Source: Gammaproteobacteria bacterium | Lineage (GTDB): Bacteria > Pseudomonadota > Gammaproteobacteria > Steroidobacterales > Steroidobacteraceae | Assembly: GCA_025350055.1 (NCBI GenBank) | Contig: JANXYK010000017.1 | Location: 1-45,653, forward strand | Direction of reading: 5' to 3' | DNA length: 45,653 nt | Part shown: positions 1-45,653 of the stretch, piece by piece | How the letters are laid out: each line of letters begins with the position of its first letter | Numbering within the stretch: position 1 is the stretch's first letter | The notes under the pieces: generated by a model | The model's database searches: none | The model's input: the letters and a program-made list of their open reading frames with translations, nothing else | What the model was told of the DNA's origin: nothing | Made by a program: the position numbers and the translations under genes

Positions 1-2881
1 AGACCGCATGGTAGGTGATGCGCGGGCTCGCGCCTGACAGGCAGGGCTCAGCGGCGCGGCACAGCTGCGAGCTCAGTACCGGCAGTTCGGTGGTCGAGCT
101 GTCGGTCGGGGCGGTCGCCAGGAAGTTGAGCGAGGCACCAGCCGAGCGCGTGCTGAACACGAAAGCCGCGAGCCGGCCGTTGAAGCTGCCGGTCGTCACG
201 GCGCCCTGGTCGACACCGATCACCTTGTAGTCATCGATCCCATCACCATCGACATCCACGTAGATGTCGAACTCATTGGTCGAGGCATTGGACCAGTGAT
301 CGTAGGTGTTGACGGCGAAGACCAGCAGCTGGTTGACGCCATCCCAGTCGAAGGACTGGGTGCCGATCGCGCGCACGTCGTTGGAGACGCGGCCCGGAAC
401 ACGGGCACCAGACAGGCCCCAGGCATAGAAGTCCGCATCGCCGGCAATCGCGCCATTGCGATTGGTCACGCGCGCCAGGGTCGTGGGATTGCGGCTGCTG
501 AGCTGGCCGATCGAAGTCGACACACCAGAGAGTGCGCGCGGCACCAGGTAGTACGGCACCCGGAGCGTGACGCCACCATTGCTCTGTGCGCTCACGGGCG
601 TGAACTGGATCAGGCCGGCTACTTCGCGGAACGAAAGGCCGGAGCCGTTCGACGCACCCGCAGTTGCTACCGGCACACGCAGCGTGACACTGACTTCAGC
701 CGTGCCGTGTGCCGGCACCGTGACCGAAGAGCGGTCCAGGCTGATGGTGTGCGGCGAACCGGCCGGCAGGGCCTGCGCGACGCTGAACGAAGCTGCATCT
801 GCGCCGTTGTTGCGCAACCTGATCGTCTTGTGCTGGTTCACGTCACGGCTGATCTCTTCGAGGCCGAAGTTCAGCGCGGTCGCAAACGGCTGGTCATCTT
901 CTTCCACCAGTGCGGTGACGCGATCGACCGTCGACTTCGCAGGCTGAACCAGGCCGCTGCCAGCGCGGCTGGTGCGATAGCCCGTCACCTGCGCAGGATC
1001 GCCGGTGTTGACGATCGATGCCATCAGCTGCGCCACCGACCAGTTCGGGTGCGCCTGCCTGGTCAGGGCCGCTGCGCCCGTGACATGCGGTGCCGCCATC
1101 GAGGTGCCCGAGAACGTGGTGCCGCCATTGCCGGTGCCGAAGGCAGTGGACACGATGGCCACGCCCGGAGCCGTGAGATTGGGCTTCAGGATGCCGTCCG
1201 CCGTGCGCGGGCCGCTTGAGGAGAAGCTCGCGATCGCCAAGTACCCAGGGTTCGGCAGTACGGCATTGGTTGCTGCTGCCGAGCCGCCATCGGCTGCTGC
1301 CAAACGACCACCGTCCGAGGTGGCGGTAGCCGCCAGGCCGCGGATGCCGAAGAACGGAATCGTGACGGTGTAATTCTCGCCGGTATCCGGATTGTTGGTG
1401 ATCTGCCCTTCGTACGGCGGATAGCCGGTGCTGGTGTCGATCAGCGCTGCGGCCGCCGCACCCGCTTGCTGTGCGTACACAGCGCGTGCCACGCGACCAC
1501 AGGTGCCGCGCTGGGCGACCACCAACTTGCCGGCCACGCCCGCTGCCGCATACTCAGCCGGGTCGCAACCCAGCGATACGGCGCCGGTCGCCGTGCGCAG
1601 CACTACGACCTGGTAGCTGGTGCCATCGGCAAATGCCGCGCCGTTGGAGTTCTGGGCCAGCACCGCAGCGCCGCCCGTGCTCAGGGTCAAGGTAGCGCCA
1701 GGGAATGAAGGCGTCGGATCACTGGCGGCCACCGAGATGGCGCCATCGGCAGTAGCGGGCGAGCCCGTGATGTACTGGTTGCCGCCCGAGTTGCCGGCCG
1801 AGGCCACTACCACGACGCCGGCCTCGGCCGCATTGGTCGCGGCTGCCGAATCAGGTGAATCCCTGGAACCAAAGGAAGAGCCGAGCGACATGTTGATGAC
1901 GTCCATGTCGTTGTCGACCGCCCAGTCGATCGCATCGACCACCACATCGGTCGAACCTGCGCAACCGAAGACGCGCACCGCATACAGGTCAGCCTTGGGC
2001 GCAACACCCGGGCCGACCAGCCAGGAATTACCGGCGATCGTGCCCGCATTGTAGGAGCCGCGGTAGGTGGCACCATCGGCGGTCACGCCGCTACCCGCAG
2101 CCGTGCCGGCGACGTGCGAACCGTGGCCCGCGCAATCGAGCGGGTTGCTGTCCGGATGCGGCACCGGCTGATAGGTGGCGGAAGTCGGATCGGCATTGTA
2201 GTCATCGCCCACGAGATCGATGCCGCCCTTCACGCGCGGCGCAGCGGGGCCAAAGAGCGCCGGGTCAGCGGGGGCCGTATCGGTGGCGAGCGCGGCCTGA
2301 TAGGCCGCTACCGTGCCCGGTCCACCGAAATTGGCATGCGTGTAGTCGATGCCGGTGTCGATGATGGCAACCTTGATGCCTTCACCGTGCAGGCCCAGGT
2401 TCTGCCAGACCGCCGGCGCACCAATGGCCGGAATGCCGTGGATATTGTCCTGCTTGACGGGCCACACGGGACGTACGGCCAGTACGCCGGGCAGGCTCGC
2501 GAGCTGCGCTACCTTGTCCACCGGTACACGCACCTTGATGCCGTTGTAGGCAGACTGGTACTGGCCGAGGATGCGGCCACCGGCGCTCTCGATCATGCTG
2601 TGCAGCGCGCCCTGTGAGCTGCGCAACTGGCTCTTGATCTGATCCTTCTCGCCGCGTTCGAGCTTGCGACCCGCCCGTGCCTGTTGCACGGCGACCGGAT
2701 CACCGGCCATCTGCAACACCACGGTGACCGATTGTTTGCCCACGCCCAGGGGCGTCCAGACCGGCTTGACGAAATTGCGCGCCGGCTGCGCACTGGGTGG
2801 TGCCGCAACAGCCAGTTGCGAACCGAGTGTAGCGGCTAAACCTGCGCATACGGCCAAGGTACGAAGTAATCGCCTGCTCAT
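1..2881 (-). CDS. Secreted S8 (subtilisin-type) serine protease, 3' end outside window
   Basis: The frame is open from an ATG at 2881 to the window edge, giving 960 codons with the C-terminus missing. The N-terminus is a signal peptide (MSRRLLRTLAVCAG..., cleavage near AVAA, residue 27). A propeptide-inhibitor I9-like stretch follows at about residues 50-140, then the S8 catalytic domain: Asp175 in AIIDTGIDYTH, His256 in GHGSHVAGT and Ser594 in FSGTSMAAPH. The roughly 340 residues between His and Ser are too long for a plain subtilisin and hold a PA-like insert (about 400-520, with GTCGRVARAVYAQQAG). Residues after 640 look like Fn3/beta-sandwich and FlgD-like extracellular domains. A ribosome site AGGGG lies 8 bases before the ATG. 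All three catalytic residues are present, so it should be an active exported endopeptidase. Its substrate and its link to the amine genes are unknown. Confidence 0.93.
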   Translation of the reverse strand, partial: MSRRLLRTLAVCAGLAATLGSQLAVAAPPSAQPARNFVKPVWTPLGVGKQSVTVVLQMAGDPVAVQQARAGRKLERGEKDQIKSQLRSSQGALHSMIESAGGRILGQYQSAYNGIKVRVPVDKVAQLASLPGVLAVRPVWPVKQDNIHGIPAIGAPAVWQNLGLHGEGIKVAIIDTGIDYTHANFGGPGTVAAYQAALATDTAPADPALFGPAAPRVKGGIDLVGDDYNADPTSATYQPVPHPDSNPLDCAGHGSHVAGTAAGSGVTADGATYRGSYNAGTIAGNSWLVGPGVAPKADLYAVRVFGCAGSTDVVVDAIDWAVDNDMDVINMSLGSSFGSRDSPDSAAATNAAEAGVVVVASAGNSGGNQYITGSPATADGAISVAASDPTPSFPGATLTLSTGGAAVLAQNSNGAAFADGTSYQVVVLRTATGAVSLGCDPAEYAAAGVAGKLVVAQRGTCGRVARAVYAQQAGAAAAALIDTSTGYPPYEGQITNNPDTGENYTVTIPFFGIRGLAATATSDGGRLAAADGGSAAATNAVLPNPGYLAIASFSSSGPRTADGILKPNLTAPGVAIVSTAFGTGNGGTTFSGTSMAAPHVTGAAALTRQAHPNWSVAQLMASIVNTGDPAQVTGYRTSRAGSGLVQPAKSTVDRVTALVEEDDQPFATALNFGLEEISRDVNQHKTIRLRNNGADAASFSVAQALPAGSPHTISLDRSSVTVPAHGTAEVSVTLRVPVATAGASNGSGLSFREVAGLIQFTPVSAQSNGGVTLRVPYYLVPRALSGVSTSIGQLSSRNPTTLARVTNRNGAIAGDADFYAWGLSGARVPGRVSNDVRAIGTQSFDWDGVNQLLVFAVNTYDHWSNASTNEFDIYVDVDGDGIDDYKVIGVDQGAVTTGSFNGRLAAFVFSTRSAGASLNFLATAPTDSSTTELPVLSSQLCRAAEPCLSGASPRITYHAV

Positions 2882-2982
2882 GAATTTCCCCTCAGGATCC
2901 CGTTGTTGGTATTCGGTAGCGTGAGTGCTGCGTGCGCCACATCACTCATGGCGAGCAGGCTCCGTTCCGATTTGAGGGCGAC

Positions 2983-3010
2983 ATTAGTCTTAAGCTGGCA
3001 AAATCGTCAA
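2983..3010 (-). promoter_or_regulatory. Candidate sigma-70 promoter of the S8 protease
   Basis: On the minus strand TTGACG (3010-3005) is followed after 16 bases by ACTAAT (2988-2983). Transcription would start near 2976, leaving a leader of about 95 bases before the protease ATG. Match by eye only. Confidence 0.4.
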
Positions 3011-3022
3011 TGGTCATTGCAC

Positions 3023-3049
3023 AGCAGGTGTTGTTGCACCTACCCTGCT
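3023..3049. repeat. Small inverted repeat in the protease/glpQ intergenic region
   Basis: AGGTG (3026-3030), a 6-base TTGTTG loop and CACCT (3037-3041) form a short hairpin. An overlapping outer pairing AGCAGG/CCTGCT spans 3023-3049. It lies upstream of both divergent genes, so it could be an operator. No regulator can be assigned to it. Confidence 0.3.
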
Positions 3050-3082
3050 TTGACATAAGTCGCCCACAGGGGGTCGCAGCTC

Positions 3083-4486
3083 ATGAACAGGAAACCTGGC
3101 AATGCACATCGCAACAGCATTCCGGCCGCGCTCGTCGCGGCCGTGGCGGCCCTGGTGACAGCGGCGGGAATTGCCTGCGCGGCGCAACGCGGCAAAGTGG
3201 CACTGGCAACGCTGGATGGCGCGCCGCCCATCGTAATTGCACACCGCGGCCTGCCCGGGCTCTACCCCGAGGAAACCCTGCCCTCCTACGAAGCCGCCGC
3301 CGCTGCCGGCGCCGATTCGCTCGAGGAGGACCTGCACCTGAGTCGCGATTGTGTGCTGGTGGCGCGCCACAACCCCTGGCTCGGTGACAACACCAACATT
3401 GCCGAGGTGGCGCGGACCCATGCCGAGGTTGCGGCCCGCAAGCGCACGGTGCCTGGCGCCTGGGTGAATGTAGGTTATTCGCTGGCCACTTATGGCGGTC
3501 CGGCACGGTACCTGACTGATCTCACTGATCCCCTGAATCCGAAATCAGTTCTCAGGTCATTGGTGGTCGACGGCCAGGATCACACCAACGATTGGGCCAT
3601 CACCGACTTCACGGTCGCCGAGCTCAAGCAATGGATTGGCGGTACCACCTACGATGCCGCAGACGAGCGACCCAAGGAACAGAACGGCAAGCACCCGATC
3701 CTGACTTTCCAGGAAATCATCGATCTTGCCAAGGCCCGCAGCAAGGCCAGCGGCCGCACGATCACGGTGTACGCGGAAACCAAGAACCCTTACTGGAACA
3801 ACGCCCAGGCGCTTGCCAATGGTTGCGGCACGGGCGCACACCCCTTCGAAGATGCGCTGATGAAATTGCTGGTCGCCAACCACATGAACAGCAAGGACGC
3901 GCCCATCTTCATCCAGAGCTTCGACCCCGCCAGCCTGAAATATCTGCGTTCCGTGGGCCTCAAGACTCGCGTGGTGCAGCTCATCGACGGCCTCGATGTC
4001 GACTACGCCAGCGGCGCGACGCTGTTTCGCAGCAATGACGACGGCAACTTCATCGACGGCCGCCCCTACAGCTGGACGCTGGCTGGCGATGGCAGGACTT
4101 TCGGAGCGATGCTGACGCCCGAGGGCCTGGCCGAGGTCAAGACCTATGCCGATGGCATCGGTCCGTGGAAACCGCAGGTGATGGCGCTGAAGGTGTCACC
4201 GCTGAGGAGCGCCAATGCCGATGGCACGACGCCGTACGTACCGAGGCTTGCTGACGTGAACAGCATCGCGCCGACGCGCGTGATAGCCGATGCCCACAAG
4301 GCCGGCCTGTTCGTGCACGTCTACACCTTCCGCAACGAGAAGCGCTACCTCGCCGGGCTGTTCAATGGCGATCCCGAAGCGGAGTATCTGGCCTACTTTC
4401 GTGCCGGCGTCGATGGCGTGTTCACGGACTTCGCCAATACGGGCGTTGCGGCGCGGGCGCGCTATCTGCAGGAGATCGGCTACTAG
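3083..4486 (+). CDS. glpQ: Periplasmic glycerophosphodiester phosphodiesterase, GlpQ type
   Basis: 467 residues. It would hydrolyse glycerophosphodiesters (such as glycerophosphocholine or glycerophosphoethanolamine) to glycerol-3-phosphate and the free alcohol in the periplasm. A signal sequence covers about residues 1-34 (hydrophobic run after Arg10, ending ACAA). The GDPD fold starts at about 48 with the family signature: HRG at 54-56, PEET at 62-65, acidic metal ligands around Glu81-Asp83 and His96 in VLVARHNP. Late motifs LFVHVYTFRNE and GVDGVFTDF are also typical. The ATG at 3083 has AGGGGG about 8 bases upstream. It converges on glpT (4526-5872) with a 39-base gap, the usual functional partner for importing the released glycerol-3-phosphate. 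The freed head groups could feed the amine pathways of this window; that link is inference. Confidence 0.92.
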   Translation: MNRKPGNAHRNSIPAALVAAVAALVTAAGIACAAQRGKVALATLDGAPPIVIAHRGLPGLYPEETLPSYEAAAAAGADSLEEDLHLSRDCVLVARHNPWLGDNTNIAEVARTHAEVAARKRTVPGAWVNVGYSLATYGGPARYLTDLTDPLNPKSVLRSLVVDGQDHTNDWAITDFTVAELKQWIGGTTYDAADERPKEQNGKHPILTFQEIIDLAKARSKASGRTITVYAETKNPYWNNAQALANGCGTGAHPFEDALMKLLVANHMNSKDAPIFIQSFDPASLKYLRSVGLKTRVVQLIDGLDVDYASGATLFRSNDDGNFIDGRPYSWTLAGDGRTFGAMLTPEGLAEVKTYADGIGPWKPQVMALKVSPLRSANADGTTPYVPRLADVNSIAPTRVIADAHKAGLFVHVYTFRNEKRYLAGLFNGDPEAEYLAYFRAGVDGVFTDFANTGVAARARYLQEIGY

Positions 4487-4525
4487 GCCGGCGCGGTAGT
4501 GCGGGCGCGAAAGAGCTGCGCGGGC

Positions 4526-5872
4526 TCAGCCAGCGGACGACGAACTCGTGGCGCGGTGACCCAGCGTCATGGCGCTGAAGACCATCGCCAGCACAGCGCA
4601 CACGCACATCGTCACGATCACGCCGCTCCAGTTCCAGTGATCGGCGATCCAGCCGACGCCGGTGCCGGCAATCGCTGAACCGAACACATAGCCGAAGAAA
4701 CCGGTGAAGCCGGCAGCGGTGCCGGCCGCCTTCTTCGGCACCATGTCGAGCGCCTGCAAGCCGATCAGCATGATCGGTCCGTAGATGAAGAAACCAATCG
4801 TGATCAGCGCGGCAATGTCGATCCACAGCGGGCCATTGCGATTCATGCCATAGATGATCAACCCCAGCAGCGTCGGGATCATGAACAGGATCGTGGCCGG
4901 CGCACGCTGGGACTTGAATACGCGGTCGGACATCCAGCCGCACAGTATCGTGCCTGGTACCGCCGACCACTCGAACAGCGCCCAGGCCAGGCTCGACTGT
5001 TCGAAGGTGAAATGCTTGGCGGTCTGCATATAGACCGGAATCCAGTCCACCACGCCATAGCGCACGAAATAGACAAAGGCATTAGCGGTCGCGATGGCCC
5101 ACAGCAATTTGTTACGCAGTACGTGCTCGAAGAAGATCTCGCGAAAGCTAAACGTGCGCTCGTGCTTGGCGCTGTAGTTGGGCGGATAGTCGTTCTTGTA
5201 CTGCTCGATCGGCGGCAGGCCGCAGCTCTGCGGCGTATCACGGATCAGCGCCATGGCAATCAGGGCCACCGCCACTGAAACCATCGCGTTGAAATAGAAC
5301 TTCGCGCCCCAGTCGTGGAACAGCAGTACGCCCAGTAGCGCGATCATGGCCACCAGCGCGCCGCCGACATTGTGCGCGACATTCCAGATGGAAACCGCGC
5401 GCCCGCGCTCGCGAGTGGAGAACCAGTGCACCATGGTCTTGCCGCAGGGCGCCCAGCCCATGCCATTGAACCAGCCGTTCAGCGTCTGCAGCACGATCAT
5501 GGCCGTGAGCGAGAGATACAGCGGTTTGTAGAAACCGAACACGAACAGGACCGCACAGGAGAGCAGCAGGCCCAGCGGCAGGAAATAGCGCGGGTTGCTG
5601 CGATCGGAAACGCTGCCCATCAGGAATTTCGAGAAGCCATAGGCGATGGACAGGCCGGTCATCGCCGTGCCGAGCTGCGCCTTGGTGTATTGCGGATAGT
5701 CCTTGAGGATGTCTGGCATTGCCAGCGAGAAATTCTTGCGCACCAGGTAATAGGCCGCGTAGCCGATGAAGATGCCGATGAATATCTGGCGCCGCAGGCG
5801 CTTGTATTCCGGATCCACGCGTTCCGCGGGTAGCGGCGCAGCCTCAGGAGCCGGGCGGAGGAAGGCAAACAT
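4526..5872 (-). CDS. glpT: Glycerol-3-phosphate transporter GlpT (MFS, OPA family)
   Basis: 448 residues, against 452 in E. coli GlpT, and very similar along its whole length: FGYAAYYLVRKNF-like start of helix 1, SIAYGFSKFLMGSVSDRSNP, GMGWAPCGKTMVHW, RDTPQSCGLPPIE, KKAAGTAAGFTG. It is an inner-membrane antiporter importing glycerol-3-phosphate against phosphate, with about 12 membrane segments. The start is set at ATG 5872 because this N-terminus (MFAFLRPAPEAAPLPAE) aligns end to end with E. coli GlpT. An upstream ATG at 5884 is possible. Neither ATG has a clear ribosome site, and an AT-rich TATTAT block lies only 14 bases upstream, so a very short leader or a leaderless message is conceivable. 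It pairs with glpQ and is divergent from the BKACE operon. Confidence 0.93.
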   Translation of the reverse strand: MFAFLRPAPEAAPLPAERVDPEYKRLRRQIFIGIFIGYAAYYLVRKNFSLAMPDILKDYPQYTKAQLGTAMTGLSIAYGFSKFLMGSVSDRSNPRYFLPLGLLLSCAVLFVFGFYKPLYLSLTAMIVLQTLNGWFNGMGWAPCGKTMVHWFSTRERGRAVSIWNVAHNVGGALVAMIALLGVLLFHDWGAKFYFNAMVSVAVALIAMALIRDTPQSCGLPPIEQYKNDYPPNYSAKHERTFSFREIFFEHVLRNKLLWAIATANAFVYFVRYGVVDWIPVYMQTAKHFTFEQSSLAWALFEWSAVPGTILCGWMSDRVFKSQRAPATILFMIPTLLGLIIYGMNRNGPLWIDIAALITIGFFIYGPIMLIGLQALDMVPKKAAGTAAGFTGFFGYVFGSAIAGTGVGWIADHWNWSGVIVTMCVCAVLAMVFSAMTLGHRATSSSSAG

Positions 5873-5882
5873 GCTGGGTCGC

Positions 5883-5896
5883 ATGATAATATAAAA
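5883..5896. promoter_or_regulatory. AT-rich block in the divergent glpT / BKACE promoter region
   Basis: The 73-base spacer between glpT and the BKACE gene holds a 14-base run made almost only of A and T (5883-5896) in otherwise GC-rich sequence. It contains TATAAA (plus, 5890-5895) and TATTAT (minus, 5891-5886), which can serve as -10 elements in either direction. No good -35 box was seen at the right distance, so an activator-dependent promoter is likely. Confidence 0.35.
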
Positions 5897-5945
5897 CGCT
5901 GCGGCCACGCTGTTGTTCCAAAGAGGCCGTTTCCGGGGCGGAACC

Positions 5946-6845
5946 ATGAATCACGATGTGATGATTACCTGCGCGATCACTGGCGATGACACCAAGGTCA
6001 CCAAGAGTCCGCATTGTCCCGTCTCCCCGGAACAGATCGCCGGCGCGGCCATCGATGCCGCCCGCGCGGGCGCGGCCATCGTGCATATCCATGTACGCGA
6101 CCCGGACACTGGCGCCTTCAGCATGGAAACGAAGCACTACCGTGAGGTGGTCAAGCGGATCCGCGACAGCAAGGTCGATGTGATCGTCAACCTGACCTGC
6201 GGCATGGGCGGCTATATCTGCGTCGGCGATAACGGCATGAAGGACACGCCGGCCCCGGGCACCGATTTCGTGTCGCAGGAAGATCGCATGCGCCACGTCA
6301 TCGATCTGTGCCAGGAAGGGCTGTACCGTCCCGATATCGCCACGCTCGATTGCGGCAGCCTGAACTTTGGCGACAGCAACCGCGCCTATGTTTCCACACC
6401 CAACTACCTGCGCAAGGGTGCGGGCATCCTGCGCGACCTAGGCGTCAAGGCAGAGCTCGAGATTTTCGACACCGGTAACCTGTGGTTTGCGAAACAGATG
6501 ATGAAGGAAGGCCTGGTGCCCTCCCCGCCGCTGGTGCAGCTGTGCGCCGGCATTGCCTATGGAGTGCCGGCCGATACGGGGCACCTGCTCGCCATGGTCA
6601 ACAGCCTCGACCCTGGCACGATCTGGACCTCGTTCGCGATCAGCCGCATGCAGATGCCCTGGGTGGCGCAGTCGGTTTTGCTGGGCGGTAACGTGCGCGT
6701 GGGCCTGGAAGACAACCTGTACCTCAGCCGCGGCGTGTACGCCAGCAACGCGCAGCTGGTGGAAAAGGCACGCACGATCATCGAGGCGATGGGCGCGCGC
6801 GTGATCACGGCGGCGCAGACCCGCGAGCGGCTCGGACTGCGCTAA
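5946..6845 (+). CDS. BKACE (DUF849) enzyme, probable 3-dehydrocarnitine:acetyl-CoA cleavage enzyme
   Basis: 299 residues, full length for the beta-keto acid cleavage enzyme family. These zinc enzymes condense a beta-keto acid with acetyl-CoA and split it into acetoacetate and a new acyl-CoA. Visible family features are ITCAITGDDTK at the N-terminus, the zinc motif HIHVRDP (His47, His49), NLTCGMGG, and GLEDNLYL near the C-terminus. Start ATG 5946 follows GGGGCGG; an earlier in-frame ATG at 5913 would add 11 atypical residues. It leads an operon with a thioesterase whose ATG abuts its stop codon. Carnitine dehydrogenase and CaiD homologues nearby make 3-dehydrocarnitine the likely substrate, giving betainyl-CoA plus acetoacetate, as established for carnitine-linked BKACEs. 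Substrate is inferred from context, family from sequence. Confidence 0.88.
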   Translation: MNHDVMITCAITGDDTKVTKSPHCPVSPEQIAGAAIDAARAGAAIVHIHVRDPDTGAFSMETKHYREVVKRIRDSKVDVIVNLTCGMGGYICVGDNGMKDTPAPGTDFVSQEDRMRHVIDLCQEGLYRPDIATLDCGSLNFGDSNRAYVSTPNYLRKGAGILRDLGVKAELEIFDTGNLWFAKQMMKEGLVPSPPLVQLCAGIAYGVPADTGHLLAMVNSLDPGTIWTSFAISRMQMPWVAQSVLLGGNVRVGLEDNLYLSRGVYASNAQLVEKARTIIEAMGARVITAAQTRERLGLR

Positions 6846-7331
6846 ATGGCGGCGGACAAGCCCCTGCTGATCTACTCGACCGACATCGCACCCGAGTGGA
6901 TCGACTACAACGGCCACCTGCGCGACGCCTACTACGGCCTGGTGCTGAGTTACGCCTCCGATGCGCTGATGGATCATCTGGGGCTGGATGAGGCCTATCG
7001 AAAGGCTACCTCGACTACGCTTTACACACTCGAGCAGCACCAGCACTTCCTGCACGAAGTGATGAAGAGCGATCACCTCGAGGTGCGCGTGCGCCTGCTG
7101 GCCGCCGACGCCAAGCGCATGCACGTGGCTTTTGATTTCTACACGGACCGCTATCCCGATCCGGTATCGATCGGTGAGGTCATGCTACTGCACGTAAAAC
7201 AGGGTGCGACTCCAGGTGCCGTGCCCTTTCCTGAAGCGATTGCGCGCGCGATCGCCGCGCTGCTCAGTGCCAGTGCGCCCTGGCCTGCGCCCGGCCCTGC
7301 CTCCAGGCCGCTCGAGCTGCGGAAGCGCTGA
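6846..7331 (+). CDS. Hot-dog thioesterase (4HBT), probable betainyl-CoA or carnitinyl-CoA thioesterase
   Basis: 161 residues with one hot-dog domain: APEWIDYNGHLRDAYY carries the expected Asp and Asn-Gly-His of the 4-hydroxybenzoyl-CoA thioesterase group, followed by ADAKRMHVAFDFY. Its start codon directly follows the BKACE stop (TAA-ATG), so the two are translationally coupled. The same PEWIDYNGH signature recurs in the C-terminal half of the carnitine dehydrogenase fusion at 13491-14978, so the window has two related thioesterases. In carnitine catabolism one is needed for betainyl-CoA, and a second could release L-carnitine from carnitinyl-CoA. Which does which cannot be told from sequence. 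The last 25 residues are Pro/Ala-rich and probably disordered. Confidence 0.85.
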   Translation: MAADKPLLIYSTDIAPEWIDYNGHLRDAYYGLVLSYASDALMDHLGLDEAYRKATSTTLYTLEQHQHFLHEVMKSDHLEVRVRLLAADAKRMHVAFDFYTDRYPDPVSIGEVMLLHVKQGATPGAVPFPEAIARAIAALLSASAPWPAPGPASRPLELRKR

Positions 7332-7334
7332 GCG

Positions 7335-9434
7335 ATGGACAGTCAGCGGCTGCTGCGGCCAAAAAGCATTGCGCTGATCGGTGGCAACTGGACCGATGCA
7401 GTGGCTGCCGGCAGCCGCGCGATCGGCTACGCCGGTCAGCTCTGGCGCGTGCATCCGACCAGACCTTCCACGCCCAAGACACACTACTTCCGCTCAGTGG
7501 ATGAACTCCCGGCTGCGCCTGATCAGGCATTCATCGCCGTCGCCGCGCCCGAAGCGGTCAAGGTGGCGGGCGCGCTGCAGCGGCGCGGTGCGGGTGGGTT
7601 CGTGTGCTTCGCTTCCGGGTTCTCGGAGCTGGGCACCGAGGTGGGCACGAAGCTGACCGAATCGCTGCTGGCTAATGTGCCCGACCTGCCGTTCTTCGGG
7701 CCGAACTGCTATGGCATCGTCAACTTCTTCGATCGCTGTGCGCTCTGGCCCGACCAGGTCGTAGGCGCGAGCCCCGCGCGCGGCGTGGCGCTGATCTGCC
7801 AGAGCGGCACGCTGGCGCTCACGATGATGTTCAACGACCGCTCGGTGCCGATCGGCTACATCTTCACGATGGGCAACCAGACGCGGCTCGCGATCGAAGA
7901 CCTGATCGAGCTGCTGTGCGAGGACGAGCGCGTCAGCGCGTTCGGCCTGTACGTCGAGGGCGTCAAGGATCCGGAGCGCTTTGCCCGCGCAGCTGATCTG
8001 GCCCGCAGCAGGCGCAAGCCGATTGCGCTGGTCAAGGCCGGTCGCACGCAGACCGCCGCGCGCACCGCGCACAGCCATACGGGCTCGCTGGCAGGCAGCG
8101 ACAATGTGTTCGATGCCTATTGCCGCCAGGCGGGCATCGCGCGCTGCGAAACCCTGAGCGCCTTGTGCGAGACCTTGAAGGTATTGCACAGCGGTGGACC
8201 GCTCGGTGGCCGCCGGCTGCTGGCGATGGGCGCATCGGGGGGCGACATGGCAATGACGGCCGATGTGTCACGCGACCTGCAGCTCAGCTTTCCGCCCATT
8301 GCCGCCGCGCCGCGCGCAAAGCTGCGCGACGTTCTGGGCGAGCGGGTCACGATCTCCAACCCCTTCGACTTCCATACCTACACCTGGTTTGACCCGCCGC
8401 GACAGCGCGCCGTGTTCGATACCGCGGTGTCCATGGATGTGGACGCGGTGGCTTTCGTGCTCGATTGCCCACCAGAGCAGAAGGCGGATCTCAGTTCCTT
8501 CAGCGTAGTGATCGATGAATACGTCGCCGCCGCCGCAGCGGCCTGCAAGGCTGCGTTGGCAGTCAGGCCGCGGAGCGACGACAACACCGGGCCTGCACGC
8601 GTCGCTCTGCTCGCCTCGCTCCCTGAAACGATGCCAGAGAGCATCCGCGAGCAATGTCTGGCTGCGGGCGTTGTGCCTTTGCAGGGGCTGCGCGAAGGAC
8701 TCGAAGCGCTGAACCTGTGCGGCGCCATGGGTGAGTGCTGGCGCCAGGGTAGTCGCGTCACGATGTTGCGCCCTGCTGCCGCCGCTGCTGGCAGTAAGAC
8801 TGCACGCAACCTGCTGGAGCGCGAGGCCAAACAGGCTCTGGCGGCTTTTGGCGTGCCGATCCCTGCTTCGCGGCAGGTCAGTGTCAGCTCAGCCGTGGCT
8901 ACGGCACGTGAAATCGGATTCCCGGTAGTGATGAAGGCGGCGGCCGCTACGCTGGCCCACAAGTCAGATGTCGGCGGCGTGATCCTCAATATCCGCAATG
9001 AGGTGGCGGCCGAGGCTGCGGCCGCGCAACTGGGCAAACTCGGCGATCAGGTACTGGTCGAGTCGATGGTCAGCGATGGCATCGTGGAGATCCTGGTGGG
9101 CATGCTGGTGGATGCGCAGTTCGGTCTCACCCTGGTCGTGGGTTCGGGCGGAGTGCTGACCGAGCTGGTGCGCGACAGCATCACGCTGCTGCCTTCCTTC
9201 ACGAGCGAGTCCATCTCCGCCGGCCTGCAACGGCTCGCGGCCAACAAGCTGCTGGCCGGATACCGGGGCAAACCCGCGGGCGATGTGCCGGCGCTGATTG
9301 ACGCCATCCTCGCAATAACGAACTATGCCACCGCGAACCTCGCGGTACTTTCGGAGCTGGACGTCAACCCGATCATCGTGCGTCCGGCGGGCAAAGGCGT
9401 GGTGGCGGTCGATGCACTCATCAGGTTGGGCTAA
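7335..9434 (+). CDS. ADP-forming acyl-CoA synthetase (ACD/Acs fusion type), candidate carnitine/gamma-butyrobetaine CoA ligase
   Basis: 699 residues. Domain order: CoA-binding Rossmann domain (about 1-130, SIALIGG), two succinyl-CoA-ligase-like domains (about 145-460) and a C-terminal ATP-grasp domain (about 490-699: GFPVVMKAAA, HKSDVGGV, ELDVNPI). The phosphohistidine motif SHTGSLAG is present, with His248 as the likely phosphorylated residue. Such enzymes activate a carboxylate with ATP and CoA, releasing ADP and phosphate. It starts three bases after the thioesterase stop and precedes caiD. In this context it should activate gamma-butyrobetaine, crotonobetaine or carnitine, a step done by AMP-forming ligases (CaiC, BcoA) in the studied systems. 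The same family includes the DMSP lyase DddX, so dimethylsulfoniopropionate is an alternative substrate. Family certain, substrate inferred. Confidence 0.87.
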   Translation: MDSQRLLRPKSIALIGGNWTDAVAAGSRAIGYAGQLWRVHPTRPSTPKTHYFRSVDELPAAPDQAFIAVAAPEAVKVAGALQRRGAGGFVCFASGFSELGTEVGTKLTESLLANVPDLPFFGPNCYGIVNFFDRCALWPDQVVGASPARGVALICQSGTLALTMMFNDRSVPIGYIFTMGNQTRLAIEDLIELLCEDERVSAFGLYVEGVKDPERFARAADLARSRRKPIALVKAGRTQTAARTAHSHTGSLAGSDNVFDAYCRQAGIARCETLSALCETLKVLHSGGPLGGRRLLAMGASGGDMAMTADVSRDLQLSFPPIAAAPRAKLRDVLGERVTISNPFDFHTYTWFDPPRQRAVFDTAVSMDVDAVAFVLDCPPEQKADLSSFSVVIDEYVAAAAAACKAALAVRPRSDDNTGPARVALLASLPETMPESIREQCLAAGVVPLQGLREGLEALNLCGAMGECWRQGSRVTMLRPAAAAAGSKTARNLLEREAKQALAAFGVPIPASRQVSVSSAVATAREIGFPVVMKAAAATLAHKSDVGGVILNIRNEVAAEAAAAQLGKLGDQVLVESMVSDGIVEILVGMLVDAQFGLTLVVGSGGVLTELVRDSITLLPSFTSESISAGLQRLAANKLLAGYRGKPAGDVPALIDAILAITNYATANLAVLSELDVNPIIVRPAGKGVVAVDALIRLG

Positions 9435-9446
9435 GGAGCAGTGAAC

Positions 9447-10223
9447 ATGTCCGATGGCATCAAGGTGACACGCGCTGGCGCGGTGCTGGAAGTGCGGCTC
9501 GACCGCCCCAAGGCCAATGCGATCACTCTCGCGGTTAGCCGCAAGCTCAATGACATCGTCGGAGAATTTCGCGACGACGAGAGCCTCCGCATCGCCATCA
9601 TCACCGGCACGGGCGAGCGCTTCTTCAGCGCGGGCTGGGACCTGAAAGCCGCGACTGAAGGCGAGAAATCGGATGAGGATTGGGGCCCGGGCGGGTTTGG
9701 TGGCCTGAACTATCCACGCAACCTCAACAAACCGGTGATCGCGGCGATCAACGGCATCGCCTGCGGCGGTGGCTTCGAACTGATGCTCGGTGCCGACATC
9801 ATCGTGGCTGAGGAGCACGCGACCTTCGCCTTGCCCGAGATCAACGTAGCGGTGCTCGCCGATGCCGGCACCATCAAGTTGCGGCGACGCATTCCCTACC
9901 ACGTGGCGGTCGAGTTCCTGATGACCGGTCGCTGGATGGATGCAACCGAGGCGAAGCATTGGGGCCTGGTCAACCATGTGGTACCGAAGGGCGACGCGCT
10001 GAAGAAAGCGCACGAAGTGGCGGCAAAGCTGGCGGCTGGCCCGCCACTGCTGTTCCCCGCGATCAAGCAGCTGATGCGGCACAGTGAAATGGTGGCCGAA
10101 CACGAGGCCTTCGAGCTGCACGATTCGCTCGACACGGTACAGAAAGTGCTGCGCTCCGATGACCTGAAGGAAGGCACGCGCGCCTTCACCGAGAAGCGCG
10201 CGCCACGCTGGACCGGGCGCTAG
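9447..10223 (+). CDS. caiD: Crotonobetainyl-CoA hydratase (CaiD), crotonase family
   Basis: 258 residues, close to E. coli CaiD (261). It shares CaiD-specific stretches beyond the general crotonase fold: LDRPKANAI, FFSAGWDLKAA followed by EGE, GPGGFGGL, and the C-terminal EKRAPRWTGR. The oxyanion-hole segment GIACGGGFELMLGAD and the acidic residue in ALPEINV match the catalytic Glu positions of CaiD. Reaction: reversible hydration of crotonobetainyl-CoA to L-carnitinyl-CoA in the cytoplasm. ATG 9447 is chosen over the GTG at 9441 because AAGGAG (9433-9438) sits 8 bases from the ATG and only 2 from the GTG; that ribosome site overlaps the stop of the CoA ligase. Together with the ligase, the acyl-CoA dehydrogenase (12291-13454) and a thioesterase it would turn gamma-butyrobetaine into L-carnitine. 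Confidence 0.9.
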   Translation: MSDGIKVTRAGAVLEVRLDRPKANAITLAVSRKLNDIVGEFRDDESLRIAIITGTGERFFSAGWDLKAATEGEKSDEDWGPGGFGGLNYPRNLNKPVIAAINGIACGGGFELMLGADIIVAEEHATFALPEINVAVLADAGTIKLRRRIPYHVAVEFLMTGRWMDATEAKHWGLVNHVVPKGDALKKAHEVAAKLAAGPPLLFPAIKQLMRHSEMVAEHEAFELHDSLDTVQKVLRSDDLKEGTRAFTEKRAPRWTGR

Positions 10224-10245
10224 CGCACGAGCAATCAGGCAGCCT

Positions 10246-11496
10246 GTGAACAGCAGTCTGACCAACGCCATAGTCGATCGCGCGCCGACCTCGGCGCACA
10301 AGCTGACCTTGCTGGTCGCACTCGCGCTGTTCATCACTTACGTGGATCGCGGCAATCTGGGCACCGCCCTGCCGCTGGTGGAAAAGGATCTGGGCCTCTC
10401 GCCCGAAAGGCTGGGCGTGCTGGGTTCTGCGTTCTATGTAGCCTATGCGGCCGCCATGATTCCTGCCGGTTGGTTGGCTGACCGCTACGGCGGGCGGTTG
10501 GTATTGGCGGGCGGCCTGTTCATCTGGTCGATGGCCACCATGTTCATGGGCTTCGCCGGCTCGTTCACGAGTCTGCTGATGCTACGCCTGGTGCTGGGCC
10601 TCGGCGAAAGCGCGGCTTTTCCCTGCATGTCGAAATTGCTGGCTACTGCGGTGGAGCCCGCGAAAATCGGCTTTGCCAATGGTGTCATCGCCTTCGGCTA
10701 CCTGGTCGGTCCTGCAGCCGGCACATTCGCCGGCGGACTGCTGATGGCGCAAGTCGGCTGGCGTCCGGTGTTCGTGGTATTCGGTGTGCTCTCGCTGTTT
10801 TGGTTGTGGCCGTGGAGCCGCACTGTCGTAGCTCCGGTGCATCAATCGACTGAGGCCGCCGCGGGCCCTCGCTTCATCGATATCTTGCGACAGCGAGGCC
10901 TGTGGGGTGCATCGCTCGGTCACTTCTCTTCTAACTACACGTTCTACTTCATCCTGTTCTGGCTGCCAGAGTACCTGGTCAAGGAACGCGGCATGACCAT
11001 GTCGAAGATGGCGATTGTGGCCAGCGCCGCCTATCTCGTGAATGCATTGGCGGCAGTCGCCTCGGGTTGGGCAACTGACTACTGGGTCCGCAGCGGGCGC
11101 TCGCGCAACCTGGCCTACAAGTTTGTCATGGCGCTCAACCACAGCATGGCGATCGGTTGCATGATGGGTATCGTGTTGTTGCCGGCAGGCGCCTCGATCG
11201 CCTGCCTGTTTGCGTATCAGGTAGCGATGGGATTCTCCTCACCCGGCACCTTTGCGATTGCACAGATCCTCGCCGGACCGGTGGCAGCGGGCCGCTGGGT
11301 CGGCGTGCAGAACATGTGTGGCAACATTGCTGGCATCGCGGCACCGGCAATTACCGGATTGATCATTGGTGCCACCGGGCACTATGAGCGCGCTTTCGGC
11401 CTGGCTGCACTGATCAACATTCTGGGTTTGTTGGGTTGGGTGGTGATACTCCCCAGGATCGCGCCCATTGACTGGCGCGGACGGAGTGCAGTATGA
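10246..11496 (+). CDS. MFS transporter, anion:cation symporter type
   Basis: 416 residues with about 12 hydrophobic segments. Typical MFS signatures are the helix 2-3 loop GWLADRYGGRLVLA and RLVLGLGESAAFPCMSKL in helix 4, which together point to the ACS branch (hexuronate, phthalate and similar carboxylate carriers). The start is GTG 10246, 22 bases after the caiD stop, with no strong ribosome site. Its last codons overlap the ATG of the following aldolase (ATGA at 11493-11496), so it belongs to the BKACE-caiD operon. By position it could import carnitine, gamma-butyrobetaine or another substrate of this operon; sequence alone does not settle the substrate. Confidence 0.85.
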   Translation: MNSSLTNAIVDRAPTSAHKLTLLVALALFITYVDRGNLGTALPLVEKDLGLSPERLGVLGSAFYVAYAAAMIPAGWLADRYGGRLVLAGGLFIWSMATMFMGFAGSFTSLLMLRLVLGLGESAAFPCMSKLLATAVEPAKIGFANGVIAFGYLVGPAAGTFAGGLLMAQVGWRPVFVVFGVLSLFWLWPWSRTVVAPVHQSTEAAAGPRFIDILRQRGLWGASLGHFSSNYTFYFILFWLPEYLVKERGMTMSKMAIVASAAYLVNALAAVASGWATDYWVRSGRSRNLAYKFVMALNHSMAIGCMMGIVLLPAGASIACLFAYQVAMGFSSPGTFAIAQILAGPVAAGRWVGVQNMCGNIAGIAAPAITGLIIGATGHYERAFGLAALINILGLLGWVVILPRIAPIDWRGRSAV

Positions 11497-12290
11497 GTTC
11501 CAGGAAGAAGCCTGCAACAAAACCCAGCCGGATCTCCGCCGAAGAATGGCAGCTGCGCCGCGAGCTCGCCGCCTGCTTCCGCCTGATCGCCCATTTCCGC
11601 ATGACCGACCTGATCTACACGCACGCGACGCTGCGTCTGCCGGGCGCGGAGCGCTGCTTCCTGATCAATCCCTATGGCCTGATGTTCGATGAGGTCAAGG
11701 CTTCGGATCTGCTAAAGGTACGTCCTGACGGGAGCATCGCGGATGGCAGGCCCGGACTGATCAATCTCGCCGGCTATGTGATTCACAGTGCAATCCACGC
11801 GGCGCGCGAGGATGCGCACTGCGTGGTGCATACGCACACCCGGGCCGGTTGCGCCGTGGCGGCGCAACGCCATGGGTTGTTGCCGGTCAACCAGATTTCG
11901 CTCGAGTTCTACAACAAGGTGGCCTATCACGACTACGAAGGCATCGCCTACGACCTGGACGAGCGCCAGCGCTTGGTGCAGCACGTAGGCGACAAGCCGG
12001 TGGTGATCTTGCGCAACCACGGCCTGCTGACACTGGGCAAAAGTGTGGCGCAGGCCTTCCTGCGCATGTACTACCTCGACAAGGCCTGCGAGATCCAGCT
12101 TGCGGCGCAGACCGCAGGCGCGCCACTGAGGCTGCCCTCACACGAGATCTGCGACCGCACCGAGCAGCAATATAGCGTTCCGCCACCAGCACCCAATGCG
12201 CAGCTCGTGGCGGATCCCGACGGCATGGACCTGGGCTGGCAGGCGCTGCTGCGCCTTCTTGATCGCATCGACCCGCGCTACAAGAACTGA
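11493..12290 (+). CDS. Class II aldolase/adducin family protein
   Basis: 265 residues covering one aldolase class II domain (about 18-235). Metal-binding histidines are visible in CVVHTHTRAG and in VILRNHGLLT, and the phosphate/substrate loop region THATLRLPG is present. Family members include fuculose-phosphate aldolase, decarboxylases and many uncharacterised proteins; adducin-like ones of this length often lack a known reaction. It overlaps the MFS gene by four bases and ends the operon. Its TGA is directly followed by the stop codon of the convergent acyl-CoA dehydrogenase gene. No step of known carnitine or betaine breakdown needs such an enzyme, so its role here is open. Confidence 0.82.
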   Translation: MSSRKKPATKPSRISAEEWQLRRELAACFRLIAHFRMTDLIYTHATLRLPGAERCFLINPYGLMFDEVKASDLLKVRPDGSIADGRPGLINLAGYVIHSAIHAAREDAHCVVHTHTRAGCAVAAQRHGLLPVNQISLEFYNKVAYHDYEGIAYDLDERQRLVQHVGDKPVVILRNHGLLTLGKSVAQAFLRMYYLDKACEIQLAAQTAGAPLRLPSHEICDRTEQQYSVPPPAPNAQLVADPDGMDLGWQALLRLLDRIDPRYKN

Positions 12291-13454
12291 TCAGCCGCCG
12301 AGCGGCCGCAACAGCGCTCTCGAGATGATGTGGCGCTGGATCTCGCTGGTGCCGTCCCAGATGCGCTCGATGCGCGCATCGCGCCAGATGCGCTCCAGCG
12401 GCAGATCGCTCATCAGGCCCATGCCACCATGGATCTGCAGGGCCTCGTCGGCAATCATGGCCAGTGTCTCGGTGGCTTTCAGCTTGGCGATCGCCATGTC
12501 GGAATCGGTGGCCGTGCCCTGATCCTTCTTCCAGGCGGCTTCGAGCACCAGCAATTCCGCAGCCCGAAGTTCAACGGCCATATCGGCCAGCTTGAAACCG
12601 ATGCCCTGGAACTTGCCGATCGATTGCCCGAACTGCACGCGATCGACGGCCCAGCGCTTGGCAAGTTCGAGCGCACGATCGGCGCGACCGAGACAGCAAG
12701 CGGCCACCTGCAGTCGCGTGGCCCCGAGCCAGGTGTTCGCCACTTCAAACCCCTGCCCTACCTCGCCCAGCACCGCACTCGCGGGCACGCGACAATCGTT
12801 GAACTGCAGGATGCAGTTGTTGTAACCGCGGTGCGAAACGTTGCGATAGCCCGGCAGCACCTGGAATCCCGGGTGACCCATGTCGATCAGGAACGCCGTC
12901 ATGATCTTGCGCGGCGTCTTGCCGGATGTATCGGTGCTGGTCGCCGCCAGCAGGATCACGAAGTCCGCATGGTCGGCATGGCTGATGAAGTGTTTGGTGC
13001 CATTGATCACAAAGTCGTCGCCTGCGCGCACCGCGGAAGTCTTCATGCTGCGCAGATCCGAGCCTGCGCCCGGCTCACTCAAGGCCAGGCAATCGGTGCG
13101 CTCGCCGCGCACGGCCGGCAGCAGGTAGCGCTCGCGTTGCTCACCCTTGCAGGCCATCAGGATGTTCGAAGGGCGCCCCACACCGCAGTAGTGCAGCGCA
13201 TAGTTGGCGCGCCCGAGCTCCTTCTCGTACAGCACCCAGGTGACGGTATCGAGACCACCACCGCCCACTTCGGTGGGCATGTTGGCGGCATAGAGACCGG
13301 CGGCCATGGCCTTGGCACGTATGCTGGCCAGCAATTGCGGGCGCAGCACGCCGCTGTCCTCGACTTCCTTCTCGTGCGGATAGAGCTCGTTCTCGACGAA
13401 TTCCCGCGTGGTCTTGACGATCAGCTGCTGCTCGTCGGTCAATGAGAAATCCAT
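12291..13454 (-). CDS. Acyl-CoA dehydrogenase, candidate gamma-butyrobetainyl-CoA dehydrogenase
   Basis: 387 residues, full length for the FAD acyl-CoA dehydrogenase family: N-terminal helical domain (MDFSLTDEQQ), middle domain with ALSEPGAGSDLRSM and GTKHFISH, and C-terminal domain with RVQFGQSIGKFQ and QIHGGMGLM. It is last in the operon containing carnitine dehydrogenase, 36 bases after that gene. In the gamma-butyrobetaine route an acyl-CoA dehydrogenase forms crotonobetainyl-CoA, the substrate of CaiD, which makes this the likely function. Oddity: at the position of the usual catalytic Glu (Y-E-G-T in medium-chain enzymes) it has Asp367 in RIWDGTSEIQ, and the isovaleryl-type alternative Glu position does not appear to be acidic either. 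Electrons would go to ETF, which is not encoded here. Confidence 0.88.
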   Translation of the reverse strand: MDFSLTDEQQLIVKTTREFVENELYPHEKEVEDSGVLRPQLLASIRAKAMAAGLYAANMPTEVGGGGLDTVTWVLYEKELGRANYALHYCGVGRPSNILMACKGEQRERYLLPAVRGERTDCLALSEPGAGSDLRSMKTSAVRAGDDFVINGTKHFISHADHADFVILLAATSTDTSGKTPRKIMTAFLIDMGHPGFQVLPGYRNVSHRGYNNCILQFNDCRVPASAVLGEVGQGFEVANTWLGATRLQVAACCLGRADRALELAKRWAVDRVQFGQSIGKFQGIGFKLADMAVELRAAELLVLEAAWKKDQGTATDSDMAIAKLKATETLAMIADEALQIHGGMGLMSDLPLERIWRDARIERIWDGTSEIQRHIISRALLRPLGG

Positions 13455-13490
13455 GCTGCGCTCCCGCTCAGTATCTGGTGCCGACTGCGT

Positions 13491-14978
13491 CTATTTGCTG
13501 GCTGGGCGCGGCGCGCCCACCGAGCGACCCGCTTCTGGCGGCAGCGGTTGGTCGGCCTGCTGTGCTTGCAGCTGCTCGAGCGTGCGCCGCATCGGCTCGG
13601 GCATCGCGGCGGTCTTGCCGCCGAAGGTATTCACGTGCAGGTGCATCTGCTCACCCGTGGCGGCCAGAACCTGGTCGCGAGCGCGATAGACGCTGTGCAT
13701 CACATGCAGCCGTTTCGCCTCTGCCTTCAGCACGCGGGATTCCACGCGATACATCTCGCCGGTGCGCAACTCGGCGCGATGGGTGTTGTGGGTCTCCACC
13801 GTGTAGAACATGTGGCCGGCAGCGCGATAGGCCTCATCGACGCCGAGGCGCCGGTAGAGCGCATCCATGGCGTCGCCAAACACCTGGTGGTAGCGCGAGT
13901 CGGTCATGTGACCGTTGTAGTCGATCCACTCCGGGCGCACGGAGCCCGTGAGCGCAGGCCAGGCGTTGTCTTTGGATTGCGCCGCAGCCTGAGCGCCTTG
14001 CGTGGCGTACAGCCGCGCCTCGAGCGCGCGCAGCGTGGCGCCAGCGCCGATGTTGTACTGGCGCAGCACCTGCTGGATGGCGACCAGGTAGTCGTCGCGT
14101 AGCCGTTCCAGTTCGCGGATCGAGCGACCCTCGGCCTGGGCCTGGGTGCCCGTCACCATCTTGTCGATCAATGAATCAGTGAGCTCGGGGGCTTCGAGCT
14201 TGGTCCACGGCCACTTGAGACAGGGACCGAACTGCTTGAGCATGTGGCGCATGCCCGGCTCGCCGCCCGCCAGGTGATAGATCAGGTTGGTGCCCATCGC
14301 GGCCCACCGCAGGCCGGGACCGTAGATGATCGAATCATCGAGTTCGCCCGTGGTCGCGACATCTTCGTTGACCATGTGCAGGATCTCGCGCCAGATGGCT
14401 TCCTGCAGGCGATCGGTAAGATGGCCGGGCACCTCGCGACGCACATGCAGTGCATGCATGCCAATGAAGGTGTAGAACTCGCGCGCGGCCTCGATCGCCG
14501 CGGCCGAGGTGCGCGCGCCGCCCACCAGCTCGACCAGTGGTAGCAGGTAGACCGGATTGAAGGGATGCGCCACCAGGAAGCGCTCGGGTGCCACCATGTC
14601 ACGCTGCAGATCGGTGGGCGTGAGGCCGGAAGTGCTCGAGGCGATGATCACATCGGCCGGAGCGGTACGGCTGACTTCAGCCAGCACGCGCTGCTTGAGT
14701 TCCAGCTGCTCGGGGATATTCTCCTGGATGATGTCCGCCTGGCGCGCCATCGCGGCGGCATCGGTGGTGAAGGACAGCTTGCCCTTGGCCGGGAGCGGTG
14801 CAATGGTCAGGCGCGAGAGCGCCGGCTCGGCATTTGCGACGGCATCGCGGATCCACTGTTCCATCTTCGGGTTAGAGTCGACGGCAATCACATCGATGCC
14901 AAAGTGCAGCGCACGCGCTGCCCAACCGCCACCGATCACGCCGGTGCCCAGCAAACCCAGTGTCTTCACCTTTCTCAT
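13491..14978 (-). CDS. lcdH: L-carnitine 3-dehydrogenase fused to a betainyl-CoA thioesterase domain
   Basis: 495 residues from ATG 14978, which has a GGACGG ribosome site; upstream in-frame codons to 15059 are rejected as non-conserved. Residues 1-320 are an NAD-dependent 3-hydroxyacyl-CoA-dehydrogenase-like fold: LGLLGTGVIGGGWAARAL at the nucleotide site, SSTSGL, HPFNPVYLLPLVELVGG, HVRREVPG and DVATTGELDD. These match bacterial carnitine dehydrogenases closely. Residues about 345-480 form a hot-dog thioesterase domain (RPEWIDYNGHMTDSRY, EAKRLHVMHSVY). This fusion is known from rhizobial carnitine dehydrogenases, where the second domain hydrolyses betainyl-CoA. Reactions: L-carnitine to 3-dehydrocarnitine, and betainyl-CoA to glycine betaine; the BKACE at 5946 would act between them. 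Confidence 0.93.
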   Translation of the reverse strand: MRKVKTLGLLGTGVIGGGWAARALHFGIDVIAVDSNPKMEQWIRDAVANAEPALSRLTIAPLPAKGKLSFTTDAAAMARQADIIQENIPEQLELKQRVLAEVSRTAPADVIIASSTSGLTPTDLQRDMVAPERFLVAHPFNPVYLLPLVELVGGARTSAAAIEAAREFYTFIGMHALHVRREVPGHLTDRLQEAIWREILHMVNEDVATTGELDDSIIYGPGLRWAAMGTNLIYHLAGGEPGMRHMLKQFGPCLKWPWTKLEAPELTDSLIDKMVTGTQAQAEGRSIRELERLRDDYLVAIQQVLRQYNIGAGATLRALEARLYATQGAQAAAQSKDNAWPALTGSVRPEWIDYNGHMTDSRYHQVFGDAMDALYRRLGVDEAYRAAGHMFYTVETHNTHRAELRTGEMYRVESRVLKAEAKRLHVMHSVYRARDQVLAATGEQMHLHVNTFGGKTAAMPEPMRRTLEQLQAQQADQPLPPEAGRSVGAPRPASK

Positions 14979-15012
14979 CTCGATTTCCGTCCTTCGCTGA
15001 TGGGTATGCACG

Positions 15013-16449
15013 CTAGTGTGTGTGCGTCGATGCTTCTGACTCGAGTCCGCGATCGGCAAGTTCCGCCGCGACCCACTCTTTCTGGATATCCAGCGAGCGG
15101 CAGCTGAGCAGGTACACGATGGCGGCCACTGGCAAGCCGACCAGCATGGCGAGGTCGGCGCCGCCCATGGCCTTGGCGATCGGCCCTACATAGAGTCCGG
15201 TGCTGAAGAAAGGAATCATCACGACGAAGCCCAGGGTATAGGCGAGCAGTCCGCGCCAGCTCCAGCGCCCATAGATGCCCCGCGGATTGAAGATTTCGCG
15301 CACCGAGTAACGGCATTTCCTGACCCAGTAGAAATCGACCAGGTTGATGGCTGTCCAGGGCGTGAACAGGTACAGCAGCACGGCCAGCAGATCGCCGAAG
15401 CGGTTCACGAAGTCTTTGGTGGCCAGCAGCGCGATACCGATCGAAGCCACGCCCGCGATCAACAGGCTCACCATGCGCGCACTGATGCCGGCACGCTGCG
15501 GCTTGACGCAATCGGCAACGCTGATCAGTGTCAGCGAGGCGCCGTAGAAATTGAGGGCAGAGATCGTGATCAGGCCGAGCAATGAGCCGGCCAGCAGCAG
15601 TTTGCCGAAACCCGGCACGATGGCGTCGGCAGCACTCTCCATGGCTGCCGCCACTTCGGCGCGCGGGCTCAAGGCCGAAGCGAAAGTGCCGACCAGCATC
15701 ATCCACACGCCGCCGATGAAGGCGCCGACGTAGGTCCACATGAACGAGGCGAATACTCCGACCTTCGCCGGCAGGTAGCGTGAATAGTCGCTCACGTAGA
15801 TGGACCAGCTTATCTGGTAGGCCGCCGAAGCGAAGAACTGCACCATGAAGGGGTTGCGCTTGAATTCTCCCCACTGCAGCAGCTGGGCCGGTATGGGCGC
15901 CACGAACAGCGCACCGAGTGTGAAGGCCGTGAGCAGCGCGATCATCACGTAGGCGGTCAGGCGTTGCGCGCGGTGGATCCAGTCGTAACCGACGACCGCC
16001 ACGGCCAGGCCGGCGATCAGGAACCCGGTGATGATCGAAGCATCGGCGCTGGGCCCCGCACCGCTCAACTGGCGCACAGCCTGTGCCGCCAGCACGCCAT
16101 TGAACGCGTTGTAACCGATGTAGGCCACCATGGCGACGAACCAGACCAGCAAGGCACCGAGATAGCCGAACTGTGGTCGCGACTGGATCAGCTGCGGCAA
16201 ACCCAGCTGCGGGCCCTGTGTGGAGTGGAAGGCCATGAAGAACGTGCCGAGTATGCAGCCACCGATCACTGCGGTGGCGGTCCAGAGCAGGCTGCCGCCG
16301 AGCGCGATGCCCAGCACGCCAACGGCGAGGGTCGCCAGATGGGCATCACCTGAAAACCACACCGGCCACAGATCGCGCACTTTGCCGTGGCGTTCGGCGT
16401 GTGGAATGTAGTCGATGGAATGCGATTCGATCAGCGAACGTTCAGTCAC
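15013..16449 (-). CDS. NCS1-family permease (cytosine/purine/allantoin type)
   Basis: 478 residues, about 12 membrane helices. The N-terminus IDYIPHAERHGKVRDLWPVW and the late segment PWTAINLVDFYWVRKCRY are hallmarks of the NCS1 nucleobase-cation-symport family. The start is GTG 16449, preceded at 7 bases by GAGGGGG, which overlaps the acuI stop; the acuI-permease gap is 12 bases. The gene lies between acuI and lcdH on one transcript. Known NCS1 substrates are nucleobases, allantoin, hydantoins and thiamine, but the operon position suggests uptake of carnitine, a related betaine or another quaternary compound. That substrate is inference. A nucleobase substrate cannot be excluded, although no nucleobase enzyme is encoded nearby. 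Confidence 0.87.
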   Translation of the reverse strand: MTERSLIESHSIDYIPHAERHGKVRDLWPVWFSGDAHLATLAVGVLGIALGGSLLWTATAVIGGCILGTFFMAFHSTQGPQLGLPQLIQSRPQFGYLGALLVWFVAMVAYIGYNAFNGVLAAQAVRQLSGAGPSADASIITGFLIAGLAVAVVGYDWIHRAQRLTAYVMIALLTAFTLGALFVAPIPAQLLQWGEFKRNPFMVQFFASAAYQISWSIYVSDYSRYLPAKVGVFASFMWTYVGAFIGGVWMMLVGTFASALSPRAEVAAAMESAADAIVPGFGKLLLAGSLLGLITISALNFYGASLTLISVADCVKPQRAGISARMVSLLIAGVASIGIALLATKDFVNRFGDLLAVLLYLFTPWTAINLVDFYWVRKCRYSVREIFNPRGIYGRWSWRGLLAYTLGFVVMIPFFSTGLYVGPIAKAMGGADLAMLVGLPVAAIVYLLSCRSLDIQKEWVAAELADRGLESEASTHTH

Positions 16450-16461
16450 CGGCCATCCCCC

Positions 16462-17448
16462 TCAAGCGTTGACGTCGACAACCACGCGGCCACGTACCTT
16501 GCCCTGGAGGATGTCCGCGGCAACCCGCGGGACCTCAGCGAGCGGCACCAGGGTGGCCAGCGCATCCATGTGCTCCGGTGAAAGCTCGCTCTGCAGCAGC
16601 TTCCAGGCTGCGATGCGCCGCTCGCGCGGGCACATGACGGAATCGATGCCCAACAGGCTGACTCCACGCAGCAGGAATGGAATAACCGTGTGTTCGAGTT
16701 TGCTGCCACCCGCAAGCCCGACCGCAGCCACGGCCGCGCCATATTTCGCCTGCGCCAGCACCCGCGCCAGCGTGTTGCCGCCTACGGAGTCTATGCAAGC
16801 AGCCCAGCGTTCGGTTTCCAACGGACGTTTGGCAACATCGGCGAACGCCGAGCGGTCGATGACCGCGCCGGCACCCAGCTGGTGCAGGAATTCATGCGCT
16901 TCTGCACGACCGGTGGACGCGACCACCTGGTAGCCGCGCTGCGCAAGAAGCGCTGTCGCCACCGAGCCCACCCCGCCGGCCGCGCCGGTCACCAGTATTT
17001 CTCCCGCAGCGGGCTGCGTACCGTGTGCTTCCAGTGCCATCACCGCAAGCATCGCCGTGAAGCCAGCCGTGCCGATGATCATGGCCTGCCGGCTATCGAG
17101 GCCCGCCGGGAGCGGTACCAGCCAGTCGCCATTCACGCGAGCGCGCTGTGCACAACCGCCCCACTGCACTTCACCGACGCGCCAGCCCGTGAGCACCACG
17201 GCATCGCCCTTGCGCCAGGAGGCATGCGATGACTCGAGCACCTTGCCGGCAAAATCGATGCCGGGTACATGAGGATAGCGTTTGACGAGTCCGCCGCTGC
17301 CGGTGACGACCAACCCGTCCTTGTAGTTGATGCTCGAGTAGTCGACTGCCACGGTGACATCACCCGGCGGCAATGCCTGCTCGTCGAGCTCGCGTATCGC
17401 AGGGGTGACTTTGCCAGCCTCTTCGGTCAGCAGCAGCGCTTTGAACAT
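16462..17448 (-). CDS. acuI: AcuI/YhdH-type NADPH-dependent acryloyl-CoA reductase (MDR family)
   Basis: 328 residues, zinc-free medium-chain dehydrogenase/reductase of the YhdH/AcuI subgroup. It shows SINYKDGLVVTG, PGIDFAGKV, VLTGWRVGE, GTAGFTAMLAV, VTGAAGGVGSVA (NADPH site) and the terminal GRVVVDV. AcuI reduces acryloyl-CoA to propionyl-CoA in DMSP and 3-hydroxypropionate metabolism. It heads the permease-lcdH-acyl-CoA dehydrogenase operon, where its purpose is not obvious. It could detoxify acryloyl-CoA formed from a betaine-like substrate such as DMSP, or reduce another short enoyl-CoA (crotonobetainyl-CoA would be a new substrate). Start ATG 17448 follows GACGGGG. Upstream, 87 bases separate it from the MFS gene. 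Confidence 0.85.
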   Translation of the reverse strand: MFKALLLTEEAGKVTPAIRELDEQALPPGDVTVAVDYSSINYKDGLVVTGSGGLVKRYPHVPGIDFAGKVLESSHASWRKGDAVVLTGWRVGEVQWGGCAQRARVNGDWLVPLPAGLDSRQAMIIGTAGFTAMLAVMALEAHGTQPAAGEILVTGAAGGVGSVATALLAQRGYQVVASTGRAEAHEFLHQLGAGAVIDRSAFADVAKRPLETERWAACIDSVGGNTLARVLAQAKYGAAVAAVGLAGGSKLEHTVIPFLLRGVSLLGIDSVMCPRERRIAAWKLLQSELSPEHMDALATLVPLAEVPRVAADILQGKVRGRVVVDVNA

Positions 17449-17494
17449 GCTTAAGGCCCCGTCTGTACGCGGTTTGAATCAGTCGTTGAGCTGC

Positions 17495-17500
17495 ATTATC
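17495..17500 (-). promoter_or_regulatory. Possible -10 element upstream of acuI
   Basis: GATAAT on the minus strand lies 47 bases before the acuI start inside the 87-base gap after the MFS gene. No convincing -35 box precedes it. The gap shows no terminator hairpin, so acuI and the genes after it may also be read from the regulator-MFS transcript. Confidence 0.25.
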
Positions 17501-17535
17501 GCAAATAAGCGTTGCCCAAGGCGGCCCGCGCCAGC

Positions 17536-18834
17536 CTATTTTTCCGTATGGTTTTCCGCAGGGCCCGGCGCGGCCGCAGGCGTTCCCGAGGGTTCACGGT
17601 GATAGGGCAACCAGCCATAGATCTCCGGTGAGGTCTGCGGATACGCGAGAAAATGCTCCGGGGATTCCACCAGGCGTTCGGCCCGGCGCCGCGACAGGCG
17701 CCACACCGCAAAGAGCGTGAACAGCAGCGTCAATCCAAACGCGTAGATGAAGAAGGCATTGGGCGCAATCAGCTGGATCGCGAAGGTGCCGGTGGTCGGG
17801 CCAATCGAGGCACCCAGTGCCCATACAAATAACAGAGTCGACGACAGGGCGACGTAGTCGGAAGCGACTGCGCGATCGTTTGCATGCGCCACGCCTACGG
17901 CATACAGGCTCTCGGCCAGGCCACCGAAGATCGCGAACAGCCCCGCCATTACCAGGAACGGCGTGGCGCTGGTCGCCGTGACCAGTACCGCAGCCACTGC
18001 CAGGATGCCCGCGCCGAGCGCAATCAGCGCATACAGGCGATCGATCTTGTCGGAGACATAACCGATGGGCCACTGCAGGAACAGGCCACCGAGGGACACG
18101 CAGGCCATCAGCATCACGATGTGGCGCTGATCGAAACCGATGCGCTCGCCGAACAAGGGGCCGACCGTAGTGAAGGCCGTGAGGATCAGTCCGTTGAGCA
18201 GGCACGCGAGTACGCTGACCGGAGAGTTGCGCAGCGCTTTGAGGATCTCCAGCTTGACTCGATGCGGCAGCACCGGCGCCTGCACATTGATGGCCACCAT
18301 GGGCACCAGCGCCAGCGTGGTGGAAATGCCGGCGATGAACAGCAGCTCGGGGCCACGCACGTTCAGGTTCTGCCCCAGCAACTGGCCGAGACCGAAGAAG
18401 CAGCCGTAGACCAGCACGTAGATCGTCAGTACGCGGCCGCGCTGGGAATTGGGCACCAGTGCATTGAGCCAGCTCTCGACTATCACGGCGAGCCCAGCGG
18501 CATTGATACCGATCAGGAAACGCAACAGCATCAGCATTGGCACGCTGTCGACGAAATGCAGACCCAGTATCGCCACGGCCTTGAGGCTGGCAAATGTGGC
18601 GTAGGCACGCTCCAGGCCCACCGGCGATATGAATTTGTGGGCGTACAGGCAAGCGACCAGGAAGCCCACGGCCTCGGCGGTGGCGATCAAGCCGATGACG
18701 CCAGCCGAGAGCCCCATTGACGAGAAGCGCAAGGGCAGCAGCGACCCCAGCGTACCAGCGCCGAACATGATCAGCGCAGTGCTGACCAGTGGCAGCGCGA
18801 CCCGCCACGGAATCGCGTCGGGCCCGCGCTTCAT
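17536..18834 (-). CDS. MFS transporter, YcaD-like
   Basis: 432 residues, about 12 membrane segments. The helix 9-11 region GGLAESLYAVGVAHAND followed by SDYVALSSTLLFVWALGASIGP resembles the YcaD-type MFS subfamily, whose substrates are unknown. The reading frame stays open up to 19605, but the true start is ATG 18834, which overlaps the TGA of the upstream regulator gene (18831-18834, ATGA); the region further upstream is the regulator read in another frame. The C-terminal 45 residues (PQTSPEIYGW... PAAAPGPAE) are a polar, Pro/Ala-rich tail. Coupling to the XRE-cupin regulator suggests that the carrier and regulator answer to the same compound. Confidence 0.86.
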   Translation of the reverse strand: MKRGPDAIPWRVALPLVSTALIMFGAGTLGSLLPLRFSSMGLSAGVIGLIATAEAVGFLVACLYAHKFISPVGLERAYATFASLKAVAILGLHFVDSVPMLMLLRFLIGINAAGLAVIVESWLNALVPNSQRGRVLTIYVLVYGCFFGLGQLLGQNLNVRGPELLFIAGISTTLALVPMVAINVQAPVLPHRVKLEILKALRNSPVSVLACLLNGLILTAFTTVGPLFGERIGFDQRHIVMLMACVSLGGLFLQWPIGYVSDKIDRLYALIALGAGILAVAAVLVTATSATPFLVMAGLFAIFGGLAESLYAVGVAHANDRAVASDYVALSSTLLFVWALGASIGPTTGTFAIQLIAPNAFFIYAFGLTLLFTLFAVWRLSRRRAERLVESPEHFLAYPQTSPEIYGWLPYHREPSGTPAAAPGPAENHTEK

Positions 18835-19427
18835 GGCGCGCGAAACTCGACGATCAGCAGCCCAATCGCGCGGCTGCGGCCCGCATTGCGCAACCGATGT
18901 GCAACATCGGCCGGATAACGCAACGTATCCAGCGCAGTGCCCAGCGCCTGTCGGCTGCCCGACTGCACCTCGATGCGTCCGGCGACCACAGTGAGGTGCT
19001 CGCGTGTACCGGCTGTGTGCGCCTCGCTCGCCAGCACACCACCGGGTTGCATGATCAGCTGGTACCACTCGAAGCGTCCGGCGAGCTCCACCGGACTCAC
19101 GACCCGCAGCTCGCATTTGCCGTCCTTGCTGCGCATCACAGGTACGCTCGGTCCGCGTACCGGCTGGATCGCGCCGCTGTCGCCAGGTTCGATCGAGCCC
19201 AGCAGTTGGGTGAGCGGCACGCCTAGCGCGTTGGCCAGACGCCATACCACCGCCACTGTCGGGTTGGCACGCTGACGCTCGATCTGGGAGAGCATCGACT
19301 TGGAAACGCCGGAGCGCTTCGAGAGCGCATCCATGGACAAGGCTCGCGCCTCGCGCAGTGACGCCAGTGCCGCACCAATGCGGGGTGGTTGTTCGGGGGC
19401 TCTGGCGAGTGGGCGGCGGCGCGGCAT
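18831..19427 (-). CDS. XRE-family transcriptional regulator with C-terminal cupin domain
   Basis: 198 residues. Residues about 17-75 are a helix-turn-helix of the Cro/CI type ([23 protein letters not shown], with the recognition helix at SKSMLSQIE). Residues about 115-195 are a small cupin ([44 protein letters not shown]-like order). This architecture is that of PuuR/SutR-like regulators, which often sense small amino or amine metabolites. ATG 19427 is preferred over a TTG at 19463. It is divergent from kbl-tdh-sdaA and translationally coupled to the MFS gene, so it likely controls one or both transcripts. The ligand is unknown. Confidence 0.87.
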
Positions 19428-19491
19428 GAACGGGCAACTGCAATGTCGATGAACTGTACGCAATCATACTCGAAAGCAGCCGTCCAAGTTC

Positions 19492-19519
19492 TTGATAGCA
19501 AACGTCTGTTCTGTATACT
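19492..19519 (+). promoter_or_regulatory. Sigma-70 promoter of kbl-tdh-sdaA
   Basis: TTGATA (19492-19497), 16-base spacer, TATACT (19514-19519). Both boxes are within one or two bases of consensus, the best promoter seen in the window. The start point would be near 19526, giving a 40-base leader with AGGAGG at 19556-19561. It lies in the spacer shared with the divergent XRE-cupin gene, a natural place for that regulator to bind. Confidence 0.6.
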
Positions 19520-19565
19520 GCACAGCCTTGGTTGCGGGCCCGGGTCGTGGATTCCAGGAGGCGGC

Positions 19566-20774
19566 GTGAAAGCGACAGCATTCTACGATTTGGCGACAAC
19601 GACACTGGAGCAACTGCGCGCCCAGGGCCTTTACAAGACCGAGCGGCAGCTCAGCTCGCCGCAGAACGCCCGCATCCGGGTCAATGCTGCCGCGGGCCAG
19701 TCCAATCGCGAACTGGTCAACCTGTGCGCCAACAACTACCTCGGCCTGGCCGATCATCCCGAGGTGATCGCCGCTGCCCATGCGGCGCTCGACCAGTACG
19801 GTTATGGCATGGCCTCGGTGCGCTTCATCTGCGGCACGCATGACGTGCACCGGGAACTCGAGACGCGCCTCGCCACATTCCTGGGCACCGAAGACACGAT
19901 CCTGTATTCCTCCTGCTTCGACGCCAATGGTGGCCTGTTCGAGACGCTGCTCGGCGAGGAAGACGCGGTGCTCTCCGATGCACTCAACCATGCTTCGATC
20001 ATCGATGGCATACGCCTCTGCAAGGCGCGCAAATACCGCTATGCCAATTGCGATCTGGCGGATCTCGAGGCGAAGCTCCGAGAGGCCGCCGACGCGCGCA
20101 CGCGTCTGATCGTGACCGACGGCGTGTTCTCGATGGACGGCAGCTTTGCGCCCCTGGCCGGGCTGTGTGATCTGGCCGAGCGCTACGATGCCCTGGTGGT
20201 GGTCGATGATTCGCATGCCACCGGTTTTGTGGGAGCGCACGGTCGCGGCACCCATGAGCGCGCCGCAGTGATGGGTCGCGTTGATCTGCTCACCGGCACC
20301 TTTGGCAAGGCACTGGGTGGCGCCGCGGGCGGCTACGTCTCGGGCAAGCGCCTCGCCATCGACTGGCTGCGCCAGCGCTCGCGCCCCTATCTGTTCTCGA
20401 ATTCGGTGCCGCCAGTCATTGCTGCCACTACGCTGCGGGTGCTCGAACTGGTGGCTGCCGGCGATGAGCTGCGTACGCAGCTCATCCGCAACGCTCAACA
20501 ATTTCGCGCCGGCCTCGGTGCCGCCGGCTTCACGCTCAAGCCGGGCGAGCATCCGATCGTGCCGGTGATGATCGGTGATGCGGCGTTGGCCGTGCGCATG
20601 GCCAACCGCTTGCTGGAACTGGGCATCTATGTGATCGGCTTTGCTTTTCCGGTGGTGCCCAAGGGCGAAGCACGCATCCGCACGCAACTCAGTGCGGCGC
20701 ACACGAGCGCACAGCTGCAACAGGCCATCGAGGCGTTTACGATAGGCGGGCGCGAACTGGGAGTGATCCGATGA
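19566..20774 (+). CDS. kbl: 2-amino-3-ketobutyrate CoA ligase (glycine C-acetyltransferase)
   Basis: 402 residues (E. coli Kbl 398), a PLP enzyme of the alpha-oxoamine synthase family. It interconverts 2-amino-3-ketobutyrate plus CoA with glycine plus acetyl-CoA. Visible motifs are [38 protein letters not shown] and the PLP lysine in [14 protein letters not shown]. The start is GTG 19566 after a perfect AGGAGG (19556-19561) with a short 4-base spacer; the open frame upstream (from 19389) is not conserved. It overlaps tdh by four bases (ATGA). With Tdh it converts threonine to glycine. In a window whose other pathways make glycine, it could also run towards aminoacetone or threonine, which is inference. 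Confidence 0.95.
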
Positions 20775-21799
20775 AGGCGTTGGTGAAGGCCAAGGCGGAG
20801 AAAGGCATCTGGATGCAGGACATCCCCGAGCCCAGCTACGGGCCCAACGATGTGCTGATCCGCATGAAGAAGACCGCCATTTGCGGTACCGACATGCATA
20901 TCTGGCACTGGGACGACTGGGCGCAGCGCACGATCCAGGTGCCGATGGCGGTCGGCCATGAATACGCGGGCGAGATCGTTGCGATAGGCAGCGAAGTGCG
21001 CGGCCTGGCGATCGGCGACCGCGTATCGGGCGAAGGTCACATCACCTGCGGCTATTGCCGTAACTGTCGCGCCGGGCGTCGGCATCTGTGCCGCAATACC
21101 GTGGGCGTGGGCGTCAATCGCCCGGGGTGCTTTGCCGAATACATGGCGCTGCCCGCCAGCAATGTGTTCAAGTTGTCCCCGGCGATCAGCGATGACATCG
21201 CCTCGATCCTCGATCCGTTTGGCAACGCCACCCACACCGCCCTCGCCTTCAGTCTGGTGGGTGAGGATGTGTTGATCACGGGGGCCGGCCCGATCGGCAT
21301 CATGGCGGTGGCCATTGCCCGGTTCGTGGGTTGCCGCCATATCGTAGTCACTGATGTGAATCCGTATCGCCTGGAACTGGCGCGCAAGATGGGTGCCTCC
21401 CAGGTGCTCGACGTGCGCACCGAAAATCTCGATCAGGCCATGAAGGCACTGAAGATGGAAGAAGGCTTCGATGTGGGGCTCGAGATGTCGGGCGTGCCCT
21501 CGGCCTTCCGCGAGATGCTGCGCACCATGCACCACGGCGGCAGTATCGCGATGCTGGGCATCATGCCGCAGGACGCCGGCATCCATTGGGACGAGGTGAT
21601 CTTCAAGGGCCTGGTACTCAAGGGCATCTACGGCCGCGAAATGTTCGAGACTTGGTACAAAATGTCGAGCATGCTGCAAAGCGGACTCGATATCTCAGCG
21701 GTGATCACCCACCGCCTGCCCGTACAGGAGTATCGTTTTGGCTTCGAGACCATGGCCGGTGGCCACAGTGGCAAGATCATCCTCGACTGGGAAGCCTGA
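20771..21799 (+). CDS. tdh: L-threonine 3-dehydrogenase
   Basis: 342 residues, one more than E. coli Tdh. It is a zinc medium-chain dehydrogenase oxidising threonine with NAD to 2-amino-3-ketobutyrate, the substrate of Kbl. Catalytic zinc region: [15 protein letters not shown] and GHEYAGEIV. The four structural-zinc cysteines lie in [18 protein letters not shown]. The Rossmann segment is [15 protein letters not shown] with the NAD-selecting acidic residue in VVTDVNPYR. The start overlaps the kbl stop (ATGA), and sdaA follows three bases after its stop. No irregularity was seen. Confidence 0.96.
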
Positions 21800-21802
21800 A
21801 CG

Positions 21803-23173
21803 ATGACGCTCAGCGTACTCGACATTTTCAAGGTGGGCATCGGCCCTTCGAGTTCACACACTATGGGGCCGATGAACGCGGCGCGACGCTTCGTGCTCGA
21901 CCTCGCCTCTCGCAATCTGCTCGAAGCGACCACGGAAGTGCGTGCCGAACTCTACGGCTCGCTCGCGCTCACCGGCCTCGGTCACTGCACTGACCGCGCC
22001 ATCCTGCTGGGCCTCGAGGGTCAATCGCCCGAGACGCTCGATCCCGCGGCTGTCGAGGGCTGGTTGACTCGCATCCGCACCGAGGGTCGCCTGCTGCTGG
22101 CCGGCAAGCGCGCGATTGCCTTCAACGAGCGCGCGCATCTGCTCTGGCATCGCGACCTGACCTTGCCCGGCCATCCCAACGGCATGCGCTTCACTGCCCG
22201 CGATGCACTGGGAAAGACCCTGGCGAGCGACGAGTACTATTCACTGGGTGGCGGATTCATCGCCCGCGCTGACGAGCTCGCCAATGATTCTGGCGGTGAG
22301 GTCAACCTCGAGCAGCTCTACCCCTTCAATTCCGGCGATGAGCTGCTCGAGCGTGCGCGCCACCATGGCCTCGAACTGCACGAGCTGGTGCTGGCCAATG
22401 AAGCGGCCTTTCGCGAACCCGAGCAGACTCATGCGGCGCTGCTCAAGCTGTGGGAAGTGATGCAATTGTGCATCGAGACGGGCTTTGCGGCGCAGGGCCT
22501 GCTGCCAGGCGCGCTGAAGGTGCGGCGGCGTGCGCCGAAACTGTATCGACAGCTGGTTGAGGCCAGTGCGCCATCGGCCATGCAGGCGCTTGACTGGGTC
22601 AATGCCTTCGCGCTGAGCGTCAACGAAGAGAACGCCGCCGGCGGTCGCATGGTGACCGCGCCCACCAATGGCGCGGCCGGCATTGTGCCGGCGGTGCTGG
22701 CCTACTACCGACGCTTCGAAACGGGCGCTTCCGATGAAGGCGTGAAGCGTTTCCTGCTGGTCGGCGGTGCGATTGGCATGCTCTACAAGAAAAACGCGTC
22801 GATCTCCGGAGCAGAATCCGGTTGCCAGGGTGAGGTGGGGGTCGCCTGCTCGATGGCGGCCGCTGGCCTGGTGGCGGCGCTACACGGTACCAACGAGCAG
22901 ATCGAGAACGCGGCCGAGATCGGCATGGAACACAATCTGGGTCTGACCTGCGACCCGATCGGCGGGCTGGTGCAGATCCCCTGCATCGAGCGCAACGCCA
23001 TGGGCGCCGTGAAAGCCATCAACGCCGCGCGCCTGGCGATGCGTGGCGACGGCACCCACAAGGTATCGCTCGATCAAGTGATCGCCACGATGCGACAGAC
23101 AGGCAAGGACATGTCGTCCATCTATAAAGAGACCTCGCAAGGTGGTCTCGCGGTCAACGTGCCCGAGTGCTGA
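21803..23173 (+). CDS. sdaA: L-serine ammonia-lyase, iron-sulfur dependent, single chain
   Basis: 456 residues, the usual length of single-chain SdaA/SdaB. It deaminates serine to pyruvate and ammonia with a labile [4Fe-4S] cluster. N-terminal beta domain: [17 protein letters not shown]-terminal catalytic domain: [15 protein letters not shown], with cluster cysteines in [13 protein letters not shown] and [14 protein letters not shown]. It is third in the kbl-tdh operon. Glycine plus methylene-tetrahydrofolate from sarcosine oxidation (genes at 26630-31706) can be joined to serine by GlyA (not in the window), and SdaA would then pass the carbon to pyruvate. This makes it a logical exit for the amine pathways here, by inference. 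Confidence 0.96.
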
Positions 23174-23235
23174 GGCGCGCGTCCGACCCGACGCACCTGA
23201 TCTGACATATTGCCTCTATTTATAGGGCCCACGGG

Positions 23236-25239
23236 CTACCGGGGCTCCACCCTTTCCCAGATTTTCCGTTGCACGATCTTCCCCTCGACCCCCGTTTTGG
23301 TACGCGTGAACACCATGCGCCGGCCGTCGATCTGCACCTGTTGGGAGTAGCTCGCGCCCTCTTCGCCTGAATACAGCGAGGTCTGCACATGGTGAGTGGC
23401 CGTCGCGGTCGCTGCGTCGAACTCCCAGGTGCCGCAGTAGGCGTAGTAGCTGTCGAGCAATGCCATCTTCGATCGGACAACGATGGCCTTGCCGGTAGCG
23501 CCCAGGCGCCTGGCGGGGGCATCCACGCGCGGTCGTTGACCGCCAGCGATCTGCACGCTGATCGTTCCGGAGGCATCGTAGATCAGCATGCCCGTAGTGC
23601 CCGATCCATAGAATGGATCGGCGTGAATGCCGCTGGCATCTTCAGTTTCAACGCTGAGCAGGCGCCAGCTACCCACCAGGTCTTTGGCCGCAAGGGGTGT
23701 ACTGGCTAGCGCCGGCGCGCTCGCCACCGCAAGCCCCACCAGTGCCAGCCGTCGGTTCGGATAGTTGATCAGGGTTTGCCGGAATGCTTCGGCGGCAGGC
23801 AGTCGTTGGCCATCGGCCAGCAGCAGCTCACCGAGCAGTTCATCGAAGGGTTTCACTGACCACGGCGGGCCATACTCGAATTCCAGCGTTGCGGTTTCGG
23901 CAATCGCCTGCTGCACCCGGGCAATTCCGGCAGCGTGCTGGCCATCGTAAAATTGGATCGTGCCATCCAGTGCGTCGGCCATCGCGTCGGCTTGCGCGAC
24001 CTCGCTGGTGCTGGTCGCGTCGTACCAGGCGGCGGCGACATCCATGGAACTGCGGCTGGCGACATCACGCCGCGCGCGCAGCGCGGCGAGCGCCGCCCGC
24101 GCTGCGGCCAGGTCACCGTTAGCAGCCGTTGTGGTCCCGCGGGCGAAATCCCAGGCGGCGAAGTAACCGATGGAGGCTACGCCAGTGCTGTCCACCGGCA
24201 GTTGTGCCTCCGCCTCCGCGCCGCCGCGTGTCTCCACCAGCCAGGTGGCACGCGCAAAAGCCAGGCGCAGGCGATTTTCCTTGGTGGCACCGGTGGCCAC
24301 ATCGTGCGCCACCGATCGCAGCAGCGCCTCGGCTTCGGCGCGCTGGTTCTTCTGCAGGTAGGCGTATTCCAGCCACAGCAAGGCGTGGTAGCCGCCCTCG
24401 CCCTGGGAGCGCGAGACCTTGAGCGAGGCGATGTTGACCTCGATCGCGTCATCCCACATGCCGAGCGCAAAGAAGATATGCGAGGGCATGTGCTGCGCAT
24501 GTGAGGCCGCAGGTGCCACCTTCGAGTACAGGCGCGCCGCCCGCAGTCCCAGCGGGGCGTGCGCGGGGTCATCGTAGGCATGGATCAGATAGTGCAAAGC
24601 GCCAGGGTGATGCCGATCCCGCTCATAGACCGATTCGGCTTCGGCAGCGGCACGCATATAGTTCGCCACATTGCGTTTGCCGCCCGAGAGGCTGAGCAGC
24701 GAGAGCGCGTAGAGCGAACGGGCATCGAGGTCCGTGGGGTAGTCGTGGGCCAGGGCCGCCAGTGCTTCACTGTAGTTGGCGTCGCGCTCGGTTTTTTCCC
24801 CCGCACCGTAGAGCTTCTCTACCGACGACAGATAGGCGCGCTCGCGCGCCGTCGGCGCTTTCGCCAGGCGCTGTTCGGGTGTGGCCCCGAGCTTGGCCAG
24901 TGCCGCGCGCGCAGCGTCCGTGTCTTGTTCACCCCATAGCGCATGGTTATAGGTCAATGCCTCGCCCCAGGTGGCCATGGCGAAGCCCGGATCGAGGCGC
25001 CAGGCCTCCTGGAAAGACTTGCGTGCCGCTGGGTACTCGAAGCTATGCAGGAACAGCAGGCCACGCAGGAACTGCTGCTGTGCCTTCGGCGAGCCTGAAG
25101 TCGGAAAGTGCACCACACCCAGCTGGCCACTGACCTCGTCCCTGGCCTCATGCCCCTGATGAGAGGGGTCGCGAGCGGGCGCAGCGAGCGCCGCAGTGCA
25201 TACAACAAGCATGAGGGCAATGACGTGGCTGCGTTTCAC
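23236..25239 (-). CDS. Exported TPR protein with C-terminal lipocalin-like domain
   Basis: 667 residues from GTG 25239, which has GGAGG five bases upstream; the earlier in-frame ATG at 25272 would bury the signal peptide. Signal sequence: VKRSHVIALMLVVCTAALAAPA. Most of the protein is helical TPR-like, with the family motif HMPSHIFFALGMWDDAIEVN near residue 270, seen in periplasmic TPR proteins of unknown role. The last 145 residues or so (from LVGSWRLLSVETEDASG) form a lipocalin-like barrel, ending in TKTGVEGKIVQRKIWERVEP. It converges with sdaA (62 bases between stops) and is divergent from the MFS-sox operon with a 71-base shared spacer. The function is not known; the fused barrel suggests binding of a hydrophobic or small ligand outside the cytoplasm. 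Confidence 0.82.
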   Translation of the reverse strand: MKRSHVIALMLVVCTAALAAPARDPSHQGHEARDEVSGQLGVVHFPTSGSPKAQQQFLRGLLFLHSFEYPAARKSFQEAWRLDPGFAMATWGEALTYNHALWGEQDTDAARAALAKLGATPEQRLAKAPTARERAYLSSVEKLYGAGEKTERDANYSEALAALAHDYPTDLDARSLYALSLLSLSGGKRNVANYMRAAAEAESVYERDRHHPGALHYLIHAYDDPAHAPLGLRAARLYSKVAPAASHAQHMPSHIFFALGMWDDAIEVNIASLKVSRSQGEGGYHALLWLEYAYLQKNQRAEAEALLRSVAHDVATGATKENRLRLAFARATWLVETRGGAEAEAQLPVDSTGVASIGYFAAWDFARGTTTAANGDLAAARAALAALRARRDVASRSSMDVAAAWYDATSTSEVAQADAMADALDGTIQFYDGQHAAGIARVQQAIAETATLEFEYGPPWSVKPFDELLGELLLADGQRLPAAEAFRQTLINYPNRRLALVGLAVASAPALASTPLAAKDLVGSWRLLSVETEDASGIHADPFYGSGTTGMLIYDASGTISVQIAGGQRPRVDAPARRLGATGKAIVVRSKMALLDSYYAYCGTWEFDAATATATHHVQTSLYSGEEGASYSQQVQIDGRRMVFTRTKTGVEGKIVQRKIWERVEPR

Positions 25240-25310
25240 TTCGGCCTCCACAGGTGCTGTAAACGGCGGCAATTGCTGTTCAGGCGCGCCCTGCTGGGCG
25301 ACAATGTAGC

Positions 25311-26633
25311 ATGGACAATTCAGGCCGGCCCACCACGCCAGGCGCCATCCGCATCCGGTGGCGCATCTTTTCGCTGCTGGTGGGTTTCGCCATCGTGGTC
25401 TACTTCCAGCAACGCAGTATCTCGATCGCGGCTGAGCGCATCATGCCCGAGCTGTCGCTCACGCAGATGCAGATCGGCTGGCTGCAATGGGCCTTCGTGT
25501 TCACCTATGGCTTCCTGCAGTTTCCGGGCGGAGTGTTCGGCCAGCGGTTGGGCGCACGTCGTGCGCTGACTTCGATCATGCTGGTGGCGGTGCTGGCAAC
25601 GGCGCTGGTACCGCTCGCGCCGCTGCTCTTCGGCGGCACCGCACTGTTTGCCGTATTGCTGGGCACTCAATTCCTGCTGGGCGCGGCGCACGCACCCTTC
25701 ATGCCTGTCTGCGCCGGTGTGATGGCCTCGTGGTTGCCCTCCAACCGCTGGGCCATGGCGCAGGGCCTGCACACCTGTGCGTTGCAGATCGGCGCAGCGA
25801 TGGCGCCACCGATACTCGTGATGCTGATGCAGGCATTTGGTTGGCAGCGGGCGCTGTTCTGGGCGGCGCTGCCACCGCTCCTGCTGATTGGAGTCTGGCG
25901 GTTGTATGCGCGTGACACGCCGCGCGAACACCCGGAGGTTTCCACGACTGAGCTCGCGGAGCTTGGTACGCCGGTGATACCCAACAGCGATAGCGGCCTG
26001 AGCATTGCGCGGATCATGCACATCCTCAGGAATCGCGATGTGCTGTTGCTGACGACTTCCTACATCAGCATGAACTACGTGTTCTATCTGCTGGCCAGCT
26101 GGTCATTTCTCTTTCTGGTGCAGCAACGGCATTTTGCGGCGCTGGAGGGCAGCTGGCTGGCAAGCCTGATTCCGATCGGTGCAGCAGTCGGCGCTGGCAG
26201 TGGTGGCATCATTACCGATGCACTGGTGCGGCGCTTTGGCAGCCGCTGGGGATTCCGTCTCGCGCCGCTGATTTCGCTGCCCTTGGCTGGCGTGCTGCTG
26301 CTGGTGGCGATCTGGATTCCCAACGCCTATGCCGGCGTGGTCGCCATGATGCTGGCTTTCGCAGCCGTCGAGATTACCGAGGGCGCCTATTGGGCCGGCA
26401 CGATGAACATCGCCACGGCTGATACCATGGCGGCCACTGGCGTGCTGAACACCGGCGGAAATCTGGGCGGCATCATCGGCATACCGATTGTGGCGTACCT
26501 CTCCGGTCATGGCGCATGGGGCACGGCCTTCTTCATCGGCTTTTTGTGCGCACTCGTTGCTGCGCTTGTCTGGCTGGGCGTCGATACATCGCGCCCGCTG
26601 CTGGCACGCACTGTGAAAGTAACCACAACTTGA
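25311..26633 (+). CDS. MFS transporter heading the sarcosine oxidase operon
   Basis: 440 residues, about 12 membrane segments, ACS-like: FLQFPGGVFGQRLGARRALTS in the helix 2-3 loop and a helix 4 region lined with small residues. ATG 25311 has no clear ribosome site. Its TGA overlaps the TTG start of soxB, so carrier and oxidase are co-translated. By position it may take up sarcosine, dimethylglycine or betaine; members of this branch usually move organic anions, so a zwitterion would be unusual. The substrate is inference. Confidence 0.84.
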   Translation: MDNSGRPTTPGAIRIRWRIFSLLVGFAIVVYFQQRSISIAAERIMPELSLTQMQIGWLQWAFVFTYGFLQFPGGVFGQRLGARRALTSIMLVAVLATALVPLAPLLFGGTALFAVLLGTQFLLGAAHAPFMPVCAGVMASWLPSNRWAMAQGLHTCALQIGAAMAPPILVMLMQAFGWQRALFWAALPPLLLIGVWRLYARDTPREHPEVSTTELAELGTPVIPNSDSGLSIARIMHILRNRDVLLLTTSYISMNYVFYLLASWSFLFLVQQRHFAALEGSWLASLIPIGAAVGAGSGGIITDALVRRFGSRWGFRLAPLISLPLAGVLLLVAIWIPNAYAGVVAMMLAFAAVEITEGAYWAGTMNIATADTMAATGVLNTGGNLGGIIGIPIVAYLSGHGAWGTAFFIGFLCALVAALVWLGVDTSRPLLARTVKVTTT

Positions 26634-27886
26634 AGCACCGCTATTCAGCCGCCGCGCTGGCGCGTCACGCGCTGACTGGCAAGCCCTGGCCACGTGCCTG
26701 GCGTGCCGCCCCGCCAAAAACCGATTATGACGTCGTGATCATTGGCGGCGGCGGTCACGGACTCGCCACCGCCTATTACCTGGCCGCGAACCACGGCATC
26801 AAGCGCGTCGCCGTGCTGGAGCGTTCCTACATCGGCTCGGGCAATGTGGGGCGCAATACCACGATTGTGCGCTCGAACTACATGATGCCCGGCAATACGG
26901 AATTCTTCGAACACTCGATGAAGCTGTGGGAAGGCCTATCGCACGAGCTCAATTTCAACGTGATGCTCTCGCAGCGCGGCCAATGCGTGCTCGCCCACGG
27001 GCCCTCGCAATTCGATGTGCTCGCGCGCCGCGGCAACATCATGCGGCTCAACGGCATCGAGGCCGAGTTGCTCGAACGCAATGAGGTGAAGGCGCTGCTG
27101 CCTTATCTCGACTATTCAGCAGAGTCACGCTTTCCGATCTATGGCGGCCTGTTGCAGCGGCGTGCGGGCACGGCCCGGCACGATGCGGTCGCCTGGGGTT
27201 ACGCGCGCGCCGCGGACGATCATGGCGTCGACATCATCGAGAACTGCGAAGTCATCGGCTTCGAGCGTGATCAGGATCGCATCACGGGCGTGCGCACCAC
27301 ACGCGGCACGATCGGCGCCGGCCGCACGCTGATCTCGGTGGCCGGTCACTCCTCGCAGGTGGCTGCGATGGCCGGGCTGCGCCTGCCGGTCGAGAGCCAT
27401 CTGCTGCAAGCCTTCGTCACCGAGGCCATCAAACCGCTGGTCGATCACGTGATCTCCTTTGGCGCCGAGCTCTTTTACCTTTCGCAGTCAGACAAAGGCG
27501 GCCTGGTATTCGGCGGGCACATCGATGGCTTCAACACCTACACGCAACGCGGTCAGTTCCACAAAGTGCAAAACGTGGCTGAATGCGCGGTGGCCGTGAT
27601 GCCTTCCATCTCGCGTTTGCGCTTGCTGCGCCACTGGGCTGGCATCCAGGACATGACGCCCGATGGCAGCCCCTTCATGGGCCGCACGCCGCTGGCAAAC
27701 CTGTGGCTGAACGGGGGTTGGTGTTACCAGGGCTTCAAGGCCACGCCCGCCGCGGGCTGGTGCATGGCGCACACGGTAGCGCATGGCGAAGAACATCCGC
27801 TGGTTCGTCATCTGGCGCTCGATCGATTCCGGTCGGGTAACGGGTATGACGAGTACGCGCATGGCAACTGGACCTACAAGCAGTGA
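26630..27886 (+). CDS. soxB: Sarcosine oxidase beta subunit
   Basis: 418 residues from a TTG codon at 26630 that overlaps the MFS stop (TTGA). This start gives an N-terminus (LKHRYSAAALARHAL) that matches SoxB of other bacteria; the open frame continues upstream but is not conserved. FAD-binding motif VVIIGGGGHGLATAYYLA (about 35-52), then RNTTIVRSNY. His184 in RRAGTARHDAVAWGYARAA corresponds to the histidine that carries covalent FMN in the heterotetrameric enzyme. The beta subunit holds the amine-oxidising site that demethylates sarcosine to glycine. The genes run B-D-A-G, the usual order. The C-terminus is slightly longer than average. Confidence 0.95.
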   Translation: MKHRYSAAALARHALTGKPWPRAWRAAPPKTDYDVVIIGGGGHGLATAYYLAANHGIKRVAVLERSYIGSGNVGRNTTIVRSNYMMPGNTEFFEHSMKLWEGLSHELNFNVMLSQRGQCVLAHGPSQFDVLARRGNIMRLNGIEAELLERNEVKALLPYLDYSAESRFPIYGGLLQRRAGTARHDAVAWGYARAADDHGVDIIENCEVIGFERDQDRITGVRTTRGTIGAGRTLISVAGHSSQVAAMAGLRLPVESHLLQAFVTEAIKPLVDHVISFGAELFYLSQSDKGGLVFGGHIDGFNTYTQRGQFHKVQNVAECAVAVMPSISRLRLLRHWAGIQDMTPDGSPFMGRTPLANLWLNGGWCYQGFKATPAAGWCMAHTVAHGEEHPLVRHLALDRFRSGNGYDEYAHGNWTYKQ

Positions 27887-27890
27887 CGCC

Positions 27891-28160
27891 ATGCTGATCA
27901 TCCCCTGCCCTCATTGCGGTGCGCGCGACTATACGGAGTTCCGCTATGGCGGCGATGCCAGCCGGCCGAGGCCCGCGCATGGCACGGGCACTGTGAACGA
28001 GTGGCACGACTACGTGTTCGTGTTCGACAACCCCAAGGGCATCCATCGGGAGTATTGGCAGCATGTACAGGGCTGCCGGCAATGGCTGGTGGTCGAGCGC
28101 AACACGGCCACCAATGAACTGAGTCGTGCGCAGCTGGCGCGTGAGGCGACCCGCACATGA
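27891..28160 (+). CDS. soxD: Sarcosine oxidase delta subunit
   Basis: 89 residues. Small zinc-binding subunit with the complete ligand set: Cys6 and Cys9 in IPCPHCG, then His58 and Cys62 in WQHVQGC. ATG 27891 lies four bases after the soxB stop, and its own TGA overlaps the ATG of soxA. Part of the cytoplasmic alpha-beta-gamma-delta sarcosine oxidase; it has a structural role. Confidence 0.94.
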   Translation: MLIIPCPHCGARDYTEFRYGGDASRPRPAHGTGTVNEWHDYVFVFDNPKGIHREYWQHVQGCRQWLVVERNTATNELSRAQLAREATRT

Positions 28161-31120
28161 GCGGCGCTTCGCACAGATTGCCGACCGGCGGACGCGTGCA
28201 GCGCGGTGAAACGATCGAGTTTGAATTCGAAGGGCGCCGGCTTGCAGGATTGCGCGGCGATACGCTGGCCTCGGCACTGCTCGCGAATGGCGTCACGCTG
28301 GTTGGCCGCAGTTTCAAGTATCACCGTCCACGCGGTTTCCTTGCGGCGGGAGTCGAGGAGCCGAATGCACTGATGACGCTGGGCAACGGGGCGCGCACCA
28401 CGCCCAATGTGCAGGCCACGGTCACTGAACTGCGCAGCGGCCTGATCGCCCGTTGCCAGAATGCCTGGCCGTCGGTGAATTTTGATCTGAAGGCTGTGCT
28501 CGGCGGATTCGCGCCGCTGCTGGGCGCCGGCTTCTACTACAAGACTTTCATGGGTCCGCGGCGTGGCTCATGGATGTTCTACGAGCCCTTCATTCGTCGC
28601 GCCGCCGGCTTGGGCCGTGCGCAGCACAAAAGCGATCCCGATCGCTACGAGACCCGCCACGCGCATGCCGATGTGCTGGTGATCGGCGCGGGTCCGGCGG
28701 GCCTGGCGGCTGCGGCAGCGGCGGCCAGTGGTGGTGCCCATGTGGTGCTGGTCGAGCAGGACTTCGTGCCTGGCGGTTCGCTGCTGGGGACCCCGGCCAC
28801 GAGCGCCCATGAAAAATGGCGACTGAAACTGGTCGCGGCGGCGCAGGCCCAACCCACGCTGGAACTGCTGCTGCGGACCACCGCACTGGGTGTGTACGAC
28901 GGCAACATGGTGGCGCTGCTGGAACGACACGATCACGCTTCCTGCGATGCCAGTCGCGGTGAGGCTCGCGAAGTGGTAGTGACCCTGCGTACCCGTTCAA
29001 TCATCTATGCCACGGGCGCGCTCGAGCAGCCATTGCTGTTTGGCGACAATGATCGTCCGGGCGTGATGCTCGCCTCCGCCGCGCGCACCTACCTGAATCG
29101 ATACGCCGTGGCCGCCGGGCGTCGTGCCGTGGTGGCGACCAACAACGACAGCGCCTGGCACACGGCGCTCGATCTGGCCGCGGCTGGCATTCCCGTGACG
29201 CTGCTCGACCAGCGTACGACCGCAGACGCGGCGCTGCGCGAAGGCGCCGCCAAAGCGGGCATCAATATCCACTGGCAAGCCCGACCGTTGCGCGCGCTGG
29301 GCGGCAAAGCAGTGACAGGAGTACTGGCAGCGCTGGAGAGCGGTGGTCGCGAGCAGCGTTTCGACTGCGACCTGCTGTGTATGTCTGGCGGCTGGATGCC
29401 CGCCGCGCATCTCACTACGCACACCGGCCGCAAGCTCATCCACAGCGTCGGGATCGACGCCTTCATGCCTGCAGGACTGGATGCAGGTCATTTCATGGCC
29501 GGTGCGGTGAGCGGACATTTTGCGTTGTCCGCCGCCCTGATTGAGGCCGTGACAGCAGGCGCGGCGGCGGCGGCGTGGGCAGGCCGACCAGCTGCAAGCC
29601 TGCCACCGACACACTTGCCAGTGCCCGATCAGGCTTGCGGATTCGAACCCGCAGGCGCGCCCCCGCTGCGCGCCGGCAGCAAGGCCTTCGTGGATTTCCA
29701 GAACGATGTGACCCTAAACGATCTGATTGCGGCGCATGACGAGGGCTATGAGTCGGTAGAACATCTCAAGCGCTACACGACCCTGGGCATGGGCACCGAC
29801 CAGGGCAAAACCAGCAACATCAATGCTATCCGGCAGATGAACCTGCTGCGTTCCACGAGCGCCGCTGAAACCACTACCTTCAGGCCACCGTATGTGCCGG
29901 TATCGGTGGGAGCATTGGTTGGGCGCGCTATCGGTCGTCATTTCCGTCCTATCCGTCGCTCTCCGCTCCACGACTGGCATGTGGCAAACGGTGGCGTGTT
30001 GATCGAGGCGGGTCCGTGGTTGCGCGCCTGGTACTACCGCTGGGCTGGCAACAGCGCGGCTGAGGCCTACCGGCAGGAGATGCGCGTGGTGCGCACGGCG
30101 GTGGGTGTCGCCGATGTGTCCTCGCTCGGCAAGATTGATATCCAGGGGCCGGATGCCGCAGAATTCCTCAATCGCATCTACGTGAACGGCTTTGCCGCGC
30201 TCGCGCCGGGCAAGGCACGTTACGGCGTGATGCTGAACGATGACGCCTCGGTACTGGACGATGGCACCACGGCTTGTCTTGCCCCGCATCGCTATTTCAT
30301 GACCACCACGACCGCGCAGGCGGGCGAAGTGATGTCCTGGCTCGAGTTCCTGCTGCAGACCGCGTGGACCGATCTGGCCGTGCAGGTGGTGTCGGTCACG
30401 GACCAATGGGTAGGCATGTCGCTCGCCGGACCCAAGGCGCGCGTCGCCCTCGAACTGGCATTGCCGGGAATCGATTGCTCCGACGCGTCGGTGCCCTACA
30501 TGAGTGTGCGCGAGCTCGAGTACGAAGGCATGCCCTTGCGCCTGCTGCGCCTGAGTTTCTCGGGCGAACTCGCCTATGAACTCTACGTGCCGGCCGATCA
30601 CGGCGTTGCGCTATGGGAGCGCCTGCTCGCGCGCGCGGCACCGCTGGGCATCAAGCCTTATGGTCTCGAGGCGCTGGCCAGCCTGCGCATCGAAAAGGGC
30701 CACGTCGCGGGCCTGGAACTCGATCACCGCAATACGCTCGATGACCTGGGCCTGGGCAAGATGGCTTCGCGTGACAAACCCTATATCGGTCGCGAACTGC
30801 GTGGCCGCCCGGAGCTGCAGGCGCCCGAACGCTGGAGCCTGGTAGGTCTCGAGTGCCTGGAAGCCGCGCAGCGATTGCGCGGCGGCGCCATCCTGTTCGC
30901 CGATGGCGAGCCGCAGGTCGGTCATGGTCGCGGATACATCACATCGGTTACCTGGTCCACCGAGCTCGACAAGTACATTGCGCTGGGTCTGTATCAGGGT
31001 GGCCTGAAGCATGTGGGCGAGACCGTGAATTGCGCCTATCCACTGAAGAATGAAAGCGTGCGCGCCCGCCTGGTCTCGCCGCTCTTCATCGACAAGGAAG
31101 GAGCGCGGCTGCGTGTTTGA
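28157..31120 (+). CDS. soxA: Sarcosine oxidase alpha subunit
   Basis: 987 residues, the normal size. Order of domains: an N-terminal ferredoxin-fold domain (about 15-110, ALLANGVTLVGRSFKYHRPRG), an NAD/FAD Rossmann domain with VLVIGAGPAGLAAAAAAA (about 173-190) and ATGALEQPLLF, and a C-terminal aminomethyltransferase-like (GcvT) domain from about 590, which binds tetrahydrofolate and turns the methyl group into 5,10-methylene-tetrahydrofolate. The start overlaps soxD (ATGA) and the end overlaps soxG by eight bases. Together with SoxB/D/G it converts sarcosine, oxygen and tetrahydrofolate into glycine, peroxide and methylene-tetrahydrofolate. Confidence 0.95.
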   Translation: MSGASHRLPTGGRVQRGETIEFEFEGRRLAGLRGDTLASALLANGVTLVGRSFKYHRPRGFLAAGVEEPNALMTLGNGARTTPNVQATVTELRSGLIARCQNAWPSVNFDLKAVLGGFAPLLGAGFYYKTFMGPRRGSWMFYEPFIRRAAGLGRAQHKSDPDRYETRHAHADVLVIGAGPAGLAAAAAAASGGAHVVLVEQDFVPGGSLLGTPATSAHEKWRLKLVAAAQAQPTLELLLRTTALGVYDGNMVALLERHDHASCDASRGEAREVVVTLRTRSIIYATGALEQPLLFGDNDRPGVMLASAARTYLNRYAVAAGRRAVVATNNDSAWHTALDLAAAGIPVTLLDQRTTADAALREGAAKAGINIHWQARPLRALGGKAVTGVLAALESGGREQRFDCDLLCMSGGWMPAAHLTTHTGRKLIHSVGIDAFMPAGLDAGHFMAGAVSGHFALSAALIEAVTAGAAAAAWAGRPAASLPPTHLPVPDQACGFEPAGAPPLRAGSKAFVDFQNDVTLNDLIAAHDEGYESVEHLKRYTTLGMGTDQGKTSNINAIRQMNLLRSTSAAETTTFRPPYVPVSVGALVGRAIGRHFRPIRRSPLHDWHVANGGVLIEAGPWLRAWYYRWAGNSAAEAYRQEMRVVRTAVGVADVSSLGKIDIQGPDAAEFLNRIYVNGFAALAPGKARYGVMLNDDASVLDDGTTACLAPHRYFMTTTTAQAGEVMSWLEFLLQTAWTDLAVQVVSVTDQWVGMSLAGPKARVALELALPGIDCSDASVPYMSVRELEYEGMPLRLLRLSFSGELAYELYVPADHGVALWERLLARAAPLGIKPYGLEALASLRIEKGHVAGLELDHRNTLDDLGLGKMASRDKPYIGRELRGRPELQAPERWSLVGLECLEAAQRLRGGAILFADGEPQVGHGRGYITSVTWSTELDKYIALGLYQGGLKHVGETVNCAYPLKNESVRARLVSPLFIDKEGARLRV

Positions 31121-31706
31121 ACAGGCATCAGCGCTGGAGAAGGCCCTCGCCGCTGGCGGTCACGCCGGCAGCAATGGTGCGACTGCGCTGCGTTTGGGCA
31201 TGCGCCGCAACTGGCATCTGCTGCAGCTTGGTACTTACGCCGATCGCACCGAAGCACTCAATGCAGCGCTGCTCGCCACCCTGGGCGTGGCGCTGCCAGT
31301 CTCGTCGTCAGCGGTATTGCGCCACGGGCGCCATCAGCTCTATCGCATCGCTGCGGATCAGTACTGGATCGTCACCGGCGATTCCACTGTGCCTGCCGCG
31401 CTGGCAAAGGCCTTGCCTGCAGACGTCGCCAGCCTGACCGCGCTCTCGCACGCACGGGTACGCATCGCGCTACAAGGCAGCGCAGCCGTTGCCTTGCTCG
31501 GCAAACTGGTAGCCGTTGATCTGCGGCCGCAGTCCTTTGCGGTCGGCAGTTTCGCCCAGACCGGTCTACACCATGTAGGCGTGCTGCTCGAGCGACTCGG
31601 TCCTGACAGCTTCGAACTCTACGTGCTACGCACCTTTGCGGCATCGACCTGGGAATGGTTGCTCGATGCCGCCCTGCCCTTTGGATACGAGGTATTGTCA
31701 GAATGA
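31113..31706 (+). CDS. soxG: Sarcosine oxidase gamma subunit
   Basis: 197 residues from GTG 31113, chosen because GGAAGGAG lies about ten bases upstream and the frame before it repeats the end of soxA. Matches the SoxG family by length and by segments such as LQLGTYADR, DQYWIVTGD and FAVGSFAQTGLHHVGVLLERLG, which recall the folate-binding fold of GcvT. It overlaps soxA by eight bases and the next gene by four (ATGA at 31703-31706). Confidence 0.9.
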   Translation: MFEQASALEKALAAGGHAGSNGATALRLGMRRNWHLLQLGTYADRTEALNAALLATLGVALPVSSSAVLRHGRHQLYRIAADQYWIVTGDSTVPAALAKALPADVASLTALSHARVRIALQGSAAVALLGKLVAVDLRPQSFAVGSFAQTGLHHVGVLLERLGPDSFELYVLRTFAASTWEWLLDAALPFGYEVLSE

Positions 31707-34138
31707 AATCACACACCCGGGTTGCAGTCATCGGCGGCGGCGTCGTCGGTTGCAGCGTGCTCTATCACCTGACCAAGGCTGGCTGGAAGGACGTCGTGCT
31801 GCTCGAGCGTGACCAGCTCACTTCCGGTTCGACCTGGCATGCGGCCGGCGGCTTCCACACGCTCAATGGCGACCCGAATGTCGCCAAGCTCCAGGGTTAC
31901 ACGATTGGGCTCTACGACGAGCTCGAGAAGATCTCGGGTCAGTCCTGCGGCCTGCATCGTTCCGGCGGCCTGTTGCTCGCCGATACGCCCGAGCGCATGG
32001 AGTGGCTCAAGATGGCGCACGCACGCGCGCGCTACCTGGGCCTCGAGACTTCGCTGCTGACGGCGCGGGAAGCGCAGGAGCTGCTACCGCTGATTGAGGC
32101 GAAGTATTTCGTCGGCGCCATGCTCGATGCGGCGGATGGCAACCTCGATCCTTATGGCACTACGCATGCCTACGCCAAGTCGGCGCGCATCGGTGGCGCC
32201 GAGATCTACCTGCAGACCAAGGTCGAGGCGCTTTCGCGACGGAGCGATGGCAGCTGGGATGTGACCACCAACAAGGGCACGATCAACGCCGAACACGTCG
32301 TCAATTGCGGCGGCCTGTGGGCGCGCGAAGTGGGCCGCATGGCCGGTATCGAGCTGCCAGTGCTGGCGATGGAACACATGTACCTGGTGACCGATGACAT
32401 GCCCGAGGTCGTGGAGTTCAACAAAGTGCGCGGTCACGAGCTGCCGCACGCGATCGACTTCAAGGCCGAGATCTACATGCGCCAGGAAAACAAGGGCATG
32501 GTGCTGGGCACCTACGAAAAGGCTTGCGTGCCGTGGCAGCCACGCGCCACGCCCTGGGATTTCGGGCCCGAGCTGCTGCAGCCGGATCTGGAACGCATTG
32601 CCCCTTCGCTGGAAATCGGCTACCGCCATTTCCCTGCGATGGAGCGCGCCGGCATCAAGCGTGTGGTCAATGGCCCGTTCACCTTCTCGCCCGATGGCAA
32701 TCCGCTGATCGGTCCGGTGCAGGGATTGCCAGGATTCTGGTGCGCCTGCGCGGTGATGGCAGGCTTCAGCCAGGGCGGCGGCGTGGGTCTCGCGCTCTCG
32801 CAGTGGATGGTCAACGGCGATCCGGGCTTCGATGTGTGGGCGATGGATGTCGCGCGTTACGGCGAGTGGGCCACGCGCAGCTATACCAACGAAAAGGTGC
32901 GCGAAAACTATTCGCGCCGTTTCTCGATCCGCTTTCCCAACGAGGAATTGCCTGCCGCGCGCCCGCAACAGACCACGGCGCTCTACGATGTGATGCGCGA
33001 GCAAGGCGCCGTGATGGGCGACAGCTGGGGCCTGGAGACGCCGCTGTGGTTTGCGCCCACGGGCGTCGAGCCAGTCGACAAGGTGTCCTTCCATCGTTCC
33101 AACGATTTCCCGCACGTGAAAGCCGAGTGCCTGGGTGTGCGCAACGGGGTTGGTGTCACCGAGATCGCCAACTTCGCCAAGTACGAGTTCACCGGCCCCG
33201 GATGCGAAGCCTACCTTTCGAGGCTGATGACCAACCGCATGCCGCGCGCCGGACGACTGATGCTCACGCCGATGCTGAACGAGGCCGGCAAACTGATCGG
33301 CGATTTCACCATCGCACGCACGGGCACCGAGCGTTTCATGATGTGGGGCTCGTCGCAGGCACAGATCTATCACCTGCGCTGGTTCGAGGCGCAATTGCCG
33401 CGCGATGGCTCGGTGCGCATTCGTCGCTACGACATGGGCATGGTCGGCCTGTCGCTCGCCGGCCCACGGGCCCGCGAGGTGCTGGCCAAGCTGACCGATG
33501 AGGACGTCAGCAACGCAGCCTTCAAGTTCATGGATTGCAGATCCTTCGACATCGCCAACGTGCCGGCACTGATCAACCGCGTGACCTACACCGGCGACCT
33601 GGGTTACGAAATGTGGGTGACGCCAGAATACCAGCGCCGTCTGTACCAGGCGATCATCGAAGCCGGCAAGGCGCTGGGCATCATCAACTTTGGCATGCGT
33701 GCCTTGCTGTGCCTGCGGCTCGAGAAGAACTTCCCAACCTGGTACCGCGAGCTGCGCCCCATCTACGGCGCCGTTGAAGCCGGGCTCGATCGCTTCATCG
33801 ATTTTGACAAGCCCGATTTCATCGGCAAGGCCGCGGCACTGCGCGAACGCAATGAAGGCGGCGCCTTGCGGCGCGTGAGTTTCGTGGTGGCGGCCGGTGA
33901 TGCCGACGTGCTGGGCGATGAGCCCATCTGGCACCAGGGCAAGGTGATCGGCTGGGTGACCTCCGGTGGCTACGGCCATTTCGTCGACCGATCGCTCGCG
34001 CAGGGCTATGTGCCGAAGGCCTTGGCCGCTGACACGGCCGAACACGCTTTCGACATCGAGATCATCGGCGAGCGTCGTGCTGCCACCATCATCGAGCGGC
34101 CGCTGTTCGATCCCGAGGGGTTGCGGATGCGCATGTGA
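31703..34138 (+). CDS. Dimethylglycine/sarcosine dehydrogenase-like flavoprotein
   Basis: 811 residues. The N-terminal half is a DAO-type FAD domain (VAVIGGGVVGCSVLYHL at 7-23; SGSTWHAAGGFHTL at 41-54, where His46 matches the histidine carrying covalent FAD in mammalian dimethylglycine and sarcosine dehydrogenases). An FAO-M-like domain follows, then a GcvT-like aminomethyltransferase domain from about 470, with YTGDLGYEMWV. The family oxidises N-methyl groups of dimethylglycine or sarcosine and passes the one-carbon unit to tetrahydrofolate. As sarcosine oxidase is encoded just upstream, dimethylglycine is the more useful substrate here. The start overlaps soxG. A decayed mttB-family gene follows at once; intact genes of this family often sit beside mttB homologues in other bacteria. 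Confidence 0.9.
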   Translation: MKSHTRVAVIGGGVVGCSVLYHLTKAGWKDVVLLERDQLTSGSTWHAAGGFHTLNGDPNVAKLQGYTIGLYDELEKISGQSCGLHRSGGLLLADTPERMEWLKMAHARARYLGLETSLLTAREAQELLPLIEAKYFVGAMLDAADGNLDPYGTTHAYAKSARIGGAEIYLQTKVEALSRRSDGSWDVTTNKGTINAEHVVNCGGLWAREVGRMAGIELPVLAMEHMYLVTDDMPEVVEFNKVRGHELPHAIDFKAEIYMRQENKGMVLGTYEKACVPWQPRATPWDFGPELLQPDLERIAPSLEIGYRHFPAMERAGIKRVVNGPFTFSPDGNPLIGPVQGLPGFWCACAVMAGFSQGGGVGLALSQWMVNGDPGFDVWAMDVARYGEWATRSYTNEKVRENYSRRFSIRFPNEELPAARPQQTTALYDVMREQGAVMGDSWGLETPLWFAPTGVEPVDKVSFHRSNDFPHVKAECLGVRNGVGVTEIANFAKYEFTGPGCEAYLSRLMTNRMPRAGRLMLTPMLNEAGKLIGDFTIARTGTERFMMWGSSQAQIYHLRWFEAQLPRDGSVRIRRYDMGMVGLSLAGPRAREVLAKLTDEDVSNAAFKFMDCRSFDIANVPALINRVTYTGDLGYEMWVTPEYQRRLYQAIIEAGKALGIINFGMRALLCLRLEKNFPTWYRELRPIYGAVEAGLDRFIDFDKPDFIGKAAALRERNEGGALRRVSFVVAAGDADVLGDEPIWHQGKVIGWVTSGGYGHFVDRSLAQGYVPKALAADTAEHAFDIEIIGERRAATIIERPLFDPEGLRMRM

Positions 34139-34893
34139 TGCGGGCGCGAACTCACCTATCGTCGCCTCGTCAACCCTTATGTGCCGATGTGAGTGTTTTC
34201 CGGCGATCAGGTGGCGGCGATCCACGCTGCAGCGCTGAGGATCCTCGAGAACCAGGGCATGAAGGTGCTCCCCCCGCCGCTGGTGCTCGATGCCCCGACG
34301 GCTGATGGCATCGTCGCGTTCGCGCTCGCCGGCCAGGTGCACCGGTGGTGTATGGCAGTTTCACCTCGAACGTGGATATGAAATCCGGATCCCCCGCCTT
34401 TGGTACGCCCGAGTACGTCAAAGCGCAGTTCGGTGCCGGGCAGATGGCGCGATTCGTCGGCTTGCCGTGGCGTTGCTCCAATGCCACCGGCTCGAATATC
34501 CCGGATGCTCAGGGAGCCTATGAGTCACAGATGAGCCTGTGGGGCGCGCTGCTGGGCGGCAGCAATTTCGTGTTGCACGCGGCCGGCTGGGTCGAGCGCG
34601 GCCTGACTTCGAGCTTCGAGAAATTCATTCTCGATGTGGAGCAGCTGCAGATGCGGGCGGAAGTGTTGCAGCCGGTGCCGGGCGATGATGGCGCCGCCTC
34701 ACACGCCTATCGGCCGCTGCTGGCAGGCCAATCAACCCTGGGTGACGCTGACGCGACCGTGCGAGCCAACGGTGTGTATCGACGTGTGCTCGAGGACTAT
34801 CAGGCGCCAGTACGCGATCCAGCGGTACTCGAGGCGCTCGATGAGTATGTGCGTCGCCGTACGGAAGCGGGCGGATCACCGCCGCAGACCTGA
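34138..34893 (+). pseudogene. mttB: Degenerate mttB-family (trimethylamine/glycine betaine corrinoid methyltransferase) gene
   Basis: Remnant of a roughly 500-residue methyltransferase. An ATG at 34138 overlaps the preceding stop, but the recognisable N-terminus (RELTYRRLVNPYVPM, 34145-34189) is in the +1 frame and is stopped by TGA at 34190. The same frame resumes as VFSGDQVAAIHAAALRILE, typical of MttB proteins. After residue 50 or so about 240 codons are missing, and the frame shifts near 34340 into VVYGSFTSNVDMKSG (frame of 34345-34893), the conserved C-terminal third (FGTPEYVKAQFGAG, SQMSLWGALLGGSNFVLHAAGW, FEKFILDVEQLQM). Another stretch of about 45 residues is missing before the end VRRRTEAGG. 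Frameshifts, a stop and two deletions make it non-functional. The only available start inside the C-terminal piece would yield a fragment lacking the barrel core. Confidence 0.88.
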
Positions 34894-34941
34894 GCCTGCC
34901 AACGCCTCAGGCGGCAGCTTGCGCTCATTCCCGGGCGCGGT

Positions 34942-36333
34942 TCAGGCCTTGGGAGCGAGTGGCTTCTGCAGCAGGGGATCGTCGCCAACATCCACTCTAC
35001 TGCGTCGGTAGCGCATGGACAGCACGCCCCCGATCACGCCCAGCACCAGGAATATGACCGAGATCTGCGGGTTGAACCAGACGATGGCGACCAACGAAAC
35101 CAGCGCGATCACCAGCGCAATCACCGGAAACACGGGATAAGCGGGCGTCGCAAAGGGTCGCTCGAGCTGCGGCTCGATGCGGCGCAGTCGAAACAGGCTC
35201 GCCAGGCTCAGGACGTACATCACGATGGCGCCCAGTGCCGACATGGTCACGATGCTCGCCGTCAACGGCTGTCCCGCTATCGTCACGACCTGGTCCGAGT
35301 AGATCGCGGCAATGCCGATGGCGCCGCCGGCCAGAGTCGCAATGTACGGTGTGCGAAAACGGCGATGGATCGCGGCGAGCGCATACGGCAGGAATCCGGC
35401 GCGCGCCAGCGCAAAGATCTGGCGCGAGTAACCCATGATGATGCCGTGGAATGAGGCGATCAGGCCCAGCAGGCCGATCCAGACCAGCAGATGCAGCCAG
35501 CCGCTCTTTGCGCCGACCACGATCTTCATCGCTTGCGGCAAGGGATCATTGATGTTGGCAATGAGTCGCCAGTCACCCACGGCACCGGCAAAGATCATCG
35601 TACCGAAGGCCAGCAGCACCAGGGTCAGGATGCCGGTAATGTAGGCGCGCGGGATCGTGCGTTTCGGATCCTTGGCCTCCTCGGCCGCCATCGCCGCGCC
35701 CTCGATCGCGAGGAAAAACCAGATCGCAAAGGGTATCGCCGCGAACATGCCGCCAATGGTGGCGAGTGAGGGCGTGGCCTGCCCGCCCCAGCCGTGCGCC
35801 GTGAAGTTCGACCAGGAAAACCCGCCGGCCACGACGCCCATGAAAATCAGCAGCTCGATGATGGCGAGTACCGTGACCACGAGTTCGAAGGTGGCGGCGA
35901 TGGTGACGCCGACGATATTCAGCGCCATGAAGACGAAATAGGCGGCCACCGCGGCGTTGCGCGCCGAGAGCGCCGGAAACTGCACGTTGAGGTAAGCGCC
36001 GATGGCCAGCGCAATGGCGGGCGGTGCGAACACAAATTCGACCAGCGTGGCAAAACCGGCGAGATACCCGCCCAGTGGCCCGAAAGCGCGGTAGCTGTAG
36101 GCGAAGGGCCCGCCCGCATGCGGAATCGCGGTGGTCAGTTCCGTGTAGCTGAAGATGAAGGTGGTGTACATCAGGGCGATGAACACCGTAGTGACCAGGA
36201 ACCCCAGCGTGCCGGCCTGCGCCCAACCGTAGCTCCAGCCGAAGTATTCGCCGGAGATCACCAGGCCAACGGCAATGCCCCACAGGTGCCAGCCGCTCAA
36301 TGTGCGGGCCAGACCGGGTTGCGATTCACTCAT
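34942..36333 (-). CDS. APC-family permease, ethanolamine-permease type
   Basis: 463 residues, about 12 membrane helices. The N-terminal segment GIAVGLVISGEYFGWSYGWAQAGTLGF and the stretch IPFAIWFFLAIEGAAMAAEEAKDPKRTIPRA (read in parts) are characteristic of the ethanolamine permease group of the amino acid-polyamine-organocation superfamily. Its ATG directly follows the TAG of the amidotransferase-like gene. It is last in the operon with the glutamine-synthetase-like ligase, aldehyde and alcohol dehydrogenases. The permease type is the best clue that the operon handles ethanolamine or a similar small amino alcohol. Another amine or amino acid remains possible. Confidence 0.85.
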   Translation of the reverse strand: MSESQPGLARTLSGWHLWGIAVGLVISGEYFGWSYGWAQAGTLGFLVTTVFIALMYTTFIFSYTELTTAIPHAGGPFAYSYRAFGPLGGYLAGFATLVEFVFAPPAIALAIGAYLNVQFPALSARNAAVAAYFVFMALNIVGVTIAATFELVVTVLAIIELLIFMGVVAGGFSWSNFTAHGWGGQATPSLATIGGMFAAIPFAIWFFLAIEGAAMAAEEAKDPKRTIPRAYITGILTLVLLAFGTMIFAGAVGDWRLIANINDPLPQAMKIVVGAKSGWLHLLVWIGLLGLIASFHGIIMGYSRQIFALARAGFLPYALAAIHRRFRTPYIATLAGGAIGIAAIYSDQVVTIAGQPLTASIVTMSALGAIVMYVLSLASLFRLRRIEPQLERPFATPAYPVFPVIALVIALVSLVAIVWFNPQISVIFLVLGVIGGVLSMRYRRSRVDVGDDPLLQKPLAPKA

Positions 36334-37182
36334 CTAGCGGCACCTCGGCAGCACGTGCTGCGTCAACCAGTTGCGCAATTCCAGCAGACGCAGGCTGGCG
36401 TCACTCATCGCAGCGCCCAGCCCGTGCTTCCACAGCAGCGGCGCGTTGGACGGTTGGGCCTGGAGCTGGCGCAGCTCTGTGGAGAAAACCTTCAGCGCCT
36501 TCAGATCCTGGAACAGACCCTCGTCGACCAGGGTCTGGCCATAGCGCTCGGCGGCCGCAGCAATGTCGAGAAAGTCGTACTCGGGGTGATATTGCACGCC
36601 CCAGAAAGTGCCGCGTCGATGCGTGAACACGGCCGCCTGCAGCCCCATGTCGTTGCTGGCCAGCAGCGTTGCACCGACGGGGAGCGCGCCAATCTCATCC
36701 CGATGAATGGTCGGAGCCTCGTACACCGCTGGCTTGCCGGCGAACAGCGGATGCGCACGGCCCGCCTCGTTGAGCTGGATCCGGCGCGCGAAACCGAATT
36801 CGCGGCCGCGTGGATTCTTCTGCACCTGCCCACCGGCTGCGACCACTGCAATCTGCAGGCCCCAGCAGCTGCCGAAGAATGGCAAGCCTGCCTCGAACAC
36901 AGCCTTGGCAATCTCGACCTGCCGCTCCACCGGACCGCCGCCGTGGTACACGTTCAAGGCAGAGCCCGTGATGGTGACTCCGTCGAAGTCCGTCAGGTTG
37001 ACGCCTGTGGGCAGCGCTGGCGCCGCATCGGCGGGACGAATGATCTCGCACTGAAGTTCCGGCATCAGCCGCTTCAGTACCTGCGCATACCCGGTGCCTG
37101 AGTCGTAACCCAGTGCGGCTCGCTGTCGGTCGCGTATCTGCGCCACATTGCCGTCGACGACCAGGATGCGAGGCGCCGCCAC
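36334..37182 (-). CDS. Class I glutamine-amidotransferase-like protein, candidate gamma-glutamyl hydrolase
   Basis: 282 residues with one class I GATase domain. Nucleophile Cys in FFGSCWGLQIAV (about residue 105), His and Glu of the triad in WGVQYHPEYDF (about 195). Stand-alone members near gamma-glutamyl ligases (PuuD in putrescine use, IpuF in isopropylamine use) hydrolyse the gamma-glutamyl amide. No synthetase domain is fused or adjacent, which favours a hydrolase over an ammonia donor. Start GTG 37182 lies three bases from the alcohol dehydrogenase stop, with a weak ribosome site. Proposed reaction here: gamma-glutamylglycine (or a similar product) to glutamate plus glycine. Family certain, substrate inferred. 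Confidence 0.84.
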   Translation of the reverse strand: MAAPRILVVDGNVAQIRDRQRAALGYDSGTGYAQVLKRLMPELQCEIIRPADAAPALPTGVNLTDFDGVTITGSALNVYHGGGPVERQVEIAKAVFEAGLPFFGSCWGLQIAVVAAGGQVQKNPRGREFGFARRIQLNEAGRAHPLFAGKPAVYEAPTIHRDEIGALPVGATLLASNDMGLQAAVFTHRRGTFWGVQYHPEYDFLDIAAAAERYGQTLVDEGLFQDLKALKVFSTELRQLQAQPSNAPLLWKHGLGAAMSDASLRLLELRNWLTQHVLPRCR

Positions 37183-37185
37183 GGT

Positions 37186-38352
37186 TCAGGCCTGCACGGC
37201 GAGTTGACCCACGACGGCCGCACGGAAAATGCGTTCCAGATCGGCCGCGCTCACCGGGATCGGATTGCCCGACGCGGAAGGATCGATCGCAGCCTCGGCG
37301 CCTATGATCGCAGCCTTGTCGATGCTCACGCCGATCTCGGCCAGCGTGTGCGCAATACCCAGCTCGCGCCGCAGCCCCAGCACCCAGGCATACAAGCCAT
37401 CGTAACCGCGCTCTGGCAGATCGAGCACGCGGGCGACGACATCACATTTGGCGCCAATCGCGGTGCGGTTGAACTCCATCACGTAGGGCAGCACGATGGC
37501 ATTGGTGAGCCCGTGATGCGTGTTGAAAAAGGATCCGACCGGATGAGCGATCGCGTGTACGCCACCGAGCCCCTTCTGGAACGCCGTGGCGCCCATCGAT
37601 GCGGCCGCCAGCATATGCGCGCGCGCTTCGATATCGGCGCCGTTGGCGCAGGCGCGCGGCAGGTAGGTCGCAATCAGGCGCATGCCTTCCAGCGCCACGC
37701 CGTCGGCGAGCGGGTGGAAGCCTGGCGCGCAGTAGGCCTCGAAGCAATGCACGAAGGCATCCATGCCGGTCGCGGCGGTCACCCAGCGTGGCAAGCCGAC
37801 CGTGAGCTCGGGATCCGAGATCACGATCTTCGGCATCATCAGCGGATGAAAAATGATCTTCTTCTGGTGCGTGGTCTCATTGAGTATCACGCCAGCACGC
37901 CCCACTTCCGAGCCGGTGCCCGCGGTCGTGGGTATCGCCACCACGGGCGCAATGCCGGCGGGATCAGCGCGCGTCCACCAGTCGCCCACATCCTCGAAAT
38001 CCCACAGTGGACGCGTTTGACCCGACATGAAGGCGACAACCTTGCCAGTATCGAGCGCGGCGCCGCCACCGAGCGCGACCACTCCATCGTGTTGGCCAGC
38101 GCGATAGGCAGCGAGCCCGGCTTCGACATGGGCGGCGGTGGGATTGCCCTGCACGCCCCCGAATACTGCAGCACCATTCAGCGATGCCGCGGCAGCGCGC
38201 ACCATAGGGCTTGCCAGCAGGCCCTGATCGGTAACGATCAAGGGCTTGCTGATGCCCGCTCGTTGGCAAGCCGCCGGCAGCTCGGCTACACGCCCGGGCC
38301 CGGCCCAGATCGTGGTCGGATAGTTCCAGTTACCCTTGATGACGACTGTCAT
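37186..38352 (-). CDS. Iron-containing (group III) alcohol dehydrogenase
   Basis: 388 residues from ATG 38352, which overlaps the aldehyde dehydrogenase TGA by four bases. NAD site GGGAALDTGKVVAFM, metal-ligand region GMDAFVHCFEAY and the histidine cluster HAIAHPVGSFFNTHHG are all present, so the enzyme should be active. Group III dehydrogenases oxidise diverse primary alcohols. Between a gamma-glutamyl ligase and an aldehyde dehydrogenase, the natural substrate would be a gamma-glutamylated amino alcohol such as gamma-glutamylethanolamide. This gene is what separates the operon from a putrescine (Puu) pathway, which uses the oxidase PuuB at this point. Confidence 0.9.
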   Translation of the reverse strand: MTVVIKGNWNYPTTIWAGPGRVAELPAACQRAGISKPLIVTDQGLLASPMVRAAAASLNGAAVFGGVQGNPTAAHVEAGLAAYRAGQHDGVVALGGGAALDTGKVVAFMSGQTRPLWDFEDVGDWWTRADPAGIAPVVAIPTTAGTGSEVGRAGVILNETTHQKKIIFHPLMMPKIVISDPELTVGLPRWVTAATGMDAFVHCFEAYCAPGFHPLADGVALEGMRLIATYLPRACANGADIEARAHMLAAASMGATAFQKGLGGVHAIAHPVGSFFNTHHGLTNAIVLPYVMEFNRTAIGAKCDVVARVLDLPERGYDGLYAWVLGLRRELGIAHTLAEIGVSIDKAAIIGAEAAIDPSASGNPIPVSAADLERIFRAAVVGQLAVQA

Positions 38353-39740
38353 AGCTTGACCCTGAAATGATAGGACTTCGGTCGTGTCAGTTGTTCGTAG
38401 CCCACGCGCGAGAGCGTGCAACCACGTCCGGAATTCTTGACCCCGGTCCAGGCCAGCGCCGGGTCCAGGTAATCGCAGCGGTTCAGGAACACCGTGCCGG
38501 TCTCGAGCTGATCGCCCAGCGACTCAGCCAACGTGGCGTCGGCCGAAAAAATGGCCGCCGTCAGGCCGTAGTCGCTGTCGTTCATCAGCCGGATCGCTTC
38601 CGCATCGGAATTCACTTTCATGATGCCGACCACCGGGCCGAAACTTTCCTCGCGCATCACGGGCATCGAGTGATCGACATCGACGAGCACCTGTGGCGCA
38701 AGGTACGGACTGCCAGGCCGGCTGGCCGCGAAACGGCGCTCATCAATCAACTGTCGCGCGCCACGTTTTACGGCATCGCTCACCTGGTTGCGCAGGAAGT
38801 CGGCCGCCGAGGTGCGCACTACCGGACCCAGCGTGGTTTCTGCATCGAGCGGCGAGCCCAGCTGGTAGCGATGGGTCAGCTCGACCACACCGTCGACGAA
38901 CTGCTGGTACACGGGCGCCGCCACATAGATGCGCTTGATACCGCAGCAGGATTGCCCGGCATTGAAAAACGCGCCATCGGTGAGCGAGTCGATCGCGTGC
39001 GGCAGATCGGCATCAGCACGCACGTAGGCGGGATCCTTGCCGCCCAGCTCCAGGCCCGCGGTCGCGAAGCCCTTGCCAGTGGCAGCGACCACCGCATGAC
39101 CACCGGCGACCGAGCCCGTGAAGCAGACGCTGGCGACGCGCTGGTCGGCCATCAGTTGCGTGGTGTCGGCGTGCGAGAGGCACAAGTGTTGATAGACATG
39201 CGCCGGTACACCCGCCGCCGCCAGCGCTTCGCCGAAGCGTTCCGCGCACAATGGCGTCTGGTGCGAGTGCTTGAGCACCACCGCGTTGCCGGCAATCAGT
39301 GCCGGCCACACCGCGTTGACGGCGGTCAGATAGGGAAAATTCCAGGGCGCCACGACGGCCACCACGCCGACTGGCACGCGCTTGATCTGCCGCGCGAATC
39401 CGGCCTTCTCGCCCGGATCAACAGGCGCCAGTGCATTGCCCGCAATCGAGAGCATGTAACGCGCGCGCTCCTCGAAGCCGCGCACTTCACCAGGGGCATG
39501 TCGCACGGGGCGACCCATCTGCCAGCTGATCTCTGGCGCAATCTCGGCGGCACGGGCCACAAAGGCGTCGGTGGCCTTGCTCAGCAGAGCGACGCGCTCG
39601 GCCAGCGGCCGCCGAGCCCAGTCGCACTGGGCAGCGCTGGCGCGATCGAGCGCACGGCTGATCGCCGCCGCATCGTCCAAAGGCCGCTCGACATAGATGC
39701 GGCCGTCGACCGGGCTCGTGGTCTGTTGAATTGCCGACAT
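38349..39740 (-). CDS. NAD(P)-dependent aldehyde dehydrogenase
   Basis: 463 residues, full length for the superfamily. Active-site Cys in FFNAGQSCCGIKRIYV (two adjacent cysteines), general base Glu in GLELGGKDPAYV, cofactor region APWNFPYLTAVNAVWPAL and CFTGSVAGG. The start ATG 39740 has GAGGA upstream, overlapping the stop region of the glutamine-synthetase-like gene. It would oxidise the aldehyde made by the iron alcohol dehydrogenase, for example gamma-glutamyl-aminoacetaldehyde to gamma-glutamylglycine. Alternative substrates are gamma-glutamyl-aminobutyraldehyde or a free aldehyde. Confidence 0.9.
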   Translation of the reverse strand: MSAIQQTTSPVDGRIYVERPLDDAAAISRALDRASAAQCDWARRPLAERVALLSKATDAFVARAAEIAPEISWQMGRPVRHAPGEVRGFEERARYMLSIAGNALAPVDPGEKAGFARQIKRVPVGVVAVVAPWNFPYLTAVNAVWPALIAGNAVVLKHSHQTPLCAERFGEALAAAGVPAHVYQHLCLSHADTTQLMADQRVASVCFTGSVAGGHAVVAATGKGFATAGLELGGKDPAYVRADADLPHAIDSLTDGAFFNAGQSCCGIKRIYVAAPVYQQFVDGVVELTHRYQLGSPLDAETTLGPVVRTSAADFLRNQVSDAVKRGARQLIDERRFAASRPGSPYLAPQVLVDVDHSMPVMREESFGPVVGIMKVNSDAEAIRLMNDSDYGLTAAIFSADATLAESLGDQLETGTVFLNRCDYLDPALAWTGVKNSGRGCTLSRVGYEQLTRPKSYHFRVKL

Positions 39741-39749
39741 GGATCCTCG

Positions 39750-41117
39750 TCAGATGATTTCGAAGTAGCGGGACAGTTCCCAGTCGGTGATCGCCTTGCG
39801 AAACTCGCGCTCTTCCCATTGGCGCGTGGCCACGTGGTGCTCGACGAATTCCGCGCCAAATAGCTCGCGGGCCGCGCTCGAGGCAGCGAGGCGTTGCGCC
39901 GCCTCATGGAGCGAGCCCGGCAGACGTCGCTCGGCTGCATGCTCGAGCGCATAGGCATTGGCGGCGATCGGTGCATCCGGTTCGATGCGATGCTCGATGC
40001 CCCAGAGACCGGAACCGATGGACGCGGCCAGCGCGAGATAGGGATTGATGTCGGCGGCAGCGATGCGATATTCCACCCGCTGGCTGTGTGGCCCGCCGCG
40101 GATCACGCGCAGGGCCGTGGTGCGATTCTCCACGCCCCAGGTCGCGGAGGTCGGCGCCCAGTAGCCGGGGATCAGCCGCGAGTAGCTGTTCACGGTGCAG
40201 GCAACCATCGACAGCAGTTCGGGCATCAGCGCCTGCTGGCCGCCGACGAACCAGCGCATCGCATCCGACATGTCGTGCGGCTTCGAGGGATCGTGGAACA
40301 CGCTGCCACCGCCCTGCTTCTGCAGCGACATGTGCAGGTGTCCGCTCTGCCCTGGATATTTGTTGGACCACTTGGCCATGAAGGTGGCCATCAGGCCATG
40401 GCGCTGCGCCAGCACCTTGGTGAAGGTCTTGAAGAGCGCGGCACGATCAGCGGCCTCGAGGGCCTCGCAATGACAGAGCGCCGCCTCGAGCACGCCGGGG
40501 CCCGTTTCGGTGTGCAGCCCTTCGATCGGGAAACGCATCGCCTGTGAGAGATCGAGCAGCTCCTGGTACAGCCCCGAGTGCACGGTATTGCGCAGCACCG
40601 AATAGCCGAAGAATCCGGGCGTCATCGGCTGCAGATCCTGGTAGTGCTTGGCGCGTACGGAATCCGGGGTTTCAGAAAAGACAAAGAACTCGAATTCCGC
40701 GGCCGCGCTCACGCTGTAACCCATGCTGGCAGCGCGCGCCAGCACGCGGCGCAAGGTGGCCCGCGGGCATACCGCCTCGGCGCGTCCGGCGAACTCGCAC
40801 AGGAATAGCGCAGTCTTGGGTTCGAAGGGAATGTCGCGCTGGGTCTCGGGCAACACCCGTATCGGCGCATCCGGAAAAGCCGTGTGCCAACCCGTGAACT
40901 TCAGGTTGTCGATCAGCTGGTCATTGGAATCCCAGCCCAGCACCACGTCGCAGAAGGCCAGGCCCTTGTCGAGCGCCGAGAGGAACTTGTCGCGATGGAT
41001 GTACTTGCCGCGCAGGATGGCATCGCCATCGAACACCCCGACCTTGACGTGCTCGATGCCGCGCTCGTTCAGCATGGCGGCGATCGCGGCCTTCTGTTCG
41101 TTGTTCGCTGTTGCCAT
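39750..41117 (-). CDS. Glutamine-synthetase-like gamma-glutamyl-amine ligase
   Basis: 455 residues with the glutamine synthetase fold: N-terminal beta-grasp (about 20-110) and catalytic domain with EFEFFVF, ETGPGVLEAAL, SGHLHMSLQ, ENRTTALRVI and RVEYRIAAADINPYLAL. It lacks the adenylylation-site region of GlnA and resembles PuuA/IpuC/GlnA4-like enzymes, which join glutamate to a primary amine with ATP. The ATG at 41117 has a strong AAGGAG and follows the sulfotransferase stop by nine bases, so it is co-transcribed with it. With the downstream alcohol and aldehyde dehydrogenases, hydrolase and ethanolamine-type permease, it probably forms gamma-glutamylethanolamide or a related amide. The amine substrate is inference. 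Confidence 0.88.
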   Translation of the reverse strand: MATANNEQKAAIAAMLNERGIEHVKVGVFDGDAILRGKYIHRDKFLSALDKGLAFCDVVLGWDSNDQLIDNLKFTGWHTAFPDAPIRVLPETQRDIPFEPKTALFLCEFAGRAEAVCPRATLRRVLARAASMGYSVSAAAEFEFFVFSETPDSVRAKHYQDLQPMTPGFFGYSVLRNTVHSGLYQELLDLSQAMRFPIEGLHTETGPGVLEAALCHCEALEAADRAALFKTFTKVLAQRHGLMATFMAKWSNKYPGQSGHLHMSLQKQGGGSVFHDPSKPHDMSDAMRWFVGGQQALMPELLSMVACTVNSYSRLIPGYWAPTSATWGVENRTTALRVIRGGPHSQRVEYRIAAADINPYLALAASIGSGLWGIEHRIEPDAPIAANAYALEHAAERRLPGSLHEAAQRLAASSAARELFGAEFVEHHVATRQWEEREFRKAITDWELSRYFEII

Positions 41118-41126
41118 GGCGCTCCT

Positions 41127-43310
41127 TTATACAGGATAGCCCCGCAGCACGTCGCCGAGCGCCGCCTGCAGGGGTTGCAAATGTCGTTCGTAGTGCCGCC
41201 AGCGGCCCGCGGAACTGGTATGGATCTTCTGCCGCACCTGCCATTTGCTGGCGGTGATCACCGAGCGCTCGGTCTGATGGAAGTCCAGTACCTTGGGATC
41301 CCACGGCAGGCCGATGAAATCGAGCATCCGGCGGCTCCAGCCTTCCTGATCGGCGATGAGCGATTCGTAAGGCACTTCCAGCAAGCTCGTCGCTGGCAAC
41401 AGGCCGCGCCAGTGCGCCATCACACGCTGATACTGGCCGTAGTAGTGCGCCAGGCTGTCGAGGTCGTTGGCATAAGGGCCCATGCCGAAGAAATTCTGGA
41501 AGTAGATCGACAGGCAGGTGTCGAGCGGATGGCGCTGCATGTGGATGATGCGCAGCTTCGGGAACAAGCCGTAGATAAAACCCGCGTACAGAAAATTGGC
41601 CGGCATCTTGTCGATGACGCGCAGCACGCCGGCGCGCGGCGGCTTGAGGCGCTCGAGGTAAGCTGCACTCATGCGCTGCTGTCGCGCGGCGTCGGCGGAT
41701 CCCTCCTCCTGCAGTGCCTGCAGCCACTTGTTCCAGGCGCCATCCCAGAAGGTCACCTCGCCAGCGCCGAAAACCGCCGGGTGCGAGGCCAGTATTTGCT
41801 CGCTCAACGAGGTGCCCGAGCGCGGCATGCCCATGACCAGCACGGGTAGCTGTGAATCCGAACCCTGCTCGCTGAGCTGCTGAATGAAGGCGGCGTCGAT
41901 CGTCCTGATGATGCCATCCACACGCTGCGTGAAATTCGCGCGCTCATAGCTGGCGCCATAGCGCTTGCTGAGTTCATTGGCCTGGCGGTAGTTCGCGAAG
42001 GCCTCGTCATACTGGCGCAGGTCATCGAAATACTTGCCCAGCGCGTAGCGCAGGCTGATTTCATGGGCCAGCGGCGGCTGGCGCGCCAGCAGCGCCTGCG
42101 CGCCTTCGAGCCAGCCACTGTCCTCGGCCTTCATCTTCCGGTGCGTGGCAATGCTGATATACGCAAACGAAAAATCGGGATTGATTTCCAGCGTGCGCCG
42201 GAAGAGTTCCTCGGCTTCGGCGAACTGGCCGCGATCGGCGCGCAATTCTCCCATGAACGAGAGTGCCTCGACATAGTTCGGGTCGATGGCCAGTGCCGCC
42301 TGGCAACTCGCCTCCGCTTCGGCCGGGCGACGTTGCTGGCGCGAGGCCATCGCCAGCCCAAGGTGGGCTGGCGCATAGTCCAGTTTTAGCTTGATCGCCT
42401 CGGCGTAGCAGGCCCTGGCCTCCTGGAAGCGGCGTAACTCGAACAGCACCGAGCCCAGGTTCCAGTGATGCTCGGCACGTTTGGGATCGAGCCGCATGGC
42501 TTCGGAATACAGCGGTACAGCCTCGCGGCGCTGTCCGACTTCGCGCAGCGTATTGCCAAGGTTGGTCAGCGCTTCGATATAGTTCGGGGCCAGTGCCAAG
42601 GCCTGGCGGTAGCTGGCGATCGCCTGCTCGTGCTGACGTGCCGCCGCCAGCATCAAACCCAGGGTGTTGTGCGCGATGGCAAGCCGTGGATCGAGTGCCA
42701 GCGCGCGCCTGGTGAGCGCCATGGCTTCATCCAGGTGCCCCTGCCCGCGTTCAGCCACACCGAGGTTGCACAGCACCTGTGCGTCGTCTGGCCGCAAACG
42801 CAGTGCCTCGCGGTACGCGGCGGCGGCTTCGGTGAAACGCTCCAGGCTGCGCCAGGCGTTGCCCAGATTGTTGTGCGCCTCGGCCGATGCAGGGTCGATC
42901 TGCATGGCGCGCTGGTATTGCGGCACGGAATCCGCGGCACGCCCCGCCGCGCGCAAGGCATCGGCGTACTCGAGCAGTGCATCGACATCGTCGGGCTTGA
43001 GTTCCAGCGCACGCTTGAAGCTTGCCAGCGCCGGCTCCCATTGCTGCTGGTCTTGCAGTGCGGTGGCCAGATTCCGCTGCGCCTCGGCATCCTCGGGCAG
43101 CAGCTCGACGGTCTTGCGCAACTCCGTCAGTGCATTCTTGTTCTGGCGCATCATCGCCACGCCCAACACTTTCCACAGCATGCCGGCCGTGGGATAGGCG
43201 CGCAGCAGCGTGCGTGCGCTGCGCTCGGCTTCTCCCAGGCGCTCCTGGTCGATCAGCTTGACCAGCGCGCTGATGTCGAAAGTGCTCAGGCCCCCGGTGC
43301 TAGTGACCAC
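41127..43310 (-). CDS. TPR-repeat sulfotransferase (second of a tandem pair)
   Basis: 727 residues from GTG 43310, which overlaps the stop of the upstream paralogue by 11 bases; a TTG at 43334 is the other option. Residues about 70-395 hold roughly nine tetratricopeptide repeats (AEAHNNLGNAWRSLERFTEA, AIAHNTLGLMLAAARQHEQA). The C-terminal 240 residues are a PAPS-dependent sulfotransferase: 5'-phosphosulfate loop GMPRSGTSLSEQIL (about 494-507) and 3'-phosphate motif HMQRHPLDTCLSIYFQNF (about 590-607). It would transfer sulfate to an unknown acceptor in the cytoplasm. Its stop codon overlaps the ribosome site of the gamma-glutamyl ligase gene (TAAAGGAG), an unexpected link to amine catabolism. 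Confidence 0.9.
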   Translation of the reverse strand: MVTSTGGLSTFDISALVKLIDQERLGEAERSARTLLRAYPTAGMLWKVLGVAMMRQNKNALTELRKTVELLPEDAEAQRNLATALQDQQQWEPALASFKRALELKPDDVDALLEYADALRAAGRAADSVPQYQRAMQIDPASAEAHNNLGNAWRSLERFTEAAAAYREALRLRPDDAQVLCNLGVAERGQGHLDEAMALTRRALALDPRLAIAHNTLGLMLAAARQHEQAIASYRQALALAPNYIEALTNLGNTLREVGQRREAVPLYSEAMRLDPKRAEHHWNLGSVLFELRRFQEARACYAEAIKLKLDYAPAHLGLAMASRQQRRPAEAEASCQAALAIDPNYVEALSFMGELRADRGQFAEAEELFRRTLEINPDFSFAYISIATHRKMKAEDSGWLEGAQALLARQPPLAHEISLRYALGKYFDDLRQYDEAFANYRQANELSKRYGASYERANFTQRVDGIIRTIDAAFIQQLSEQGSDSQLPVLVMGMPRSGTSLSEQILASHPAVFGAGEVTFWDGAWNKWLQALQEEGSADAARQQRMSAAYLERLKPPRAGVLRVIDKMPANFLYAGFIYGLFPKLRIIHMQRHPLDTCLSIYFQNFFGMGPYANDLDSLAHYYGQYQRVMAHWRGLLPATSLLEVPYESLIADQEGWSRRMLDFIGLPWDPKVLDFHQTERSVITASKWQVRQKIHTSSAGRWRHYERHLQPLQAALGDVLRGYPV

Positions 43311-45324
43311 GATAGTTTTCCAGCGCGTCGCCAAGTGCGAGCTTGAGCGGCTCCAGCCAGGGTTCGAAGTGCTTCCATTGATCTAGCCCTTCGCGATAGA
43401 TGGGCTGGCGCACCTGCTCGGAGCTGGCCGTGCGCACGCTGCGCACGGTCTTGTGGAAATCGACGCATTGCGGTTCGAAGTCCAGCGCGCAGAAATCGAG
43501 GATGCGCCTGACGCTCCCCTGCAGGTCGTCGACCACATCTTCATGCTGCACCCGCAGGATCCAGCCGGGCAGCACGGCATCCCAGTGACGCATCAGCTCG
43601 AGGTAGGTGCGGTAGTAACGGGCGATATCCTCGAAGCTGTAGCTGAATTCCTGGCCCTTGGCAAAGAGCTGCTTCAGGTTGCTGAAACAGCAGGCCAGCG
43701 GTTCGCGGCGCGCATCGATGATCTTCGCATTCGGCAGCATCAGCCTGATCAGGCCGAGGTGGCGGAAATTGTTCGGCATCTTGTCGATGAAGTACGGCAC
43801 GGGATCGGGCTTGCCCATGCGATAGGGTCGCGTGTCGCGCAGGTATTGCTCGCCCAGCTGCCGGAATTCATCGGCGTTCATTTCCGGCAGGATGCGCGGA
43901 TAGCGCGGATTGCTCAGGTCCGGATCGCGCCCGCGCAGGTTGGCCACCAGCTGCTGCACGTTGGGCAGCTCCTGCGTGCCTTCCACCTGCGAGTGCGAGG
44001 CCAGGATCTGTTCGATCAGCGTTGAGCCGGAACGCGGCAGGCCGACGATGAAGATCGGATCGCGCTCGCTCGTGCCGAAGCCCGCGCGGCTGGCGAAGAA
44101 CTGCGCCGTGCACACCTCGATCTGCTGGCGGGTGTTGTTCTCGATGATCTCCGGGCGATAGTTGCTGTGCGCACGCCGCAGGGTGTTGCCCAGCTCGTAG
44201 TAATGAAAGGATTCTGCATATTGCTGCCGGTCTTCCAGCGCCTTGGCGAGCGCGAAATGCAGATGATAGCGATCGGCCACGACGAGATCCGGCGCCGACT
44301 GCAGCGCCTGCAGGCGCGAGAACTCCTGGTCCGTGAAGCGGTAAGTCTTCAGGTTGGCGAGACTCCAGTAGGCATCGCCAAAGCCATGGCGACTGGCCTC
44401 GGCCTGCCGATAGGCGGCGATGGCCTCATCGCGCCGACCCAGCGTCTTGAGCGCATGCGCCACCGAGAGGTGCAGGTCGGCATCCTGCGGCGTGAGCTTG
44501 ATCAGTTGCTGGTAGACCTCGACCGCCCTGGCATGTTCGCCCAGGCCCACCAGCGCCGTGGCACGCAGTCCTTCATAGCGCAGCTTGCCCTCGGGATCTT
44601 CCTGCTCCAGCTGATCGAGCTCGCGCAGCGCCTGGTTGCACTTGTGCATCTCGATCAGCACTTCCGCGTACTCGGCGCGTGCTGCCTTGTAGTCGGGCGC
44701 GACCTCCAGCACTGCGGCCAGCAGCAGTTCGGCGTCGTCGAACACCTTGCGCGTCATGCCGATGCGCGCCAGCAAACGCATTGCCTCCAGATCGTGCCCG
44801 TGTTGCTGCAGGAAGCCGCGCACCATGGCTTCGGCCTCATCCAGATCGCCATCCATGAAGAGGCCGGTGGCCAGCACGACTTCGCGCGGCAGTTTCTTCA
44901 GGGTCGCTACCTGGTTGGCGGCCGTCGCGGCTTCCTCGGCCCTACCCACCATCCGGCACAAACCCTCGAGCATGGACCAGCTCGCCGGCAGGGCATGATT
45001 CAAATGCACGGCCTGCAGAAAGGCCTCTATGGCCTGCGGCGCCTGCTTCTGGGCCACGTAGCAATGGCCCAGCTCCTCGTGCAAGCGGCTGTAGCGCGGG
45101 TGCCCCGCTGCCAGCCTGGCGAGCGTCTGCTGCGCCTCGCTCACCTGCCCGAGGAAGCGCTGGGCGATGGCGGTAAACAGCAAGGCGTCGCGTTGCCCGG
45201 GGTCGCCTGCCAGCACTGCTGCAGACGCAGCCTGCGCCGCCGCGAACTCGCGTTGCCGCAGCAGCGCGCGTATCTGCGCAAGTTGCGCGGCCGCGGTTGC
45301 AGGCAAGGTGGTGCGCTCGTCCAT
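43300..45324 (-). CDS. TPR-repeat sulfotransferase (first of a tandem pair)
   Basis: 674 residues. TPR-like helices from about 10 to 380 (less regular than in its neighbour), then a sulfotransferase domain: VGLPRSGSTLIEQILASHSQVEG (PRSGST at 430-435; read in parts), FIDKMPNNFRHLGLI and IIDARREPLACCFSNLKQLF (about 535-553). The architecture equals that of the following gene, so the pair likely arose by an old duplication; the sequences have diverged widely. The ATG at 45324 sits ten bases beyond the T-tract of the TonB receptor terminator, leaving almost no leader. Neighbouring TonB receptor and sulfotransferase genes suggest a cell-surface or secreted-molecule role, but the acceptor is unknown. 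Confidence 0.9.
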   Translation of the reverse strand: MDERTTLPATAAAQLAQIRALLRQREFAAAQAASAAVLAGDPGQRDALLFTAIAQRFLGQVSEAQQTLARLAAGHPRYSRLHEELGHCYVAQKQAPQAIEAFLQAVHLNHALPASWSMLEGLCRMVGRAEEAATAANQVATLKKLPREVVLATGLFMDGDLDEAEAMVRGFLQQHGHDLEAMRLLARIGMTRKVFDDAELLLAAVLEVAPDYKAARAEYAEVLIEMHKCNQALRELDQLEQEDPEGKLRYEGLRATALVGLGEHARAVEVYQQLIKLTPQDADLHLSVAHALKTLGRRDEAIAAYRQAEASRHGFGDAYWSLANLKTYRFTDQEFSRLQALQSAPDLVVADRYHLHFALAKALEDRQQYAESFHYYELGNTLRRAHSNYRPEIIENNTRQQIEVCTAQFFASRAGFGTSERDPIFIVGLPRSGSTLIEQILASHSQVEGTQELPNVQQLVANLRGRDPDLSNPRYPRILPEMNADEFRQLGEQYLRDTRPYRMGKPDPVPYFIDKMPNNFRHLGLIRLMLPNAKIIDARREPLACCFSNLKQLFAKGQEFSYSFEDIARYYRTYLELMRHWDAVLPGWILRVQHEDVVDDLQGSVRRILDFCALDFEPQCVDFHKTVRSVRTASSEQVRQPIYREGLDQWKHFEPWLEPLKLALGDALENYRGH

Positions 45325-45335
45325 CAGCTTCCCAT

Positions 45336-45364
45336 AAAAAAAAGGCGGACTACTGGAGTCCGCC
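45336..45364 (-). terminator. Rho-independent terminator of the TonB-dependent receptor gene
   Basis: On the minus strand an 8-base-pair GC-rich stem (45364-45357 with 45351-45344, GGCGGACT/AGTCCGCC), a five-base loop and eight T residues (45343-45336) form a textbook intrinsic terminator, 56 bases after the receptor stop codon. It ends ten bases before the next gene's ATG. Confidence 0.9.
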
Positions 45365-45420
45365 CTTGATTCTACTGCAGCCAGCCTGAGCCAGCGGCCA
45401 TAGGCTTTACACGCTCGGCA

Positions 45421-45653
45421 TCAGAACTTCAGGCCAAACCCGAAGGTGATCACGCGCGGCCGCAGCGGCACCACACTCTTGATGAACTGACCCGAGGTCG
45501 TGTTGGTGCTGGCATCGTTGTTGGTCAGGTTGTTGATGGTCACCTGGGCGGTCCAGTTGTCGCGCGACACGCCGAACCCTGCGTCCACCGTTGTATACGA
45601 GGGCATCGTGTACTTCAGCAGCGTGGTGGTGGGCGGGTTGTAGGCCGGATCGT
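45421..45653 (-). CDS. TonB-dependent receptor, C-terminal end only
   Basis: 77 residues are in the window; the 5' part lies beyond the right edge. The sequence ends YTTVDAGFGVSRDNWTAQVTINNLTN... RPRVITFGFGLKF with a terminal Phe, the standard closing strands of an outer-membrane beta-barrel receptor (NNLTN motif and final aromatic residue for BAM recognition). The ligand cannot be told from this part. It is followed by the terminator at 45336-45364. Confidence 0.85.
   Translation of the reverse strand, partial: DPAYNPPTTTLLKYTMPSYTTVDAGFGVSRDNWTAQVTINNLTNNDASTNTTSGQFIKSVVPLRPRVITFGFGLKF

What the first reader, a model, noticed from the sequence alone, without database searches (positions are those of the whole stretch)
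34942..41117. A gamma-glutamylation route for an amino alcohol, probably ethanolamine to glycine
Seen: a glutamine-synthetase-like ligase, aldehyde dehydrogenase, iron alcohol dehydrogenase, class I GATase-like hydrolase and ethanolamine-type permease, in one tightly coupled operon. Known: PuuA/PuuD and IpuC/IpuF use gamma-glutamyl protection of amines, and a GlnA4-based ethanolamine route has been proposed in Streptomyces. Here an alcohol dehydrogenase replaces the amine oxidase PuuB, which fits an amino alcohol rather than a diamine. Inferred sequence: ethanolamine, gamma-glutamylethanolamide, gamma-glutamyl-aminoacetaldehyde, gamma-glutamylglycine, then glutamate plus glycine. This would be a coenzyme-B12-free alternative to ethanolamine ammonia-lyase encoded as a complete operon.
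Basis: partly seen in the sequence, partly recalled or inferred. Interest (0 to 1): 0.78.

Follow-up and report, generated by a model that had tools for sequence, protein, structure and literature searches.

The report
Glutamate-tagging ethanolamine-to-glycine operon
Five back-to-back genes very probably let this bacterium take up ethanolamine, tag it with glutamate, oxidise it to glycine and remove the tag without vitamin B12; the route itself is already published, but this copy uses a different starting enzyme.

Summary
In detail: ligase, aldehyde dehydrogenase, iron alcohol dehydrogenase, class I GATase and permease lie in tandem at 41117-34942 (minus strand). The reading ethanolamine -> gamma-glutamylethanolamide -> gamma-glutamylglycine -> glycine is well supported. 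The permease passes the NCBIfam ethanolamine-permease cut-off; EutB and EutC were not found in the genome; ALDH and ADH are 53-55% identical to those of Ruegeria/Sinorhizobium operons. In 5 of 80 related loci the same kind of ligase operon sits beside EtoX, the TRAP binding protein whose Chromohalobacter homologue was crystallised with ethanolamine. The surroundings are glycine-forming too. But the pathway is not new: it is described for C. salexigens, A. tumefaciens, Phaeobacter and, first step, Streptomyces GlnA4. What differs is the ligase, from a separate lineage (29-34% identical to Eto-type ligases), and the hydrolase, a GATase instead of an N-formylglutamate amidohydrolase; near the ligase the two hydrolase types were never found together in those 80 loci. 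So this is a mosaic variant of a known pathway. No enzyme of this ligase lineage has been assayed as far as my searches show; 15 of 55 loci lack ADH or ALDH near the ligase, and neighbouring amino alcohols remain possible substrates.

The parts
39750..41117 (-). GS-like ligase, proposed gamma-glutamylethanolamide synthetase (455 aa), first gene of the operon
   Evidence: PF00120 E 1.2e-96; no equivalog cut-off passed; clade separate from the Eto/5dm3-type ligases
38349..39740 (-). aldehyde dehydrogenase, proposed gamma-glutamyl-aminoacetaldehyde dehydrogenase (463 aa)
   Evidence: PF00171; 55% identical to the ALDH of the Ruegeria and S. meliloti operons
37186..38352 (-). iron-containing alcohol dehydrogenase, proposed gamma-glutamylethanolamide dehydrogenase (388 aa from the ATG at 38352; the longest frame starts TTG 38421)
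   Evidence: PF00465, PF25137; 53-54% identical to the ADH of the Ruegeria and S. meliloti operons; no other match in the own genome at E 0.001; tree
36334..37182 (-). class I GATase-like hydrolase, proposed gamma-glutamylglycine amidohydrolase (282 aa)
   Evidence: PF00117; GSCWG and HPE motifs; alternates with the N-formylglutamate amidohydrolase of the other operon type
34942..36333 (-). APC-family ethanolamine permease (463 aa)
   Evidence: TIGR00908 585.7 bits, cut-off 381.75

Best explanation
The operon is a catabolic ethanolamine route. The permease imports ethanolamine. The GS-like ligase joins it with ATP to the gamma-carboxyl of glutamate. The iron alcohol dehydrogenase oxidises the now N-blocked alcohol to the aldehyde, the ALDH oxidises that to gamma-glutamylglycine, and the class I GATase-like enzyme cuts it to glutamate plus glycine. 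Glutamate is a recycled protecting group. Glycine enters the glycine/serine/C1 metabolism encoded next door. Shown here: gene content, order, homology, conservation and neighbourhood. Inferred: every reaction and the substrate.
For: Permease over the TIGR00908 cut-off; the same family over cut-off in L041 and Photobacterium L058. Permease, ligase, ALDH, ADH and a class I GATase stand together in Photobacterium sp. GJ3 and in 10 of 80 related loci. EtoX (60% identity or more) lies beside window-type ligase operons in 5 of 80 loci: Thalassospira L085 and L087, Desulfopila L102, MAGs L103 and L109, needing at least 4 gains or losses on the ligase tree. The L085 EtoX matches 4uab/4xf5 at E 4.8e-164, next best E 3.7e-15; 4UAB is Csal_0678 crystallised with ethanolamine (PMC12410723, passages). 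ADH and ALDH are 53-55% identical to those of Ruegeria B32 and S. meliloti; the Ruegeria gene order (RpiR, amidohydrolase, TRAP small, TRAP large, binding protein, ligase, ALDH, iron ADH) runs parallel to that of the ethanolamine operon induced in Phaeobacter (PMC10132767, passages). The 8 Eto-type ADHs nest among window-type ADHs. EutB/EutC not found. Neighbours form glycine: SoxBAG, DMGDH-like, Tdh, Kbl; SdaA consumes serine; SHMT present. The three other GS-like genes of the genome have no such ADH or ALDH in the stretches fetched around them.
Against: No activity data for this ligase lineage. The ligase is only 29-34% identical to the Eto-type ligases; its nearest function-named relative among the 40 listed rows is IpuC at 40%, for a different amine. 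In 15 of 55 loci ADH or ALDH was not found near the ligase, in eight of them neither. Two ligases at 55% identity sit with polyamine-type ABC genes and no ADH, so the wider family has other substrates. The GATases are not one close group: the Photobacterium one gave no hit to the window GATase at 1e-6, though both are PF00117. The ADH nesting has moderate support (88; parent node 47). EutB was not found in any of 40 relatives, with or without the operon, so its absence is weak evidence.
Confidence: 0.82

Rival explanations
1. Same chemistry on another small amino alcohol (alaninol, 3-aminopropanol, serinol or a related compound), giving alanine, beta-alanine or serine instead of glycine; a secondary alcohol such as isopropanolamine would not fit the ALDH step.
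For: The nearest function-named ligase in the listed rows is IpuC (40%). ALDH and ADH pass none of the equivalog cut-offs shown. Ligase specificity cannot be read from sequence alone.
Against: EtoX beside the same operon type in five loci, ethanolamine-permease equivalog match, glycine-centred surroundings.
Confidence: 0.12
2. A PuuA/IpuC-like route for a diamine or alkylamine, with the ADH serving an unrelated reaction.
For: GS-like ligase plus ALDH plus GATase is also the PuuA/PuuC/PuuD plan (recalled). Two ligases at 55% identity sit with polyamine-type ABC genes. In 8 of 55 loci the ligase has neither ADH nor ALDH nearby.
Against: No amine oxidase among the five genes; the ADH start overlaps the ALDH stop; ADH lies near the ligase in 43 of 55 loci; gamma-glutamylputrescine synthetase score 203 of the 650 needed.
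Confidence: 0.04
3. Detoxification or nitrogen storage of ethanolamine as gamma-glutamylethanolamide rather than full conversion to glycine.
For: A gamma-glutamylpolyamine synthetase helps Streptomyces survive toxic polyamine levels (PMC8998196, start of abstract in the listing).
Against: Complete oxidation and hydrolysis genes and an importer are in the same operon.
Confidence: 0.02

Closest known systems
Ethanolamine operon of Phaeobacter sp. MED193 (RpiR, GGAH, EtoVWX, ETAGA, GAADDH, GETADH), said there to be closely related to genes shown to work in Chromohalobacter salexigens and Agrobacterium tumefaciens C58 (PMC10132767, passages; the paper cited there for those was not read)
   Same: Proposed reaction sequence; ligase-ALDH-ADH order; ALDH and ADH 53-55% identical to the copy in Ruegeria B32, used as proxy
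   Different: Ligase from a separate clade (29-34% identical); class I GATase instead of N-formylglutamate amidohydrolase; APC permease instead of the TRAP transporter
Streptomyces GlnA4 cluster SCO1610-SCO1615 (PMC6529630, passages)
   Same: GS-like gamma-glutamylethanolamide synthetase (activity shown), ALDH, putative ethanolamine permease in some species; the figure legend also names a glutamine amidotransferase
   Different: A short-chain dehydrogenase where the window has an iron alcohol dehydrogenase; the GlnA4 sequence itself was not compared here
IpuC, Paenarthrobacter aurescens TC1
   Same: GS-like amine-glutamate ligase, 40% identical
   Different: Isopropylamine substrate by annotation; P450/ferredoxin neighbours, no match to the window ADH in the stretch fetched
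PuuABCD putrescine pathway (recalled)
   Same: Glutamate as protecting group, ALDH, GATase-type hydrolase
   Different: Amine oxidase PuuB in place of the alcohol dehydrogenase; ligase fails the gamma-glutamylputrescine synthetase cut-off
EutBC ethanolamine ammonia-lyase
   Same: Same substrate
   Different: Different chemistry, B12-dependent, acetaldehyde product; genes not found

Membership tests
Gamma-glutamyl ethanolamine catabolic pathway (C. salexigens/Phaeobacter kind) | GS-like ligase, ALDH, alcohol dehydrogenase and gamma-glutamyl hydrolase encoded together | tested here: met
   (the hydrolase role of the GATase is inferred)
Gamma-glutamyl ethanolamine catabolic pathway (C. salexigens/Phaeobacter kind) | ALDH and ADH of the same kind as those of the known operons | tested here: met
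   53-55% identity; ADHs of both operon types in one clade against three PDB outgroup rows
Gamma-glutamyl ethanolamine catabolic pathway (C. salexigens/Phaeobacter kind) | Ligase orthologous to the Eto-type ligase | tested here: not met
   29-34% identity, separate clades; hence called a variant, not a copy
Gamma-glutamyl ethanolamine catabolic pathway (C. salexigens/Phaeobacter kind) | Hydrolase of the N-formylglutamate amidohydrolase family | tested here: not met
   Class I GATase instead. Near window-type ligases GATase in 26 and N-formylglutamate amidohydrolase in 12 of 80 loci, both in 0; without the distance limit both occur in one, L097
Gamma-glutamyl ethanolamine catabolic pathway (C. 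salexigens/Phaeobacter kind) | Ethanolamine-specific transporter | tested here: met
   TIGR00908 over cut-off; by family model only, transport not tested
Gamma-glutamyl ethanolamine catabolic pathway (C. salexigens/Phaeobacter kind) | Ligase makes gamma-glutamylethanolamide | not testable with these tools
   needs an enzyme assay
PuuA/Puu pathway | Ligase over the gamma-glutamylputrescine synthetase cut-off | tested here: not met
   203.3 of 650 bits
EutBC pathway | EutB and EutC present | tested here: not met
   assembly 96.3% complete

The most novel reading that the evidence does not exclude
A second, independently derived lineage of gamma-glutamylethanolamide synthetase, not orthologous to the Csal/Eto-type ligase, shares one ADH/ALDH core with it. 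Hydrolase (GATase or N-formylglutamate amidohydrolase) and transporter (TRAP EtoVWX or APC permeases) are swapped freely around this core, making B12-free ethanolamine use far more widespread in Proteobacteria than the described operons suggest.
Probability: 0.65. Interest if true: 0.42.

Novelty: new variant of a known kind. Interest (0 to 1): 0.33.

Why it matters
Ethanolamine from membrane lipids is a large nitrogen and carbon source, and the well-known marker for its use is eutBC. This ligase passes no curated family cut-off and relatives are annotated simply as glutamine synthetase. If its activity is confirmed, many Alpha- and Gammaproteobacteria can be assigned B12-free ethanolamine-to-glycine conversion, and the ADH/ALDH pair (rather than ligase or transporter) would be the better marker of the route.

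Tried and rejected
Considered and rejected: canonical GlnA or PuuA identity of the ligase (below cut-offs); EutBC in the same genome. Complementary distribution of EutB against the operon could not be tested: EutB was found in 0 of 40 relatives. The promoter scan of 34800-45653 gave no sigma-70-like site, uninformative. The two genes upstream of the ligase are TPR proteins, not regulators; I made no wider search for a regulator.

Limits of the counts. 25 of 80 loci lacked 3 kb upstream or 4.5 kb downstream and are left out of the 55. Presence was scored by tblastn within about 6.5 kb with identity limits that I set after seeing (ALDH and ADH 45%, GATase 35%, N-formylglutamate amidohydrolase 30%, ethanolamine-type permease 35%, S. 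meliloti-type permease 45%, EtoX 60%). Without the distance limit one locus, L097, has both hydrolase types. Three loci (L112, L132, L138) are called GATase only through the Photobacterium GATase. The chance of no overlap, 0.006-0.007, ignores kinship; on the ligase tree hydrolase type needs at least 4 changes (hydrolase labels written by hand). The ADH tree used 61 window-type rows (window included, hits of 330 aa or more near the ligase), 8 Eto-type rows and one Shinella row; in the unrooted trees each operon type is one side of a branch, the nesting shows only with the PDB outgroup. Trees are quick searches without bootstrap; the ligase tree warns of long branches, IpuC among them. The MED193 and GlnA4 sequences were not fetched; Ruegeria B32 served as proxy for the first, and that its last gene, an iron ADH, corresponds to GETADH rests on position. 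That 5dm3 is the C. salexigens ligase is recalled, not from a call; in the tree 5dm3 groups with the Ruegeria Eto ligase.
Full report
OBSERVATION. Distances between them are 9 nt, a 4-nt overlap, 3 nt and 0 nt. The permease is an equivalog-level ethanolamine permease (585.7 bits, cut-off 381.75). The ligase passes neither the GlnA nor the gamma-glutamylputrescine synthetase cut-off, and the best models for ALDH, ADH and GATase are all below their cut-offs.

WHAT IT IS. In the literature held here the route is already described. In Phaeobacter sp. MED193, growth on phosphorylethanolamine induces proteins annotated as ethanolamine gamma-glutamylase, gamma-glutamylethanolamide dehydrogenase, gamma-glutamylacetylaldehydeamide dehydrogenase, gamma-glutamylglycine amidohydrolase and an ethanolamine TRAP binding protein (EtoX, Kd 7.9 uM), from a single operon; the authors say its genes are closely related to those shown to work in C. 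salexigens and A. tumefaciens C58 (PMC10132767, passages). In Streptomyces coelicolor, GlnA4 was shown to make gamma-glutamylethanolamide and to be needed for growth on ethanolamine, with the later steps proposed (PMC6529630, passages; review PMC9397018, passages).

COMPARISON WITH THE KNOWN OPERON. The Ruegeria B32 plasmid carries the same gene order as MED193; S. meliloti has an amino acid permease in place of the TRAP genes. Against these two, the window ALDH is 55% and the ADH 53-54% identical, but the ligase only 30-34%, and their hydrolase is PF05013, N-formylglutamate amidohydrolase, not a GATase. A ligase tree of 101 rows puts the Eto-type ligases with PDB 5dm3 and 11zs (6 rows, support 100) apart from an 86-row window-type clade (support 94). 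An ADH tree rooted on three PDB dehydrogenases puts the 8 Eto-type ADHs inside an 18-row clade with 10 window-type ADHs (support 88; parent node 47), within 70 ADHs that are together against the outgroup (support 100). So the redox core is shared while the ligase and the hydrolase differ.

CONSERVATION. Of 40 genomes (own included), 12 have the ligase at 70% or more; other matches are at 37% or less. The stretches fetched for the 11 relatives show ligase-ALDH-ADH-GATase in L041, L043, L044, L046 and L049, with the TIGR00908 permease over cut-off in L041 (583.5 bits) and a permease just below it in L049 (356.5); L047 and L048 show ligase-ALDH-ADH without a GATase hit; L040, L042, L045 and L012 are cut by contig ends. 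Legionella lytica carries ligase-ALDH-ADH-GATase on a plasmid, Photobacterium sp. GJ3 all five kinds of gene, its GATase too distant to be hit by the window's. Of the 55 loci with enough flank, 40 have ALDH and ADH, 18 a GATase, 11 the N-formylglutamate amidohydrolase, none both, and 25 a transporter of one of three families; over all 80 the numbers are 53, 26, 12, 0 and 30. One locus, L097, has a GATase in the operon and an N-formylglutamate amidohydrolase gene outside the distance limit. The alternation suggests that the GATase does the job of the known gamma-glutamylglycine amidohydrolase; it is not proof.

LINK TO ETHANOLAMINE. In Thalassospira (L085, L087), Desulfopila (L102) and two MAGs (L103, L109) a window-type ligase operon lies beside EtoX and EtoW genes (most 68-80% identical to Ruegeria; one EtoW piece 63%), which needs at least 4 gains or losses on the ligase tree. 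The L085 binding protein matches 4uab/4xf5 with 549 bits, the next solved structure with 59; 4UAB is Csal_0678 with bound ethanolamine (PMC12410723, passages). EutB and EutC were not found in the own genome; EutB was found in 0 of 40 relatives too, so absence alone says little.

SURROUNDINGS. The contig is a glycine-forming catabolic island: carnitine dehydrogenase (572.6 bits, just under the cut-off of 592) and a beta-keto acid cleavage enzyme, Kbl and Tdh (threonine to glycine), serine ammonia-lyase, SoxB-SoxA-SoxG (SoxB over its cut-off, SoxA 1157.7 of 1164, SoxG below), a dimethylglycine dehydrogenase-like enzyme, and a glycerophosphodiesterase-family gene that could help release ethanolamine or choline. 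SHMT is present elsewhere. Glycine as end product fits; this is circumstantial.

AGAINST. No assay of an enzyme of this ligase lineage turned up in searches, which cover open-licence papers only. 15 of 55 loci lack ADH or ALDH near the ligase, eight lack both. Two ligases at 55% identity sit with polyamine-type ABC genes. A neighbouring amino alcohol cannot be excluded.

VERDICT. The reading is probably right. The pathway is known; this is a mosaic variant with a distinct ligase lineage and another hydrolase. A glutamine amidotransferase is also named in the Streptomyces cluster legend, so the hydrolase swap alone is not new.

Noticed in passing
window 34345-34893 (+): An open frame matching only profile positions 293-426 of 500 of trimethylamine methyltransferase (MttB, PF06253), probably a truncated remnant, between the dimethylglycine dehydrogenase gene and the operon.
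   Followed up: no
window 5913-34138: Carnitine, threonine, sarcosine and dimethylglycine breakdown genes converging on glycine, plus a serine ammonia-lyase, on one contig.
   Followed up: partly
window 41127-45324 (-): Two adjacent TPR-repeat proteins directly upstream of the ligase; the first carries a C-terminal sulfotransferase domain. The second is 34% identical to it over 382 aa.
   Followed up: no
G000 (own genome): Four glutamine-synthetase-like genes were found; none passes the type I GlnA cut-off (three were scored on the matched part of the frame only). The usual GlnA may lie in a missing part of this 96% complete assembly.
   Followed up: partly
L145 9983-13308, L146 9999-13086: Beta-hydroxyaspartate-cycle genes (bhc) lie beside the Eto-type ethanolamine operon in Aminobacter aminovorans and Paracoccus pantotrophus, suggesting that its glycine is fed into that cycle.
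   Followed up: no
L036, L060: Ligases 55% identical to the window's lie with an aminotransferase, spermidine/putrescine-type ABC genes and a dimethylformamidase-like gene in Pseudorhizobium flavum and Rhodobacteraceae M382 (the latter also with an N-formylglutamate amidohydrolase and an ALDH): probably a gamma-glutamylation route for another amine.
   Followed up: no
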